From Archangium primigenium (lineage in GTDB: Bacteria; Myxococcota; Myxococcia; Myxococcales; Myxococcaceae), in NCBI RefSeq assembly GCF_016904885.1, contig NZ_JADWYI010000001.1, forward strand, positions 2,666,001-2,730,000: a stretch of DNA of 64,000 nt, written 5' to 3'. Both the position numbers and the translations under genes were made by a program. This document shows, in pieces, positions 1 to 64,000 of this stretch. Under the pieces are notes generated by a model. It searched no databases. It was given only the letters and a program-made list of their open reading frames with translations, and was not told where the DNA came from. Within the stretch, counting starts at the first letter, position 1. Every line of letters begins with the position of its first letter.

Positions 1-117
1 ATGAAGCTGATGAACGAGATCGAGGCCGACGTGGCGGGTCGCGTGGCGGAGATCCTCGTGGAGAATGGACAGCCGGTCGAGTTCGGCCAGGTACTGTTCC
101 GCATCGAGCCCGTTTGA
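1..117 (+). CDS. accB: Acetyl-CoA carboxylase biotin carboxyl carrier protein (3' end)
   Basis: Only the last 38 codons are in the window; the gene starts upstream. The segment begins [11 protein letters not shown], which is the end of the biotinyl domain: the second residue, Lys, is the biotin-accepting lysine of the usual (A/V)MK(L/M) motif, and the following [18 protein letters not shown] matches the hairpin after it. BCCP carries biotin between the biotin carboxylase and carboxyltransferase sites of acetyl-CoA carboxylase, the first step of fatty-acid synthesis in the cytoplasm. It is followed 41 nt later by accC, the usual accBC operon order. The ATG at position 1 is an internal codon, not the start. 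Confidence 0.93.
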
Positions 118-158
118 CATACGCGGGCGCCATGGGCGCCCCGCGGAGGCACGACATC

Positions 159-1544
<1,386 letters not shown>

Positions 1545-1612
1545 CGGGTTGACTCGCCGTCCGCCGTGCCCGACCGATGACGCTCCCCGGGTATGGGGGG
1601 AGGGTGGATTCC

Positions 1613-1642
1613 TTGACCCCCGAGGGATGATTCCGCTAGCCT
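1613..1642 (+). promoter_or_regulatory. Candidate sigma70-type promoter for the TPR gene
   Basis: TTGACC at 1613-1618 and TAGCCT at 1637-1642 with 18-nt spacing, about 82 nt before the ATG at 1725. It lies in the only sizeable gap (1545-1724) between accC and sgmX. A second TTGACT at about 1549 has no matching -10. The gap otherwise holds C-rich sequence and a purine-rich stretch that includes the ribosome binding site AGGAAG. Confidence 0.4.
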
Positions 1643-1724
1643 CCCCCCTCCCTCGCAGTCTCCTTGAAGGAAGCAGAAACCCCAGCCTTTCCAGGGGGTT
1701 CGCTCGGCAGGAAGCCCACGCTCG

Positions 1725-4700
1725 ATGGACAAGAACAAGATCATCGAAGCCGCCGCCAAGCTCGTCGCGAAGGGTGCCTACGACAAGGCCATCAAGGAGT
1801 ATCAGAAGGTCCTGGACGTAGATCCCAAGGACGGTCGCGTCCTCCAGAAGATGGGGGAGTTGTTCCAGAAGAAGAACGACAACGTCCAGGCGGCCCATTA
1901 CTTCACCAAGGTGGCCGAGGGCTACTCGACGGACGGCTTCTTCCTCAAGGCCGTCGCGCTCTACAAGCAGGTCCTCAAGCTCAACCCCAACCTGCTGGAC
2001 GTGAACCTCAAGCTGGCGGAGCTCCACCAGCAGCTCGGACTGATGTCCGAGGCCATGGCGTATTTCCAGATCGTCGCCAACCACTACGACAAGTCGGGCG
2101 ACGTCAAGAACTCGCTGGATACGCTCAAGAAGATGGTGGATCTCGACCCCGAGAACGTGGCGTCGAAGATCAAGCTCGCCGAGCTCTACGCACGCGAGAA
2201 CATGGCGCGCGAGGCCGCCCAGGAGTTCAAGAAGGCCGCCGAGTACCTCAAGCGCAACAACCGGATGGATGACTGGTTCCGCGTGGCCGAGCGTCTGGCC
2301 ACGCTGGACCCCGACAACGTCGCGCTGGCCAAGGACCTGGCCCAGCAGTACCTCGCGCGCTCGGATTGGAAGCGCGCGCTCGCCCGGCTCCAGGTGTGCT
2401 TCAAGGCGGACGGTCGGGACGTCGAGACGCTCGGCATGCTGGCCCAGGCCTTCCAGGGGCTCGGCCAGACGGCCAAGACCGTCTCCGTCTACAAGGAACT
2501 CGCCAAGGTCTACCAGGAGCGCGACCGGAACGCGGACGCCAACGACATCTGGAACCGCGTCGCGGAGCTGGACCCCTCCGACGCCGACCTGCTGGCGTGG
2601 CAGTCCTCGGGCCCGCAGACGAGCGCTCCCGCCGCGGCGGCGCCCGCACCGGCCCCCGCGCCCGCGCCGGCTCCCGCCCGGCCCTCCATGGCGATGCCCG
2701 TGGCGGCCGCGCCCGCGGCGCCCGCGTCTCCTCCCGCGGGCATGGGCGGCACGCCGTCCGGTGTCTTCGCGGCCGCGCCCGCGCCCGTGTCCACGGCGCC
2801 GGTGGGCAAGGACCAGTTCTCCAAGCTGCTCACGGAGACCGAGGTCTACGTCAAGTACGGCCTGCACGACAAAGCGCTGGATCACCTGCGGAAGATCTTC
2901 GCGGTGGACCCGGAGAACCTCGACGCGCACGAGAAGGCGTACCACATCTACGTCGCCTCCGGGAACATGGCCCAGGCGGGCGAGCAGCTGCTCAACGTGC
3001 TGCGCTTGTGCACGCGCCGCGCCGAGGTGCAGCGCGCTCAGCCGTACCTGGCCACCATCCTCCAGCAGAACCCTGGCCACCCCGAGGTGCCCGCCTTCCT
3101 GTCCGTGCTCCAGTCGGACGAGGCCATGCCCACCACGGGCTCCAACGTGGAGTCGGTGGCCGAGGACGCCATCCTCGTGGACTCCAACGACGACGAGATC
3201 GTCGTGGCCGACGCGCCCGAGGATGCGCTCGCCCAGCCCATGGGCGATGAGCTGGCGCTCGTCTCCGCGAGCGACGAGCACGACGAGGACGCGCAGATCG
3301 TCTCCGGCGAGTTCAGCCTGCCGCCGGAGGATGCCGACGCGGGCCTGGTGCTCGAGGACGAGCCCGGCGCCGTCATCGCGGGGGACGAGCCCCTGTTCGG
3401 CTCCGACGAGGAGCCCGAGGAGGCCACCACCGTCTACATGCCGGAGGCGTCCGACGACGACGCGCTGGCGGCCTCCTCCGACGAGGACGAGGCCCTGGTG
3501 TCGGACGACGCCGGTCTGTCCCTGTCCCTCGGGGAGGACGAGCCGTCGCCCACGCAGGTGGGCGGGCTGAGCTTCGACGCGGACACGTCGGACTCGGGGT
3601 CCGAGTACGCGCTCGAGCTGGACTCCGAGCCCGAGCAGACGTCGGAAGGGGAGGCCGTGCTCGGCGAGGACGAGCCGGTCGTCGAGCCCTACGCGTTCGA
3701 CGAGCCCGAGTCCTTCGCCGCGCCCGAGACGTTCCCGGAGCCGGAGCCCGAGCCCGAGACGTTCCCGGAGCCCGAGCCCGAGCCCGTCCCCGTGGTGGTG
3801 GCCCGCCCGGCGCCCGCCGCTCCGGTCGCCAAGGCCCCGGCGCCCGCCGCTCCGGTCGCCAAGGCCCCGGCGCCCGCCGCTCCGGCCGCCAAGGCCCCGG
3901 CGCCCGCCGCGCCCAAGGCGCCGCCCCAGCCCGTGGCCCCGGTGGTCGAGGAGCCCGAGGAAGAGCCGGGCGGCGAGGAGTGCGACGAGGCGAGCTTCTT
4001 CATCGATCAGGGCATCTACGATGAAGCGCGGGAGATCCTCGAGACGGTGATGATCGCCTTCCCGGGCCATGCGCGCGCCAGCGAGCTGATGGAGAAGCTC
4101 GAGGCGCTCGAGTCGGGGGAGTCCCCGGCGGCCGAGGAGCCCGAGACGCCGTCCGAGCCCGTGGCCGTGCCCGCGGTGCCCGCCCTGGGCGAGTCCCCGG
4201 CGGAGCGCGATGCGTTCGACCTGGCGGCGGAGCTCGCCGGGGAGTTCGGGGACCTGAGCGGCGCGGAGCCGCCGGCGCCCGCCGCCGTGGAAGAGGACTT
4301 CCAGTACTCGGTGGAAGAGGTGTTCGCCGAGTTCAAGAAGGGCCTGGCCAAGGTGGTCAAGCCCGAGGACGTGGACACGCACTACGACCTGGGCATCGCC
4401 TACCGGGAGATGGGCCTCATCGACGACGCGCTCCAGGAGTTCGCCGTGGCGCGCGAGGGCTCCCTGGGCAAGAAGCGCGAGCTGGACTGCCTCACGATGA
4501 CCGGCATGCTCCAGGTGCAGAAGGGCGATGCCCGCGCGGCCGTGGGCACCTTCAAGCAGGCGCTCGGCTCCGAGCACGCCACGCCCGAGGTGTCCAAGGC
4601 CCTCGGCTTCGAGCTGGCCACGGCCTACGAGGCCGTGGGCGAGCTCGGCAAGGCGCTCTACCACTACCAGCGCGTGGCGGAGCTGGACCCGCGCTTCCGC

Positions 4701-4880
4701 GATGCCCAGGGCCACGTGGACCGCCTGGCCGCCACCACGTCGCCGGTGGCGGATCCCCTCACCCCGGCCAAGCCTCCGGGCGGGGGGCGGGGCGGCAGTG
4801 GCGCGCCCCCGTCGGGGGCACGTCCCGTGGCGGCGGCCCCCACCCCGGCCGCCAAGCCGCGTAAGGTCGGCTACGTCTAG
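1725..4880 (+). CDS. sgmX: TPR motility protein, SgmX-like
   Basis: 1051 residues, no signal peptide. TPR helices fill about residues 1-290, then a Pro/Ala linker (~297-360), a second TPR module (~363-465), a very acidic disordered stretch (~470-690), EP-rich and AP-rich repeats (~665-735), more helices (~755-810) and a C-terminal TPR module (~880-1005) ending in a basic tail. In Myxococcus xanthus SgmX is a large cytoplasmic TPR protein recruited to the leading pole, where it works with the GTPase MglA to activate type IV pili. The length, three TPR blocks and the position right after accBC agree with sgmX as I recall it. The start ATG has AGGAAG upstream. Downstream ATPase and tam genes may be cotranscribed (24-nt gap). 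The TPR call is certain; the exact orthology is inference. Confidence 0.75.
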   Translation: MDKNKIIEAAAKLVAKGAYDKAIKEYQKVLDVDPKDGRVLQKMGELFQKKNDNVQAAHYFTKVAEGYSTDGFFLKAVALYKQVLKLNPNLLDVNLKLAELHQQLGLMSEAMAYFQIVANHYDKSGDVKNSLDTLKKMVDLDPENVASKIKLAELYARENMAREAAQEFKKAAEYLKRNNRMDDWFRVAERLATLDPDNVALAKDLAQQYLARSDWKRALARLQVCFKADGRDVETLGMLAQAFQGLGQTAKTVSVYKELAKVYQERDRNADANDIWNRVAELDPSDADLLAWQSSGPQTSAPAAAAPAPAPAPAPAPARPSMAMPVAAAPAAPASPPAGMGGTPSGVFAAAPAPVSTAPVGKDQFSKLLTETEVYVKYGLHDKALDHLRKIFAVDPENLDAHEKAYHIYVASGNMAQAGEQLLNVLRLCTRRAEVQRAQPYLATILQQNPGHPEVPAFLSVLQSDEAMPTTGSNVESVAEDAILVDSNDDEIVVADAPEDALAQPMGDELALVSASDEHDEDAQIVSGEFSLPPEDADAGLVLEDEPGAVIAGDEPLFGSDEEPEEATTVYMPEASDDDALAASSDEDEALVSDDAGLSLSLGEDEPSPTQVGGLSFDADTSDSGSEYALELDSEPEQTSEGEAVLGEDEPVVEPYAFDEPESFAAPETFPEPEPEPETFPEPEPEPVPVVVARPAPAAPVAKAPAPAAPVAKAPAPAAPAAKAPAPAAPKAPPQPVAPVVEEPEEEPGGEECDEASFFIDQGIYDEAREILETVMIAFPGHARASELMEKLEALESGESPAAEEPETPSEPVAVPAVPALGESPAERDAFDLAAELAGEFGDLSGAEPPAPAAVEEDFQYSVEEVFAEFKKGLAKVVKPEDVDTHYDLGIAYREMGLIDDALQEFAVAREGSLGKKRELDCLTMTGMLQVQKGDARAAVGTFKQALGSEHATPEVSKALGFELATAYEAVGELGKALYHYQRVAELDPRFRDAQGHVDRLAATTSPVADPLTPAKPPGGGRGGSGAPPSGARPVAAAPTPAAKPRKVGYV
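3811..3910 (+). repeat. 30-bp in-frame tandem repeat in sgmX
   Basis: Three nearly identical 30-bp units (3811-3840, 3841-3870, 3871-3900) and the first 10 bp of a fourth, each encoding a 10-residue APAAPVAKAP-type unit. The third unit differs by one base (Val to Ala). Because the unit is a multiple of three, changes in copy number by slippage would lengthen or shorten the linker without a frameshift. An EP-rich repeat (FPEPEPEPE type) lies directly before it at about 3735-3790. Confidence 0.9.
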
Positions 4881-4904
4881 CGCAGTCAGAGGTTCGCCGA
4901 GCCC

Positions 4905-5837
4905 ATGACCACCTACCTCGACTACTTCGAACTCTCCCAGGAGCCCTTCTCCAACGCTCCGGTGAGCCGTTTCTATTACAACTCGGCTCAGCACTCCCAG
5001 GCCCTGACCCGGCTCATGCACGCCGTGAGCTACATGAAGGGTCTGTCCATCCTCGTGGGGGACATCGGCGCGGGCAAGACGACGCTGGCGCGCCGCATGC
5101 TCGACTCGCTGCCCGAGTCCGAGTACGAGGCCGCGCTGCTCGTCATCATCCACTCGGGCATCACCGCCAACTGGCTCCTGCGCCGCATCGCCCTGCAACT
5201 GGGCGTGGAGAACCCCGCCCAGGAGAAGCTGGCCCTGCTCTCGCAGCTCTACCAGCGGCTCCTGCAAATCTACGAGTCCGGCAAGAAGGCCGTCGTCCTC
5301 ATCGACGAGGCCCAGATGCTCGAGACGCGCGAGCTGATGGAGGAGTTCCGGGGGTTGCTCAACCTGGAAGTGCCCGAGCGCAAGCTCATCTCCTTCGTGT
5401 TCTTCGGCCTGCCGGAGATCGAGCGGAACCTCAAGCTGGACCCGCCGCTCGCCCAGCGCGTGGCGCTGCGCTACAAGCTCGAGCCCTTCACCGCCGAGTC
5501 CACCGAGGCCTACATCAAGCACCGCCTGCGGCTGGCGGGCTCCTCGCGCATGCCCTTCACCCCCGAGGCCCTGCTGGCCATCCACCAGCACTCGGGGGGC
5601 ACCCCGCGCGTCATCAACAGCATCTGCGACAACGCCCTGTTCGAGGGCTTCCTCGCCCGCGAGGCCTCGCTCGGCGACAAGCTCATCCACAAGATCGCGG
5701 AGAACCTGGGATTGCAGGGCTCCTCGGCGGCCGAGGCCCCGGCCCGCGCCCCCCAGGCAGCAGCCAGCCGGCCAGGCACCGCGAAGGTGGACCTCGCGGA
5801 GATCGACCGTTACCTCGAGGGACTGGGTAAGCTGTAG
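4905..5837 (+). CDS. ExeA/GspA-type AAA+ ATPase
   Basis: 310 residues. It opens with the ExeA-family signature in which a short sequence (YFELSQEPFSNAP) precedes an AAA+ core. Walker A is GDIGAGKTT near residue 53 and Walker B VVLIDEAQ near 130; a helical lid with SGGTPRVINSICDNAL follows at about 225-245, typical of the AAA_22/ExeA family. In Aeromonas ExeA works with ExeB to place the type II secretin through peptidoglycan, and relatives serve pilus systems. Here there is no periplasmic peptidoglycan-binding domain; the protein stops after the ATPase plus a 50-residue Ala/Pro tail. It sits between sgmX and the tam genes, so a polar or envelope-assembly role is plausible but unproven. Confidence 0.82.
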   Translation: MTTYLDYFELSQEPFSNAPVSRFYYNSAQHSQALTRLMHAVSYMKGLSILVGDIGAGKTTLARRMLDSLPESEYEAALLVIIHSGITANWLLRRIALQLGVENPAQEKLALLSQLYQRLLQIYESGKKAVVLIDEAQMLETRELMEEFRGLLNLEVPERKLISFVFFGLPEIERNLKLDPPLAQRVALRYKLEPFTAESTEAYIKHRLRLAGSSRMPFTPEALLAIHQHSGGTPRVINSICDNALFEGFLAREASLGDKLIHKIAENLGLQGSSAAEAPARAPQAAASRPGTAKVDLAEIDRYLEGLGKL

Positions 5838-5842
5838 CGGTT

Positions 5843-8800
5843 TTGGTCCCAAGGAACCGGCAGCAGAGCGCGCGGCGTGTGCCGCCATGGCTCGTCGTCC
5901 TCCTGCTCGTGCTGGGGACGGTGCTGCTGTTGCGCACGCGCACGGCCTGGGACGCCCTCTGCTCCCAGGCGCGGCGCCACCTGCCGGCGCTGATCGGCCT
6001 GGAGGTGGGCATCGGGCAGTGCGAGGTGGATCCGCTCGGTCAGCGGCTCGTGCTGCGCGACGTGTCCCTCACCCAGAAGGGCCAGGACACGCCCCTGCTC
6101 GCGGCGGACGTGGCGGAAATCCAGCTCGGTCTGCCCACGCCCTTCTCCGGCCAGTTCCCCATCGATCAGGTGCGCATCCAGCGGCCCCGGCTCGTGTTGG
6201 ACCTGTCGCGGCCCCGGCCTCCGCGCGAGGACGCGCCGGGTACCTGTCCGCTCGTGCCCCTGAGGCGGCTGCGGCTCGGGCGCCTGGCCATCACCGGCGC
6301 GGAGGTGAAGCTCGTGCTGCCCGAGGGCCGGCAGGTGGAGCTGTCCGAGCTGGACGTGAACCTGCGCGAGCGCTGGGGCGAGGAGGAGTTCGAGGTGGAG
6401 GGCCGCCGGGGTCTGGTGCGGCTGGGGCCGGGGCGCGAGCTCGTCCTCGGGCGGCTCGCGCTCTCCGGAGGCCTGGACGTCGACGAGGCCCTGCTGGAGG
6501 TGGACCGGGCGGAGGCGACGCTCGATGACGTGACGGTGAACATCTCGGGCCGCGTGGAGCGGTTGTGCGAGCCGGTGCTCGCGCTCGACGCCCAGGTGTT
6601 CCTGCCCCTGCGCACGCTCTCGCGCGTGGGGGTGCTGCCCGCGCCCGCCCAGGGCCACCTCTGGACCCGGTTGACGATCAACGGCCGGCCGGAGGCCCCC
6701 ACGGTGTCCGCCGAGCTGTCGGGCAGCGGGCTCGTCTACGACAAGTACACGCCGGGCGCGCTCTCCGCGCGGCTCGTGTACAGCGGCGACCAGGTGACGG
6801 TGGAGCAGATGCGCGTGCCCATCGGACAGGGCGAGCTGCGGCTCACGGGCACGCTCGGGCTGAGGCCGGGGCTGCCCGTGTCGGTGAACCTGGAGACGCG
6901 CGACGCGTCGTTCGGCCGCATCCTGGAGAAGAGCGGGCTGACGGGCTCGTGGGTGGACTTCCCCGCCACGGCCAAGGCGCACCTGTCCGGCACGCTGTGG
7001 CCCCGGTTCAGCGTGTCGGGTGACCTGGACTTCCACCATGGCCGCTTCACGCTGGCCTCGCGCGCGTTCGATGCACCCGCGAACAAGGGCCTCACCTTCC
7101 TCACCTACGAGCGCGGCCACGTGCGCTCGCGGCTCGCGCTCCTGCCCGACCGCGTCACCTTCTCCGAGGTGCAGATCGACACGGGCCGCTCGCGCATCGG
7201 CGGGGACGTGACGCTCTTCTTCGAGGCCCACAAGGGCATGACCGTGCGCGCCGGGGGCGACGTGGACCTGTCGGACTTCGGCCACATCGCGGGGCTCGCC
7301 TGGGCGGGCCGGGGCACGGTGAGCACCACCGTGGAAGGGCCCTACGCGAACGTGCGCATCGGCGCGGAGCTGTCCCTGCGCGACTTCGACTTCTGGAACT
7401 TCGACCTGGGCGTGGTGCAGGGGCGCGTCACGTACCACGACAAGGTCATGGGCCTGCCCATGTTCTCCGGCCAGAAGGGGCGCACCCAGTACTTCGGCAA
7501 CGCCGCGCTCACCTTCGGCCGCGCGCTGCACCTGCGCACCGAGGTGCAGGTGCCGCGCGGCCGCATCGAGGACATCATCGACGTCATCGCCCCCCTGCAC
7601 CCCAACGTCTCGCTCATGCAGGGGCCGCTGGTGGGCGAGGCCTCGGGCCGCGTGGAGATCGACAGCCCGCTGGACGAGTTCGAGGGCCTGGTGGCCCTGG
7701 ACTTCAAGAACACCCTCTACTACGGGCGGCGCATGGGCGACGGCTCGACGCGGCTGCGCTTCGACCGCGAGGGCGCCATGGTGCTCGAGCGCACGACGCT
7801 CGAGGGGCCCCTGGGCCTCACCTGGGTGGAGGGCACCTTCGGACTGTCCGGCCCGACGAAGGGTGAGCTGGACTACCGCTTCGGGGGCGAGAACCTCTCC
7901 CTGGCGGAGCTCGTGGGCCAGGAGTCGGCGAAGCGGCTCGGCGTGGAGGGCGTGCTGGCCCTGGAGGGCAAGGTGTCGGGCACCACGGACCTGCCGGTGA
8001 CCACGGCCCGGGTCTGGGGTCCCCGGGTGACGTTCGCCGAGCGCAACCTGGGCAACATGGGGCTCGAGGCCCGGCTGGAAGGCCTGCAGTTGCAGGTGGC
8101 CGGCCGCCCCTCGCGCGACACGAGCGGCATCCTCTCCCTGCGGCTCAAGGAGCCCTATCCCTTCGAGGCCATGGTGACGCTGGAGCTGCCGGAGATCCGT
8201 CCGCTCCTGCCCACCCATGCCATTACCCAGGGCATGTCCGGCGCGGTCAAGGCGGTGGTGGAGGCCAGCGGCGCGCTGCTCGACACCAAGGCCCTGCGCA
8301 TGCGCACCCGGGTGGAGCGGCTCGCGCTGTCGCGTGGCGAGCTGTCCGGCGAGAACGATGGCCCCATCCTCCTGGAGTACGACAACGACCGGCTGCGCGT
8401 GCCGTCCTTCGTGTTCCGCGGGCCGGACACGGAGCTGTCCGCCACGGGGTGGGCCGGCACCGAGCAGATGGAGTTCTTCCTGCGCGGCGCCCTGGACCTG
8501 CGGCTGCTCGAGTCCTTCTCGCCCCAGCTCGTGCGCACCGGCGGCCGCGTGGAGCTCACCGCGGTGGCCACGGGCAAGCCCTCCCGCCCGGCGCTGGCGG
8601 GCACGGCGCTCATCTCCGACATGCGCGGCGCCCTGAGGGACTTGCCCGTGTCCGTGCGCTCCCTGGATGGCCGCGTGGAGTTCTCCGAGCAGCGCGTGCT
8701 CCTGGAGTCCCTGTACGGCGTGCTCAATGAGGGCCGCATGCAGGCCTCGGGCGACGTGCGGCTGCGCGACTTCCAGCCCGCGGAGCTGGCGCTCAACATG

Positions 8801-9781
8801 TACCTGTCCGACGTGTCCGCGCGCTTCCACGAGGACCTGCCGTTCAACGCCACCGGCTCCCTCACCCTGTCGGGCAACCCGGACGCGCTGCGGCTCGGGG
8901 GCTCGCTGGACATCCGCAACCTGCGCTACCGCCGGGGCCTGGAGCTGGAGGACATCCTCAAGCGCCTGTCGCGCCGCATCGTGCTGCCCTCGCCCACGGC
9001 GGAGCGGCCCCGCGAGTACCTCACCCTGGACGTGGGGCTCAACCTGAGCGACGTCGCCGTGGACAACAACCTGGCCCGGGCCCGGCTGCTCGGCGCGGTG
9101 CGCCTCACGGGCACCAACGCCCGCCCCGGCGTGCTCGGCACCGTGGAGACCGACGCCAACAGCCAGGTCTTCTTCCGCAACAACCAGTTCACCATCAGCC
9201 GCGGCCAGGTGGAGTTCCAGGACCGCTACAGCATCGATCCGGTGTTCGAGATGCGTGCCCAGACCCAGGTGCGCGAGTACCAGGTGAAGCTGCACGCCTA
9301 CGGCCGACCCGCCGCGCCCCAGGTGGTGTTCTCCACCGAGCCGGCCCTGCCCGAGGGCGAGATCGTCTCGCTGCTCACCCTGGGGGTGATGAGCACGGAC
9401 CGGGACACGGTCGCCTCCGCCGGCGCGGGCCTGGCCGCCGAGGCGCTCTTCAACATGTCCGGGTTGGACCGGCAGGTGAAGCGCTTCCTGCCCGACAACC
9501 CCTTCCTCAAGGACATGTCCTTGCAGATCTCCACCACCTACAACGACGCCACGCAGCAGGCCGAGCCCACCGCTCGCCTGGAGTCGAAGTTCCTCACCGA
9601 GCAGCTCAAGATTGGCCTGAGCCAGCCGGTGAGCGGGCGCGGCACCCGGGCCCGGGCCGAGTACCGCTTCGACGACCGGCTCTCCGCCCAGCTCCAGTGG
9701 GACAACGAGCATCCCGAGACGGCCCTGGGAACCCTGGGCAACCTCGGACTCGAGCTCAAGCTGGGGTGGGAATCGCAGTAG
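5843..9781 (+). CDS. tamB: TamB-like translocation and assembly module protein (DUF490)
   Basis: 1312 residues. A single N-terminal membrane anchor (about residues 14-30, PPWLVVLLLVLGTVLLL) is followed by a long beta-rich AsmA/TamB-type body with many GxLxLxxxxPxxLxL repeats, and the conserved C-terminal DUF490 block from about residue 950. TamB spans the periplasm from the inner membrane and works with TamA in outer-membrane protein insertion; the wider family is also implicated in phospholipid transport. The first possible start is TTG at 5843, 5 nt after the upstream stop; GTG at 5879 is an alternative and would place the anchor at the very N-terminus. The order tamB-tamA is the reverse of that in enterobacteria. 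Confidence 0.88.
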   Translation: MVPRNRQQSARRVPPWLVVLLLVLGTVLLLRTRTAWDALCSQARRHLPALIGLEVGIGQCEVDPLGQRLVLRDVSLTQKGQDTPLLAADVAEIQLGLPTPFSGQFPIDQVRIQRPRLVLDLSRPRPPREDAPGTCPLVPLRRLRLGRLAITGAEVKLVLPEGRQVELSELDVNLRERWGEEEFEVEGRRGLVRLGPGRELVLGRLALSGGLDVDEALLEVDRAEATLDDVTVNISGRVERLCEPVLALDAQVFLPLRTLSRVGVLPAPAQGHLWTRLTINGRPEAPTVSAELSGSGLVYDKYTPGALSARLVYSGDQVTVEQMRVPIGQGELRLTGTLGLRPGLPVSVNLETRDASFGRILEKSGLTGSWVDFPATAKAHLSGTLWPRFSVSGDLDFHHGRFTLASRAFDAPANKGLTFLTYERGHVRSRLALLPDRVTFSEVQIDTGRSRIGGDVTLFFEAHKGMTVRAGGDVDLSDFGHIAGLAWAGRGTVSTTVEGPYANVRIGAELSLRDFDFWNFDLGVVQGRVTYHDKVMGLPMFSGQKGRTQYFGNAALTFGRALHLRTEVQVPRGRIEDIIDVIAPLHPNVSLMQGPLVGEASGRVEIDSPLDEFEGLVALDFKNTLYYGRRMGDGSTRLRFDREGAMVLERTTLEGPLGLTWVEGTFGLSGPTKGELDYRFGGENLSLAELVGQESAKRLGVEGVLALEGKVSGTTDLPVTTARVWGPRVTFAERNLGNMGLEARLEGLQLQVAGRPSRDTSGILSLRLKEPYPFEAMVTLELPEIRPLLPTHAITQGMSGAVKAVVEASGALLDTKALRMRTRVERLALSRGELSGENDGPILLEYDNDRLRVPSFVFRGPDTELSATGWAGTEQMEFFLRGALDLRLLESFSPQLVRTGGRVELTAVATGKPSRPALAGTALISDMRGALRDLPVSVRSLDGRVEFSEQRVLLESLYGVLNEGRMQASGDVRLRDFQPAELALNMYLSDVSARFHEDLPFNATGSLTLSGNPDALRLGGSLDIRNLRYRRGLELEDILKRLSRRIVLPSPTAERPREYLTLDVGLNLSDVAVDNNLARARLLGAVRLTGTNARPGVLGTVETDANSQVFFRNNQFTISRGQVEFQDRYSIDPVFEMRAQTQVREYQVKLHAYGRPAAPQVVFSTEPALPEGEIVSLLTLGVMSTDRDTVASAGAGLAAEALFNMSGLDRQVKRFLPDNPFLKDMSLQISTTYNDATQQAEPTARLESKFLTEQLKIGLSQPVSGRGTRARAEYRFDDRLSAQLQWDNEHPETALGTLGNLGLELKLGWESQ

Positions 9782-9834
9782 CGCGAGTTGGTGTCGAAGT
9801 TCCTCATGGGTCGTCCTAGGATTGGAAGACGTCC

Positions 9835-12800
9835 TTGGTCTCGCCCCGCCCACCCCCTCGCCGCCGGCCCGCCGCCGCCTCCTGGAGTCCCGCCCACCTG
9901 CGGCTCGTCCTCCGGTGGGTGCTCGTGTGCGCGCTGTGGCTCGGGACAGGGCCCGCGGCGGCGCAGGAGCTTCCGCGGGAGGACGCCCCCACGGTGGCGT
10001 CGGTGGAGCTGCACCTGCCGGAGGGCGTGGACGCCAAGGGGCTCGCGGACCTGGTGGCGGTGCGCACGGGCCAGCCCCTGTCGGCGCGCGCGGTGCGCCG
10101 CTCGGTCGAGCGCCTGTGGGCCAGCGAGCGCTTCGCCGACATCGTGGTGCGCTCGGTGCCCGAGTCCGGCGGGGTGCGCGTGGTGTTCGAGCTCACGCCC
10201 ATCCAGGTCGTGCGCAAGGTGGAGGTGGAGGGCAACGTCATCCTCCGGGATGACACGCTGCTCGAGGTGCTCCGCGCCGAGGGGCTCGTCGTGGGCCAGC
10301 GGCTCGACGAGGACGCGCTGGGCGCGGCCGTGACCGCCCTGTCCCGCGCCTACGGACGGCAGGGCTACAACGAGGCGAGCATCCAGCTCACGCGCGAGTC
10401 CGCGCCGGGCGGCGTGGCGCTCGTCTTCACCGTCTTCGAGGGCCGGCCCACCCAGGTGGCCGCCGTGTCGGTGACGGGCAGTCCAGGGCTCGCGCTTCCC
10501 GAGCTGCTCGACACCCTGGGCCTGCGGGTGGGCGGGGTGCTGGACCGCGGCGGTCTGGACGCGGGCCTCGTGCGCCTGCAGGCGCTGCTGCGCGAGCGGG
10601 GCTTCTGGCTCGCCACCGTGGGCCAGCCGCTGCTCGAGGAGGAGGGTGGGGCGGCGACGGTGGTGGTGCCCGTGTCCGCCGGGCCCCACTACCGTGTCCG
10701 TTTTCATGGGAACCACCACTTTTCGGACACGTTGCTCTCGCGCGTGCTCCAGCACGACGTCTCCGAGCCCCTGGAGGAGCTCGCGGTGGCGCGCATGACG
10801 CGGCAGCTCGAGTCCTTCTACCGCTACCGGGGTTTTCACGGCGTGCACGTGGAGGTGCGCGAGGTGGACCGGCCCGATGGGGAGGCGCGCGTGCTCGCCT
10901 TCGACATCGAGGAGGGCCGGCCGTTGCGCATGCGCCGGGTGCACTTCCGGGGCAACACCGTCTTCTCCCCGGAGACGCTGCGCGAGCTGCTCGCCGAGCG
11001 CGTGCGGCTCAACACGCCCCAGCCCTCCTCGCCGCCGCGCTTGAGCGGGGTGGCGGAGATGGGCCCGGTCGGCGCGCGCGGTGGACCGCCCGAGTGGTTG
11101 AGCGAGCCGGCCACGGTCTTCGTCGAGGAGGCCTACCGGGATGCCGCCGAGACGATGACGGAGGCCTACCGGGAGCGGGGCTACCTGGAGGCCGAGGTGC
11201 GCTTCGTCCGGGTGGCGGTGGACCTGACGACGGGAACGGCCGAGGCCTGGTTCGACGTGCGCGAGGGCGCGCAGCTGCTCGTGGCGGGCGTGCAGCTGGA
11301 GGGTGGCCCGGCGGGCTTCGACGGCCGGCGCTTCGTGGAGGTGCGCACCGGGGATGCCCTGAACCCGGACACGGTGGAGCTCGCCCGGCGCGCGCTCGTC
11401 ACGCAGCTCAACCGCGAGGGCTACCTCTTCGCCCGCGTGGAGGCGGAGCCCCGTCGGGCCGACACGGGCGTGGAGCTGCTGTTCCGCATGGAGCCCGGCC
11501 CCCAGGTGCGGCTGGGTCGGCTGCTCGTGCGGGGCACCCAGCGCACCTACGAGGAGGTGGTTCGCGACACGGTGCGCCTGCGCGAGGACGAGGTGCTGTC
11601 GCCGGAGAAGCTCTTCGACAGCCAGCGTCGGCTCGTGCTGCTCAACATCTTCCGGCAGGTGACGGTGCGGCTGGACAAGCCGGACGTGCCCGAGGCGAGC
11701 AAGGACGTGGTGGTGGAGGTGCGCGAGCGGCCCCGGTGGGAGGGGGAGATCGCGGGCGGCTACTTCCTGTCGGAAGGTCCCCGCGTGGTGCTGGACGCGG
11801 CGCGCACCAACGTGGATGGACGTGGGCTCAACCTGTCGGGCCGGCTGAAGCTCAACTACGTGGGGCTGAGCGCCCAGGGCATCCAGGCGGCCTCGGCCCT
11901 CCGCGTGACGTGCGCCACGCTCCCGGACGAGTGCCCGCGCCTGGGCGCCTACGATTGGCTGAGCGCCTTCGGTGGCCGGGCCGTGCTGTCGGCGGCGCAG
12001 CCCCGGCTCCACGGCCTGCTGCCCCTGGACGTGGGCGCGCGCCTGGACCTCATCGCCGAGCGCGTGCAGCGGCCGTCCTACCTGTCCTCGCGAATCGCCG
12101 CCGTGACGGGCCTGGACTGGTCCATCATCCGCTGGCTGAACTTCGCCCTCCAGTACGAGCTGGAGGGCAACCTGCTGCAGTCCGGCAGCCGCCCTCCCGC
12201 CACGCTGGACCGGGCGGACCAGGAGCGCCTGCGCTTCCCGTACGGCTTCTTCATCCTGCACTCCCTGCGCTCGTCGCTGGCGATGGACCTGCGCGACAAC
12301 CCGGGCAATCCCCACAAGGGGCTCCTCGTGTCCACCAGCGCCGAGTGGATGCGGGACCTGCGCTCCTACGAGACCACGGCCAGCGGCGAGCCGCTGACGG
12401 CGCTGCCCATCAACGGCGTGAAGCTGTCGGGCAACGTGAGTGTGTACGCGCCCCTGTCCTCGCGCGCCGTGCTGGCCGTGTCCCTCCGGGCCGGCACCAT
12501 CGTGCCCCTGGTGACCGACGCGCGCGTCATCGGCTCCAAGCGCTTCTTCCTCGGCGGCTCCAACAGCCTGCGCGGCTTTCGCGAGGACGGCATCCTCGGT
12601 GAGGACCGGCGCACGGAGCTGCGCCGACAGGTGGGCTACTGCCGCTCGCTCGTCCACCCCGCGGCGTGCAGCGCCGAGCTGCTGACCCTGCTCGGCGGCC
12701 AGCCCCCCATCAGCGAGGGCGGTGAGCTGTTCACCCTGGCCAAGACCGAGCTGCGCTTCCCGGTGCGGCCCTCGTTCGACCTGGGCCTGTTCCTGGAGGC

Positions 12801-12984
12801 GGGCAACCTGTGGTTGGACCGCACGAAGTACCAGGCCCTGGCGCTGCGCTACTCCATGGGCGTGGGCTTTCGCTACATCACCCCCGTGGGACCGCTCGCC
12901 TTCGACGTGGGCGTCAACCTGGACCCCGACGAGACGCTCAACGAGTCCGTGGGCCAGCTGCACTTCAGCATCGGCGCCTTCTAG
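9835..12984 (+). CDS. tamA: TamA/BamA-family outer-membrane protein with POTRA domains
   Basis: 1049 residues. A signal peptide (about residues 22-45, ending AAAQ) precedes a long chain of POTRA repeats, recognisable by GN.V.....L.......G units, and a C-terminal Omp85 barrel (about 640-1049) that ends in Phe, the barrel-assembly signature. The conserved barrel lid motif appears as GGSNSLRGFRE near residue 905. At about 1050 residues it is much longer than enterobacterial TamA (~577), with clearly more POTRA units; a Pro/Ser linker at about 400-415 interrupts the series. The start is TTG at 9835 with GGAAG at 9824-9828. Directly downstream of tamB, so the two very probably form a Tam complex. 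BamA itself is an alternative, less likely given the tamB neighbour. Confidence 0.85.
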   Translation: MVSPRPPPRRRPAAASWSPAHLRLVLRWVLVCALWLGTGPAAAQELPREDAPTVASVELHLPEGVDAKGLADLVAVRTGQPLSARAVRRSVERLWASERFADIVVRSVPESGGVRVVFELTPIQVVRKVEVEGNVILRDDTLLEVLRAEGLVVGQRLDEDALGAAVTALSRAYGRQGYNEASIQLTRESAPGGVALVFTVFEGRPTQVAAVSVTGSPGLALPELLDTLGLRVGGVLDRGGLDAGLVRLQALLRERGFWLATVGQPLLEEEGGAATVVVPVSAGPHYRVRFHGNHHFSDTLLSRVLQHDVSEPLEELAVARMTRQLESFYRYRGFHGVHVEVREVDRPDGEARVLAFDIEEGRPLRMRRVHFRGNTVFSPETLRELLAERVRLNTPQPSSPPRLSGVAEMGPVGARGGPPEWLSEPATVFVEEAYRDAAETMTEAYRERGYLEAEVRFVRVAVDLTTGTAEAWFDVREGAQLLVAGVQLEGGPAGFDGRRFVEVRTGDALNPDTVELARRALVTQLNREGYLFARVEAEPRRADTGVELLFRMEPGPQVRLGRLLVRGTQRTYEEVVRDTVRLREDEVLSPEKLFDSQRRLVLLNIFRQVTVRLDKPDVPEASKDVVVEVRERPRWEGEIAGGYFLSEGPRVVLDAARTNVDGRGLNLSGRLKLNYVGLSAQGIQAASALRVTCATLPDECPRLGAYDWLSAFGGRAVLSAAQPRLHGLLPLDVGARLDLIAERVQRPSYLSSRIAAVTGLDWSIIRWLNFALQYELEGNLLQSGSRPPATLDRADQERLRFPYGFFILHSLRSSLAMDLRDNPGNPHKGLLVSTSAEWMRDLRSYETTASGEPLTALPINGVKLSGNVSVYAPLSSRAVLAVSLRAGTIVPLVTDARVIGSKRFFLGGSNSLRGFREDGILGEDRRTELRRQVGYCRSLVHPAACSAELLTLLGGQPPISEGGELFTLAKTELRFPVRPSFDLGLFLEAGNLWLDRTKYQALALRYSMGVGFRYITPVGPLAFDVGVNLDPDETLNESVGQLHFSIGAF

Positions 12985-13078
12985 CCCGGGTCCTCTCCCG
13001 GGCCATCCCCCGGGCCCTCCGACAGGCGAGCGGGCGGGGGAGCGGATCCCGGATGTTTCCCGGTGTACACTGCCGCCC

Positions 13079-14416
13079 GTGTTCTACAGCTTCGTACGGA
13101 CGGTGGTGGCGCTGTTGCTGCGGCTCTTCTACCGGGTGAAGGTCCATTCGCCCCAGGCCGAGCCCGAGGGGCCGGTCATCTTCGTGGGCAACCACCCCAA
13201 TGGGCTCATCGATCCCGCGCTCGTGTTCATGCTCACGCGCCGGCACGTGACGTTCCTCGCCAAGGAGCCGCTCTTCCGGCTGCCCGTCATCGGCTGGCTG
13301 CTCAAGGGCCTGGGCGCGCTGCCCGTGTACCGCAAGCAGGACGACCCCTCGCAGATGGGGCGCAACGAGGGCACGCTGGACGCGGCGCGGGGCGCGCTCG
13401 TGGCGGGCCGGGCCATCACCCTGTTTCCCGAGGGCAAGAGCCACTCGGAACCCTCGCTCGCGGAGCTGAAGACGGGCGCGGCGCGCATCGCGCTCGGGGC
13501 GGCGCGGCAGGGGGCGGCGGTGCGCATCGTGCCCGTGGGCCTCACCTACGCGGACAAGCACCTGTTTCGCAGCGAGGTGCTCATCGAGATGGGCACGCCC
13601 ATCGAGGTGCGCGACTTCCTGCCCGCCGACGACGCGGGCGAGTCCGCCGCCGTGCGCGCGCTCACCGAGCGCATCGCCGGGGCCCTGCGCGGGGTGACGC
13701 TCAACCTGGAGCAGTGGGAGGACCTGCCGCTGCTCCAGCTCGCCGAGGGCCTCTACGCCCTGCGGCAGAAGCAGGCGACGGATCCCGAGCGGCTGCGCTA
13801 CTGGGCGCGGGGCCTGCAACTCTTCCGCGCCGAGCAGCCCGAGCGCTTCGCGAAGATGCGCGGCGACTTCATGTCCTTCTACTGGCGGCTGTCGCTGGTG
13901 CGCGCGGACCCCACGGACCTGTCCCTGGAGTACCGCCCGGTGCCCGTGGCGCGCTTCGTGGTGAAGAACCTGCTCCTGCTCGCCGTGGGCCTGCCCCTGT
14001 TCATGCTGGGCCTCGTGCTCTTCTACGTGCCCTACCTCGTGCCGCGCTGGGCGAGCCGCCGCGCCGAGCTGGACGTGCAGGCGACGGTGAAGTTCCTCAC
14101 CGCGTGGGTGGTGTCCTGGGGCTGGTGGGCGGCGCTCACGGCGGTCGCCTGGTGGACGGGCGGGACCGGGGCGGGGGTCGTGGCCCTGGTGGGCGTGCCC
14201 CTGCTCGGCCTGCTCACGCTCTACCTGTCCGAGCGCTGGGCCGTGGTGTGGCACGACGTGGCCGTGTTCTTCTCCCTGGGCAGCCGGGCCAAGCTCAAGG
14301 AGCGGCTGGTGGAGGAGGGCAGCGCCCTGTCGGACGCCGTGGAGGGGCTCGCGGGCGAGTACCGGCCGCGGCTGGACGGGACCGGGGCTCCGGTCGACGT
14401 GGTCGCGGGTCGCTAG
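13079..14416 (+). CDS. Gat1-like glycerolipid acyltransferase (PlsC domain)
   Basis: 445 residues. The acyltransferase signature is GNHPNGLIDPALV near residues 36-48, with His and Asp separated by five residues rather than the four of classical PlsC, as in the Gat1/Gpt2-like family. The second signature FPEGKSHSEPSL is near 115. Hydrophobic segments at about 297-320 and 339-380 anchor it in the inner membrane. It should acylate glycerol-3-phosphate, dihydroxyacetone phosphate or a lysophospholipid in phospholipid synthesis. The GTG at 13079 is chosen because it gives the conserved N-terminus and has TACACT 7 nt upstream, fitting leaderless expression. The reading frame stays open upstream but that part overlaps tamA and is not coding. 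The unknown gene at 14431 follows after 14 nt. Confidence 0.85.
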   Translation: MFYSFVRTVVALLLRLFYRVKVHSPQAEPEGPVIFVGNHPNGLIDPALVFMLTRRHVTFLAKEPLFRLPVIGWLLKGLGALPVYRKQDDPSQMGRNEGTLDAARGALVAGRAITLFPEGKSHSEPSLAELKTGAARIALGAARQGAAVRIVPVGLTYADKHLFRSEVLIEMGTPIEVRDFLPADDAGESAAVRALTERIAGALRGVTLNLEQWEDLPLLQLAEGLYALRQKQATDPERLRYWARGLQLFRAEQPERFAKMRGDFMSFYWRLSLVRADPTDLSLEYRPVPVARFVVKNLLLLAVGLPLFMLGLVLFYVPYLVPRWASRRAELDVQATVKFLTAWVVSWGWWAALTAVAWWTGGTGAGVVALVGVPLLGLLTLYLSERWAVVWHDVAVFFSLGSRAKLKERLVEEGSALSDAVEGLAGEYRPRLDGTGAPVDVVAGR

Positions 14417-14430
14417 GGACGCCCACGCGC

Positions 14431-16704
14431 ATGCTCCTCGGCGAACATCCCTGGCCGGATCCCCTCCAGGCCCTCTACGCGCAGGTCGCGGGCGCCACGC
14501 CCGAGGCGCTGCTGGCCTCGCGTCCCCAGTGGGCCGAGCAGCTCTCGGACTGGTTGCGCCGGGCCACCCTGGAGGAGCGCGAGCAGGCGCGCTCGGCGAC
14601 CTGGACCCGTCTGGACACGGGCCCGCGCTCCCCGGGCGAGCTGTTGTTCCTCATGGCCCATTGTGGGGAGCTGCTGTGGCCCTACTCGGACGCGCCGAGC
14701 GAGCTCTTGCAGCGGCTCATCGCCCGGCGGGCGCAGCTCGTGCAGTCCTGGCGGGAGGACGGGCGCGGTGAGAGCGAGGAGGTCGGGGCGCTCACGCGGC
14801 AGGTGGAGGGCGAGCTCGGCAAGGTGCTCGCGCGCCACCTCAAGCGGCACCCGGACGCGCTGCGGCGGCTGGTGGGCGGCGTGCGCTGCGCGTTCGACGG
14901 CCGGGTGCTGCGCTTCAATGATGGCGTGAAGGATGGCGTGGAGGTGGACCTCAAGGTCCTGCTCGGTTCGGACAAGCGGCTCATCGGCCGGTTGGATCAA
15001 CTCCGCGAGCTGTTGCCCCACCTGCGCGAGGGCCGCGACAAGCTGGTGACGTTCATCCGCGAGCGCGCCACGCGCATCCCGTGGGCCGAGTGCCGGGACA
15101 TCCTGGAGGAGAAGCTCTTCCAACTGGTGGCCAGCGCCGAGGGCCCGGGCGAGCTGCGCGGCTTCCTGGGCAGCTATCCCCAGGGCAAGCGCGAGGCGCG
15201 GTGGTGCGCGCGGGCGAGCCTGTTGCTCGCCCGGAATCTGGAGGAGGGAGGGTCGGTGTCGGTCATCCAGAACCTGAGTGAGCTCCTGGGCCACTTCGAG
15301 GCTCCGGTGCAGGGCCTGCGCGGCGCGCTGCACGCGCTGGTGACGAGCCTGCACGAGCCGGGCGAGTACACGCGGCGGCGGCGCGTGGCGGACACGTGCT
15401 GGGAGCACCTGGTGCCCAAGGCCGAGCCGGGGCTCGCGCTGGTGCTGCTCTGGGTGGAGGAGCACCTGTTCCGCGAGGCGCTGCGCCAGGGCCTGCCGGA
15501 GGCGTTCGAGCGGCGCAACCGGGGGCGCGAGCGCGTGCGGGGCCTCGCGGTGGCGGACACCCTGGGCTGGCTCGCCGAGGAGTGCGCGGAGCTGTGGCCG
15601 CGCCTGGAGTCCGAGCGGCGGCCCGGCGCGGACGAGCTCGCGGCGTGGCGGCGGGAAGTTGCTCAGCGCTGCGCGAGGAAGCCCCCCTTGCGCAAGGCGG
15701 CCATGGAGTTCTTCCTCTGGTGCGCGCCCGACGCGGCCGCCTCCGAGGCGGAGCTGGTGACGCTGTCGCTGGTGAAGACGTCCACGGACCGGCGGCTCCT
15801 GCGCAAGCTGGGCGAGCACCCCGCCACGCGCGTGCGCTTCCGCGTGCGCGCCATCAACGCCTGGCTCGCGGCGGGCCCGGAGTCCGCCGAGCCCGAGACA
15901 CCCGCCACGCTCACCGGCGCCTTGCGCCACCTGCGCTCGGCGGGAGCCCTGTCGCTCGGGGGCGGGCGCACGTGGCTGCGCGACCGGGACCTGGAGGAGC
16001 TGCTGCTGGGGGCCTTTGGCCGCGTGGAGCGCGACTTCTCCGCGCGCTACCCGGAGCATGCCCGCGAGGACGAGGCCTCCCTGATGACGCGGCTCCTGGA
16101 GGACCTGGCGCACGAGTTCGACAGCATCCGCTCGGACCTGTCCATTCTCCTGTCCCAGGGTCAGCCGGTGCCGCTCGAGCTGTCCTTCCGCTTCCGCCGC
16201 CGGCCCGCGCCCGAAGGGGGTCCCGTGCCCGAGGAGGGCGCGCGTCCCGCGGGCGTGGCGCTGGCGTTCGTCCTGGACGTGGCCGTGGACGGCTTCCTCA
16301 CGACGAAGCGCGCGGCGCTGGTGCGGGCGCGCAAGCTGGAGTCGCGGGGCGAGGGCCAGTGGGCGCCGCAATTACGGCTCGGCCGGGAGCAGGTGGACGA
16401 GCTGCTCGGCCGCAGCGAGTCCTCCTTCTGCCTCTTCCTCGGGCCGCCCGCGCCGCGCGCCGAGTGCTGGATGGTGCCCGCGCGGCTCGTGCGGGGGCTG
16501 ATGGAGGCCCAGGCGTCCCTCTCGACGGTGCCCCGCGAGAGCGTGCAGCGCGTGGGCCGCTCCCTGGCCCAGTGGATGACGTACGAGCTCCTGGGCTTGT
16601 GGACGGGCGATGACCGGCCCGGTGTGTTGGAGTGGACGCAAGACGGCGCCGCGAACGGTCCGGAATTCGTCGTGGACATCTCCGTGCGGAAGAACGCGCG
16701 CTGA
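14431..16704 (+). CDS. Large hypothetical protein, no recognised domain
   Basis: 757 residues, no signal peptide and no membrane segment, rich in Arg/Leu/Glu helices. I do not recognise the family. The middle (about residues 150-480) looks like an alpha-helical repeat solenoid. The last 150 residues are more mixed alpha/beta (VALAFVLDVAVDGFL, then SSFCLFLGPP and ECWMVPARLV), which could be a separate folded domain. It starts 14 nt after the acyltransferase stop and ends 22 nt before the NAT-like gene, so it may be coexpressed with the former. There is no clear Shine-Dalgarno before the ATG at 14431. Codon use is ordinary for the window. Nothing visible justifies a functional name. Confidence 0.75.
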   Translation: MLLGEHPWPDPLQALYAQVAGATPEALLASRPQWAEQLSDWLRRATLEEREQARSATWTRLDTGPRSPGELLFLMAHCGELLWPYSDAPSELLQRLIARRAQLVQSWREDGRGESEEVGALTRQVEGELGKVLARHLKRHPDALRRLVGGVRCAFDGRVLRFNDGVKDGVEVDLKVLLGSDKRLIGRLDQLRELLPHLREGRDKLVTFIRERATRIPWAECRDILEEKLFQLVASAEGPGELRGFLGSYPQGKREARWCARASLLLARNLEEGGSVSVIQNLSELLGHFEAPVQGLRGALHALVTSLHEPGEYTRRRRVADTCWEHLVPKAEPGLALVLLWVEEHLFREALRQGLPEAFERRNRGRERVRGLAVADTLGWLAEECAELWPRLESERRPGADELAAWRREVAQRCARKPPLRKAAMEFFLWCAPDAAASEAELVTLSLVKTSTDRRLLRKLGEHPATRVRFRVRAINAWLAAGPESAEPETPATLTGALRHLRSAGALSLGGGRTWLRDRDLEELLLGAFGRVERDFSARYPEHAREDEASLMTRLLEDLAHEFDSIRSDLSILLSQGQPVPLELSFRFRRRPAPEGGPVPEEGARPAGVALAFVLDVAVDGFLTTKRAALVRARKLESRGEGQWAPQLRLGREQVDELLGRSESSFCLFLGPPAPRAECWMVPARLVRGLMEAQASLSTVPRESVQRVGRSLAQWMTYELLGLWTGDDRPGVLEWTQDGAANGPEFVVDISVRKNAR

Positions 16705-16726
16705 GGCGCGTCTATGCTGACGGGCC

Positions 16727-17491
16727 ATGGAGCGGGAACTCTATCTCGAGCGCATGCGCTACCGCGGCTCCCTCCAGCCCACGCTGGAGGCCCTGCGCTC
16801 GCTGCACGTGCGCCACCTGGAGACCATCCCCTTCGAGAACCTGGCGCTCTTCCTCGACGAGGCGCCGCTCGCGCTCGAGGAGGACGTGCTGTTCGACCGG
16901 CTCGTGCGGGGCCACCGGGGCGGCATGCGCCACGCGCTCAACGCCCTGTTCGCCGCGCTCCTGCGCTCGCTGGGCTTCCAGGTGTCGTACCTGTCCGCGC
17001 GCGTCGCCCCCGAGGACTCCACCCGCGCCCCGTCCGGCTTCGAGCACCTCGTGTTGGAGGTGGCCCTGGAGGAGCGCTGGCTCGTGGACGTGGGCTTCGG
17101 CGCCTCGTTCGATGAGCCCCTGCCGCTCGTGCCCGGGCGCTGGCCCTCGGCGGGGCGGATGTTCCGCCTGGACGTCCACGGCGAGGAGTGGAGCCTGACG
17201 CGGGAGTCCCCGGGCGGCGTGGGTCGGCTGCTCTACGTGTTCTCGCGCACGCCCCGGCGCCTGGAGGACTTCGCCGAGCGCTTCCGGGCGCTGCAGACCG
17301 CGCCCGACTCGCCCCTGCGCGCGGAGTCCCTGTGCACGCGCAAGACGCCGCGGGGCCGGGTGACGCTGCGGGGCAACCGGCTCATCCTCTCCGAGGACGG
17401 CCACCGCGTGGAGCGCAGGCTCGCGGCCACGGAGGCGCGCGACCAGCTCCTCTGGTCCCACTTCGGCATCCCACTGCCCGAGGGCGCCTAA
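16727..17491 (+). CDS. Arylamine N-acetyltransferase homologue without catalytic Cys
   Basis: 254 residues, family length. The NAT fold is clear: LETIPFENLALF (residues 31-42), HRGGMRHALN (63-71), FEHLVLEV (105-112) and WLVDVGFG (118-125). Active NATs use a Cys-His-Asp triad in RGGxCxExN, H and DVGFG. Here His107 and Asp121 are kept but the cysteine position is Arg68, so classical acetyl transfer from acetyl-CoA to arylamines via a thioester is not expected. The protein may be a pseudoenzyme or bind a ligand. The ATG is preceded by TATGCT at 16713-16718, 8 nt upstream, with no Shine-Dalgarno. Its 3' end overlaps the convergent DUF3050 gene by 4 nt. The fold assignment is firm, the activity is not. 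Confidence 0.85.
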   Translation: MERELYLERMRYRGSLQPTLEALRSLHVRHLETIPFENLALFLDEAPLALEEDVLFDRLVRGHRGGMRHALNALFAALLRSLGFQVSYLSARVAPEDSTRAPSGFEHLVLEVALEERWLVDVGFGASFDEPLPLVPGRWPSAGRMFRLDVHGEEWSLTRESPGGVGRLLYVFSRTPRRLEDFAERFRALQTAPDSPLRAESLCTRKTPRGRVTLRGNRLILSEDGHRVERRLAATEARDQLLWSHFGIPLPEGA

Positions 17492-18255
17492 CCCGCGAGC
17501 ACGCCGTCCCACAGGGCGCGGCGCGCGTCGAGCGCGGACAGGGCCGCGGCCTCCGCTTCGCTCCACTTGCGCGCGTCGTCCCCACACAGCCGCTCGAGCA
17601 GTGACGCCGCGTGGGTGCCGTGCTCGCCGCCGTCCAGGAGGATGTGGCGCTCCAGGTACAGGCTCAGGGCCTCGCACGGCGCGCCCAGGGGCCGCACGGC
17701 CGTGAGCATGTGCTCGAACACCGCGGGCAACAACTGCTCCCGGCCGAGCAGGAAGGCGGCGGCCACCTCGTGGGTGCTCGCGTGGGTGAGCGCGAGCGTG
17801 TGTTTCACGAAGGCGCGCGCGGGCTTGGGCGCGTGGCCGAGCGCCGTGTCGAGCGGGGCCCCGGCGCGCAGCCTCTCCAGCATGCCGAGCACGGGCCCGG
17901 TGTCCGCGCCCGTCTCGCGCATGGCCTCCAGGTACAGCTCGAAGTGGCTCCTGTACTCGCCCGGCCGCACCTCGTCCGTCTCCTCGCCCAGGACGATCTC
18001 GTTGATCCACCGCGCGCAGGCGATGTCCGCGGGCGGCATCCACGGCACGTCCACGCACGTGAGCCGCCGCTGGAGCGTCTTGAGCAGGCTCATGAAGTCC
18101 CACACCGCGAACACATGGGCGCCCATGAAGCTCCGCAAGGCGGGCAGCTCGCCCAGCCGCGCGTAGAGGGGATGCGCGACGAGCCCCTGGCGGGCGTGGG
18201 CGGTGGCGTCCAGCAGGCGGTGCAGCGGGGGGCGGAGGGTCGCGGCGGGGAGCAT
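17488..18255 (-). CDS. DUF3050 family protein (haem-oxygenase-like fold)
   Basis: 255 residues, soluble. The sequence matches the DUF3050 family: MGAHVFAVWDFMSLLKTLQR (about residues 44-63), the loop with WINEIVLGEETDE (~83-95), SHFELYLEAM (~102-111) and a C-terminal YLERHILLDGGEHGTHA segment. The conserved His/Glu/Asp positions in these helices are the type that bind two irons in haem-oxygenase-like diiron oxidases, which is how this family is now viewed; the substrate is unknown. On the minus strand TACCTT lies 7 nt before the ATG. It is convergent with the NAT-like gene (4-nt overlap) and precedes the old yellow enzyme gene on the same strand by 73 nt. Confidence 0.8.
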   Translation of the reverse strand: MLPAATLRPPLHRLLDATAHARQGLVAHPLYARLGELPALRSFMGAHVFAVWDFMSLLKTLQRRLTCVDVPWMPPADIACARWINEIVLGEETDEVRPGEYRSHFELYLEAMRETGADTGPVLGMLERLRAGAPLDTALGHAPKPARAFVKHTLALTHASTHEVAAAFLLGREQLLPAVFEHMLTAVRPLGAPCEALSLYLERHILLDGGEHGTHAASLLERLCGDDARKWSEAEAAALSALDARRALWDGVLAG

Positions 18256-18328
18256 GGTCCAGAAGGTATGCCGCTCCCCGCGCGCCCCGTCTACACGCCG
18301 CCCGTGCGGGTCCGGCGGGTCGGGCTCA

Positions 18329-20692
<2,364 letters not shown>

Positions 20693-20696
<4 letters not shown>

Positions 20697-21622
20697 GAGG
20701 GGGTGGCTCCGAAGCGGTGCGACAAGAGGCCCCAGCGCAGGCCCCGGTCACTGACCCGGCAGCGCTCGAGACCCAGGGCCTTGAGGGACTCCACCAGGAT
20801 GAAGGCCCCGGCGGGGATGACATCCGCGCGCTTGGGCTGCAGCCCGGGCAGCGTCTGGCGCTCGGCCACGGGCTGCCGACTCAGCCGGTCCGCCAGCGCC
20901 TCCAGCTCCGCGAGCGTGAGCTCCCCGCCGTGCACGCGCGCGGCGTCATAGGGCTCGATGGCGTGCTGGACGGTGAAGAGCGTCGTCACCGTGCCGGCGA
21001 TGCCCACCAGCTGGGCTCCGGGCGGGCAGGGCGGCAGCGTGGAGAAGCTCTCGCGCAGGTGGGCCTCCACGCGCGCGCGCTCCTCGGCCGAGGGAGGGTC
21101 CGCGTGGATGAAGCGCTCGGTCATGCGCACCGCGCCCACGTCGTAGCTGTGGCGGAAGACGACCTTGCCCGAGAGGTCCCCGTAGATGAACTCCGTGGAG
21201 CCTCCGCCGATGTCCACCACCACCAGGGGGCCCTTCGCGTCGCGGCCGAAGTCCGCCCACGCCGAGGTGAAGGACAGCTGCGCCTCCAGCTCGCCGGCGA
21301 TGATCTCCACGGTGACGCCGGCCTGGGCGCGGGCGGCCTCGAGGAACTCGGCGCCATTCTGGGCGTCGCGCGCGGCGCTGGTGGCGGACACGGCGATGGC
21401 CTCCGCGCCGAGCGTGCGCGCCTCCTGGGCGAAGTCCTTGAGAACCTGGAGCGTGGCGTCCATGCCCTCGGGGGACAGGCGGCGGCTCTTGTCCACGCCG
21501 CGTCCCAGGCGGGTGATCTCCGCGCGCTCCTGGACGGCGTGGAAGCGGCCGTCGGGTTGACGGTCGGCGACGAGCAGGAGGACCGAGTTGGTCCCCACGT
21601 CGATGGTGGCGTATCGAGGCAT
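20693..21622 (-). CDS. Ppx/GppA family phosphatase
   Basis: 309 residues, near the length of the short exopolyphosphatase-type members. Actin/Hsp70-fold phosphate loops are clear: IDVGTNSVLLLVAD at residues 7-20 and VVDIGGGSTEFI near 139-150, with the catalytic Glu region SATSAARDAQNGAEFL near 104-119. Such enzymes hydrolyse polyphosphate and/or pppGpp, linking phosphate status and stringent response. No C-terminal HD-like domain, so it is the two-domain form. TAAACT lies 8 nt before the ATG on the minus strand. It is 15 nt downstream of the aminotransferase gene. Confidence 0.9.
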
Positions 21623-21637
21623 GGGGGCGCAGTTTAC

Positions 21638-22822
21638 TCAGCGCAGCAGCGCCACCAAAGCTTCCGCGAGCCGTTGGTACTCCGCGTGCGTGTTGTAGAG
21701 CTGGGCGGAGATGCGCACGTGGCGCTGGGGGGCGCGGGGCCAGGGGGTGATCTGCACCTCGATCTGGTGCTCGTCCATGAGCCGGCCGTGCAGGGGATCC
21801 AACCCGAGCGCCGAGGGCTCCGTGGGGAAGCCCGGGGGCAGGGCCACGGTGGCCATGGCGCCCATGAGGTTCTCCGGGCAGCGCGGCGCGCCGCCGAGCT
21901 TCTGGTGCAGCAGCGTCCGCGCGGAGACGGCCAGGGCGTGGTTGCGCGCCATGACCTCGGGCCAGCCGCCGGGCACCAGGCCCCCCACCGTCTGGAGGGC
22001 CGAGGGGATGCACAAGACGGCCGTGGGGTCGTCCGTGCCCGTCCAGTCGAAGTCCAGGCGGAAGCGCGACAGGTCCTCGCGCCGCGAGTTGTAGCCGTGG
22101 CTGATGACGAGGGGGCGGATGCCGGCCTGGAGGTCGCGGCGCACGTAGAGGAAGGCGGCGCCCTTGGGCGCGCACAGCCACTTGTGGCAGTTGCCGGCGT
22201 AGTACGCCACGCCGAGCTCGCGCAGGGACACGGGCACCTGGCCGGGGGCGTGGGCCCCGTCCACGAGCGTCTCCACGCCGCGGTTGCGCAGGTGGCGCAC
22301 GATGGAGGCCAGGGGCATCACGAGCGCCGTCTGGCTGGTGACGTGGTCGATGAGCAGCAGCCGGGTGTTGGGTGTGACCTGGGCGAGCACCGCGTCCACC
22401 ACCGACTGCGCCGAGGGCGTGGGCCAGGGAATCCGGGCCACCACCACCTTCACGCCCCACTGCTGGGCCACGAAGTCCAGGGCGTTGCGCGAGGCGTTGT
22501 ACTCGTGATCCGTGGTGAGCAGCTCGTCACCGGGCGCGAAGCGCAGCGAGCGCAGCACGGTGTTCACGCCCGTGGTGGCGTTGTTGAGGAAGGCCAGGTC
22601 GTCCGGGTTGGCGTCGACGAAGTCCCCGAGCGTCGCGCGGGCGGCCTCGGCGAGCGCGGGCAGCTCGCGGTGCAGGAAGCGCACGGGGTTGGCTTCCAGG
22701 CGCGCGCGCAGCCGGGACTGCTCCTCCAAGACGCGCGTGGGGCAGGCGCCGAAGGAGCCGTGGTTGAGGAAGGTCACCTCGGGATCGAGCGACCAATGGG
22801 CACGCAGGGGGGGGCTGTCCAT
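21638..22822 (-). CDS. Class V PLP aminotransferase, isopenicillin-N-epimerase-like
   Basis: 394 residues. Begins with LNHGSFGACP, the CefD-like signature; the PLP-contact HEYNASRNALDF is near 106-117, Asp188 lies in VDGAHAPGQ and the Schiff-base lysine is Lys214 in GNCHKWLCAPKG. The family includes isopenicillin N epimerases, cysteine desulfurase-like enzymes and kynureninase-like proteins. There is no beta-lactam cluster here, so that exact reaction is doubtful. TAGACT is 9 nt before the ATG on the minus strand, suggesting its own leaderless transcript even though it follows tolB on the same strand. Confidence 0.88.
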   Translation of the reverse strand: MDSPPLRAHWSLDPEVTFLNHGSFGACPTRVLEEQSRLRARLEANPVRFLHRELPALAEAARATLGDFVDANPDDLAFLNNATTGVNTVLRSLRFAPGDELLTTDHEYNASRNALDFVAQQWGVKVVVARIPWPTPSAQSVVDAVLAQVTPNTRLLLIDHVTSQTALVMPLASIVRHLRNRGVETLVDGAHAPGQVPVSLRELGVAYYAGNCHKWLCAPKGAAFLYVRRDLQAGIRPLVISHGYNSRREDLSRFRLDFDWTGTDDPTAVLCIPSALQTVGGLVPGGWPEVMARNHALAVSARTLLHQKLGGAPRCPENLMGAMATVALPPGFPTEPSALGLDPLHGRLMDEHQIEVQITPWPRAPQRHVRISAQLYNTHAEYQRLAEALVALLR

Positions 22823-22877
22823 GGTCCCCCGAGTCTAGCCCGTCCCCCCGGGCGCTCCCAGGGGGAAGCAGGTGGGT

Positions 22878-24160
<1,283 letters not shown>

Positions 24161-24164
<4 letters not shown>

Positions 24165-24937
24165 GGACTGAACTCCAGGACGATGCCGCTCTTTTGCAGC
24201 GTGTCCCGCAGGTGGGTGGGAGGAGGGGAGAAGGGCGAGGCCTTGGTCACCGCGGAGAGAACGGCGGAGTCGAACAGGGTATTGCCGCTGGCCTTCGCCA
24301 GGCGCGCCTCGATGACCTCGCCGGTGCGGCTCAGGCGCATGGCGACCTGGGCCTTGAGGTACAGGCGCTCGGACTCGGGGATGGTGTCCGCCACGTTGTA
24401 GTGGCGGCGCACCTGGGAGGACAGCAGGCCGAAGTAGCGCTCGCCCTCGGCCTTGGCGGCGTCGCCGTTGGGGTCGCCGTCCTCGGCGCCTTCCGGGTCC
24501 TCCTGGGCCTTGGTGGGCTTGGCGAACTTGTCGAAGGCCCCGAAGAGCCGGTCGCGCCGGTTCTCGCCCTTGCTCTCACCCGGGGACGGGGTGGGCTTGG
24601 GGGCGGGCTCGGGCTTGAGGCCGGGCACGGGCACGGCGACCTTGGGCGGCTCGGGCGGGGGCGGCGTGGGCGAGGGCGGGGCGTCCACCTTCTTGGGGGG
24701 AGGCGGGGGCGGCTGCTCCTTGCGCGGCAGGAGCTTCTCGTCGCGGGGCTTGCCCTGGCGCACCAGCGTGGCGCGGATGGGCGTGGGCTCCACGCGCAGG
24801 GCCGGCGCCTGGAAGAAGGTGTTGTAGAGGACCACGGCCAGGAGCACCGCGGCGTGGCCCACCACGGACACCGTGAGGAAGCGCCCCAGGGGCGAGGGCC
24901 GGGACTGGAGCAGGCTCTGTCGGGCGGCGGGGTGCAT
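24161..24937 (-). CDS. tolA: TolA/TonB-like energy transducer
   Basis: 258 residues. One N-terminal membrane anchor (about 20-42, FLTVSVVGHAAVLLAVVLYN), a Pro-rich periplasm-spanning region with runs of Pro and Lys (about 75-125), and a C-terminal TonB-type domain (about 170-258: LSSQVRRHYNVADTIPE, then VIEARLAKASGNTLFDSAVL). It should transmit proton-motive force from TolQ-TolR to TolB and outer-membrane partners. The C-terminal domain is TonB-like rather than the classical enterobacterial TolA-III, but the place in a tolQ-tolR-tolA-tolB operon points to TolA. It starts 3 nt after the tolR stop. Confidence 0.88.
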
Positions 24938-24940
24938 GGG

Positions 24941-25402
24941 CTAGCGCCGGGACTCCTTCTTGCCCTTGGTCGCGGGCGCCCGGGTGGCGCTCGTGGGGTC
25001 GGTGATCATGCCCACGTTGGTGATGCCGGCGCGCTGGGCGGCGGCCATCACGTCCACCACCACGCCGTAGGGCACGTCCCGGTCCGCGTGCAGGTAGAGC
25101 TCCTTGTCCGCCTGGGCCTTGGCGTTGCTCGCGAGCTTCGTCTCCAGCTCCTCCACGGGCACCTCCGCCTCACCGATGAACACGCGCTTCTGCGCGTCGA
25201 TGGACAGCACCAGCTTCTTGTCCGAGGCCTCCACGGCCGCCGCGCGCGCCTCGGGCAGGTTCACCTTCACGCCCTGCTGGATGAGGGGCGCGGTCACCAT
25301 GAAGATGATGAGCAGCACCAGCATCACGTCCACCATGGGCGTGACGTTGATCTCGCTCATGGTGACGCGGCCGCTTCCGCCTCGATTCGAGCCCATGCCC
25401 AT
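24941..25402 (-). CDS. tolR: ExbD/TolR biopolymer transport protein
   Basis: 153 residues. Single membrane helix carrying the essential Asp in MVDVMLVLLIIFMV (about residues 23-36), followed by a periplasmic domain with LHADRDVPYGVVVDVMAAAQ, the ExbD/TolR signature. Forms the proton channel and motor with TolQ. The C-terminal tail (after residue 130) is basic and Thr/Arg-rich, an extension beyond most TolRs. Twelve nt separate it from tolQ. Confidence 0.93.
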   Translation of the reverse strand: MGMGSNRGGSGRVTMSEINVTPMVDVMLVLLIIFMVTAPLIQQGVKVNLPEARAAAVEASDKKLVLSIDAQKRVFIGEAEVPVEELETKLASNAKAQADKELYLHADRDVPYGVVVDVMAAAQRAGITNVGMITDPTSATRAPATKGKKESRR

Positions 25403-25414
25403 GGCGCCGTGCCC

Positions 25415-26125
25415 TCAGCGGAAGAAGTGCCGCTTGACGATGTTGAGGAAGTCCGCGGAGAAGTTGGCCATCTCCGTGTCGAACACCTTGATGCGGCTGA
25501 TGAACGCGTTGTAGGCGACCACCGCGGGGATGGCGGCGAACAGGCCCGCGGCGGTGGCGAACAGGGCGTTGCCCACCGGGGCGGCCACCGTGGCGAGCGT
25601 GGCGTTGCCCTGCTCGGCGATGGCGTTGAAGGCGTTGAGGATGCCGATGACCGTGCCGAACAGGCCCACGAAGGGCGAGGCCGAGCCCACCGTGCCCAGG
25701 AAGGACACGCGCGCCTCCAGCTCCGTGAGCTGGTTGGTCGAGGCGCGGTTGAGCGCCCGCTCCACGTTCTCGATGCCCCCGAGCCGCTCGGCCATGGCGC
25801 CCTCGGCGCCCTCCTTCGTCTGGGCGAGCTTGCTCAGCTCCTCATAGCCCGCGCAGAACACCTTGGAGAGTGGCGAGCCGTCCATCTTCTGGGCGTCCTG
25901 GTAGATGCTCTCCAGGCGCGAGGCCTTCCAGAAGGAGTCGAGGAACGCGAGCGACTGGCTGCGCGCGCGCGACAACTGGGTGGCCTTGAGCGCGATGAGC
26001 GCCCAGGACGCCACGGACACCACCATCAGCAGCGCCAGCACGCCCAGCTCCAGCAGCGAGGCGTCCCGGAGGATCTGCACGTAGTTCATGGCGCCGAGCG
26101 CCAGGGGGAAGCGGGGCATCAACAT
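25415..26125 (-). CDS. tolQ: ExbB/TolQ proton-channel protein
   Basis: 236 residues with three membrane helices: about 20-42, 140-162 and 175-197. The MotA/ExbB core GTVGSASPFVGLFGTVIGILNAF and the following GNALFATAAGLFAAIPAVVAYN are present. It forms the pentameric inner-membrane motor with TolR. The first ATG at 26125 is used; an ATG at 26089 (MNYVQIL) would also give a normal TolQ N-terminus and neither has a clear Shine-Dalgarno. First gene of the minus-strand tolQ-tolR-tolA-tolB block; the 170-nt gap 26126-26295 to the divergent lipoprotein gene must hold the operon promoter, though I see no convincing -35/-10 pair. Confidence 0.93.
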   Translation of the reverse strand: MLMPRFPLALGAMNYVQILRDASLLELGVLALLMVVSVASWALIALKATQLSRARSQSLAFLDSFWKASRLESIYQDAQKMDGSPLSKVFCAGYEELSKLAQTKEGAEGAMAERLGGIENVERALNRASTNQLTELEARVSFLGTVGSASPFVGLFGTVIGILNAFNAIAEQGNATLATVAAPVGNALFATAAGLFAAIPAVVAYNAFISRIKVFDTEMANFSADFLNIVKRHFFR

Positions 26126-26295
26126 GGGGTGCAGGCCGTAACATCACGTTCAGGGGTGGTCAAACCAAAGGCCAGGACGGGAGGGGGGCGATCTCGCTTG
26201 AGATGAAACAGTGAATAATTCCCGCCCAGGGGCGTCCGGGTGGGTGTGACGGGCCGCTCGCCCGCTTCCCCTTCTCCCCACTTCGAGGGCGCTTC

Positions 26296-27384
26296 ATGAA
26301 CGCCAGACTGCTCACCGCATTCCTCTGCATCGCCATGGCCGGCTCGGGCTGCATCATCGTCGACGAGGAGGGAGGCGGCGGGGGACGCCCCAGTGGCCCC
26401 TGCTGCACGTCGGAGCCCACCCAGCCCACGCCCCAGCCCCAGACCAAGAGCGACATCACGTTCCTGTGGACGTTCGCCAACGTGGGGGCCGGCCGGTGCG
26501 AGGACGTTCCCGACGTCAAGAGCATCCGCATCACCATCCCGGGCGAGAAGCTGCACAACGGGGGCATCTACCCCTGCAAGACCGAGGGCACCGACGGCAT
26601 CGTGCTGCACGACTTCGTCGCGGGCTCCTACGCCTACACGCTCGAGGCCCTCAGCTACGGCGACAAGGTCCTCTACGAGGCCAGTGGCAAGGTCCAGGTC
26701 AACGGCAACGTCCGGGAGACCGTCAACCTGACGCCCCGGGGCAGCCCGTCCTCCTTCGCCTACCTCTCCTGGACGTTCGAGGAGAACACCAGCAGCAACA
26801 ACCCGGACTGCAACCAGGCTGGTGACACGCACGTGGACGTGCGCATCGACGGGGGCCCGTGGACGCGCTACGTGTGCGAGAAGGGCCTCGGCAACAACCA
26901 GGTGTCCTCCATCTACCTGCAGCCCGGTGACCACATCGTGGAGTTCGTGGGCGTGCGCGTGGCCTCCGGTGCCGAGTCCATCTACTACTACCGCAAGGGC
27001 GCGCTGAAGACGCAGGCCGGCAGCCCCATCGTCTCCTCCTACAAGCTCTTGGCGGTGGGCGGCATGTCCCTGCGCTGGGAGCTGCTCGACGGCACCGCGG
27101 CCAAGACGTGCGCCCAGTCGGGGGTGACCTCGATGCGCATCAACATGCAGAACCTGGCCACCAAGGAGCTCGTCTACGGCAATGACGGCGACGCCCAGCG
27201 CTGCGACGGGGCGCCCATCCTCTACCCCTTCCTGCGGCCGGGGGACTACCGGGTGTACGTGCGCGGCCTGAACGGCACGCAGGTGACCTACACCAACGAG
27301 AGCGACGCGCCGGTGCTGACGGTGAAGGCCTTCGTGCAGAAGAAGGACACGGACGCCGTCACCCTCGAGGCCCGGCGCAAGTAG
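26296..27384 (+). CDS. Hypothetical lipoprotein
   Basis: 362 residues. A type II signal peptide ends in the lipobox SGC (Cys19, AMAGSGC), followed by Ile-Ile-Val-Asp and an acidic, Gly-rich linker, so it should be lipid-anchored in the envelope. The body is beta-rich with three similar segments, each beginning with a phrase like ITFLWTFANVGAGRCEDVP, AYLSWTFEENTSSNNPDCN and MSLRWELLDGTAAKTCAQ, which suggests three internal repeats of an Ig- or PEGA-like module with paired cysteines. I do not recognise a named family. It is divergent from tolQ. Confidence 0.8.
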   Translation: MNARLLTAFLCIAMAGSGCIIVDEEGGGGGRPSGPCCTSEPTQPTPQPQTKSDITFLWTFANVGAGRCEDVPDVKSIRITIPGEKLHNGGIYPCKTEGTDGIVLHDFVAGSYAYTLEALSYGDKVLYEASGKVQVNGNVRETVNLTPRGSPSSFAYLSWTFEENTSSNNPDCNQAGDTHVDVRIDGGPWTRYVCEKGLGNNQVSSIYLQPGDHIVEFVGVRVASGAESIYYYRKGALKTQAGSPIVSSYKLLAVGGMSLRWELLDGTAAKTCAQSGVTSMRINMQNLATKELVYGNDGDAQRCDGAPILYPFLRPGDYRVYVRGLNGTQVTYTNESDAPVLTVKAFVQKKDTDAVTLEARRK

Positions 27385-27508
27385 TCGGGCGCCCCCTCAC
27401 ACGGGGCGGGCCGTGGGACCGGAGGGCCGGGGCACATGCCTCGGCCCTTCGCCGTTGCGGGGGCCCAAGGACTTGGGGCTGGCATCATTCGTGATAGAGC
27501 CCTCCGCC

Positions 27509-28327
27509 ATGCGGTCCGCGAGCCACAGTCCCATCGGCGTGTTCGACTCGGGCGTTGGAGGTCTCACCGTCCTCAAGTCGCTGCTGTCCCACCTTCCCCA
27601 CGAGAGCACGCTCTACCTGGGGGACACGGCGCGGGTGCCCTACGGCACCAAGTCGGGCGAGGTGGTGACGCGCTACTCGCTCAAGAACGCGTCCTTCCTC
27701 ATGGAGCGGGGCATCAAGCTCCTGGTGGTGGCGTGCAACACCGCCTCGGCGGTGGCGCTGCCGGCGCTCGCGGCGGCGCTGCCCATTCCGGTGCTGGGCG
27801 TCATCGCCCCCGGGGCGGCCGCCGCGCTGCGGCAGTCGCGGGGCGGCCAGGTGGGCGTCATCGGCACCCCGGGCACCATCCGCTCGGGGGCCTACCAGCG
27901 CGAACTGGAGGCGGCGGCGGGGCCGGGTGGGGTGCGGGTGAAGGCGCGGGCCTGTCCGCTCTTCGTGCCCCTGGCGGAGGAGGGGTGGCTCGCCGGAGAC
28001 GTGCCGCGGCTGGTGGCCCGCGAGTACCTCGCCGACTTCGTCCAGGAGGGGGTGGACACCCTGGTGCTCGGCTGCACCCACTACCCGCTGCTCAAGGACA
28101 TCATCGCCGAGGTCGTCGGGCCGGGGGTGGCCCTGGTGGACTCGGCGGAGGCCACCGTGCACGTGGTGGCCCGGCTCCTCGCGGAGCGGGGGCTGCTGGC
28201 GCCAGCGGGTGGGACACCTACCCACCATGCCTTCGTCACGGACGTGCCGGAGCGCTTCGTGGAGGTGGGGGCGCGCTTCCTCGGTCGCCCCATCGCCTCG
28301 GCCGAGCAGGTGGACCTGTCCTTCTAG
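27509..28327 (+). CDS. murI: Glutamate racemase
   Basis: 272 residues, normal length. IGVFDSGVGGLTVL at residues 8-21 carries the first catalytic region, VACNTASAVALPAL near 73-86 has the first catalytic Cys, and TLVLGCTHYPLLKDI near 184-198 the second. It converts L- to D-glutamate for peptidoglycan precursors in the cytoplasm. The ATG at 27509 gives the canonical N-terminus; TAGAGC is 8 nt upstream and no good Shine-Dalgarno is visible. It stands alone, convergent with the desaturase gene. Confidence 0.95.
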   Translation: MRSASHSPIGVFDSGVGGLTVLKSLLSHLPHESTLYLGDTARVPYGTKSGEVVTRYSLKNASFLMERGIKLLVVACNTASAVALPALAAALPIPVLGVIAPGAAAALRQSRGGQVGVIGTPGTIRSGAYQRELEAAAGPGGVRVKARACPLFVPLAEEGWLAGDVPRLVAREYLADFVQEGVDTLVLGCTHYPLLKDIIAEVVGPGVALVDSAEATVHVVARLLAERGLLAPAGGTPTHHAFVTDVPERFVEVGARFLGRPIASAEQVDLSF

Positions 28328-28352
28328 GTCCGCCCGCTCCAGGCCGGAGCAC

Positions 28353-29171
28353 TCAGGCGGCGCGCACGGGAGTGGAGGGCGCCGCCGGGGCGTCCTCGCC
28401 GGACGGCTCGGTGCGCTCCTGGGTGTGGAGGATCTCCAGGGCGGCCTCGGTGCCGATGTCGTCCTGCCGCGGCAGCTGGCCCGTCACCCGGGTGATGAGG
28501 CGCTCCATGCCGGAGAAGAAGCCGATGAGGGCCAGCGGCTTGTTCATCCACCCCACGGTGATGCAGTAGTACTTGTCGTAGGGCGACGTGTGGTGCACGC
28601 GGTGGTGGTCCGGCGGCAGGATGAGGTGCACGCGCTGCAGGAAGCCGATGAGCGCGGGCGGCTTGTCCGTGTGGGACCACTTGTGGAACTGGTTGGTCGC
28701 CATCACCCAGAAGATCATGGCCCCCAGGAAGGTGGAGAGGAACACCCAGGTGGTGCTCGAATGGGGGACGAGCAGCGCCAGCAGGGCCACGGGCAGGGAC
28801 ACCAGGCAGTTGTTGCCGTTGGTCTCCACGAAGTCGTGGCGGGTGATGGCCTTCTCGTCCACGTGGTGCTCGCGGAAGGGGCGGATGAAGGCCGCGCCGA
28901 GCACCGGCATGCGCGTGGAGCCCCAGGTGTCCCCCATCCAGTGCACGACGCCGGAGACGAAGTCGGCGGCCAGGTAGCCGAGGATGACCGCCCCCAGGAC
29001 CAGCCAGGGACCCACATGGGGGTTGCCCCACAGCCTCCAGACCAGACCGGCCTCCAGGCCCGTGAAGGCGAGGATGCTGGTGATCTCCATGGCTCGGATG
29101 GCGGGCGAGTAGCCCCGCGCCAGCTCCTTGGCGTCCTGCTGGCGCACCTGGTTCTTGAGTTCGGTCGTCAT
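28353..29171 (-). CDS. carF: CarF/PEDS1-type plasmanylethanolamine desaturase (Kua domain)
   Basis: 272 residues, similar to CarF of Myxococcus xanthus (~281). Membrane helices at about 32-52, 58-78 and 125-160. The Kua/TMEM189 histidine signature is complete: DFVSGVVHWMGDTWG, REHHVDEKAITRHDF, NQFHKWSHTD and PPDHHRVHHTSPYDKYYCITVGWMN. This di-iron membrane enzyme introduces the vinyl-ether bond of plasmalogens; in M. xanthus it is needed for singlet-oxygen signalling that triggers carotenoid synthesis. The ATG at 29171 is chosen because the preceding in-frame residues are not conserved-looking. There are no carotenoid or lipid-ether genes next to it. Function is inferred from strong motif identity. 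Confidence 0.92.
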   Translation of the reverse strand: MTTELKNQVRQQDAKELARGYSPAIRAMEITSILAFTGLEAGLVWRLWGNPHVGPWLVLGAVILGYLAADFVSGVVHWMGDTWGSTRMPVLGAAFIRPFREHHVDEKAITRHDFVETNGNNCLVSLPVALLALLVPHSSTTWVFLSTFLGAMIFWVMATNQFHKWSHTDKPPALIGFLQRVHLILPPDHHRVHHTSPYDKYYCITVGWMNKPLALIGFFSGMERLITRVTGQLPRQDDIGTEAALEILHTQERTEPSGEDAPAAPSTPVRAA

Positions 29172-29345
29172 CGTATTCGTCCGTCCGCGCCCTGGGGAAT
29201 GTCCAGCGGGAAGTCCCGCCGAAAAGGGTACGGAGTCTAACCGCAAGCGGATTCAGGTGCTTTTTTCTTCTGGTGGACTCTTGCCCGCCCGCTCCTCCCC
29301 CAGGGTGGGTTTCGGGCCAGAGTGACGTTCATTCCGACGCGTTTC

Positions 29346-29374
29346 TTGTTTCGCCCCCGCCCCGCTGGTACGGT
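29346..29374 (+). promoter_or_regulatory. Candidate promoter for the 29389 gene and ftsEX operon
   Basis: TTGTTT at 29346-29351 and TACGGT at 29369-29374 with exactly 17-nt spacing, 14 nt before the ATG at 29389. The -10 is preceded by TGG, an extended -10-like feature. It lies in the 217-nt gap between the divergent carF and the 29389 gene; on the opposite strand TAGACT about 60 nt upstream of the carF start is a possible -10. Confidence 0.45.
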
Positions 29375-29388
29375 CCCGGGCCTCGGGC

Positions 29389-29934
29389 ATGGCGAAAACC
29401 TTCGAAAAAGCCGTCACCGGCTTCAATCACAACATCAAGTACAAGGGCCGGGTGTATCACGTCCAGACCGAGGACTCGGGCGTCAACAACCCCCACATCA
29501 TCACCCACCTGTTCGTGGGGGGGAACATCCTCGCGTCGAAGAAGACGTCCTACGCGGACATCCTCAACGCGGAGAGCCTGTCCGAGGTCGTGCGCGAGTT
29601 GATGGAGGAGCAGCATAAGGAAATGCTGCGCAACCTCATCAACGGCGTCTACGACGGGTACGAGACGGGCGTGCGGCACTACCAGCCCGGCCAGCTCGGC
29701 TCCTCCGAGGACGCCCAGCCGGCGCGTCCCGTCCCGGTGCCCAAGGCGCCGGTACCCGCCGCCGCTCCCGCCTCCCACCTGCCCCCCGAGGTCGCCGCCG
29801 CGCGCGCCATGAAGGTGCAGCCGAAGATCAACGAGGTGGGGGTGGAGACGCTGTTCGGAGAGGATCTCATCTCCGAGAAGAGCCTGGACGAGGTCATCCT
29901 CAGCTACCTGGCGGGCGAGGACAACAACCAGTAA
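29389..29934 (+). CDS. Conserved hypothetical protein upstream of ftsEX
   Basis: 181 residues, soluble. The N-terminal 90 residues look like a compact conserved domain (FNHNIKYKGRVYHVQTEDSG, then ITHLFVGGNILASKKTSY); then a Pro/Ala linker (~105-130) and a short C-terminal helical region ending EVILSYLAGEDNN. I do not recognise a named family. The gene starts close to its promoter and is only 41 nt upstream of ftsE on the same strand, so a link to cell division or envelope growth is a fair guess from context alone. Confidence 0.78.
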   Translation: MAKTFEKAVTGFNHNIKYKGRVYHVQTEDSGVNNPHIITHLFVGGNILASKKTSYADILNAESLSEVVRELMEEQHKEMLRNLINGVYDGYETGVRHYQPGQLGSSEDAQPARPVPVPKAPVPAAAPASHLPPEVAAARAMKVQPKINEVGVETLFGEDLISEKSLDEVILSYLAGEDNNQ

Positions 29935-29975
29935 CTCCACACGTGGCGCGAGCGGTGCCATGATCGGGCCCGCCG

Positions 29976-30671
29976 ATGATCCAGATGTTCCACGTGTACA
30001 AGTCGTACCCGGGCGATCCCCCCGTCCTCTCCGACATCAACCTGCATGTGCAGAAGGGCGAGTTCGTCTTCCTGACCGGGCCCTCGGGCGCGGGCAAGAC
30101 GACGCTGCTCAAGCTCATCTTCTGCGCGGAGAACGCCACCAAGGGGCAGATCCTCGTGGGCGGGCGCAACATCGCACGCATCCGCGAGTCGGCCGTGCCC
30201 TACCTGCGGCGCAACATCGGGGTGGTGTTCCAGGACTTCAAGCTCCTGCCGCACCGCACGGTCGAGGACAACGTGGCCTTCACGCTGGAGGTGCTGGGCG
30301 TGCCCCGCGCCGAGGCGCGCGAGCGCGTGCACCGCATGCTCAAGCTCGTGGGCCTGCAGCACAAGGCGGGCGCGCTGCCGCTCAAGCTCTCCGGTGGTGA
30401 GCAGCAGCGCGTCGTCATCGCCCGCGCGCTCGTCAACGATCCCACCATCCTCCTGGCCGACGAGCCCACGGGCAACCTGGACCCCGCGCTCACCGTGGAG
30501 ATCATGGACCTGCTCATGGCGGTGAACGTGCGGGGCACCACGGTGATGGTGGCCACGCACGACACCGGGCTCATCACCCGCTACCAGAAGCGCACCTTGC
30601 GGCTGGAGAACGGGTTCGTCGTGTCCGACGAGGACGGGGTGAAGGCCGCGCGGCGGGTGTCGGCCGGATGA
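29976..30671 (+). CDS. ftsE: Cell-division ABC ATPase FtsE
   Basis: 231 residues. ABC ATPase with Walker A GPSGAGKTTLLK at about 36-47, signature LSGGEQQRV near 139-147 and Walker B ILLADEPTGNLD near 160-171. YKSYPGDPPVLSDINLHVQKG is typical of FtsE. Together with FtsX it forms an inner-membrane complex that, driven by ATP, switches on periplasmic peptidoglycan hydrolysis via EnvC. Its stop overlaps the ftsX start by 4 nt. Confidence 0.95.
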   Translation: MIQMFHVYKSYPGDPPVLSDINLHVQKGEFVFLTGPSGAGKTTLLKLIFCAENATKGQILVGGRNIARIRESAVPYLRRNIGVVFQDFKLLPHRTVEDNVAFTLEVLGVPRAEARERVHRMLKLVGLQHKAGALPLKLSGGEQQRVVIARALVNDPTILLADEPTGNLDPALTVEIMDLLMAVNVRGTTVMVATHDTGLITRYQKRTLRLENGFVVSDEDGVKAARRVSAG

Positions 30672-31570
30672 GCGCGCTGGCCAAGACGGCGTACTTCTGG
30701 CGCTCGGCGGCCTCGGGGCTCAAGCACGCCCCCTTCGTGCACTTCATCGCGGTGACCACCATCGCCATCGCCCTGTTCTCCGCGGGGCTCGCGCAGGCGC
30801 TGGGCCAGCGGCTCGACGGCCTCCTGGGCTCACTCGGGGGCGAGGTGCAGGTGACGGTGTACCTGTCGCCCGGTCTCGACGAGGAGGGCGCCACCGTGCT
30901 GCGCGAGCGCATGGAGACGCGCAGCGGCGGCCGGGCCTCGCTCGTGCCGCCCCAGGCCGCGCTCGAGCGGCTGGCGCGGGAGCTCGGGGACTTGGGGGAG
31001 GCGCTCGCGCAGTTGCCGGAGAACCCCCTGCCGCCCTCGCTGGAGCTGCAGGTGCCCGCCGAGCGGCGCACGCCCGGCGCCCTGCGCGCCCTGGCCGAGG
31101 AGCTGCGCGAGCTGCCCGGCGTCACCGGCGTGGACTACGGCGAGGAGGCCGTGGAGCGGCTGTCCTCCATCGCCAAGGCCCTGCGCCTGGGCGGCTGGGT
31201 GGCGTTCGGGGTGGTGCTGGTCGCCACGGTGATCATCGTGTCCGCCACGCTCCAGCTCGCCATCTACGCGCGGCGCGAGGAGATCGAAATCCAGAAGCTG
31301 GTGGGCGCCACGGACCGCTTCGTGAAGGTCCCCTTCCTGATCGAGGGCTTCCTCCAGGGGCTGCTCGGCGCGGCGGTGGCGCTCGGGGGCCTGGTCCTGT
31401 TCGAGCGACTGGTGGGGCCGTGGATGACCTCGCTCTTCGCCTTCCTGATTGGCCCGGGGGGCTCGACGCCGCTCGTGGAGCCCGTCCTGGCGCTGCGGCT
31501 GCTCGTGGCCGGGTGCGTGCTGGGCCTGGGGGGCAGCTTCATCGCGGTGGGGCGCTTCTTGCGCGTATGA
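30668..31570 (+). CDS. ftsX: Cell-division ABC permease FtsX
   Basis: 300 residues with four membrane helices (about 24-46, 176-200, 222-250, 273-296) and a periplasmic loop between helices 1 and 2 that is the docking site for EnvC-type activators. YARREEIEIQKLVGATDRFVKVPFLIEG is the FtsX signature. Overlaps ftsE and envC by 4 nt on each side (ATGA), a tightly coupled operon. Confidence 0.94.
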   Translation: MSALAKTAYFWRSAASGLKHAPFVHFIAVTTIAIALFSAGLAQALGQRLDGLLGSLGGEVQVTVYLSPGLDEEGATVLRERMETRSGGRASLVPPQAALERLARELGDLGEALAQLPENPLPPSLELQVPAERRTPGALRALAEELRELPGVTGVDYGEEAVERLSSIAKALRLGGWVAFGVVLVATVIIVSATLQLAIYARREEIEIQKLVGATDRFVKVPFLIEGFLQGLLGAAVALGGLVLFERLVGPWMTSLFAFLIGPGGSTPLVEPVLALRLLVAGCVLGLGGSFIAVGRFLRV

Positions 31571-32682
31571 GCCGCCTGCTCGTCCTCGCTCTGGTGCTGT
31601 TCGCGAGCGCGGCCTCCAGCCAGGAGGAGTCCGCGGAGCGCCGGGCCGTGCGCGAGAAGCTGGCCACCCAGCGCGCGGCGCTCGCGCTCATCGAGTCGCG
31701 CAAGGTGTCCGCCCTGGAGGTGCTGGAGATGGTGGAGCAGCGCGCGTCCACGAGCGCCCAGCGCGTGAAGCTGCTCGAGAAGGACCTGTCCCTGTTCCGC
31801 AAGCGCCTGGCGGTGGCCGAGCAGGAGGACGAGGTGACGCGCGAGGTGCTGCGCGAGCAGATGCGCCGCCTGTCGCCCCGGCTGTGGACGATGTACCGGA
31901 TGATGCGCCGCCGGCCCCTGGAGGTGCTGCTGGACGCCAAGGACTTCTCCGCCATGGTGTGGCGCTCGCGCGCGCTCCGGGCCACGCTGGAGGAGGACCT
32001 GCGGCAACTGCGCACGGTGCAGCGCGTGGCCCGGCTGCGGCGCCAGGTCTCCACCGAGCTGCGCCGGTTGCAGGGCTCCTTGGACACACGGCTCGACTTC
32101 CTCCGTGAGCAGGCCACGCTCGCCCGGGCGCAGCAGGAGGCGCTGGAGGAAGTGGTGGGCACCATCAAGGGCGAGGCGGAGCTGGCGCGGCGCATGGTGC
32201 GCGAGCTGGAGGTGGCGGATGGGGACCTCACCCGCGTCATCCAGGAGATGAACGAGGGGCCCGCCACCTCGGGTTTCGGCGCCCTCAAGGGCAAGCTGCC
32301 CTTTCCCGCGCCGGGCGTCATCGAGGTGGGCTTCGGCCGCGTCATCAACCCGCGCTTCAACACCGTCACCGTGCAGAAGGGCGTGGACATCCGCGCCGCC
32401 GCGGGCACGCCCGTGCACGCCGTGGCCGAGGGCACCGTCGCCTACGCGGGCTGGATGCGCGGCTATGGCAACCTGCTCATCCTGGACCATGGCGGGGGCT
32501 ACCACTCCCTGCTCGCGCACCTGGCCTCGGTGCTTCCCCAGGTGGGGGACCAGGTCGCCGCCGGCACGCCCGTGGGCGAGGTCGGTGACACCGGCTCGCT
32601 CAAGGGCGCCTACCTGTATTTCGAAATCCGCCGCGCCGGCCAGGCCGTGGATCCCGCGCCCTGGCTCGCGGCTTCTCGCTGA
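31567..32682 (+). CDS. envC: EnvC-like amidase activator with degenerate LytM domain
   Basis: 371 residues. A signal peptide (MSRLLVLALVLFASAASS) precedes a long coiled coil (about 20-230) and a C-terminal LytM/M23 fold (about 255-371). In active M23 enzymes zinc is bound by HxGxD and HLH; here these read QKGVD and YLY, so zinc binding and catalysis should be lost. The ending YLYFEIRRAGQAVDPAPWL resembles Escherichia coli EnvC almost word for word. EnvC binds periplasmic FtsX and activates cell-splitting amidases; the fusion to ftsE-ftsX by overlapping codons fits. Start ATG 31567 overlaps the ftsX stop. Confidence 0.92.
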   Translation: MSRLLVLALVLFASAASSQEESAERRAVREKLATQRAALALIESRKVSALEVLEMVEQRASTSAQRVKLLEKDLSLFRKRLAVAEQEDEVTREVLREQMRRLSPRLWTMYRMMRRRPLEVLLDAKDFSAMVWRSRALRATLEEDLRQLRTVQRVARLRRQVSTELRRLQGSLDTRLDFLREQATLARAQQEALEEVVGTIKGEAELARRMVRELEVADGDLTRVIQEMNEGPATSGFGALKGKLPFPAPGVIEVGFGRVINPRFNTVTVQKGVDIRAAAGTPVHAVAEGTVAYAGWMRGYGNLLILDHGGGYHSLLAHLASVLPQVGDQVAAGTPVGEVGDTGSLKGAYLYFEIRRAGQAVDPAPWLAASR

Positions 32683-32688
32683 GATGCC

Positions 32689-33732
32689 ATGACCTCCTCC
32701 CGACCTCCCATCCGCGTGGGCCTGCTGGGCTACGGCCTGTCCGGCGCGCTCTTCCACGCGCCCCTGCTCGCCGCCGACCCCGCCTTCTCCCTCGTGGCCA
32801 TCGCCACCCAGCGCGCCGCGGACGTGGCGCGCGCCTGGCCCGCCGCACGCGTGGTCACCCCGGACGCGCTCCTGGCGGACCCCTCGATCGACCTCGTCAT
32901 CGTCGCCTCGCCCAATGACTCGCACGCGTCGCTCGCCGAGCGGGCGCTCCGGGCCGGCAAGCACGTGGTCGTGGAGAAGCCCTTCACCCTGGACGCGGCC
33001 GAGGCGCTGCGGCTCGATGCGTTCGCGACCGAGCGCGGCCTGTGCCTCACCGTCTTCCACAGCCGACGCTGGGACGGGGACTTCCTCACCGTGCGGCGGC
33101 TGCTCGAGGACGGGCGGCTCGGCCGGCTGTTCAGCTTCGAGAGCCACTACGATCGTTTCCGCCCCCAGGTGAAGGCGCGCTGGAAGGAGGACGCCGTGCC
33201 CGGCGCGGGCACCCTGTGGGACCTGGGCGCGCACCTGCTCGATCAGGCGCTCCTGCTCTTCGGGATGCCGGACTCCCTCGACGCGGACGTGGGCCAGCAG
33301 CGCGAGGGCGCACGAGCCCCGGACTGGTTCCACCTGGTGCTGCGCTACGGCGAGCTGCGGGTCCTGCTGCACTCGGGCTCGGTGGTGCACGAGCCGTGGC
33401 ACCGCTTCGTGCTGCAAGGCGAGCAGGGCGCCTGGCACAAGACGGGCCTGGACCCCCAGGAGGAGCAGCTCCGGGCCGGACTGCGGCCGGGTCAGGCCGG
33501 CTGGGGCCTGGAGCCCGCCGAGCGCCATGGTCGCCTGAGCCAGGGAGGGAGCGTGCCCACGCTTCCGGGCTGCTACGAGGACTTCTACCGGCGGCTCGCC
33601 CGCGCCGTGGTGGGGGAGGGCCCCGTGCCCGTCACCGCGGCGAGCGCCGCCCAGGTCATCCAGCTCATCCAGGCCGCCGAGCGCTCCGCGCGCGAGGGCC
33701 GCAGGGTCCACCTGGCGCCCGGGAGCACTTAG
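32689..33732 (+). CDS. Gfo/Idh/MocA family oxidoreductase
   Basis: 347 residues. N-terminal Rossmann fold GLLGYGLSGALFHAPLL (about 10-26), EKPFTLDAAEA (about 99-109) with the conserved Lys of the EKP motif, and WDLGAHLLDQALLLFG (about 178-193) with His in the active site. NAD(P)-dependent dehydrogenases of this family act on sugars, inositols or biliverdin-like compounds; YdgJ-like members are closest by eye. Starts 6 nt after the envC stop, so possibly transcribed with the ftsEX operon. Confidence 0.87.
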   Translation: MTSSRPPIRVGLLGYGLSGALFHAPLLAADPAFSLVAIATQRAADVARAWPAARVVTPDALLADPSIDLVIVASPNDSHASLAERALRAGKHVVVEKPFTLDAAEALRLDAFATERGLCLTVFHSRRWDGDFLTVRRLLEDGRLGRLFSFESHYDRFRPQVKARWKEDAVPGAGTLWDLGAHLLDQALLLFGMPDSLDADVGQQREGARAPDWFHLVLRYGELRVLLHSGSVVHEPWHRFVLQGEQGAWHKTGLDPQEEQLRAGLRPGQAGWGLEPAERHGRLSQGGSVPTLPGCYEDFYRRLARAVVGEGPVPVTAASAAQVIQLIQAAERSAREGRRVHLAPGST

Positions 33733-33771
33733 GTTGATGCGGTGCGCCACGGGCGGCGTTAGGCTCCCGCC

Positions 33772-34632
33772 GTGAACCTCATCTCAGGACTCCAGGAAGT
33801 CTCGCGGCGCATGTTGGTGGCGCGCGGGGTGCGCTCGGAATCGGTGGTGCTCGCCGGTCAGCGGCTGCACCACTTCTCGATGAAGGGCAGCGGCAAGGGT
33901 CCGCCGCTCCTGCTCGTGCATGGCCTGGGGGGCGCCGCCGCCGGCTTCGGCCGGGTCCTGCTGCCCCTGGCCCGGCGCTTCTCGCGGGTGTTCGCGGTGG
34001 ACCTGCCCGGCCACGGCTTCTCCCCGGAGTACTGCCTGGGCCCCGTCTGCGTGCGGGGCCAGTACGACATGCTGGTGGAGTACTGCCGCACGGTGGTGGG
34101 CGAGCCCGCCTTCGTCGTGGGCAACTCCCTGGGGGGCGCCCTGTCGGCGCAGCTCGCGGCCGAGCATCCGGAGTTCGTGCGCGCGCTGGGGCTCGTGGCG
34201 CCCGCGGGCGCGGACGTGGGGCCCGAGGCCATCCGCGAGGTGCTCGCGGCCATGGACGTGAAGACCGCCGAGCAGTCGCGCGCGCTCACCCAGCGCCTGT
34301 TCCACCGGCCGCCCTGGGCGATGCTCTTCTTCGCCGACATGCTCCGGGGCGTGTACTCCACGCCGGCGGTGCGGGCGCTGAGCGCGGACGCCCTGGCCAC
34401 GGGCGATTACCTCAAGCCCGAGCAGCTCCAGCGGCTGGAGATGCCGGTGATGTTCGTGTGGGGTGGCAGTGAAAAACTCCTGCCGCGGCAGAGCCTCGCC
34501 TTCTTCCAGGCCCACCTGCCGCCGCACTCGAAGGTGAAGGTGGTGGAGGGCTTCGGCCACATCCCCCACGTGGAGCGGCCGGGCGAGTTCGTGTCCGAAT
34601 TGGTCCAGTTCGCGGACGGCGCGGGGTTGTAG
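33772..34632 (+). CDS. Alpha/beta hydrolase
   Basis: 286 residues, no signal peptide. Hydrolase fold motifs: oxyanion region LLVHGLGGAAAGF (about 46-58), nucleophile elbow VGNSLGGA (about 119-126), the conserved DLPGHGFS and the terminal His in GFGHIPHVERP (about 261-271). Asp of the triad would be in or near FVWGGSEKLLP, where the usual Asp is not obvious. Substrate unknown. The GTG start has TAGGCT 6 nt upstream and no Shine-Dalgarno. Confidence 0.86.
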   Translation: MNLISGLQEVSRRMLVARGVRSESVVLAGQRLHHFSMKGSGKGPPLLLVHGLGGAAAGFGRVLLPLARRFSRVFAVDLPGHGFSPEYCLGPVCVRGQYDMLVEYCRTVVGEPAFVVGNSLGGALSAQLAAEHPEFVRALGLVAPAGADVGPEAIREVLAAMDVKTAEQSRALTQRLFHRPPWAMLFFADMLRGVYSTPAVRALSADALATGDYLKPEQLQRLEMPVMFVWGGSEKLLPRQSLAFFQAHLPPHSKVKVVEGFGHIPHVERPGEFVSELVQFADGAGL

Positions 34633-34671
34633 GGCCGGTCGAGCGCGGGCCCGGTGCTAGACTCCGGGCCC

Positions 34672-35976
34672 ATGCGCTCCCAGTCCTCCTGGCGCGCGGC
34701 GCTCGCCGCGGGCCTGCTGCTCCTGGCGCCCTCGGTCCAGGCCGACAGCCGCGCCCCCTCCGCCAGCACCTCCACCTACGAGCAACTCGAGGTGTTCGCG
34801 CGGGTGCTCTCCTACGTGGAGAACAACTACGTGGAGCCCGTGGACGAGCGCAAGCTGATGCTCGGCGCCATCCGGGGCATGTTGGAGACGTTGGATCCCC
34901 ACACCGTCTTCATGCCGCCCGAGGTCTTCAAGGAGATGAAGATCGACACCTCCGGCGAGTTCGGGGGCGTGGGGCTCGAGGTGGCGCGGCAGGGCGAGGG
35001 CTACGTCGTGTCGGCGGCGATCGAGGACACGCCCGCGGCGCGCGCGGGCATCCGGGCGGGAGACACGCTGGTGGCCGTGGACGGCGAGCGCCTCAAGGGC
35101 CTGGCCTTGCCGGACGTGTTGCAGCGGCTGCGCGGTCCGGCGGGCAAGCGGGTGCTCCTGACGCTCATGCGCGAGGGCTTCTCCGCGCCGCGGGAGATGG
35201 CCCTCATCCGCGACCACATCCGCATCGTCTCCGTGGAGGGCGCGCTGTACGGCGGCGTGGCGCACGTGCGCGTGAAGAGCTTCCAGGACCGCACGGCCTC
35301 CGCGCTGCGCAAGGAGCTGGACCGGCTGCGGACGCTCAACGGCGGCCAGCCCCTGCGGGGCGTGGTGCTGGACCTGCGCAACAACCCGGGCGGGCTCCTG
35401 GAGCAGGCGGTGGCGGTGAGTGACGTGTGGCTGCCGGGCAACCTGGTCATCGTGAGCACCCGGGGCCGCAAGGGCACGCAGATGAACGAGGAGCGCAGCA
35501 AGGATCGCGACACGGAGCCGGACTACCCGCTGGTGGTGCTGGTGAACGCGGGCAGCGCCTCGGCCTCGGAGATCGTCGCCGGCGCGCTGCAGGACCACGG
35601 CCGCGCCACCATCCTGGGCACCCAGACGTTCGGCAAGGGCAGCGTGCAGACCGTCATCGAGCTGGAGGACGGCTCGGGCCTCAAGCTCACCATCGCGCGC
35701 TACTACACGCCCAAGGGCCGCAGCATCCAGGAGAAGGGCATCACCCCGGACATCTGGGTGCCCGAGAGCACCCAGGGCAAGGCCGCCCCGCAGGAGCAGC
35801 GCGAGAAGGACCTGGAGCGCCACTTCAAGGCCGAGCCCGTGCTGGCGAGCGAGCCCCAGGGCACGTCCAAACCCAAGGGCTTCGCGCAGGAGCCCCGCGA
35901 GTGGGCGGCGACCGCCGCCGTGAGCGACACGCAACTCAAGCGGGTGCTCAACTACCTCAACGAGCTGGCGCGCTGA
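34672..35976 (+). CDS. C-terminal processing peptidase (S41 family, Ctp)
   Basis: 434 residues. Signal peptide to about residue 24; a PDZ domain (about 95-180, FGGVGLEVARQGEGYVVSA); then the S41 protease core with NAGSASASEIVAGAL carrying the nucleophilic Ser (about 300) and TFGKGSVQT with the general-base Lys (about 325). Such periplasmic proteases trim or degrade proteins from the C-terminus, and often control cell-wall hydrolases. Start ATG 34672 has TAGACT as part of an extended TGCTAGACT element 8 nt upstream; an alternative ATG 18 nt earlier would overlap that element. Confidence 0.93.
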   Translation: MRSQSSWRAALAAGLLLLAPSVQADSRAPSASTSTYEQLEVFARVLSYVENNYVEPVDERKLMLGAIRGMLETLDPHTVFMPPEVFKEMKIDTSGEFGGVGLEVARQGEGYVVSAAIEDTPAARAGIRAGDTLVAVDGERLKGLALPDVLQRLRGPAGKRVLLTLMREGFSAPREMALIRDHIRIVSVEGALYGGVAHVRVKSFQDRTASALRKELDRLRTLNGGQPLRGVVLDLRNNPGGLLEQAVAVSDVWLPGNLVIVSTRGRKGTQMNEERSKDRDTEPDYPLVVLVNAGSASASEIVAGALQDHGRATILGTQTFGKGSVQTVIELEDGSGLKLTIARYYTPKGRSIQEKGITPDIWVPESTQGKAAPQEQREKDLERHFKAEPVLASEPQGTSKPKGFAQEPREWAATAAVSDTQLKRVLNYLNELAR

Positions 35977-35979
35977 GCC

Positions 35980-36759
35980 CTACCGGGACACGGCGCGCAA
36001 GGCGAACAGCCGGGACCAGTTCTTGCCGGTGACGAGCAGCCGGTTGTTCGCCTCGTCGTAGGCGATGCCGTTGAGCACGTCCTCGTTGCCCGTGCGCTGC
36101 GCGGGCGGCAAGAGGCCCGAGAGATCGATCCACGCCTTGAGGTGGCCCGTCGCGGGGTCGATGCGCGCGATGAAGTCACTGCCCCACTGGTTGGCGTAGA
36201 TCTCCCCGTGGATGTACTCCAACTCGTTGAGCCGGGAGACCTCGCGGCCGGCGTCGGTCACCTTGAGGGTGCGCTGGACCTTGAACGTGGTGGGGTCCAG
36301 GAAGCGCAGCACGCTGGTGCCGTCGCTGAGGATGAGGGACGTGCCATCGCTGGTGAGCCCCCAGCCCTCGGTGTCGTAGCTGAAGCGGCCCACGGGCGTG
36401 AACGTCTTCACGTCGTAGATGAAGCCCACGTTCGAGCGCCAGGTGAGCTGGTACAGCTTGTCCCCGTGCAGCGCGAGCCCCTCGCCGAAGTACTGGGACT
36501 CCAGGTTGACGCGGCGCAGGACCCGGCCCGTCTCCAGCTCCACCTCGCGCAGGCTGGACTGCCCGTTGAGGCCCGTGCCCTCGTACAGGTGACCCTGGTG
36601 GTAGACGAGCCCCTGGGTGAAGGCCTGCGGGTCATGGGGCCAGCTCGAGAGCACCTCGTAGCCCTCCACGGGGGCGCTGTCGGTGGCACGGCGCTCGGTG
36701 CGGCAGGACACGCCCGCAAGCAGCAGCAGGGCGGCGAGGAGCACAGGGGGAAGTCTCAT
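35980..36759 (-). CDS. Glutaminyl-peptide cyclotransferase, lipoprotein
   Basis: 259 residues. Lipoprotein signal MRLPPVLLAALLLLAGVSC. The body is the plant-type glutamine cyclotransferase five-bladed propeller: SWPHDPQAFTQGLVY, GTGLNGQSSLREV, LTWRSNVGFIYD, SDGTSVLRFLDP and NELEYIHGEIYANQWGSDFIARID are all family hallmarks. It converts N-terminal Gln to pyroglutamate, protecting secreted proteins from aminopeptidases, here probably on the periplasmic side. TATTTT lies 9 nt before the ATG on the minus strand. Convergent with the Ctp gene (3-nt gap), divergent from the methyltransferase gene. Confidence 0.9.
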   Translation of the reverse strand: MRLPPVLLAALLLLAGVSCRTERRATDSAPVEGYEVLSSWPHDPQAFTQGLVYHQGHLYEGTGLNGQSSLREVELETGRVLRRVNLESQYFGEGLALHGDKLYQLTWRSNVGFIYDVKTFTPVGRFSYDTEGWGLTSDGTSLILSDGTSVLRFLDPTTFKVQRTLKVTDAGREVSRLNELEYIHGEIYANQWGSDFIARIDPATGHLKAWIDLSGLLPPAQRTGNEDVLNGIAYDEANNRLLVTGKNWSRLFALRAVSR

Positions 36760-36813
36760 GGGAGTGGGAAAATAACGCGAGACCGCCTGGACGCGATGCC
36801 TATGCTCTGGCCC

Positions 36814-37599
36814 ATGCGCTCCCTCCTCACCGCCGCGTTGTTCTCCCTGGTGGGCTGTGCTCACTCGCCGTCCGAGCCCGCCCCCGCTTCGTCCCCCGCT
36901 TCCGTCCAGGCGCCCGCCCCCTCGGCGCAGGCCATCATCGACGCACCCGACCGGCTCGAGGCCGACCGGGCCCTGGACAAGGGCCGTCATCCCGCCGCGC
37001 TGCTCGAGTTCGTGGGCGTGCGGCCCGGCATGAAGGTCGCCGAGTTGATGGCCGGCGGGGGCTACACCATCGAGCTGCTCGCCCGGGCGGTGGGTCCCGA
37101 GGGCGTCGTCTACGGGCAGAACCCCAAGGTCGTGCTCGAGCGCTTCGCGGAGAAGCCCTGGAGCGAGCGGCTGGCGCGGCCCATCAACAAGAACGTGGTG
37201 CGCGCCGACCGTGAGTTCGACGCGCCCTTGCCGCCGGAGGCCACGAACCTGGACGCGGTCGTCAGCAACATCATCTACCACGACATCGTGTGGATCGGCG
37301 GGGACCGGGCGAAGATGAACGCGGCCATCTTCCGCGCGCTCAAGCCGGGCGGGGTGTACGTCGTCGTCGACTCGAGCGCCCAGGCGGGCTCGGGCGTGCG
37401 TGACGTGCAGACGCTGCACCGCATCGACGAGAAGGTGGTGCGTGACGAGGTGCTCGCCGCGGGCTTCCAGCTCGCCGAGGAGAGCACCGTGTGGCGCAAC
37501 CCCGAGGACACCCGGGACTGGAGCTCCAGCCCGGGTGCCGCGGGCGAGCGCCGGGGCACCAGCGACCGCTTCGCGCTGAAGTTCATCAGGCCCCGGTGA
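36814..37599 (+). CDS. Exported SAM-dependent methyltransferase-like lipoprotein
   Basis: 261 residues. N-terminus MRSLLTAALFSLVGCAHSP is a lipoprotein signal (lipobox LVGC). The body is a class I methyltransferase fold: VRPGMKVAELMAGGGYTIELL (SAM-binding motif I region, about 70-90), then LDAVVSNIIYHDIVW and LKPGGVYVVVDSSA. It belongs with the COG4798-type predicted methyltransferases, which commonly carry export signals. SAM is not expected outside the cytoplasm, so substrate and activity are open. The third of three in-frame ATGs (36796, 36802, 36814) is chosen because TATGCT ends 7 nt before it and it gives the best signal peptide. Confidence 0.82.
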   Translation: MRSLLTAALFSLVGCAHSPSEPAPASSPASVQAPAPSAQAIIDAPDRLEADRALDKGRHPAALLEFVGVRPGMKVAELMAGGGYTIELLARAVGPEGVVYGQNPKVVLERFAEKPWSERLARPINKNVVRADREFDAPLPPEATNLDAVVSNIIYHDIVWIGGDRAKMNAAIFRALKPGGVYVVVDSSAQAGSGVRDVQTLHRIDEKVVRDEVLAAGFQLAEESTVWRNPEDTRDWSSSPGAAGERRGTSDRFALKFIRPR

Positions 37600-37663
37600 A
37601 CTGCGCGACAGCGGCCCGTCTCGCGGCCTGACCCGGCGGTCACTCGTGAGTAGACTTGTCCTC

Positions 37664-38248
37664 ATGGGTTCCCCGTCGACCGCTCCGTCCCGCCGGCCAG
37701 CCACCTACCAGGACCTCGTCGCCTTGCCCGAGCACCAGGTAGGCGAACTGATCGCCGGGGAGCTGTATGCCTCGCCCCGGCCCGCGTCCCGCCATGCCAA
37801 GGCCGCCTCGATCCTGGGCATGGACCTGGGCAACCCCTTCCAGCGGGGGCGGGGGGGCCCGGGCGGGTGGTGGCTCATCTTCGAGCCCGAGCTGCACTTC
37901 GGCGAGGACGTGCTCGTCCCCGACCTGGCGGGCTGGCGTCAGGAGCGCATGCCGACGATTCCCGACGTGAGTTACTTCGAGCTGGCGCCGGATTGGATCT
38001 GCGAGGTGCTGTCACCTTCCACGGCGAAGCTCGACGTGGTGCTCAAGCTGCCTCGCTACGGGCGCGCGGGCGTGGAGCACGCCTGGATCGTGGACCCCAT
38101 CCACCGGATGCTCCAGGTGTTCCACCAGGAGCAGGGCCGCTGGGTGCTCGCCGCGTCCTTCTCGGGCGATGACCGCGTGCGAGCCCAGCCCTTCGACGCC
38201 GTCGAGCTGGAGCTGGGCTCGCTGTGGATGGACACGCGCACGCCGTGA
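37664..38248 (+). CDS. Uma2 family (DUF820) putative endonuclease
   Basis: 194 residues. The Uma2 restriction-endonuclease-like fold is recognisable: YQDLVALPEHQVGELIAGELY at the N-terminus, FEPELHFGEDVLVPDLAGWR with the conserved Asp of the PD-(D/E)XK core, and CEVLSPSTAKLDVVLKLPRYGRAGVEHAWIVDP. These proteins are common in multicopy in cyanobacteria and myxobacteria; their role is unknown. ATG 37664 is preferred over GTG 37646 because TAGACT ends 7 nt upstream of it. Convergent with the ThrRS gene with 1 nt between stops. Confidence 0.85.
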   Translation: MGSPSTAPSRRPATYQDLVALPEHQVGELIAGELYASPRPASRHAKAASILGMDLGNPFQRGRGGPGGWWLIFEPELHFGEDVLVPDLAGWRQERMPTIPDVSYFELAPDWICEVLSPSTAKLDVVLKLPRYGRAGVEHAWIVDPIHRMLQVFHQEQGRWVLAASFSGDDRVRAQPFDAVELELGSLWMDTRTP

Positions 38249-38249
38249 G

Positions 38250-39455
38250 TCACACGGCCGACGCGGGCTGGCACTCGGCCACGAGCCGGGCCACCGCGTC
38301 GTCCTGGGACAGCGCCGCCTGCGTCCCGTCCCGGCGGCGCAGGCTCACGGCGTTCTTTTCCACCTCGCGCCGGCCCACCACCACGAGCCACGGCACGCCG
38401 TCCTGGTGCGCGTCGACGATCTTCCGCGACAGCGACTCGGCGCGCGCGTCCACGGCCACCCGGCAGTCCGCCGCGCGCAGCCTCGCGGCGAAGCGCTCGG
38501 CGTCGACCACCTGCCCCTCGCCCAGCGGCGCCACCACCACCTGCCGGGGCGCCAGCCACGCGGGCAGCGCGCCCTCGTGGTGCTCCAGCAGGATGCCGAT
38601 GAACCGCTCCAAGCTGCCGAGCATCGCCCGGTGCAGCATCATCGGTCGGCGCTTCTGTCCCGACGCGTCCACGTAGCTCAGGTCGAAGCGCTCGGGCAGC
38701 ACCAGGTCGAGCTGGATCGTCCCGCACTGCCAGTCGCGGCCCAGGCGATCCTTCAGGACGAACTCCAGCTTCGGGCCGTAGAAGGCGCCCTCGCCCGGCT
38801 GCGGGCGGCAGTCGAGCCCCGCCCGCGCCGCCGCCTCGGACAGCAGCGCCTCGGCCCGATCCCACACCGCGTCGCTCCCGGCGCGCTGGGCCGGACGGCT
38901 GGAGAAGGCCACCTGGATGTGCTCGAAGCCGAAGGCCGCGTAGAAGGCGTGCAGCGAGCGGCAGAAGGCGAACACCTCGTCGCTCAATTGCTCCTCGGCG
39001 CAGAAGATGTGCCCGTCGTCCTGCGTGAACTGGCGCAGGCGGAACAGGCCGTGCAGCGAGCCGCTCGGCTCACTGCGGTGCACGAGCCCGAACTCGCCCA
39101 GCCGCAGGGGCAGGTCGCGGTAGCTCGGGCCCATGCGCTGCACGAGCTGGATGTGGCCCGGGCAATTCACCGGCTTGAGCGCGTGGTGGCGCTCGCCCTC
39201 CTCGGCGAGGGAGAACATGTTCTGGCGGAAGTTGTCCCAGTGGCCGCTCTTCTCCCAGAGGGGCTGGGCGAGCAGTTGGGGCGTCCTCACCTCGAGGTAG
39301 CCCTCGTGCCGCATCCGCCGCCGGACGCGCTCCTCGATGAGCTGGTAGAGCTGGTAGCCGCGCGGGTGCCAGAAGACCATGCCGGGCGCCTCCTCCTGCA
39401 GGTGGAAGAGGTCGAGGCGCTGGCCGAGGGAACGGTGATCATGAACGTCGAGCAT
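38250..39455 (-). CDS. Threonyl-tRNA synthetase paralogue without TGS and editing domains
   Basis: 401 residues against about 640 for housekeeping ThrRS. It begins at the catalytic core (MVFWHPRGYQLYQLIEE) and ends with the anticodon-binding domain (VVVAPLGEGQ to the C-terminus); the N-terminal TGS domain and the second domain that hydrolyses mischarged Ser-tRNA are absent. All three zinc ligands that recognise threonine are kept: Cys98 (PVNCPGH), His149 (DDGHIF) and His275 (LHRAMLG). Class II motif 2 (VHRSEP...GLFRLRQF) is intact. So it should charge tRNA-Thr but not proofread in cis. GGAG at 39462-39465 is 6 nt before the ATG and lies inside a hairpin; a Thr-rich leader precedes it. A complete thrS is presumably elsewhere in the genome. 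Confidence 0.9.
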   Translation of the reverse strand: MLDVHDHRSLGQRLDLFHLQEEAPGMVFWHPRGYQLYQLIEERVRRRMRHEGYLEVRTPQLLAQPLWEKSGHWDNFRQNMFSLAEEGERHHALKPVNCPGHIQLVQRMGPSYRDLPLRLGEFGLVHRSEPSGSLHGLFRLRQFTQDDGHIFCAEEQLSDEVFAFCRSLHAFYAAFGFEHIQVAFSSRPAQRAGSDAVWDRAEALLSEAAARAGLDCRPQPGEGAFYGPKLEFVLKDRLGRDWQCGTIQLDLVLPERFDLSYVDASGQKRRPMMLHRAMLGSLERFIGILLEHHEGALPAWLAPRQVVVAPLGEGQVVDAERFAARLRAADCRVAVDARAESLSRKIVDAHQDGVPWLVVVGRREVEKNAVSLRRRDGTQAALSQDDAVARLVAECQPASAV

Positions 39456-39457
39456 GG

Positions 39458-39553
39458 GTGACTCCGAATCGGGAAGAAGAAGGCTTTCCGGTCGGAGCAC
39501 TGAGCGCTTGCACGGACGCCCCGGCCGGTGAAGGCGGGGCGAGGAAACCGTGC
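39458..39553 (-). promoter_or_regulatory. Attenuator-like RNA: two hairpins, second hides the ThrRS ribosome binding site
   Basis: On the minus strand, hairpin 1 spans 39553-39510: outer stem GCACGG/CCGTGC (39553-39548 with 39515-39510) and inner stem CGCCCCGCC/GGCCGGGGCG with one bulge. It starts 4 nt after the leader-peptide stop. Hairpin 2 pairs GTG-CTCCGA (39500-39492) with TCGGAG-T-CAC (39467-39458), nine pairs with one bulged T; it contains the Shine-Dalgarno GGAG (39465-39462). No T-run follows hairpin 1, so translation control is more likely than intrinsic termination. GTGCG within the leader (39575-39571) can alternatively pair with CGCAC (39554-39550), which would break hairpin 1. 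Confidence 0.65.
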
Positions 39554-39557
39554 GGCG

Positions 39558-39641
39558 TCAGCTCACTGCACGCACACGCGTCCCACGCCCGCCAGGAGTG
39601 GCGGTACGGGTCGCGGTGGTGGTGGAGAGGACGAGGCTCAC
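39558..39641 (-). CDS. Threonine-rich leader peptide upstream of ThrRS paralogue
   Basis: A 27-codon ORF (GTG start, TGA stop). Residues 7-15 read TTTATRTAT, and residue 21 is also Thr: 7 Thr in 27 residues, with three Thr codons in a row. The stop is 102 nt upstream of the ThrRS start codon and is directly followed by strong hairpins. This is the layout of ribosome-mediated attenuation, in which shortage of charged tRNA-Thr stalls the ribosome at the Thr codons. There is no Shine-Dalgarno, but a -10-like CACTTT ends 7 nt before the GTG, so the leader may be translated from a leaderless transcript. Confidence 0.65.
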   Translation of the reverse strand: MSLVLSTTTATRTATPGGRGTRVRAVS

Positions 39642-39648
39642 GCGAACC

Positions 39649-39677
39649 AAAGTGCGCGCGGCGCGCGGCGTTGTCAA
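39649..39677 (-). promoter_or_regulatory. Candidate promoter for the ThrRS leader
   Basis: On the minus strand a perfect TTGACA -35 (39677-39672), 17-nt G+C-rich spacer, and CACTTT (39654-39649) as a weak -10. Start of transcription would fall at about 39641-39642, i.e. on the GTG of the leader peptide. It lies just after the stop of the ankyrin gene, so the ThrRS gene can be transcribed independently of it. Confidence 0.5.
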
Positions 39678-39687
39678 GCCGGGGGGA

Positions 39688-40227
39688 CTACTGGCGCGTG
39701 GCCAGCAGGGAGGCGAGCCGCGCCGAGGTGCGCTCCGCGCCCATGGCCTGCGCGTAGTCGATCGCCCGGCGGCGGGCGGCATCCTGTCGCTGGGAATCGG
39801 CGCCGCGCGCGAGCAGCTCCTCGAGCACCTCGAGCTTGTCGAACATGGCCGCGAACATGAGGGCCGTCTTGCCGTCGGGGCCCGCGCCGTCGACGCGCGC
39901 GCCGCGCGAGAGCAGCAGTCGGGCCATGGACAGGTCTCCCTTGAAGGCGGCGCCGGACAGCGGCGTCTGGCCCCGGTCGTTGGTGCGCTCGGGATCCGCG
40001 CCGTACTCGAGCAGCACGCCCGTGGCCGCGAGGTGCCCGTGGTAGCTGGCGAGCATCAGCAGGGTGTCCCCGCGCTCGTTGCTCAGGTTGGCCGGCAGGC
40101 CCACGCCGAGCAACCACTCGAGCTGGGCCGCCTCCCCGGCGCGGGCGTGCTGGAAGGCGCGGCGCGCCAGCGCCATCACGTCCTCGTCCGTCGTCTTCAC
40201 CTGGGCGTCGCGGGTCTCGGTCTTCAT
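39688..40227 (-). CDS. Ankyrin-repeat protein
   Basis: 179 residues, no signal peptide. About four ankyrin repeats: NERGDTLLMLASYHGHLAATGVLLEYGADP, NDRGQTPLSGAAFKGDLSMARLLLSRGARV, PDGKTALMFAAMFDKLEVLEELLARGADS (each written here only as far as it identifies the repeat), and a degenerate last one. Ankyrin proteins mediate protein contacts; bacterial ones next to oxyR or catalase genes have been tied to peroxide resistance (AnkB of Pseudomonas). Divergent from oxyR across a shared regulatory region, which supports such a role. Confidence 0.88.
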   Translation of the reverse strand: MKTETRDAQVKTTDEDVMALARRAFQHARAGEAAQLEWLLGVGLPANLSNERGDTLLMLASYHGHLAATGVLLEYGADPERTNDRGQTPLSGAAFKGDLSMARLLLSRGARVDGAGPDGKTALMFAAMFDKLEVLEELLARGADSQRQDAARRRAIDYAQAMGAERTSARLASLLATRQ

Positions 40228-40265
40228 GAGCTTGGGGTCCTCGTGGGTACGCCGTGAATGCCCTC

Positions 40266-40295
40266 AAGGTATGCAAAGGGCCTTGAACGGGCCAA
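40266..40295 (-). promoter_or_regulatory. Candidate promoter for the ankyrin gene
   Basis: On the minus strand TTGGCC (40295-40290), 18-nt spacer, TACCTT (40271-40266). The expected transcription start is about 40259, giving a ~32-nt leader with GAGG before the ATG. The OxyR-type palindrome is centred about 65 bp upstream of this start, the standard position of a LysR-family activator site. Confidence 0.45.
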
Positions 40296-40313
40296 GACAT
40301 GGTTCTGATGGAC

Positions 40314-40334
40314 TTGATAGGCCGGGCCTATCAA
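40314..40334. promoter_or_regulatory. OxyR-type operator: 21-bp perfect palindrome
   Basis: Ten-bp arms TTGATAGGCC and GGCCTATCAA around a central G (40324). It contains ATAG-N7-CTAT, the half-site pattern known for OxyR. It overlaps the expected -10 of oxyR (TATCAA at 40329-40334, 9 nt before the oxyR ATG) and sits upstream of the ankyrin promoter, so one bound dimer pair could repress oxyR and activate the ankyrin gene. Only one clean half-site pair is visible, not the tandem pair of E. coli. Confidence 0.7.
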
Positions 40335-40343
40335 TGATGGGGC

Positions 40344-41267
40344 ATGCCCTCCGTCAATGACATCTCCCTGCGGCAGCTCGAATATGTCGTCGCGGTGGCG
40401 GACACGCTCGGCTTTCGGAAGGCCGCCGAGCTCTGTCATGTCTCCCAGCCCGCATTGAGCGCGCAGATCCAACAACTGGAAGACGTCTTGGGGGTGCGGC
40501 TCTTCGAGCGGGACAAGCGCCGGGTGATGCTGACCGCGGCGGGCGAGGAGCTGGTGGCCCGGGCGCGGCGGGTGCTCACGGAGACAGGGGACATCCTCTC
40601 GGCGGCCTCGCGGCTGTCCGACCCGTTCTCCGGCGTGCTGCACCTGGGAGTGATTCCCACCGTGGCGCCCTACGTGCTGCCGGAGGTGGTGCCCGCGGTG
40701 ACGAAGAAGTACCCGCGGCTCAAGCTGCGGCTGCGCGAGGAGAAGACGGAGCTGCTCGTGCGCGGCCTGGAGGAGGGGCGGCTGGACGCGGCCCTGGTGG
40801 CGCTCGACGCGGAGCTGGGGGACGTGGAGCAGGCCGTCATCGCGGAGGACCCCTTCGTCGTGGCGGCGCCGCCCGGCCACCCCGTGGTGAAGAAGGAGCG
40901 CGTGCCGCTCAAGGACCTGGACGAGGAGAACGTGCTGCTCCTGGAGGACGGGCACTGCTTTCGCAGCCAGGCGCTCGCCCTGTGCCGGCGCGTGGGGGCG
41001 CACGAGGTGGACTTCCGCGCCACGAGCCTCACCACGCTCGCGCAGATGGTGATGTCGGGGGAGGGGAGCATCACCCTGTTGCCCGCGCTCGCGGTGCCGC
41101 TGGAGAACCGGCTCGGCCAGCTGGCGGTGCGGCCCCTCGCGCCCGCGCCGAGCCGCACGCTCGCCCTGGTGTGGCGGCCGGGCTACCCCCAGGGGGACGC
41201 GCTCCAGGCCCTCGCGGACACCCTGCGCGCCGCCTGGCCCAGGCCCCGCGAGTCCGCGAAGCGCTAG
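40344..41267 (+). CDS. oxyR: LysR-family hydrogen peroxide sensor OxyR
   Basis: 307 residues. N-terminal helix-turn-helix (QLEYVVAVADTLGFRKAAEL to VRLFERDKR) and a LysR effector domain. Both redox cysteines of OxyR are present: Cys205 and Cys214 in EDGHCFRSQALALC, with the same spacing as Cys199/Cys208 of E. coli. Peroxide forms a disulfide between them and changes DNA binding. Likely regulates the divergent ankyrin gene and itself. No catalase or alkyl hydroperoxide reductase gene lies in the window. The 3' end overlaps convergent gspC by 4 nt. Confidence 0.94.
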   Translation: MPSVNDISLRQLEYVVAVADTLGFRKAAELCHVSQPALSAQIQQLEDVLGVRLFERDKRRVMLTAAGEELVARARRVLTETGDILSAASRLSDPFSGVLHLGVIPTVAPYVLPEVVPAVTKKYPRLKLRLREEKTELLVRGLEEGRLDAALVALDAELGDVEQAVIAEDPFVVAAPPGHPVVKKERVPLKDLDEENVLLLEDGHCFRSQALALCRRVGAHEVDFRATSLTTLAQMVMSGEGSITLLPALAVPLENRLGQLAVRPLAPAPSRTLALVWRPGYPQGDALQALADTLRAAWPRPRESAKR

Positions 41268-42121
41268 CCGCGGACCGTGTACGTCGAGCGCATCACCTGT
41301 CCGTCCCGCTCCACCTCCAGCTCGAAGCGCGAGGCCTCGCGCAGGCGCGGGAAGATCTCGAGGGCGTGCTCCACGCTGCTCAGGTCCAGACCGTTGATGC
41401 GCCGCAGGATGTCCCCGTTGCGCAGGCCCAGCCGCGTGAAGAGGGAGTCCGGGCGGATGGAGAACAGCTTGAAGCCCTGGGCCACGCCCTCCCGGAAGGC
41501 GGGGACCACCCGGGCCTGCATCGCCACCTGGCCGAGGTTGGCGAGCGAGTGGGTCACCTCCTGGCGGGAGATCTCATAGGCCCCGGGGCCCACCTGCCGG
41601 ATGGAGGACTCCGCGCCACGTGGGCTGGAGGGCGCGGGGGCGGCGACAGAGACGGGCGGGACCGCGATGGCCTCGAGCCGCCCGTCGCGCGAGAGCAGGA
41701 CCCGCGTGCGCTCGATGGCGGTCACCCGGGCCCCGTCGAACTCCTCGCCCAACCAGACCGAGCGGGTGCGCTGGGACGCGCTCTCCAGGACGGAGGCGAA
41801 GCTGACGGAGCCGCGGAGCGTGCCGAGCAGCCGCAGATCCGTGCGCGTGGGGATGTCCGCGGAGGCCTCGGGCGCGGGGATGACTTCCTGGCGCAGCTTC
41901 TCGGGCAGGCCGAGGTAGCGCCGCAAGGGCACCAGCGCCAGGGGCGTGGGCAGCGCTTCCTGGCGCGGGGGCGGCGCGCGCAGCACCCGGTCCACGGACG
42001 GGGGCGGAGGTTGGAGCCAGGCCTCCACCACGGCGTTGAGCGACAGGGCGAGCACCGCGCTGGCGCACAGGGCACAGAGCAGGGCGAGGGCGGGGAGGGA
42101 GCGGCGGAGCGAGAGTTCCAT
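41264..42121 (-). CDS. gspC: Type II secretion system protein GspC
   Basis: 285 residues. A single N-terminal membrane helix (about 10-32), a Pro-rich linker, the HR domain around residues 85-150 (TDLRLLGTLRGSVSFASVLES, then SVWLGEEFDG and VTAIERTRVLLSR) and a C-terminal PDZ-like region (about 195-285: FREGVAQGFKLFSIRPDSLF, LGLRNGDILRRINGLDL). GspC bridges the inner-membrane platform and the secretin GspD. It stands alone here: the neighbours are oxyR and an MBL gene, so the other gsp genes must be elsewhere. Start ATG 42121; GGGGG lies about 6 nt upstream. Confidence 0.9.
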   Translation of the reverse strand: MELSLRRSLPALALLCALCASAVLALSLNAVVEAWLQPPPPSVDRVLRAPPPRQEALPTPLALVPLRRYLGLPEKLRQEVIPAPEASADIPTRTDLRLLGTLRGSVSFASVLESASQRTRSVWLGEEFDGARVTAIERTRVLLSRDGRLEAIAVPPVSVAAPAPSSPRGAESSIRQVGPGAYEISRQEVTHSLANLGQVAMQARVVPAFREGVAQGFKLFSIRPDSLFTRLGLRNGDILRRINGLDLSSVEHALEIFPRLREASRFELEVERDGQVMRSTYTVRG

Positions 42122-42225
42122 GCGAATCCCCCGAGCAATCCCGGGACCAGCGGCCCCGTCCGAGAGCGGCATGCCTCCACCAGCACCCGGGTGGTGCCGA
42201 TTTGTCATGGGGACACGCGGGGGAG

Positions 42226-42253
42226 GTGACAGCCCGTCCGCATCCGCTAGCCT
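42226..42253 (+). promoter_or_regulatory. Candidate promoter for leaderless MBL gene
   Basis: GTGACA (42226-42231), 16-nt spacer, TAGCCT (42248-42253), then only 6 nt to the ATG at 42260. Transcription would start at or next to the start codon. No Shine-Dalgarno is present between the -10 and the ATG. Confidence 0.45.
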
Positions 42254-42259
42254 CCCGCC

Positions 42260-43108
42260 ATGCTGACCGAGGTCCAGGCGGGTCCCTATACGATTCGAGG
42301 TATCTCGGTGGGCGGCGTGTACACGTCCTTGCAGGTGCCGGAGCTGGGCGTGGTGCTCGACGCGGGCGTGCCCATCCGCTCCTTCGCCGGGACGGATCGC
42401 ATCTTCTTGAGTCACGGACACTCGGACCACGCGAGCGCGTTGGGCTCGCTGCTCGGCATCCGCTGCCTCATCGGCAAGGGGCCGCCCCAGGTGTTCCTGC
42501 CCGCGGAGATCGAGGCCCCCCTGCGCGAGTCCCTGGCGGTGCAGAGCCGGCTGTTGCGCGCCTCGCTGGACGTGGAGACCGTGCCCCTGCGGCCCGGAGA
42601 CGTCCACCCCCTGGGCCATGGGCTGTTCGTGCGCGCCTTCCGCACGCACCACCCGGTGCCCTCGCTGGGCTACCAGTTCTTCCGCCGCGCCTCCAAGCTC
42701 AAGCCCGAGTTCCAGGGGCTGCCCGGCGAGGAGATCGCCCGGGGGCGCAAGGCGGGCGCGCCGCTGTTCGACGAGGTGGACAAGCTGGAGCTCGCCTACG
42801 CCACCGACACGCTCGCGCGCGTGCTGGAGAGCGCGCCCGAGGTGCTCCAGAGCCGGGTGCTCATCCTCGAGTGCACGTTCCTCGGGGACAAGCGCTCGGT
42901 GGAGGACGCCCAGGAGCGCGCGCACCTGCACTTCGACGAGATCGTCGCGCGCGCCGAGCGCTTCCAGAACGAGGCGCTGGTGCTCATGCACTTCAGCCAG
43001 GCCTACAGCCCCGAGGAGGTGCACGCCCTCATCCAGGCCCGGGTGCCCGAGGTGCTGCGCGAGCGGCTGCGCGTCTTCGCCCCGACCTCGGGCCGCTGGT
43101 TCGGCTGA
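42260..43108 (+). CDS. RNase Z-like metallo-beta-lactamase fold hydrolase
   Basis: 282 residues, soluble. The metal-binding motif LSHGHSDHASAL (about 54-65) is the HxHxDH of the MBL fold; ATDTLARVL (about 180) carries the next Asp, and LVLMHFSQAYSPEEV (about 246-260) the final His. The spacing and the LECTFLGDKRSV segment resemble RNase Z/ElaC-type proteins, which trim tRNA 3' ends, but the exosite arm of true RNase Z is not obvious, so a ribonuclease role is only possible. Confidence 0.8.
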   Translation: MLTEVQAGPYTIRGISVGGVYTSLQVPELGVVLDAGVPIRSFAGTDRIFLSHGHSDHASALGSLLGIRCLIGKGPPQVFLPAEIEAPLRESLAVQSRLLRASLDVETVPLRPGDVHPLGHGLFVRAFRTHHPVPSLGYQFFRRASKLKPEFQGLPGEEIARGRKAGAPLFDEVDKLELAYATDTLARVLESAPEVLQSRVLILECTFLGDKRSVEDAQERAHLHFDEIVARAERFQNEALVLMHFSQAYSPEEVHALIQARVPEVLRERLRVFAPTSGRWFG

Positions 43109-43266
43109 GCGCGGGCGTGGCCGCCGGGCCGCGCCGTGGTCCGCCGGACACGCCCGCTCGGCGGGGCCCGCCCCCTGGTGCGCGCGCAAGTGTCCGGAAC
43201 TCCTCGGCAAGGGGGCGCTGGCATCTCGTGTGCTCTGGGCTCCGGGCAACGGAGGCATTCCAAGTC

Positions 43267-44235
43267 ATGGGCAAGCGAGTCGGCGTACTGATGGGGGGCT
43301 GGGGCGAGGAGCGGGAGATTTCCCTGGTGACCGGCGAGGCCATGGGGGTGGCGCTGGAGTCCCGGGGCCACGAGGTGGTGCGCATCTGCGCGGGCCCCGG
43401 GCTGGACCGGGCGCTGCGCGCGGCGGCGCTCGACGTGGCGGTGCTCGCGCTGCACGGCCGCATGGGCGAGGACGGCAAGGTGCAGGGCCTGCTGGAGTTG
43501 ATGGGCCTGCCCTACACGGGCTCGGGGCTCCTGGCCTCCGCGCTGGCGATGAACAAGCCCATGGCCAAGAAGCTCTTCCGGCTGCACAACCTGTCCACGC
43601 CCCACGGCTACGCGGTGGGCCGCGCCGAGGCCTCGCGGGCGCTGGAGCTGCATGGGGACCTGGGCTTTCCCTGCGTGGTGAAGCCCGCGTGTGGGGGCTC
43701 GTCGGTGGGGCTCACGCTGGTGCGCGAGCCCGAGGCGCTCGAGGCCGCGGTGGCGCTCGCGTGCCAGTTCGGCGGCGAGGCGCTGGTGGAGCGCCTGGCG
43801 CGGGGCCGCGAGGTGACGGTGGGCCTGCTGGGCGACGAGGTTCTCGGAACCTGCGAAATCGTGACGCCGCGCGAGGGCTTCGACTACGAGGCCAAGTACC
43901 AGGGGGGCTCGCGCTACTTCGTGCCCGCGCGCCTGTCGCCCACGCGCCTGGGCAATGTGGAGGCCCTGGCGCTGGGGGCCTGGAGGGCCCTGGGCTGCCG
44001 AGGTTATGGACGCGTTGACCTGATCTGCTCGGACGAGGACAACGACGTGGTGCTGGAGGTGAACACCCTGCCGGGCATGACGCCCACCAGCCTGCTGCCG
44101 AAGATCGCCGCGGCGCGGGGGCTGGATTTTCCCTCGCTGATGGAGCGCATCCTCGCGCTCGCCACGCGCGACGAGGGGGCGGGGAGGGAGGCGCCGCCGC
44201 GGCCCCGGGAGCGGGTGCGCCGGGTGGCGGGTTGA
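43267..44235 (+). CDS. ddl: D-alanine--D-alanine ligase
   Basis: 322 residues, family length. VGVLMGGWGEEREISLVTGEA at the N-terminus, ALHGRMGEDGKVQGLLELMGLPYTG (about 72-96), ATP-grasp KPACGGSSVGLTLV (about 139-152), GRVDLICSDEDNDVVLEVNTLPGMT near 253-277 with the Mg-binding Glu/Asn. Makes the D-Ala-D-Ala dipeptide for peptidoglycan. The ATG at 43267 has GGAGG 11 nt upstream. The last 25 residues are an Arg/Pro-rich tail. Usually found near murC/ftsQ but here it stands alone. Confidence 0.95.
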   Translation: MGKRVGVLMGGWGEEREISLVTGEAMGVALESRGHEVVRICAGPGLDRALRAAALDVAVLALHGRMGEDGKVQGLLELMGLPYTGSGLLASALAMNKPMAKKLFRLHNLSTPHGYAVGRAEASRALELHGDLGFPCVVKPACGGSSVGLTLVREPEALEAAVALACQFGGEALVERLARGREVTVGLLGDEVLGTCEIVTPREGFDYEAKYQGGSRYFVPARLSPTRLGNVEALALGAWRALGCRGYGRVDLICSDEDNDVVLEVNTLPGMTPTSLLPKIAAARGLDFPSLMERILALATRDEGAGREAPPRPRERVRRVAG

Positions 44236-44267
44236 GCCCCGGGCGCCGCTCGCGGGGGCACAAGCAT

Positions 44268-44296
44268 TTGACAGCCACCTGACGCGTCCCTATTGT
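44268..44296 (+). promoter_or_regulatory. Strong sigma70-type promoter of the glycosyltransferase gene
   Basis: A perfect TTGACA -35 (44268-44273), exactly 17-nt spacer and TATTGT -10 (44291-44296). It is the best consensus promoter I see in the window. Expected start about 44303, leaving a leader of about 160 nt before the ATG at 44464. Confidence 0.75.
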
Positions 44297-44314
44297 CCGG
44301 CGCTTCGTAGCTTA

Positions 44315-44454
44315 CCCGGATGACAATCCCTTGTCATTCCGGGCACATAGCTGGAGGGGGGCCTCCGCTGGACCGTGTGCGGCGGTCGGTGTGGGTCGGA
44401 CTTTCTCTCCGCCGGGCAAGGTAAGGACCGCGGCGCAGTCGACCGCGGGAGGGG
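44315..44454 (+). promoter_or_regulatory. Highly folded 5' leader of the glycosyltransferase gene
   Basis: Four consecutive hairpins can be drawn. A: 44315-44343, CCCGGATGACAA pairing with TTGTCATTCCGGG, one bulge, loop TCCC. B: 44343-44380, outer GCACA/TGTGC and inner AGC-T-GGAGG/CCTCC-GCT. C: GGCGG 44381-44385 with CCGCC 44409-44413. D: CCGCGG 44428-44433 with CCGCGG 44443-44448, which takes up the start of the Shine-Dalgarno GGGAGGGG (44447-44454). The leader could be a ligand- or protein-responsive RNA switch. No known riboswitch consensus fits by eye; I checked mentally for the c-di-GMP GEMM type and its GCAAA-containing core is absent. Confidence 0.5.
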
Positions 44455-44463
44455 CCAGGTCAG

Positions 44464-45978
44464 ATGACCACTGTCGAGATCATCTTCTTGGGCGTGTACT
44501 TCAGCGTCCTGTGCGTGCTGGCGGTCTATGGATCGCACCGCTACCGGATGGCGTATCTGTACTACCGCCACAAGTTCAAGCTGCCCACGCCTCGTGGCAC
44601 CCTCGCGGCGCTGCCGCGGGTCACCATCCAACTGCCCATCTTCAACGAGATGTACGTGGTGGAGCGGCTGGTGGATTCGGTGTGCCGGATCGACTACCCG
44701 CGCGAGTTGCTGGAGATCCAGGTGTTGGACGACTCGACGGACGAGACGTGCGGCATCGCGCGGGCGTGCGTGGAGCGCCAGCGTCAGGCGGGCCACGACA
44801 TCGTCTACGTGCACCGCACCAACCGCCAGGGCTTCAAGGCGGGCGCGCTGGAGAACGGCCTGGCCACGGCGCGCGGCGAGTTCGTGGCGGTGTTCGACGC
44901 GGACTTCGTGCCGGCGCCGGACTTCCTCTTGCGCACGGTGCCGTTCTTCGCCGACGCGCAGGTGGGCATGGTGCAGGTGCGCTGGGGCCACCTCAACCGC
45001 GACTACTCCATCCTTACCCAGGCGCAGAGCATCTTCCTGGACGGGCACTTCATCATCGAGCACACGGCGCGCAACCGCTCCGGCTGCTTCTTCAACTTCA
45101 ACGGCACCGCGGGCATCTGGCGCCGGGTGACCATCTCCGACGCGGGCGGCTGGCAGCACGACACGCTCACCGAGGACCTGGACCTGAGCTACCGCGCGCA
45201 GATGAAGGGCTGGCAGTTCATCTTCCTGCCCGAGGTCATCTCCCCGGCCGAGGTGCCGGTGGACATGAACGCCTTCAAGAGCCAGCAGCACCGCTGGGCC
45301 AAGGGCTCCATCCAGACGGCGCGCAAGCTCCTGCCCACCATCCTCAAGAGCGACCTGCCCTTCGCCGTCAAGCGCGAGGCCTTCTTCCACCTGACCAACA
45401 ACCTGGCCTACCTGCTCATGGTGTTGCTCAGCGCGCTCATGCCGCTGTCCATGGTGGTGCGCTTCCAGCACGGGCTGTACGGCACGCTGTTCCTGGACCT
45501 GCCCTTCTTCATCAGCGCCACCGCGAGCGTGTGCTTCTTCTACGTGGCGGCCCAGCGCGAGCGCGGCGCCACGGGGTGGGAGCGGGTGAAGTACCTGCCC
45601 TTCCTGATGAGCCTGGGCATCGGCATGGCCATCAACAACGCGCGCGCGGTGCTCGAGGCGCTCCTGGGCCAGCAGTCCGCCTTCTCGCGCACGCCCAAGA
45701 CGGGCTCGGAGGGCAAGAAGCTCGTCGCGGTGAAGAAGACCTACCGCGGGGACAAGACGCTCATGCCCGTCATCGAGCTGTCCTTCGCGCTCTACTTCAC
45801 CGGGGCGCTCTGGTTCGCCATCGACAAGCGCATCTACACCTCGCTGCCCTTCATCATGCTCTTCCAGCTGGGCTTCCTGTACGTGGGCGTGTCGAGCCTG
45901 TTGCAGGGCCGGCTGCGCCTGAGCGAGGCCGCTCCTCCGGCCGTGGTGCCCGAGGAGCAGCCCCGCCGCGCGGCGTGA
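44464..45978 (+). CDS. Membrane family 2 glycosyltransferase, cellulose-synthase-like
   Basis: 504 residues. N-terminal helix (about 5-25), cytoplasmic GT-A domain with VTIQLPIFNEMYVVERLV (about 58-75), VLDDSTDET (about 98-106), FDADFVP (about 142-148), TEDLDL (about 238-243) and the processive QQHRW motif (about 278-282), then four or more C-terminal helices. This D,D,D,QxxRW pattern marks processive beta-glycan synthases such as CslA-like glucan/mannan or cellulose synthases. It has no PilZ domain. Product unknown; an exopolysaccharide or matrix glucan is likely. Expression looks regulated through the folded leader upstream. Confidence 0.88.
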   Translation: MTTVEIIFLGVYFSVLCVLAVYGSHRYRMAYLYYRHKFKLPTPRGTLAALPRVTIQLPIFNEMYVVERLVDSVCRIDYPRELLEIQVLDDSTDETCGIARACVERQRQAGHDIVYVHRTNRQGFKAGALENGLATARGEFVAVFDADFVPAPDFLLRTVPFFADAQVGMVQVRWGHLNRDYSILTQAQSIFLDGHFIIEHTARNRSGCFFNFNGTAGIWRRVTISDAGGWQHDTLTEDLDLSYRAQMKGWQFIFLPEVISPAEVPVDMNAFKSQQHRWAKGSIQTARKLLPTILKSDLPFAVKREAFFHLTNNLAYLLMVLLSALMPLSMVVRFQHGLYGTLFLDLPFFISATASVCFFYVAAQRERGATGWERVKYLPFLMSLGIGMAINNARAVLEALLGQQSAFSRTPKTGSEGKKLVAVKKTYRGDKTLMPVIELSFALYFTGALWFAIDKRIYTSLPFIMLFQLGFLYVGVSSLLQGRLRLSEAAPPAVVPEEQPRRAA

Positions 45979-46006
45979 TGCGGGGGATGAGGGCCCCGCG
46001 GGCCGT

Positions 46007-46543
46007 TCAGGGCGTCGGCGGTGTGCCGGCGTCCGGCGCCGGGGCCGGCTCTCCGCGCAGCAGTCGCTGCTCCTTCCACACCGGCTCGGGGCCCTGGGTC
46101 GCCGGCTGGCAGTCCTCGTCGAGCGCCGTGGACGTCACCGCGCGCAGGGTGAGCCCCTGGGCATCGCAGCGCACCGCCTGGGTGGGGAAGTGGACCGGGC
46201 AGGGCGCGCCGCCGGGCGTGAAGGCGGTGGCCTGGGTATCGCCCACGAAGCCCTCGGCTGTCCGGTGCAGGACAATGCTCACCGTGGTGCCCGCGTCGGG
46301 GACGGGCTCGGCGGGCTCGCGCACCCGGGTCACCGCCAGACTCAGCGTGCCGCCGTCATCCTCGCCGAGGTAGCGAAACGCGCCGTTGTCCGCGTGGTGG
46401 TAGGTGCCCGCCTGGTTCTGCTCGCACCCCGGGGGAAGGGGAAGCGGGGGCACCGTGACGGGCGGTGCGGGGGGCCGGGCCGCGCAGCCGGCGAGGGCGG
46501 AGGCGAGTCCGCCGAGGACAATCCAGGAACGGTTGGGTGACAT
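46007..46543 (-). CDS. Hypothetical lipoprotein
   Basis: 178 residues. Lipoprotein signal with lipobox ALAGC (Cys20), Pro-rich linker, then a small beta-rich domain (GTYHHADNGAFRYLGEDDGG, SIVLHRTAEGFVGDTQA) and a disordered Pro/Ala tail ending PDAGTPPTP. No named family recognised. Convergent with the glycosyltransferase gene and divergent from the PEGA gene. Confidence 0.78.
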   Translation of the reverse strand: MSPNRSWIVLGGLASALAGCAARPPAPPVTVPPLPLPPGCEQNQAGTYHHADNGAFRYLGEDDGGTLSLAVTRVREPAEPVPDAGTTVSIVLHRTAEGFVGDTQATAFTPGGAPCPVHFPTQAVRCDAQGLTLRAVTSTALDEDCQPATQGPEPVWKEQRLLRGEPAPAPDAGTPPTP

Positions 46544-46565
46544 GCGGCCGCGATCTTCCCTTAGT

Positions 46566-46594
46566 TTGATTCCCCGCGTTCGACTCTCTAACCT
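46566..46594 (+). promoter_or_regulatory. Candidate promoter for the PEGA-domain gene
   Basis: TTGATT (46566-46571), 17-nt spacer, TAACCT (46589-46594), 10 nt before the ATG at 46605. It lies in the 61-nt divergent gap with the lipoprotein gene at 46543. Confidence 0.5.
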
Positions 46595-46604
46595 TGGGGG
46601 CGCC

Positions 46605-47531
46605 ATGCTCTTGCGCCGCGTTCTATTGTTCGCATTGGTCCTCTGCTCCGCCGCGCCCTCGTTCGCCCAGGACGATGATCTGCTCGCGCCACTGACGCCG
46701 CAGTCCTCGCCCAAGAGCAAGAGCAAGCCGGCCAAGACGCGCAAGCCCCCGGCGGCCAAGGGCAAGAAGCCCACCAAGGTGGCCGAGCCCGCCGAGGACA
46801 CCGATCTGCTCGCGCCGCTCGTGAAGAAGACCGAGCTGCTCGTGAAGTTCAGCGGGGCGCTCCGGGGCACCCGGCTGTTCGTGGACGACAAGGAAGTGGG
46901 CCCGGTGAGCCGCACGCCCGTGGAGGTGGAGGCCGGCGAGCACACCATCGTGGTGCGCAAGATGGGCTACCGGGACTACTCCCGGCGCCTCACCTTCAAG
47001 GAGGGCGAGGTCACCGAGCTGAACGTGGCCCTGGAGGCCACGGCGGCCTTCGTGTCCGTGAAGGCGGACGCCGACGACGTGCGCGTGTCCATCAACGGCG
47101 AGGACAAGGGCGTCGCGCCGCTCGACAGCGTCATGGTGCCCGCGGGCGCCCTGGAGATCGCCGCCCGGCGCGAGGGCTTCCGCACCGAGACGCAGCGCAT
47201 CGCCGTGCGCGCCGGCAAGGACTACACCATCGACTTCAAGATGCGGCCGGAGGCGCTGGCGGCGACGGATCAGCCCCGCGCCCCCAACCTCACGCCCGCC
47301 GTGCCCGCGCCCTCGCCGCTCCAGCCGCTGCCTCCCGAGGTGGCCACCAGCAAGCCCCTCACCTCGCGCTGGTACTTCTGGGCGGGCGTGGGCGCGGTGG
47401 TCGCGGGCGCCGCGGTGGGCGCCGTGATGGTGGCCAACTCCGGGCCGCCCACGCCGGACGCGGTCTGCAGCGGCCCGTGTGATGCCGTCATCAACGCGGG
47501 CCGTCCGGCCCCGGTCGGCGTGAGCTTCTGA
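46605..47531 (+). CDS. Exported PEGA-domain protein
   Basis: 308 residues. Signal peptide (MLLRRVLLFALVLCSAAPSFAQ), a Lys/Pro-rich linker with two copies of DLLAPL, then two PEGA-type beta domains (about 85-150 and 152-215; phrases GTRLFVDDKEVGPVSRTPV and DVRVSINGEDKGVAPLDSV), a Pro linker and a hydrophobic segment near the C-terminus (WAGVGAVVAGAAVGAVMVA, about 262-280), which suggests membrane attachment at that end. PEGA domains occur in surface and S-layer-related proteins. Function unknown. Confidence 0.82.
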   Translation: MLLRRVLLFALVLCSAAPSFAQDDDLLAPLTPQSSPKSKSKPAKTRKPPAAKGKKPTKVAEPAEDTDLLAPLVKKTELLVKFSGALRGTRLFVDDKEVGPVSRTPVEVEAGEHTIVVRKMGYRDYSRRLTFKEGEVTELNVALEATAAFVSVKADADDVRVSINGEDKGVAPLDSVMVPAGALEIAARREGFRTETQRIAVRAGKDYTIDFKMRPEALAATDQPRAPNLTPAVPAPSPLQPLPPEVATSKPLTSRWYFWAGVGAVVAGAAVGAVMVANSGPPTPDAVCSGPCDAVINAGRPAPVGVSF

Positions 47532-47538
47532 GCCGCCC

Positions 47539-48306
47539 CTAGCGCAGGGCGCCGAAGCGCTCCGGGTGGGCGGTGATGTAGACCACCGCGACCGCCACCG
47601 CGAGCAGCAGCGGCGCGGCGCGCGCGAAGACGCGGGGGCCCGAGCGCAGGGCGATGCCCACCGGCAGCCCGAAGAGGAAGCCGCCCAGGTGCCCCGCCCA
47701 GCTCACGCCGGGAATCAGGCTGAGCGCGGCCACCTGCACCAGCCAGAAGATGATGCCCCGGCGGAACTCGCGCGTGGCCGTCACCAGCATGGCCCCGCCA
47801 TAGCCGAGGATCATCCCCGAGGCGCCCACCGTGGCCACGTTGAAATTGAAGAGCAGGGCGAAGGCGGACGAGCCCAGCGCGGCGATGATCGACAGCAGCA
47901 GGAAGCGCCCGCTGCCGATCGCCCGCTCGAAGGGCCCGCCCAGGGAGTAGGCCACCCACATGTTGAAGCCCAGGTGCAGCAGGCCGCCGTGGGCGAAGAT
48001 GAAGCCGAGCGTGCGCCAGTACTGGCCCGCGTCGACGAGGGGCCCGTAGAGCGCGAGCTGCTGGAAGACGGGGCCCATGCGGCCATTGACGGTGCCGCCC
48101 CCGCTCAAGAGGGTGTCCAGGACGAAGAGCGCCACCGCGCCGCCGATGACGGCCATGCACACGGGCGGCGGCCGGGGCAGCCGCGCCGCGGGCGGGTCCT
48201 CGGGGGGAAGGGGGGCCTCGTTCCGCTCGGGCTCGGGCGGCAGTTCCAGGGGGCCAGGGGGGCGGGAGGGAGGGGTCATCCAGTGTCCGGAAGGAGGGTG
48301 GGACAT
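47539..48306 (-). CDS. Rhomboid-family intramembrane serine protease
   Basis: 255 residues with six to seven membrane helices. Catalytic Ser lies in the GASGMILGYGG motif and catalytic His in WAGHLGGFLFGLPVG, and the helix-2 region has FIFAHGGLLHLGFNMWVAYSLGGPFE; all rhomboid hallmarks. It cleaves membrane-spanning substrates inside the bilayer. The first ~45 residues are a Pro/Glu-rich cytoplasmic extension. Convergent with the PEGA gene with a 7-nt gap. Confidence 0.92.
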   Translation of the reverse strand: MSHPPSGHWMTPPSRPPGPLELPPEPERNEAPLPPEDPPAARLPRPPPVCMAVIGGAVALFVLDTLLSGGGTVNGRMGPVFQQLALYGPLVDAGQYWRTLGFIFAHGGLLHLGFNMWVAYSLGGPFERAIGSGRFLLLSIIAALGSSAFALLFNFNVATVGASGMILGYGGAMLVTATREFRRGIIFWLVQVAALSLIPGVSWAGHLGGFLFGLPVGIALRSGPRVFARAAPLLLAVAVAVVYITAHPERFGALR

Positions 48307-48353
48307 GGTAGTGCCGCCCCGGGCCCGGTGCTCGCTGGATTAACATGCCCGGC

Positions 48354-50135
48354 ATGCCCGCCCATCCACGCCCCTGGCCCCTCGTGGCCCTGCTGCTCGT
48401 GCCGGGATTCGCCTCGGCCGGGGACCTCGTGCCTCCCGAGGTTCAGTTCTCCCTGCAACACCTCAAGCCGGAGGAGAAGGCGCGGGCGGCCCAGGCGCTC
48501 GGCCCGCTGGAGGCGCTGTCCAACTACCAGGTGCAGCTGGAGGTGGACGCCCCGGGGCGCTCGGTGAAGGGCCACCTGCGCGTGGAGTCGCGCGTGAAGG
48601 AGCGGGCGCTGGAGGCGGTGTACCTGCGCGTCACGCCCAACGCCTTCGATCCGCGGATGACGCTCGATGGGGCGAAGGTGAACGGCCAGTCCGTGACGCT
48701 CGAGCGGCCCGAGCACGGGCTCTACCGCTTGGCGCTGCCCGCGCCCGTGGCCCCGGGAGGCGCGCTGGTGGTGGAGGTGGACCTGGAGGGCAAGGTGCCG
48801 CGCGCGCAGCCCGGCACGGCCTCGCTGTTGGGCGCGCTCGGCGCCTCGGCGGGGGGAAGCTCCGGGGGCGACTACGGGGCCTTCTCCGCCACGGAGGACT
48901 TCCTGAGCCTGGTGGGCGTGGTGCCGCTGATGCCTCCGCTGGACGCCGCGGGCGCGCCCTGGGCGGGCCCCACGGGCGTGGGGGACCTGGCGCTGTACGA
49001 GCCGGCCAACGTGCTCGCCAGCGTGGTGGTACCCGCGGGCTGGAAGGTGCACGCCACGGGGGTGGCGATGGGCGAGGTGCCCCAGAAGGACGGCCGGGTG
49101 CGCTTCAGCTTCGCGGCGGGCGCGGTGCGCGACTTCCCGGTGTTCGCCTCGAAGGGCTACTCGAGCGCCACCACGACGGTGAATGGCGTGAGCGTGGAGA
49201 GCCACTTCGCCTCCCAGGACGCGGTGGCGGGCAAGCGCGTGCTCAAGTACGCGGGGGACGCGCTCGGCGAGTTCGAGCGGCGGCTGGGCCCCTTGCCCTT
49301 CAAGACGTTCCGGGTGGTGGAGGCGCCGCTGTCCGGTGGCGCGGGCGGCATGGAGTTCCCCGGGCTCGTGACCGTGGGCACCTCGCTCTACCGGAGCGTG
49401 GCCAACCCGGAGCGCGTGCTCGCGGACGTGCCGGGCATGGAGCAGATGAAGGGCCTCTTGGGGGCCCTGGGCTCAGACGCGGCGCCGCTCGCCCAACTGG
49501 GCAAGATGCTCGAGCGCACGCTGGAGTTCACGGTGGCCCACGAGGTGGCGCACCAGTACTTCGCGGGGCTGGTGGGCTCGGACCCCATCGCCTCGCCCGT
49601 GGTGGACGAGTCCCTGGCCCAGTACGCGGCGCTGCTCTACATGGAGTGGAAGTACGGCAAGGCCGTGGCGGAGCAGTTGCGGCAGGAGTCGCTCGTGGGC
49701 GCCTACCACATGATGCGCATGTCGGGCGGCAAGGACGCGCCGGCGGATCGGCCCACGTCCGACTTCCACGACTCCCTGGAGTACGGCGCGCTCGTGTACG
49801 GCAAGGCGCCCTTGCTGCACCACGCCTCGCGCAAGCTCATCGGGGACGAGGCCTTCTTCAAGGGCCTGCGCGCGTACGTGGACACGTACCGCTTCAAGTG
49901 GGCGTGTGGGGACTGCTTCACCCGGGAGCTGGCCAAGGCGAGCCCCGCCCATGCCCGCCAGCTCGAGCGCCTGCGGGTGCGCTGGTGGCGCGAGGCGCAC
50001 GGCGACGAGGACCTGGGTCAGCCCAACCTGGGCGCGCTGCTGGGCGGCGCGGGCCTGGGCGGCCAGGTGGACGCCGAGACGATGAAGCTCATGAAGGAGC
50101 TGTTGCCGGGCCTGCTGGACATGGGCCAGGAGTAG
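48354..50135 (+). CDS. M1-like (gluzincin) metallopeptidase, exported
   Basis: 593 residues. Signal peptide ending GFASA. Zinc motif HEVAHQYFAGLVG (about 396-408) with the downstream Glu in VVDESLAQYAALLYME, i.e. HExxH-18-E of M1 peptidases. Upstream, GGAGGMEFPGLVTV is the position of the exopeptidase GxMEN loop, read here as GGMEFPG, so aminopeptidase specificity may differ. Periplasmic or outer-surface. The ATG at 48354 is preferred over 48345 because TAACAT (48341-48346) overlaps the earlier ATG and ends 7 nt before 48354. Confidence 0.85.
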   Translation: MPAHPRPWPLVALLLVPGFASAGDLVPPEVQFSLQHLKPEEKARAAQALGPLEALSNYQVQLEVDAPGRSVKGHLRVESRVKERALEAVYLRVTPNAFDPRMTLDGAKVNGQSVTLERPEHGLYRLALPAPVAPGGALVVEVDLEGKVPRAQPGTASLLGALGASAGGSSGGDYGAFSATEDFLSLVGVVPLMPPLDAAGAPWAGPTGVGDLALYEPANVLASVVVPAGWKVHATGVAMGEVPQKDGRVRFSFAAGAVRDFPVFASKGYSSATTTVNGVSVESHFASQDAVAGKRVLKYAGDALGEFERRLGPLPFKTFRVVEAPLSGGAGGMEFPGLVTVGTSLYRSVANPERVLADVPGMEQMKGLLGALGSDAAPLAQLGKMLERTLEFTVAHEVAHQYFAGLVGSDPIASPVVDESLAQYAALLYMEWKYGKAVAEQLRQESLVGAYHMMRMSGGKDAPADRPTSDFHDSLEYGALVYGKAPLLHHASRKLIGDEAFFKGLRAYVDTYRFKWACGDCFTRELAKASPAHARQLERLRVRWWREAHGDEDLGQPNLGALLGGAGLGGQVDAETMKLMKELLPGLLDMGQE

Positions 50136-50150
50136 GGCGCCCAGGCGCGT

Positions 50151-51728
50151 TCAGTCGAACAGCGCCTGGACGAACTCCTTGGGGTTGAAGCGGCGCAGGT
50201 CGGCGATCTTCTCGCCGACGCCCACCCACACCACGGGCAGCTTGAGCTCGTCGCAGATGCCGATGATGACGCCGCCCTTGGCGGTGCCGTCCAGCTTGGT
50301 GAGCGCGAGCGCGGTGACGCCCACGGCGTCGTGGAACTGGCGCGCCTGCTGGATGGCGTTCTGCCCGTTGGTGGAGTCGAGCACCAGCAGCACCTCGTGG
50401 GGCGCGCCGGGCATGGCCTTGTCGATGGTGCGCTTCACCTTCTTGAGCTCGTCCATCAGGCTCACCTTGGTGTGCAGCCGGCCCGCGGTGTCCGCGATGA
50501 CGACGTCGGCGCCCTCGGCCTGGGCCTTCTTCACCGCGTCGAAGATGACCGAGCCCGGGTCTCCGCCCTCGGCGCCCTTGACGAGCTGGGCCCCGGCGCG
50601 CTCGGCCCACACGTCGAGCTGCTCGGTGGCGGCGGCGCGGAACGTGTCGCCCGCGGCGAGCACCACCTTCTTGCCCTGGCCGGTGAGCTGGGCGGACAGC
50701 TTGCCGATCGTCGTCGTCTTGCCCGCGCCGTTGACGCCCACCACCATCACCACGTGCGGGGGCCCGCCGCCCTCCAGCGTGCGCGGCACGGGCAGGTCCA
50801 CGATGCGCGTCACCTCGTCGCGGATGAGCGCCTTGATGCGGCTCGCGTCCCCCAGCTCGTTGCGCTTGAGCTTGTCGCGCGCCACCTCCACGAGGTTGGA
50901 CGCGGTGCGCACGCCGATGTCCGCGGTGAAGAGGATCTCCTCCATCTCCGCGAGCACCGACTCGTCCACCTGGCGGTTGGAGCCGAACAGCCCGTTGAGC
51001 CGCGCCATGAAGCCCTGGCTGCGCGTCTTGTCCAGGCCCTGGGCGAGCGTGCGGCCCGCCTCGGCCTGCACCTTGGCGCGCGCGGCGGCCTCCTCGGCCA
51101 GCCGCGCCTCTTCCACGGCCGCCGCGGCGCGCGCCTGCTCCTCGCGCACGAGCCGCTCGGACTCCTCGCGCTCGCGCTTGCGCCGCTCGCGCGTCTCGTC
51201 CTCGAGCGCCTTGCGCGCGCGGTACTCGACGCGCTTCTCCTCTTCCTCGCGCGCCTTGAGCTCGCGCACCTGGGCCTCCAGGCGGGCGCGCTCGGCGCTG
51301 TCCGTCGTGGCCCTCGCCGCGCGCGCGGCCTCCTCGCGCTGACGGCCGAGCGCCTCGGCGCGCGCGTGGATCTCCTCGGCCTCGCGCTGCCGGGCGAGCT
51401 CCGCCTCGCTGGGCGGCAGCTGCACGCGCAGCTCCGGGCGCGCCTCGGGCAGGGCGGGCGTGTCCTCGGGCGCGGGCTTCTGGCCGGGCAGCTCGGGGCG
51501 CCGCTTGAAGAAGAGCTTGCGCGCGGCGGCCACCATGAGCGCCACGAGCAGCACGGCGACGCCAATGCCCACCACGTCGCCCACGGGGCCGCCTCCGGGG
51601 GGCGGCGTGCCCGTCTGCGGCACCCCCGGCTGGGTGACGGGCGGAGCCGGCGGCTCGGAAGAGGGCGCCTGCGCGAGGAGGAAGGGGAGGGCGGTGGGCG
51701 TCTGCATGGCGCGCACCGCATATCGCAA
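50151..51728 (-). CDS. ftsY: Signal recognition particle receptor FtsY
   Basis: 525 residues. SRP GTPase C-terminal domain: GVNGAGKTTTIGKLS, DTAGRLHTKVSLMDELKKV, TKLDGTAKGG and the end GVGEKIADLRRFNPKEFV. The N-terminal half has a real membrane helix (about 50-70, VVGIGVAVLLVALMVAAA), followed by a long charged Arg/Glu coiled coil (about 100-220), so the receptor is anchored by its own helix rather than by amphipathic contact. It docks SRP-ribosome complexes to the translocon. Two starts are possible: TTG 51728 with GGGAG close upstream, or ATG 51707 without a Shine-Dalgarno. Confidence 0.94.
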   Translation of the reverse strand: MRYAVRAMQTPTALPFLLAQAPSSEPPAPPVTQPGVPQTGTPPPGGGPVGDVVGIGVAVLLVALMVAAARKLFFKRRPELPGQKPAPEDTPALPEARPELRVQLPPSEAELARQREAEEIHARAEALGRQREEAARAARATTDSAERARLEAQVRELKAREEEEKRVEYRARKALEDETRERRKREREESERLVREEQARAAAAVEEARLAEEAAARAKVQAEAGRTLAQGLDKTRSQGFMARLNGLFGSNRQVDESVLAEMEEILFTADIGVRTASNLVEVARDKLKRNELGDASRIKALIRDEVTRIVDLPVPRTLEGGGPPHVVMVVGVNGAGKTTTIGKLSAQLTGQGKKVVLAAGDTFRAAATEQLDVWAERAGAQLVKGAEGGDPGSVIFDAVKKAQAEGADVVIADTAGRLHTKVSLMDELKKVKRTIDKAMPGAPHEVLLVLDSTNGQNAIQQARQFHDAVGVTALALTKLDGTAKGGVIIGICDELKLPVVWVGVGEKIADLRRFNPKEFVQALFD

Positions 51729-51831
51729 GAGGCTCCCTCTGGCCTACCTCTCTTCGCCGCGAGGCGCCCTCGGGTGAACAGCCACGCGCGGGTGGATGCC
51801 GCGCGGGGAAGCCGGTAGAACCGGGGCCGTC

Positions 51832-52386
51832 ATGCCCCGTCCCGCCTCCCTCGCCCTCCTGTTGTGCGTGTCCTCGCTCACCCCGGCCTGCATCGTGGAG
51901 GCACCCGGCGGCGCCAGCCCCAGCGAGCGGCGGCAGGCGGTGGTGGCCGAGGTGCCTCCCCTGAGCGTCAAGGGCGGCGCCAACTTCGAGGACGCGGTGG
52001 AGCTCGTGGGCGCGAGCGTGCAACCGGGGCGCATCACGCCGGGCGACGTGGCGCGCGTGACGGTCTACTTCAAGGTGCTCAAGCCCCTGGAGGAGGACTA
52101 CACCATCTTCGTGCACGTGGAGGACGCGGAGCGGGCGGACCGCAACAACGTGGACCACAAGCCGGCCGGCGGCCTCTACCCCACGACCCAGTGGAAGCCC
52201 GGCGAGACCGTGAAGGACGAGTTCTCCATCACCATCGCCGGCACGTCCGCCGCGCGCACCATCAACCTGTGGATGGGCTTCTGGGATCCCAAGACGGACG
52301 GGCGGCTGCGGCTCAAGAACCCGGACGCCGTGCGCAACGACGGGCAGAACCGCATCCTGCTCATGCAGATCCCCGTGGCGCGCTGA
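51832..52386 (+). CDS. Hypothetical lipoprotein
   Basis: 184 residues. Signal with lipobox TPAC (Cys18), then a beta-sandwich-like domain: VELVGASVQPGRITPGDVAR, VTVYFKVLKPLEEDYTIFVHVED, INLWMGFWDPKTDGRLRLK. The phrasing resembles carbohydrate-binding or DUF-type beta domains with 'heavy' aromatic strands, but I cannot assign a family. TAGAAC ends 10 nt before the ATG. It is between ftsY and rnpB. Confidence 0.78.
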   Translation: MPRPASLALLLCVSSLTPACIVEAPGGASPSERRQAVVAEVPPLSVKGGANFEDAVELVGASVQPGRITPGDVARVTVYFKVLKPLEEDYTIFVHVEDAERADRNNVDHKPAGGLYPTTQWKPGETVKDEFSITIAGTSAARTINLWMGFWDPKTDGRLRLKNPDAVRNDGQNRILLMQIPVAR

Positions 52387-52420
52387 GCCGCGCCAGGCGG
52401 GGGAGGCCCAGGGAAAAAAA

Positions 52421-52813
<393 letters not shown>

Positions 52814-52863
52814 AGGGGCCTCATACCACGAGGCGCGGCGCGCTTCATCCCCCGGCGGGAAAA

Positions 52864-53595
52864 CTACTTCTCGGACGCGGGGGTCTCGAGCGCCTCGACG
52901 GCGTAGATGATGCGGTTGCAGGACGGGCACACGTCGGTGCCGAGCGACACGCGCAGGTTGTTGTAGAGCTGCGGCGGCACGTTCATCCGGCAGCCCAGGC
53001 ACGTGCCGCCGAACACCACGCCCACCATCGCCGGCAACTTCTTCTTGCGGATGGTCTCGTAGCGGCGCAGCAGGGTGGCGTCCACGCTCGAGGACACCGA
53101 GGCGCGCTTGGTCTCGAGCTCCTTGACCTGACCCTCGGCCTGGCTCTGCTTGGAGCGCAGGTCCGTCATGCGTCCGGACAGGTCCTCCTGGCGCTTGGCG
53201 AACTCGGCCTCCTTGCCCTTGATGGCCTCGCGCGCCGCGCCGAGCGTCTTGCTCAGCTCGACGAGCTCGTCGGCCATGGTCTGGTTGGCCTTCTTCGCGA
53301 TGTCGATTTCCCGGGCGAGCGCGGAGTACTCGCGGGTGGAGCGCTGCTCGGCGAGCCGCGCCTCCCACTTCTTCACCTTGTCCTTCTCGTCGGTGATGTT
53401 CTGCTCGAGCGTGCTCTTCTGCCGCTCGATGTCCGCCACGCGGCTGCGCTCCGCCTCGAGGGCACTGCGCGCGGAGCCCAACTCGCGCTCCAGCTCCGCC
53501 AGCTGCCGGGGGTGCACGTCCGCGGCCTTCTGGAGCGAGGCGACCTCGAGGTCCACCTTCTGCAGCTCCACCAGTGCCTTCAGTTTCTCCCGCAA
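52864..53595 (-). CDS. Coiled-coil zinc-ribbon protein (C4-type, DUF164/CdsZ-like)
   Basis: 243 residues. Long antiparallel coiled coil (about 5-185) then a C4 zinc ribbon with CLGC (about 200) and CPSC (about 224), ending IIYAVEALETPASEK. The family is widespread and usually sits directly upstream of rnpB, as it does here (50 nt). Its biochemical role is not settled; ribosome or RNA association has been suggested for relatives. Confidence 0.9.
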   Translation of the reverse strand: MREKLKALVELQKVDLEVASLQKAADVHPRQLAELERELGSARSALEAERSRVADIERQKSTLEQNITDEKDKVKKWEARLAEQRSTREYSALAREIDIAKKANQTMADELVELSKTLGAAREAIKGKEAEFAKRQEDLSGRMTDLRSKQSQAEGQVKELETKRASVSSSVDATLLRRYETIRKKKLPAMVGVVFGGTCLGCRMNVPPQLYNNLRVSLGTDVCPSCNRIIYAVEALETPASEK

Positions 53596-53815
53596 AATCG
53601 TCTGCCTCCATGGGCCCGACCCCGGGGCCCGCGCCCTTCTACCAACAAGGGTTTAAAGGGTCCAACCCACAAATCAGCCCACGCTCATCCTCAAGCCCAC
53701 AGCCTCGCCTGTCCCCCGCTCAGCGTCCACCCGGGCGAGCCCTCGATTCCCCGCCTGGAAACCGGCGCATGGCGAAAAGTTTCCGTCCGGGCGGAAAGCT
53801 GCTACATCCCTGAAC

Positions 53816-54004
53816 ATGTCAGCCGGGGGACGAGCCATGCCACCCAAGAAGCCCATCGCGCCCAGGCGCGCGCCACGCCCCACGCGTTCCGTGAAGGCCC
53901 CCCTGCGTCGTCCCGTGGGGGTCCAGACGCTGGGTCCGGTGCGCTACGCCCAGGTGCGCCACGCCATCCATCAACTCGCCCTGGCCGAGCCAGAGCGGGC
54001 CTAA
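53816..54004 (+). CDS. Small basic hypothetical protein
   Basis: 62 residues from ATG 53816, or 55 from ATG 53837. Arg/Pro/Lys-rich first half (PPKKPIAPRRAPRP), then a short, possibly helical end (RYAQVRHAIHQLALAEPE). For the longer form, TACATC ends 7 nt upstream, like other leaderless starts in the window; for the shorter form GGGGGA lies 7 nt upstream. It is the only ORF in the 220-nt gap between the zinc-ribbon and FYDLN genes. No known family; coding status uncertain. Confidence 0.45.
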   Translation: MSAGGRAMPPKKPIAPRRAPRPTRSVKAPLRRPVGVQTLGPVRYAQVRHAIHQLALAEPERA

Positions 54005-54010
54005 GCCCCC

Positions 54011-54054
54011 AAAAAAACGGGGGGCCCGCACCCAGCGTGGGTGACGGACCCCCC
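54011..54054 (-). terminator. Rho-independent terminator of the FYDLN gene
   Basis: On the minus strand a long G+C stem, GGGGGG at 54054-54049 pairing with CCCCCC at 54024-54019 with further inner pairs (TCACCC and GGGTG around a short loop), directly followed by seven T (54017-54011). It ends transcription 30 nt after the FYDLN stop, just past the stop of the facing small gene. Confidence 0.85.
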
Positions 54055-54083
54055 TGGAATGGGGAACGAGGCGCGAGCCGGGC

Positions 54084-54368
54084 TCAGATCTCGTCTTCGT
54101 CGTCCGAGGCCGCCTCGGCGTCCTCGTCCTCGAATTCGCCGCCCTCCTCGTCCTCGCTGGCCTCCGGCTCCTCCGGCTCCGGCGTGGGCTCGATGACCTT
54201 GGAGCTGGCCAGGCGTCCCCGACGGCTCTCGGGTTGCGGCTTGAGCGCGGGGCTCTCGCGCTGGTTCGCGCCGCACTTCGGGCACAGGGGGTCCGGCTTC
54301 TTCATGTCGTAGAACTTCGTGCTGCATTTGAAGCAGACGAACTTGGTGCCGAGATCGCTGGCGGGCAT
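54084..54368 (-). CDS. FYDLN-acid domain zinc-ribbon protein (TIGR02300 family)
   Basis: 94 residues. Starts with the family signature LGTKFVCFKCSTKFYDMKKPDPLCPKCG, two CxxC pairs (CFKC and CPKC) making one zinc ribbon, and ends with a highly acidic tail (D/E in most of the last 35 residues). The family is typical of Alpha- and Deltaproteobacteria; function unknown. AAGGTGG serves as Shine-Dalgarno. Followed by a good terminator. Confidence 0.92.
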   Translation of the reverse strand: MPASDLGTKFVCFKCSTKFYDMKKPDPLCPKCGANQRESPALKPQPESRRGRLASSKVIEPTPEPEEPEASEDEEGGEFEDEDAEAASDDEDEI

Positions 54369-54442
54369 GCGCCACCTTCTATGTCAAGAGGGTAGGGGAC
54401 GGCGGCTCTTAGTTGGGCTGGCAGGCGGAGTCAACCCAGTGG

Positions 54443-54471
54443 TTTGCACTCTAGCGCCTTGGGGTTAGCAT
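54443..54471 (+). promoter_or_regulatory. Candidate promoter for the AgmX-like gene
   Basis: TTTGCA (54443-54448), 17-nt spacer, TAGCAT (54466-54471). Expected start about 54478, upstream of all three candidate start codons (GTG 54490, GTG 54496, TTG 54514). Confidence 0.5.
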
Positions 54472-54513
54472 TCCGCACGCTCGCCCAGGGTGTGCGTGCG
54501 TGGGACAGCCCTC

Positions 54514-56136
54514 TTGAACTTCTCCTGCAATAAGTGTCAGCGGCGGTACTCCATCGCGGACGACAAGGTCCGCGGCAAGACCGTCAAGGTGCGTTGTAAG
54601 AACTGCCAGAACGTCATCTCGGTGGAGGGGCCTCCCGCCGAGATGGAGGAGAGCACGCGCGTCGTGTCTCTGGCGGACGTGGAGCGGCTGCGTGAGCAGG
54701 ACCGCTCGCTCGCCGAGGAAGAGGCGGCCGTCCAGTCCGCCCAGGTCGGCGGCTGGGAGGACGAGCCCACGCGCGCCATGCCCGCGGCGGAGGTCGCGGC
54801 CGCCTGGTTCGTGATGATCAAGAGCAAGCAGGAGGGCCCGCTCGACGAGCCCGCCCTGCGTGCCCTCGTGGTCGAGGGCACCATCTCCGCCCGGAGCTAC
54901 TTCTGGCAGCAGGGCATGGCGGACTGGAAGCGGGGCCAGGACGTGCCCGCGCTCGAGTTCCTCTTCGTGGCCGAGGAGCCCGTCGCGGCGCCCGTGGCCG
55001 CGCCGCCCCCCATGATGGTCGCGCCGGAGCCCGAGCCGGAGCCCGCGCCCGCCGCGCGCTCCTCCACCTCCTGGCAGCCCGAGCCCGCGCCGCCCTCCCA
55101 GACGACCTGGAGCACCGAGCCGGAGCCCGAGCCCGCTGCCCGCGGTGCGTCCGCCTCCACGCCGTGGGAGTCCGAGCCGGAGCCCGCGCCCGCCGCGTCC
55201 GCCGAGAGCAACGCGCCCTCGGCGCAGCTCGGCGAGCTGTTCTCCGACCTGGACCTGCCGCAGTCCAACCCCGACGAGGACGGGGGCGAGCGGCCCCTGG
55301 TGGACCCCGGCGCGGATGACGAGCGCACGCCGCTGCCCGAGCCGGTGGCCGCCAAGGCGGGCCGCTCCGCGAACAAGCCGGTCGCCGCGCGGCGCTCGCC
55401 CGCGCTGAAGATCGCCCTGGTGCTCGTGCTGTTGGTGCTCCTGCCGGTGGTGCTGGTGGTGGCCCTCACCGAGACGCAGGTCATCCCCCTGCGCGTCACG
55501 CGCGTGGATGCCCAGGGCCGCGCGACGCAGGAGTCCGTGTCCCTCTTCTCGCCCGAGGGACCCGGCGCGCTGCGCGACCTGGTGACGGGCGGAGGCGCGC
55601 CGCCGCCCGCCGCGCCCCGGCCCGCCGCGCCGCCGAAGTCCGCCACGCCCGCGCCCGAGCCCACGGCGCCCACCGACGCGGCGCCGGGTGAGGCCCCGAC
55701 GGGAGAGACCGCCGCCGCGCCCGGCGCGGCCGGGACCGAGGCGGTCGAGGACGACGAGCTCGCCGCGCTGGGGACCTCGGACGCGGCCCCCGCGGGTGAG
55801 TCCGCCACGGGGGGGGAGGCCGCCGCCCCCTCGGGGCCGGTGAAGGGTCCGCCCCAGGCCGATGTGGCGCGCGTGGTGGATGCCTCGCGCCCCAGCTTCA
55901 AGCCGTGCATCGACCAGGCGCTGCGCAAGAACCCCAAGCTGAAGAACGGCAAGCTCTTGCTCATCACCACGGTGGCCAGCTCGGGCGAGGTCAAGCAGGT
56001 GGCCTTCGACCGCCCGGACATCGGCGCCTCGCCCTCGGGCGAGTGCTTCAACGAGCGCGCGCGCGAGCTGGTGTTCCCCGCGTTCTCCGGTGAGGACGTC
56101 GAGGTGGAGATCCCGCTCGTCCTCAAGTCCCGCTAG
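54514..56136 (+). CDS. AgmX/GltJ-like protein: zinc ribbon, GYF, TM, TonB-like end
   Basis: 540 residues from TTG 54514 (GTG 54490 or 54496 would add 8 or 6). MJ0042-type zinc ribbon NFSCNKCQRRYSIADDKV...VRCKNCQ (1-35), a GYF-like domain AWFVMIKSKQEGPLDEPALR with FWQQGMADWKRGQD (about 92-140), Pro/Glu-rich linkers, a membrane helix (about 300-320), another Pro/Ala linker and a periplasmic TonB/AgmX-type C-terminal domain (about 455-540, FKPCIDQALRKNPKLKNGKL). The architecture is that of AgmX/GltJ, the Myxococcus gliding-motor subunit whose zinc ribbon and GYF domain contact MglA. No other glt genes are near, so it is probably a paralogue. TTG start has GGGA upstream. Confidence 0.82.
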   Translation: MNFSCNKCQRRYSIADDKVRGKTVKVRCKNCQNVISVEGPPAEMEESTRVVSLADVERLREQDRSLAEEEAAVQSAQVGGWEDEPTRAMPAAEVAAAWFVMIKSKQEGPLDEPALRALVVEGTISARSYFWQQGMADWKRGQDVPALEFLFVAEEPVAAPVAAPPPMMVAPEPEPEPAPAARSSTSWQPEPAPPSQTTWSTEPEPEPAARGASASTPWESEPEPAPAASAESNAPSAQLGELFSDLDLPQSNPDEDGGERPLVDPGADDERTPLPEPVAAKAGRSANKPVAARRSPALKIALVLVLLVLLPVVLVVALTETQVIPLRVTRVDAQGRATQESVSLFSPEGPGALRDLVTGGGAPPPAAPRPAAPPKSATPAPEPTAPTDAAPGEAPTGETAAAPGAAGTEAVEDDELAALGTSDAAPAGESATGGEAAAPSGPVKGPPQADVARVVDASRPSFKPCIDQALRKNPKLKNGKLLLITTVASSGEVKQVAFDRPDIGASPSGECFNERARELVFPAFSGEDVEVEIPLVLKSR

Positions 56137-56146
56137 TCGCGGGCGC

Positions 56147-56371
56147 TCACAGGTCGAAGTCGCCGGGAGGAGCCGCCTTCTTCGCGAGGGCCTTCTCCCG
56201 CGCCCGCCGCACCTCCTCGCGCAGCTGCTCGGTGGCGGCCGCGTCCACCCGCATCGTCTCCAGGTCCACCACGTCGCCCTCGCGCGCCTCGGGGGGCAGC
56301 GCGGCGCGAGGCCTCACGACCTCGCGCCCCTCGACGACGAGCACCGCCAGCGCCTCCTCGAAGCGATCCAC
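56147..56371 (-). CDS. DUF3006 domain protein
   Basis: 74 residues. VDRFEEALAVLVVEGREVVRPRAALPPEAREGDVVDLE matches the small DUF3006 domain, which often accompanies secreted ComEC-like MBL proteins, as here: it lies 28 nt downstream of the first of them on the same strand. The GTG at 56371 is the only good start. The C-terminal third is a basic helix (LREEVRRAREKALAKKAAPP). Function unknown. Confidence 0.7.
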   Translation of the reverse strand: MDRFEEALAVLVVEGREVVRPRAALPPEAREGDVVDLETMRVDAAATEQLREEVRRAREKALAKKAAPPGDFDL

Positions 56372-56399
56372 GGTGGCCCGGCCCTTGAGCGGCGGGGTC

Positions 56400-57653
56400 T
56401 CAGATGCAGTCGTGGGCGTTGAAGCGTTTGCCTTCGGCTTCGGCGCGCGATTTGAAGACGAGCTTGTTCTGGTTCTTGATTTGTTTGGCGGCATAGCAGC
56501 TGGGCCTGTGGAAGAGACGCTTGGGGCTGTTCTTGCTGGCGACGAAGGCGCCGCCCTTTTCCTGCGCGGCGGGGGTCGGGCGCTCGGCGCGGGGGGACTT
56601 CGCGCCGGGCTCGGGCTTGGACTCCAGGTCGAGGTGCGCCGGCTCCTTGGCCTTGGTGGGGGCCTTGGCCGCCTCCACCAGGCCCTTGAGGATGAGGCCG
56701 CCCTCCGGGACCTTGTCCGAGCGCCGCTGGGTGGTGAGCACGAAGCGCTGGCCGTCCCCCACGGCGTGCACCTCGCCATCCCGGTCCGTGCGGAACAAGC
56801 GCGCGCCGGGCGACTCCAGGCGGCGGAGCACGTCCGGGGACGGGGCGCTCTCCGGGTTGCCCCGGCCCGTGGACAGCACGGCGCCCTGGGGCTGCACGGC
56901 CTCGAGGAACGCGGCGCTGGTGGCGGTGCCCAGGCCGTGCGCGCCCACCTTGAGCAGCGTGGAGCGCACGGGCACCTCCAGCTCCAGCAGGCGCCGCTCG
57001 GTCTGCTCCCGGGCATCGCCCATGAGCAGCACGGAGGTGGTGCCGTGGGTGAGCCGCAGGACGATGGAGTTGCTCTCCACGGCCCCGTCGCCGATGAGCA
57101 GTTTCTCGGTGGGCACGCGCGGCCAGAGCACGCTCAGCTCCGTGTCTCCGCCGAGCGGCAGCTTGAGGGGCTCCGCGCCCGGGGACTCCGGGGAGAAGAT
57201 CTCCACGCCCTTGGCCGCGAGCGAGGCGAGCAGCGCGTCGTAGTCCGAGGGGGTGTTGGGCAGCTGGGGCTCGAGCAGCCGACGCGCGCCCACCGCGCCC
57301 ACGGCCGCGGTCAGGCCGCCGTAGTGGTCGAGGTGGGGGTGGGTGAGGATGACCAGGTCGAGCTTGTTGGTGAGCAGCTCCGGCAGGCGGTTGGCCAGGT
57401 GGGTGCCCGCGAACGGCGGGCCGGCGTCGATGAGCACCGTGTGCCCGTCGGGCGAGACGATGAGCGTGGCGTCGCCCTGGTCCACGTCGAGGAAGTAGAC
57501 GTGCAGCTTGCCGTCGGGACGCGGCCCGAAGTAGCGCAGCGCCGGGGCGGCCGGGGCGGCCTTCTCCACGGGCGGGGGCGCCGAGGCGGGCTGCTCGCAG
57601 GCCCCCAGCAGGCAGAGGCTCAGCAGCGCGGCCAGCGTCGAGATGCGACTCAT
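56400..57653 (-). CDS. ComEC-like MBL-fold lipoprotein (paralogue 1)
   Basis: 417 residues. Lipoprotein signal (lipobox LLGAC, Cys19). MBL domain (about 50-305): [19 protein letters not shown], the HxHxDH motif in [19 protein letters not shown], and [15 protein letters not shown]. Where the partner and ComEC have HHG, this one reads AHG ([11 protein letters not shown]), so one metal or catalytic His may be lost. C-terminal ~50 residues form a small Cys/His domain ([13 protein letters not shown]...NAHDCI) like those on secreted nucleases. ComEC MBL domains are thought to degrade one DNA strand during uptake; a stand-alone, lipid-anchored copy could be an envelope nuclease. Overlaps paralogue 2 by 4 nt. 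Confidence 0.85.
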
Positions 57654-58810
57654 GGTTTGCAGTCCTCCGAGGGACGGCGTTCCTTCATGGCGGAGGCGCG
57701 GTCCGGGTACACCGTGCGCTCCTGGGTCTTGGCCCGCTTGAGCGTGGCGCAGTCCTCGCGGTGGAAGACCTTGCTGCCCTTGAGGCTCACGAACCGGCCA
57801 CCCTCGCCCCGGGGGGACGGGCCGCGCGGCTCGACGGAAATCTCCACCGGCCCGCTCTTCGTCCCGCGCGGCGTGTCCACCGGGGGCACGGCCCGCGCGC
57901 CCAGGCCCCGCACCACCACGGGCGCCGCGGCCGAGCCCCGGGCGGCGGTGAGGGTGACGCGCTCGCCGTCGCTCACCGCGCGCACCTCGCCGTCCCGGTC
58001 CGTGCGCCAGACGCGCGCGCCCACCTGGCCCAGCCTGTCCAGCGCCTCGCGCGTGGGGTGCCCGTAGTCGTTGCGCGCCCCACAGGAGATGACGGCCGCC
58101 TGGGGCCGCACCGCCTCGAGGAAGGGCGCCGTGGAGGAGTAGCGGCCGCCGTGGTGCGCCACCTTGAGCACGGTGGCCGAGTAGTCCTGGGGCTGGCGCA
58201 GCAGCCGCGCCTCCGTCTCCGGCTCCGCGTCCCCGGTGAACAGGAACGAGGTGTCGCCATAGGTCAGCTTGGCGACGATGGAGTTGGAGTTGGCGTCCGA
58301 GCGCGTGTTCTTCAGGAAGGGCTCCTGGGGCACGCGGGGCCAGAAGATGGAGAGCGTGGCGCCCTCGCCCAGGCCGATGCTCAGGGGCGCGTCGGGCGTG
58401 GCCGCGTTGGGCGTGGGCGTCATCACCTGCCCGGCCTCCTGGCCCACCACGTCCAGCACCTTGCGGTACGCGTCGCTCGGGTGGTCGAAGCCCGGGTCCA
58501 TGAAGCGCCGCACCCCCACCGTCTGGATGACCCGGGACATGCCGCCCAGGTGGTCCAGGTGCGGGTGGGTGAGGATGATGAGATCCAACGGGCCGTTGAC
58601 CAGTTGCTTCACCCGCGACACGAGGGAGATCTGCGCCTCGGGCGGACCGGCGTCGATGAGCACCGTCTTGCCCGTGGGCGAGACGACGAGGGCGGCGTCT
58701 CCCTGGCCCACGTCCAGGAAGTACACCGACAGGGGTCTGAGCGACGCGGCCTGGCCCGGGGAGGCGGCGAACAGGAGAAGCAGCGCGAGGAGCAACCGGG
58801 CGAAAGCCAT
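57650..58810 (-). CDS. ComEC-like MBL-fold exported protein (paralogue 2)
   Basis: 386 residues. Sec signal peptide [21 protein letters not shown], no lipobox. MBL domain: [32 protein letters not shown] (complete HxHxDH), [32 protein letters not shown] (complete HHG). C-terminal Cys/His domain [19 protein letters not shown]...PSEDCKP as in paralogue 1. The two genes are tandem duplicates sharing nearly every motif. First gene of a three-gene minus-strand unit (paralogue 2, paralogue 1, DUF3006). It starts 75 nt from divergent deoC. Confidence 0.88.
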
Positions 58811-58885
58811 GACCCGGACAACTCTAGCCCACGCCCTGGCGTCGGTGCTTCCCGAGTGACGGGAGATTGCGCTACATCCCGCGCC

Positions 58886-59695
<810 letters not shown>

Positions 59696-59712
59696 CTTCC
59701 GGAGGCCGGTCC

Positions 59713-60105
59713 GTGAACACGTCGCAGCACGAGAAGTTCTTGCAGAAGCTGCTCGCGCTCCACGCCGAGCTCACCGGCAAGACGCCCCTGCGCATCGAGC
59801 CCAACCGCACCGACGAGGGCCGCGTGGGCGGGGACGAGGACGAGCAGCCCCTCAACGAGATGATGCAGGCCATCGCCTCCAACCGCAACCGCAACTCGGA
59901 CGTGGTGCTCGCGCGCGTGGTGAAGGCGCTGGGCAAGCTGCGCGAGGATCCGGACTCCTTCGGCGAGTGCGAGGAGTGTGGGGACGACATCCCCCTGGGG
60001 CGCCTGGAGGCCATGCCCTACGTGGAGTTCTGCGTGAACTGCCAGGGCCAGAAGGACGCGCCCAAGGGCGGCCCCACCCGCAAGAAGCTCACGGATTACT
60101 CGTGA
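59713..60105 (+). CDS. DksA/TraR-type zinc-finger protein
   Basis: 130 residues. Coiled coil (about 1-75), then the C4 finger ECEECGDDIPLGRLEAMPYVEFCVNC (about 89-114). DksA proteins enter the RNA-polymerase secondary channel and amplify ppGpp responses. The DxxDxA acidic tip of E. coli DksA is not present between the helices, where NEMMQAIASNRNRNSDVV is found instead, so its effect on transcription may differ. GTG start with GGAGG 7 nt upstream. It starts 17 nt after the deoC stop. Confidence 0.85.
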   Translation: MNTSQHEKFLQKLLALHAELTGKTPLRIEPNRTDEGRVGGDEDEQPLNEMMQAIASNRNRNSDVVLARVVKALGKLREDPDSFGECEECGDDIPLGRLEAMPYVEFCVNCQGQKDAPKGGPTRKKLTDYS

Positions 60106-60201
60106 TTCCCCGGCGTGTGGGCACCCGGGTTGACCATCGCTGAACACAGCGCGTGACAGGCGCCGCGCCCGGGGGCGCGCTCGGCCTATGCAGGGGATGA
60201 C

Positions 60202-61938
60202 ATGGACGCGACAGGACTGAAGGACAGGGCGGAGGCGTGGCTGCGGGCGGATCCGGACCCGGACACCGTGGCGGAGCTGCGCGGGGTGCTCGCGCGTGGA
60301 GCAGAGGCGGACCTGGCCGACCGCTTCGCCATGGACCTGGAGTTCGGCACCGCGGGCATGCGGGGTGTGCTGGGCGCGGGCCCCAACCGGATGAACCGCG
60401 CGGTGGTGCGCCGCACCACGCTGGGCCTGGCGCGCTACCTCAAGGCCACCGTGCCGGACGTCACGCGCCGGGGCGTGGTGGTGGGCCGGGACGGCCGTCG
60501 GCTCAGCGCCGAGTTCGCCGAGGACACCGCCGCCGTGCTCGCCGCCGAGGGCATCCCCGTCCACGTCTTCCCGGGCCTCGTGCCCACGCCGCTCGTGGCC
60601 TTCGCCACGCTGCACCTGGGCGCCGCCGCCGGCATCATCGTCACCGCGAGCCACAACCCGCCCGAGTACAACGGCTACAAGGTCTACTGGGGCAACGGCG
60701 CGCAGATCATCCCGCCCCATGACAAGGGGATCGCCGCGGAGATCGCCCGCGCCGGGCCCGTGGACGGCATCCGCCTGCTGGCGCCCGACGCGGCGCGCGC
60801 CCAGGGGCTGTGGAGGGATCTGCCGGACAGCGTGGGCGAGGCATACCTGGAGGCCATCTCCCGGCTGCGCGTGCACGGGCGGGGCTCGTCCACCCTGCGG
60901 CTCGTCTACACCGCGATGCACGGGGTGGGCGGCGTATGGATGGAGCGGGCGCTCGCGCACGCGGGCTTCACCCAGGTGCACCGCGTGGCCGAGCAGGCCC
61001 AGCCGGACGGCACCTTCCCCACGGTGCGCTTTCCCAACCCCGAGGAGCCGGGCGCCATGGACCTGTCCATCGCCACGGCGCGGCGCGTGAACGCGGACCT
61101 GGTGCTCGCGCATGACCCGGACGCGGACCGGCTCGCGGCCATGGTGCGCACCCCGGAGGGCGGCCTGCGCATGCTCACCGGCAACGAGGTGGGCGTGCTC
61201 CTGGGCCACTACGTGCTCGCCCAGGGCCCCAAGGGCGGCGCCACGCCCTATGTCGTCAGCACCATCGTGTCCTCCACGCAGCTCGGGGACATCGCCGCCC
61301 AGCTCGGCGCCGCGTACGACGAGGTGCTCACGGGCTTCAAGTGGATCGCCAACCGGGCCCTCGTGCGCGAGCGCGAGGAGGCCGTGCGCTTCGTCTTCGG
61401 CTACGAGGAGGCCATCGGCTACTGCGTGGGCACGGTGACGCGCGACAAGGACGGCATCGGCGCGGCGCTCGTGTTCGCGGACCTGGCGGCGTGGTGCGAG
61501 GCCCAGGGCACGACGGTGCTCGGCTACCTGGAGGACATCCAGCGCCGCTTCGGCCTGTACGTGAGCGGCCAGCGCAACTTCACCTTCCCGGGCGCCGAGG
61601 GCGTGCAGACCATGGCGCGCATCATGGCGTCCCTGCGCGAGGCGTCTCCCGAGCGCCTGGGCGAGTGGACGGTGACGCGCATCCGGGACTACCTGCCCGG
61701 CGGCGCGCTGCCGTCCTCCAACGTGCTCGCCTTCGAGGTGGAAGGTGGGGGACGGGTGACGGCGCGGCCCTCGGGCACGGAGCCGAAGATCAAATATTAC
61801 TTCGAACTGAAGGAGACGCCCGGCGCGGGCGAGCCCGTGCAGGCGGCGCGCGTACGGGCCGAGGCGCGACTCCAACGGTTCATCGACGCCTTCCTCGCGT
61901 TCGCGCGCGAGCGGGGGCAGCCGGAGGTGGGAACGTGA
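60202..61938 (+). CDS. Phosphoglucomutase/phosphomannomutase
   Basis: 578 residues, the long form (PgcA/Pgm2-like). Substrate and Mg motifs: FGTAGMRGVLG (about 50-60), active-site Ser in TASHNPPEYNGYKVYW (about 152-167), metal-binding DPDADR near residue 307, GYEEAIGYCVG near 400, and phosphate loop RPSGTEPKIKYY near 523-534. Interconverts hexose 1- and 6-phosphates for glycan and nucleotide-sugar synthesis. Its stop overlaps the GTG of the next gene by 4 nt. Confidence 0.95.
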   Translation: MDATGLKDRAEAWLRADPDPDTVAELRGVLARGAEADLADRFAMDLEFGTAGMRGVLGAGPNRMNRAVVRRTTLGLARYLKATVPDVTRRGVVVGRDGRRLSAEFAEDTAAVLAAEGIPVHVFPGLVPTPLVAFATLHLGAAAGIIVTASHNPPEYNGYKVYWGNGAQIIPPHDKGIAAEIARAGPVDGIRLLAPDAARAQGLWRDLPDSVGEAYLEAISRLRVHGRGSSTLRLVYTAMHGVGGVWMERALAHAGFTQVHRVAEQAQPDGTFPTVRFPNPEEPGAMDLSIATARRVNADLVLAHDPDADRLAAMVRTPEGGLRMLTGNEVGVLLGHYVLAQGPKGGATPYVVSTIVSSTQLGDIAAQLGAAYDEVLTGFKWIANRALVREREEAVRFVFGYEEAIGYCVGTVTRDKDGIGAALVFADLAAWCEAQGTTVLGYLEDIQRRFGLYVSGQRNFTFPGAEGVQTMARIMASLREASPERLGEWTVTRIRDYLPGGALPSSNVLAFEVEGGGRVTARPSGTEPKIKYYFELKETPGAGEPVQAARVRAEARLQRFIDAFLAFARERGQPEVGT

Positions 61939-62609
61939 AACGCGGAGCACTGTGGGGCGTGGTGTTGGGACTTCTGCTCGTGTCGGGCTCGGCCCTGGCG
62001 CAGGAGGGCGGCTATCGGGGCCAGGGCTGGTCCGTGCTGTCGGGCCAGACGGTGGGGCAGGGGCGCAACACCCTGGTGGGACAGTTGGGCTGGCCGGGCC
62101 TGTCGCTGGGCCTGCTGCATGGGGCCACCCCCCGCTTCGACATCGGCGGCAAGCTCAGCTTCAACTACGGCTACGAGGGCATCGTCACCAGCGTGGTGCC
62201 GGGGCTCAAGCTGCAGGCGTGGATGAAGCTGGCGCTCATCCAGACGTCGCAGGTGAACGTGGGACTCACGTTCGCGCCCGGCCCCTTCTTCTACTTCTTC
62301 GACGGCTTCACCAACGTGGGGCTCGCCCTGCCGGTGGGCCTCACCCTGGGGCTGCCCGTGGGCAGCGCGCTCATGGTGAACGTGGGCATCGACGTGCCCT
62401 TCTACGTGACGTTCGGCAACGGCGGCGGACCCGCCTTCCCGCTGCTCGTGGGCGGCGGGCTCGAGTACTTCGTGAGCCGCGAGCTCGCCGTCACCTTCAA
62501 CGTGCGCATGGGGCCCACGCTGGGCCGCTACTACCTCTACAACTACTCGGTGCGCCGCGACGCGCGCTTCACCCTCGACGCGACGATTGGCGTGGCCTAC
62601 CAGCTGTAG
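61935..62609 (+). CDS. Outer-membrane-like beta-barrel protein, hypothetical
   Basis: 224 residues. Signal peptide (KRGALWGVVLGLLLVSGSALA) then an amphipathic, Gly/Phe-rich beta protein (NTLVGQLGWPGLSLGLLHGAT; DIGGKLSFNYGYEGI; YSVRRDARFTLDATIGVAYQL), which looks like a small outer-membrane barrel of eight to ten strands, though it ends in Leu, not Phe. Translationally coupled to the phosphoglucomutase gene (GTGA overlap). Function unknown. Confidence 0.78.
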   Translation: MKRGALWGVVLGLLLVSGSALAQEGGYRGQGWSVLSGQTVGQGRNTLVGQLGWPGLSLGLLHGATPRFDIGGKLSFNYGYEGIVTSVVPGLKLQAWMKLALIQTSQVNVGLTFAPGPFFYFFDGFTNVGLALPVGLTLGLPVGSALMVNVGIDVPFYVTFGNGGGPAFPLLVGGGLEYFVSRELAVTFNVRMGPTLGRYYLYNYSVRRDARFTLDATIGVAYQL

Positions 62610-62641
62610 GCCCCGCCGGGACGGACGGGGCCGCCGCGCGC

Positions 62642-63220
62642 CTACCAGCTCGCGGTGCCCTGGTCCGGCAGCTCCACGGTGACGATGACCGTGCTGCCCG
62701 TGCGCCCGTGGTGCTTCACCGCGAGCTGGCCGCCCTGGGCCTCCACCAGCTCGCGCGCCAGGCTCAAACCGCCGCGGGGCATGGGGTTGAGCACCGGGTT
62801 GGACACGTCGCGTGCCTGCGCCGGGCCCTGGCCGCGCGCCGCGTAGCGCATCTGGATGGTGGGGCCGTAGTCGCCGAAGTCGTCCTGCGGCTCCACGCTC
62901 AGGCGCACGGCGCGCGAGCGGTCCTCGGCGTCTCGCCGCATCCACACCGCGTCCACCAGCAGGTGCAGCATCACCTGCTCCATGCGCCGCGCGTTTACCC
63001 GCGCGAACACCGGCTCGTCGGGCAGCTCCAGCTGCACCTCCGCGGGCTCCACGTGCCCCGTGGTGTGCAAGAGCGACACCGCGTGCCGCGCCAGGGCGCA
63101 CAAGTCTAGGCGCTGCTCGTCCGCGCCCTCGAGCGCCTCCACCGAAGCCAGGTGACTCCGGTTGTCTCCACCCATGCCGAGTAGCTGCTGCGGCCACCAG
63201 GCCATCGCCACCGCGCTCAT
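62642..63220 (-). CDS. Degenerate GHKL ATPase (histidine-kinase-like) protein
   Basis: 192 residues, soluble. It resembles the ATP-binding half of a sensor histidine kinase: an N-box region RRMEQVMLHLLVDAVWM (about 79-95; the usual Asn of LLxNA is Asp/Val), a D-box region and a late G-box GGLSLARELVEAQGGQLAVKHHGRTGSTVIVTVELP (shown only to mark the position; about 146-181). No HisKA domain or phospho-accepting His precedes it, and the second glycine box DxGxGI is not recognisable. Likely an anti-sigma-like or decoy partner, or non-functional in ATP binding. GAGGGG about 5 nt before the ATG. Confidence 0.72.
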   Translation of the reverse strand: MSAVAMAWWPQQLLGMGGDNRSHLASVEALEGADEQRLDLCALARHAVSLLHTTGHVEPAEVQLELPDEPVFARVNARRMEQVMLHLLVDAVWMRRDAEDRSRAVRLSVEPQDDFGDYGPTIQMRYAARGQGPAQARDVSNPVLNPMPRGGLSLARELVEAQGGQLAVKHHGRTGSTVIVTVELPDQGTASW

Positions 63221-63405
63221 CGCGTCCCCTCGTGCATCACCCGCACCGTGTGGTTCATGTCGGCCCCCCCCACGCATGGGTCGCCGACGTCCCGCCACCC
63301 GCCCTCCATCCCCGGTCGCCGCCCCGACATCCAGCTTCCGTCCCCGCGCCGCGGACCCCTCCAGGGGCCCACCGTCCACCCCCGGCGAAGGCCCGCACGC
63401 GCGGA

Positions 63406-63425
63406 GTTCATTGAATGCGATGAAC
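63406..63425. promoter_or_regulatory. Inverted repeat, possible operator
   Basis: GTTCAT (63406-63411) and ATGAAC (63420-63425), perfect 6-bp arms separated by 8 nt. It lies about 186 nt upstream of the HATPase gene start (minus strand). Spacing of 14 nt between arm starts would put both arms on roughly the same DNA face only loosely, so it is a weak operator candidate. Confidence 0.3.
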
Positions 63426-63450
63426 GTGCCGACGGCCTGGACGCTCGCCT

Positions 63451-63482
63451 GCCTCTGTCCGGACACCGACAGCGGCCTTTTT
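63451..63482 (+). terminator. Orphan Rho-independent terminator-like hairpin
   Basis: GCC-T-CTGTC-C-GG, loop ACA, CC-GACAG-C-GGC (63451-63476), then C and five T (63478-63482) in plus-strand sense. No plus-strand gene ends nearby: the closest, the outer-membrane-like gene, stops at 62609, 840 nt upstream, and the minus-strand HATPase gene lies between. It could end an unannotated plus-strand RNA. Confidence 0.45.
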
Positions 63483-63676
63483 CATCCATGAAATCCAGGT
63501 CTTTGTTGCGTTGTCCGGAGGATGCCGTCTTCCCCGCGTGCCGCCGCTTGGAACCCAGGGGAGGGTCCAGAATGAGTCCCCGTCAGGAATGACCCGGGGT
63601 TGCATGGACCCAGACGGTAAAAAGCCGCACCCACGGCCCGAAGGCGAGCAGAGGCCGGAAAGTGGGCGAGACCGGC

Positions 63677-64000
63677 TTAACGCGACTCCTGCTGATAGGG
63701 GACCCCGAGCGCGGCGGGGGCGTGGGTGCGGCGGCCCTGGACGGCGAGCAGCACCAGGGTGAGCAGGTAGGGCAGGGCGAGCAGGAAGCCCTGGGGGATG
63801 ATGGTCATGAGGCCGGGGGCGCTGGAGGCCAGGCCGATGCGCAGGGCGCTGCCCGCGGCGAAGAAGAGCCCGGCGAGCAGGGCGCCCAGCGGTGTCCACC
63901 GGCCGAACACCGTGGCGGCCAGGGCCATGTAGCCCAGGCCCGAGGGGGTGTGCTGCTCGAAGCGGTCCAGCACGGCGGTGGACAGCGAGGCGCCCCCGAG
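63677..64000 (-). CDS. ABC transporter permease, sugar/nucleoside type (start outside window)
   Basis: The last 107 codons of a minus-strand gene that begins beyond 64000. The visible part, GLGYMALAATVFGRWTPLGALLAGLFFAAGSAL then PQGFLLALPYLLTLVLLAVQG (fragments), is the C-terminal end of a BMP/Rbs-type permease such as NupQ/YufQ that passes nucleosides or sugars. Two membrane helices are seen (about 20-45 and 65-88 of the fragment). Confidence 0.8.
   Translation of the reverse strand, partial: LGGASLSTAVLDRFEQHTPSGLGYMALAATVFGRWTPLGALLAGLFFAAGSALRIGLASSAPGLMTIIPQGFLLALPYLLTLVLLAVQGRRTHAPAALGVPYQQESR

Follow-up and report, generated by a model that had tools for sequence, protein, structure and literature searches.

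A threonine-rich leader and two competing helix sets ahead of a threonine-poor second threonyl-tRNA synthetase gene in Archangium primigenium: a candidate attenuator

Myxobacteria are soil-dwelling, and amino-acid starvation starts their multicellular development. A locus in a 64-kb stretch of Archangium primigenium DNA (64,000 nt, hereafter the window) raises the question of how a cell might keep producing a threonyl-tRNA synthetase (ThrRS) when threonyl-tRNA itself is scarce. Here a short ORF crowded with Thr codons and two hairpins precede a ThrRS gene, thrS2 (Table 1). We consider it likely that this leader works by ribosome-mediated attenuation, turning on a backup ThrRS during a shortage of threonyl-tRNA, and we stop at that strength because the Shine-Dalgarno (SD) output, which is part of the reading, is borne out only partly by folding. 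The locus offers a clear and testable example of a backup aminoacyl-tRNA synthetase under the control of a shortage of its own substrate. Comparisons below draw on a family of 67 loci (66 genomes plus one named copy); two further loci, L040 and L203, are outside the 67.

Table 1. Features of the thrS2 locus, numbered from the first base of the window
Feature	Position	Strand	Remark
-35 box TTGACA	39672..39677	-	TTGACA, TTGACT and TTGACG in 36, 26 and 5 of 67 loci
Weak -10 box CACTTT	39649..39654	-	predicted transcription start at or adjoining GTG
Leader ORF, 27 codons, 7 Thr	39558..39641	-	Thr-rich ORF in 67 of 67 loci; probably leaderless
Segment 1, Thr codon run	39594..39623	-	3' part is a potential partner of segment 2
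Segment 2, GGCGGG...GTGCG	39571..39593	-	complementary to segment 3
Segment 3, GCACGG...GCCCCGCC	39533..39553	-	partner is 2 (ON) or 4 (OFF)
Segment 4, CCGGCCGGGGC...CCGTGC	39510..39528	-	partner is 3 (OFF) or 5 (ON)
Segment 5, GCTCCGACCGG	39488..39498	-	partner is SD (OFF) or segment 4 (ON)
Segment 6, TCGGAGT	39461..39467	-	holds thrS2 SD GGAG (39465-39462)
thrS2, 401-aa ThrRS, 4 Thr only	38250..39455	-	class II core, anticodon-binding domain; lacks TGS and editing domains

A short synthetase depleted of threonine

The thrS2 product matches TIGR00418 at 455.7 bits, above the curated cut-off, and an alignment inspected by eye reveals the NCPGH, DDGHIF and MLHRA motifs together with the zinc ligands. 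The N-terminal TGS and tRNA_SAD editing domains of full-length bacterial ThrRS are not found in it. A full-length ThrRS, 47% identical to the thrS2 product, is encoded elsewhere in the genome (G000:C1:5913849-5914976) in a frame that also carries tRNA_SAD (G000:C1:5915043-5915189), so the original prediction, made from the window's sequence, was right to call thrS2 a second ThrRS. The 330-residue limit cost no ThrRS locus; the ThrRS tree leaves out about half of the 'other' ThrRS, and its rooting leaves the monophyly of the main ThrRS unread.

The near absence of threonine from the synthetase itself had escaped the original prediction. At non-conserved columns (a column counting as conserved from 70%), Thr averages 0.19 per protein in the short ThrRS versus 9.62 in 78 other ThrRS, which are those most like the query because they come from the best 80 matches listed. 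The resulting ratio is 0.020, and the next lowest, for Ile, is 0.19. For the family's main ThrRS, sampled arbitrarily as 22 of those found, the mean is 15.27; outside columns 58, 144 and 246, these 22 keep 12-18 Thr, and 55 of the 67 short ThrRS have none. This scarcity is the strongest independent support for the predicted regulation. Thr at 2%, at non-conserved sites, of the level in the other ThrRS among the best 80 matches listed would be protein-level evidence of synthesis under shortage. What is new here is a short ThrRS that is without an editing domain and purged of Thr. An enzyme so short of Thr codons, and lacking the editing domain, should be completable when Thr-tRNA is scarce. We lean towards viewing it as a 'starvation-proof' emergency ThrRS, in which Thr codons are packed into the control region and every dispensable Thr is purged from the coding sequence, so that the inducing shortage would not stop synthesis.

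Two other origins of such a protein deserve attention. The first is composition drift, with the leader being a short gene that has no regulatory role. Ile, Asn, Lys and Tyr are indeed also lowered in the short ThrRS (ratios 0.19-0.26 relative to the 78 others among the best 80 matches listed), and two of those 78 have only three non-conserved Thr. However, Thr codons are not AT-rich, the main ThrRS retain their Thr at the counts given above and the leader helices show some compensatory change, leaving drift a scarcely credible account. The second is drug resistance: the short ThrRS would be a resistance copy of the borrelidin or obafluorin type behind an inducible leader. Obafluorin producers possess an extra ThrRS paralogue, ObaO (PMC10619133, PMC11252418), and a copy induced when charging is low would fit such a role. 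Yet ObaO, as the available text of these papers presents it, is a resistance copy within a biosynthetic cluster, has Ser for Gly463 and spans about 637 residues by construct numbering; the window protein, by eye, keeps both residues at which ObaO departs from E. coli (Gly463 and Leu489), and resistance leaves the Thr depletion unexplained. We regard this origin as very unlikely.

The leader ORF and its promoter

Upstream of thrS2, the original prediction placed a 27-codon ORF with seven Thr, of which residues 7-15 hold six, and a perfect TTGACA 17 nt from a weak -10 box. Downstream of the ORF it drew a first hairpin (39553-39510) starting 4 nt past the leader stop and a second (39500-39458) that includes the GGAG of the ThrRS gene. 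All of these coordinates check, and the GGAG lies 6 nt ahead of the ATG. The encoded peptide, with GTG as its first codon, is VSLVLSTTTATRTATPGGRGTRVRAVS. A leader ORF of 23-28 codons with 6-10 Thr precedes the short ThrRS gene in all 67 family loci; where ORFs with at least three Thr had nested starts, the script chose the start closest to 36 nt past TTGAC. Such an ORF is rare: among ORFs of 12-60 codons with six Thr in nine residues, it is the sole one in the window, and 263,567 bases of flanks from 68 loci hold one other.

The Thr run is conserved in relatives as coding sequence. Its frame codes for Thr at 489 of 603 codons (67 x 9), Pro at 331 and His at 282 of 603 codons are the most that the other two frames reach, and the third bases of the Thr codons vary between C, G and T. 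As in attenuators, the short ORF is rich in codons for the regulated amino acid, and it is predicted to be translated. The run also bears on a different mode of control. In E. coli, ThrRS binds the thrS leader RNA as a tRNA mimic and thereby feeds back on its own gene. Similar feedback here, with an incidental Thr-rich ORF, would have a precedent in the self-regulation of E. coli ThrRS (PMC2965389), but protein binding does not explain why every one of the 67 loci keeps the Thr run in frame while its third bases vary, and no Rfam match reaches the gathering score. We hold such feedback to be extremely improbable.

The leader is probably transcribed without a 5' untranslated region: its start codon lies 7 nt past the weak -10 box in 60 of 67 loci (6-10 nt in the remainder), a distance that is partly chosen, because the start was picked relative to TTGAC and a 17-nt spacer, fixed in the script, was assumed. 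The hexamer 17 nt past the -35 box starts with CA in 66 of the 67; L040 has no TTGAC. In the window, TTGACA, 17 nt, CACTTT, 7 nt and GTG follow one another. A sigma-70 consensus scan did not call the leader promoter because its -10 box is too weak for the scan's rule. The position of the start codon, about where transcription should begin, had been overlooked in the original prediction.

Two conserved, mutually exclusive helix sets

The segments in Table 1 can form two sets of helices, an OFF set (3:4 with 5:6, the SD lying inside 5:6) and an ON set (2:3 with 4:5), which exclude each other, one helix of the ON set overlapping the leader ORF. In the attenuator model, the sensor would be the probably leaderless Thr-rich ORF. 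With enough Thr-tRNA, or with no ribosome, segment 1 would pair with segment 2, or the ribosome would sit at the stop codon; segment 3 would then pair with 4 and segment 5 with 6, burying the SD. A ribosome waiting at the Thr codons would cover segment 1, segment 2 would take segment 3 once this is transcribed, and segment 4 would be left for 5, easing the SD free. The resulting ThrRS may bring charging back when the main ThrRS has become limiting or has been damaged or inhibited.

The RNA from 39660 to 39440 folds 3.15 standard deviations below dinucleotide shuffles, none of 200 being as low. Across alignment A1 (65 of the 67 leader RNAs, two identical to others being omitted), the OFF helices, which correspond to the two hairpins originally named, are paired in 94.5% of cells versus 91.8 +/- 0.3 in shuffles. 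Cells changed on both sides number 29 versus 7.8 +/- 2.1, and the double changes are confined to three OFF pairs, no more than in shuffles (123 of 500). At column pair 110:153, which bears on segment 4, 54 of the 65 have A-U and 10 have G-C. The SD lies inside a conserved hairpin: the SD helix (columns 179-186 with 219-224) is paired in 90.7% of cells, and at its pair 186:219, 40 of the 65 have U-A and 18 have A-U. Column 180 has C for U in 28 of 65, by which the SD pair 180:223 is lost, yet a G-U becomes a G-C in 4:5.

The ON helices are paired in 98.8% of cells versus 35-61% when slid. About 99% of cells retain helix 4:5 and 99.0% retain GGCGGG:CCCGCC (segments 2:3), and RNAalifold picked 2:3 and 4:5 unprompted. 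No covariation was seen in these helices among the 65 leader RNAs, and the argument for them is one of conservation. Segment 2 is conserved as RNA even though its reading frame differs among leaders (frame 0 in 45 of 67, another frame in 22). Compared with synonymous resamplings, leader ORFs also form stronger folds (31 of the 57 distinct ORFs fall below 0.05, at a mean z of -1.81), and helix 2:3 exceeds the resamplings modestly (mean z -1.68; 21 of 57).

Folding calculations constrain how such a switch could operate. The ribosome is taken to cover 13 nt, counted from the A-site codon's first base. In full-length equilibrium folding of the 67 loci, the probability that the SD is unpaired has a median of 0.013 (mean 0.10) with no ribosome, 0.005-0.006 (mean 0.07-0.10) with a ribosome at the stop and 0.005-0.012 (mean 0.11-0.12) with one at Thr 1-4, so stalling has almost no effect on SD pairing; a minority of loci lie mostly near 0.2-0.4, with a maximum of 0.61. 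The switch, if real, must therefore act kinetically, during transcription. When transcripts end at segment 3, helix 2:3 has a probability above 0.5 in 10 of 65 leaders without a ribosome; placing a ribosome on the second Thr codon raises this count to 63 of 65. The window's own leader gives about 0.33 at Thr 1-3, 0.7 at Thr 4-5 and 0 at Thr 6, and L153 forms no 2:3.

Beyond this step, the modelled response is weaker. Removing segment 3 raises the median probability of an unpaired SD only from 0.003 to 0.058. Opening the SD costs a median of 7.0 kcal/mol in the OFF state, 3.9 with 4:5 enforced and 5.6 without enforcing it; it is more than 1 kcal costlier OFF in 54 of 65 leaders and costlier ON in 3. 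The ON set is less stable than the OFF set by a median of 3.8 kcal/mol (range -19.1 to 19.4), and 4:5 beats 5:6 in 46 of 65. The staged model hence favors formation of 2:3 and suggests partial SD release. The original proposal that stalling changes pairing and exposes the SD is matched by the two exclusive helix sets, but masking the Thr codons hardly changes SD pairing at equilibrium. A lack of conserved Thr codons or stems in related species, which the original prediction named as its refutation, is not what the family shows. As a whole, that interpretation gains from the conserved Thr run, the conserved stems and the Thr-poor enzyme and loses from equilibrium folding.

The slight SD release at equilibrium would also suit a variant in which the same sensor acts through premature transcription termination at 3:4, alone or with Rho, SD pairing being secondary. 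The 3:4 core is the best kept of all (99.6% of cells), L203 (the orthologue in G138) has a T-rich stretch past the 3:4 hairpin, and the Streptomyces lividans thrL hairpin is likewise without a U-run (PMC8079986). Against this, the 40 nt past GGGGC contain no 9-nt stretch with more than five T in any of the 67 loci and at most four T in 65, a terminator scan of 39400-39760 gave two matches, both in the promoter region and none at 3:4, and the conserved SD helix would be left unexplained. Termination as the main output therefore seems unlikely to us. An intrinsic terminator (G+C-rich hairpin plus U-run) was rejected for the 67 family loci and may exist only in L203.

Relation to known systems and distribution

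The thr operon attenuator, which controls threonine biosynthesis, combines a Thr-rich leader peptide, competing hairpins and an intrinsic terminator. The leader described here shares the first two features, but precedes a ThrRS gene and has no Rfam match: a search of 38000-41000 with the Rfam 15 families, including Thr_leader RF00506, which is listed before thrA (PMC2659441), gave none at the gathering score, sR30 alone appearing at 14.9 bits (cut-off 38). The original prediction knew of no described case of this arrangement in myxobacteria, a statement that needs qualifying, since a Thr leader before thrS in S. lividans (PMC8079986) and a His leader before a duplicated hisS in bacilli (PMC2965389) are in print. 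The S. lividans thrL-thrS pair likewise has a Thr-containing leader peptide on a leaderless transcript directly before the ThrRS gene; its thrL, of 18 codons, contains only 2 Thr, and the available text of PMC8079986 mentions no alternative SD helix. In bacilli, a cognate leader peptide, lying before hisZ and the duplicated hisS*, also controls a duplicated synthetase; that Firmicutes system concerns another amino acid and was found via intrinsic terminators, and the accessible part of PMC2965389 does not mention cognate depletion of the enzyme.

Actinobacteria provide leader-peptide attenuators before synthetase genes (trpS, leuS) and couple amino-acid signals to SD sequestration (the leuA LEU element, the ileS T-box). 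In the excerpts available from PMC1262725, the trpS and leuS leaders are called classical, the leuA Leu codons themselves pair with the SD, and the SD-hiding ileS T-box senses tRNA directly. The Thr-poor enzyme recalls the cognate bias of amino-acid biosynthetic enzymes, whereby a protein needed in starvation is poor in the missing amino acid; PMC4209129 demonstrates it for biosynthetic enzymes, and 'tRNA synthetase' occurs 0 times in the text available. Within the open-licence papers covered, the gathering of sensor codons in a leader together with their expulsion from the enzyme was not found described for a tRNA synthetase; if true, it would represent a design principle for such enzymes. 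It also yields a general search rule, namely duplicated synthetases poor in their cognate residue behind leaders rich in the same residue. A ThrRS that keeps Thr-tRNA charged without a proofreading domain of its own could matter in starvation-triggered development.

With a covariance model (R1, built with alignment A2 from 23 of the 65 leaders), each of 64 family genomes yields a single site, which lies directly against the thrS2 start as judged by eye from the coordinates. No second strong site was found in 193 genomes of the phylum (18 candidates per genome, strict filters), a result that leaves absence of the leader elsewhere unproven because the filters were strict and known leaders were missed (G004, G081 and G138) or scored low (L152 at 12.6 bits, L153 at 7.0). 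In the fetched flanks, an ankyrin gene lies upstream in at least 10 of 68 loci and a Uma2-like gene downstream in at least 2 of 68, both lower bounds because the flanks are short. One further genome, G117, has a weak match to the model (E 0.003).

A threonine-rich leader upstream of thrS2

The thrS2 gene lies in a compact unit on the minus strand (39680-38250) composed of a promoter, a Thr-rich ORF, two hairpins and a threonyl-tRNA synthetase (ThrRS) gene. Its product contains the class II core and anticodon-binding domains, without TGS or editing domains, and a full-length second ThrRS, with a tRNA_SAD editing domain in its frame, is encoded elsewhere in the genome. The original prediction had described a Thr-rich leader and a hairpin hiding the Shine-Dalgarno (SD) sequence before a second ThrRS; its coordinates and counts for the leader ORF, hairpins, promoter and ThrRS gene were correct on rechecking, and the leader itself was found in 67/67 loci of the family, probably Myxococcaceae.

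Features of the thrS2 unit and its neighbors (window coordinates)
Feature	Position	Strand	Detail
-35 TTGACA	39677-39672	-	then 17-nt spacer
-10 CACTTT	39654-39649	-	17 nt past TTGACA
Leader ORF, 27 codons, 7 Thr	GTG at 39641	-	start 7 nt past -10
First hairpin, G+C-rich (segments 3, 4)	39553-39510	-	
Second hairpin (segments 5, 6)	includes GGAG 39465-39462	-	
thrS2, threonyl-tRNA synthetase, 401 aa	39455-38250	-	
Ankyrin-repeat protein gene	39688-40227	-	directly upstream of thrS2 unit
LysR-type regulator gene, divergent	40344-41267	+	near ankyrin gene

Of 96 family genomes, 66 carry a thrS2 orthologue (63–83% identical), as do 67 of the 145 order genomes at E <= 1e-120; among the matches listed, a Polyangiaceae MAG (L040) carries a copy that is 57% identical. 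Upstream DNA was examined in the 66 family genomes and at L038 of Myxococcus qinghaiensis, whose leader is the same as that of L023, which points to Myxococcaceae as the family. In all 67 loci the leader ORF has 23–28 codons and 6–10 Thr (median 8), with at least six Thr inside nine residues, and short, Thr-clustered ORFs of this kind are rare by chance. Leader Thr codons are ACC (321), ACG (128) and ACT (73); the 67 thrS2 genes themselves use ACG (164), ACC (42) and ACT (2). The ankyrin gene adjoins thrS2 in at least 10 of the 68 loci whose flanking DNA was read, and the leader remains with thrS2 regardless.

A TTGAC(A/T/G) element precedes every one of the 67 leader ORFs, and in 66 of them CA opens the hexamer 17 nt past it. 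From this hexamer to the start codon the distance is 7 nt in 60 loci and 6–10 nt in the remainder; it is partly chosen, as a 17-nt spacer was assumed and the leader start was taken as the nested start nearest 36 nt past TTGAC among ORFs with at least three Thr. A consensus scan made no promoter call here. Since transcription would, with this spacing, initiate on the start codon or beside it, we infer that the leader mRNA is leaderless, as described for trpL of Sinorhizobium (PMC7298713) and for Streptomyces leaders (PMC8079986). In another family of the order, locus L203 (genome G138) has the leader ORF VLLASATTRTTTTCFGGPLVV, preceded by TTGACA, 17 nt and CATCCT, with GTG 6 nt beyond. The L040 leader ORF includes MALPAREVTTTTPTTTLRGG, and TTGAC is absent.

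Competing helices and the predicted switch

The leader can be divided into six segments: the Thr codons (1), the GGCGGG...GTGCG stretch closing the ORF (2), the arms of the first hairpin (3, 4) and those of the second (5, 6), with the SD in segment 6. Across 65 distinct leader RNAs, the OFF helices 3:4 and 5:6, the latter holding the SD, are paired in 94.5% of cells, compared with 91.8 +/- 0.3% in shuffles and 16–46% when slid. Two-sided changes occupy 29 cells versus 7.8 +/- 2.1 in shuffles, and fall on just three pairs, a number not above shuffles (123/500); they lie mainly at 110:153 (A-U to G-C, 10 sequences) and 186:219 (U-A to A-U, 18 sequences), counted as sequences rather than independent events. 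Unprompted, RNAalifold picked from the same alignment the competing helices 2:3 (GGCGGG:CCCGCC) and 4:5 (CCGGCCGGGGC:GCTCCGTCCGG). These ON helices are paired in 98.8% of cells versus 35–61% when slid, and show no covariation among the 65 RNAs; a further portion of 2:3, GTGCG:CGCAC, is paired in 56–64 of 65. Two features support them beyond conservation: segment 2 keeps its nucleotides whether read in frame 0 (Gly-Gly, 45/67) or in another frame (mostly Ala-Gly, 22/67), and in 28 of 65 RNAs column 180 has C for U, which loses an SD pair and turns G-U into G-C in 4:5. Relative to synonymous resamplings, leader ORFs fold more strongly in 1:2 (z -1.81, 31/57) and 2:3 (z -1.68, 21/57).

At equilibrium, the 67 full-length leaders have a median P(SD unpaired) of 0.013 without a ribosome, ~0.005 with one at the stop codon and 0.005–0.012 with one on Thr 1–4, a near-insensitivity that argues against a simple thermodynamic switch. 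In staged folding, with the transcript ended at segment 3, P(2:3) exceeds 0.5 in 10 of 65 leaders without a ribosome; for a ribosome placed on Thr 1, 2, 3, 4, 5 and 6, the respective numbers are 59, 63, 63, 64, 64 and 55. Once 2:3 occupies segment 3, 4:5 is favored over 5:6 in 46/65, and median P(SD unpaired) rises from 0.003 to 0.058. SD opening becomes cheaper, with a median cost of 5.6 instead of 7.0 kcal/mol, or of 3.9 with 4:5 enforced, relative to which opening from OFF is dearer by >1 kcal in 54 of 65 leaders and cheaper in three. The window's own leader is weaker than most, with P(2:3) of ~0.33 on Thr 1–3, 0.75 and 0.68 on Thr 4–5, and 0 on Thr 6. Full SD release is predicted by neither staged nor equilibrium folding. 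The proposal that stalling at Thr codons exposes the SD is supported in outline, by the conserved parts and both helix sets; equilibrium folding shows almost no SD release.

Intrinsic termination at 3:4 would be an alternative output, and is unlikely in the family because none of its 67 loci has a U-run after this helix. Unlike them, L203 (G138:C1070, minus strand, ahead of the gene start at 1071) has a T-rich stretch past the 3:4 hairpin, and the switch may therefore act through different outputs in different families. Judged from sequence and modeled folds, the family's leader is built and ordered like a classical attenuator whose output would be hiding of the SD. That it senses Thr-tRNA and controls thrS2 is highly probable; the full explanation, in which such sensing acts through the SD, seems likely.

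Threonine depletion of the enzyme

The aligned core contains 1–5 Thr (median 3) in 67 short ThrRSs, 14–20 (median 18) in an arbitrary 22 of the family's main ThrRSs and 5–19 (median 14) in 78 other bacterial ThrRSs from the best 80 matches. At columns other than conserved Thr, the respective means per protein are 0.19, 15.27 and, for those best matches, 9.62. Outside columns 58, 144 and 246, 55 of the 67 short enzymes have no Thr, 11 have one and one has two. The short/other ratio, again against the best 80 matches, is 0.020 for Thr, followed by Ile (0.19), Asn (0.20), Lys (0.23) and Tyr (0.26), while Ser is unchanged (4.64 vs 4.55%). Within the window, thrS2 has the lowest Thr content of the 37 G+C3-rich frames of at least 200 codons. 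L040 retains a single Thr in the aligned core, and depletion is milder in L203 (6 Thr in 357). Such a purge is the pattern that would be expected for a protein that has to be made under Thr-tRNA shortage, and would extend to a synthetase the 'cognate bias' known in biosynthetic enzymes (PMC4209129). Cupriavidus ThrRSs (L059, L076, L090, L094) are also fairly Thr-poor, with 5–7 in the aligned core.

Relation to known leaders and distribution

Comparable systems have been reported: in Streptomyces lividans a leaderless leader with two Thr precedes thrS (PMC8079986), in bacilli the duplicated hisS follows a His leader (PMC2965389), and Actinobacteria have attenuators of trpS and leuS as well as leaders that hide the SD (PMC1262725). 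What distinguishes the myxobacterial system from these accounts is its extended run of Thr, a leader of six segments with a predicted output at the SD, and a second enzyme that is both truncated and purged of Thr. No earlier description was found in searches of a library of open-licence papers.

In a tree with about half of the other ThrRSs, the short ThrRSs of 68 loci (the 67 and L203) group with that of L040 in a single clade (support 0.898). Among the matches listed, they are 50–55% identical to other bacterial, mostly proteobacterial, ThrRSs, and less so (45–49%) to the family's main ThrRS. A covariance model of segments 3–6 (23 sequences), searched against 193 genomes of the phylum, found a single site per genome in 65 genomes; 64 are family members, whose sites adjoin the thrS2 start on comparison of coordinates by eye. 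The search, which scored 18 candidates per genome under strict filters, missed three leader-bearing genomes (G004, G081, G138). The model matches at the right place in L203 (E 0.00013) and L040 (E 0.00095), and scores low for L152 and L153 (12.6 and 7.0 bits). The site in the remaining genome, a weak match (28.6 bits, E 0.003) at G117:C2:630957-631045 (-) in a member of the order without a matched short ThrRS, is perhaps due to chance. An in-frame TAG interrupts the thrS2 copy at L012 (G009:C1:6435918-6437117), which reads as 348 aa where about 400 would be expected, and those of G008, G035 and G037 are each flagged for one TGA inside the match.
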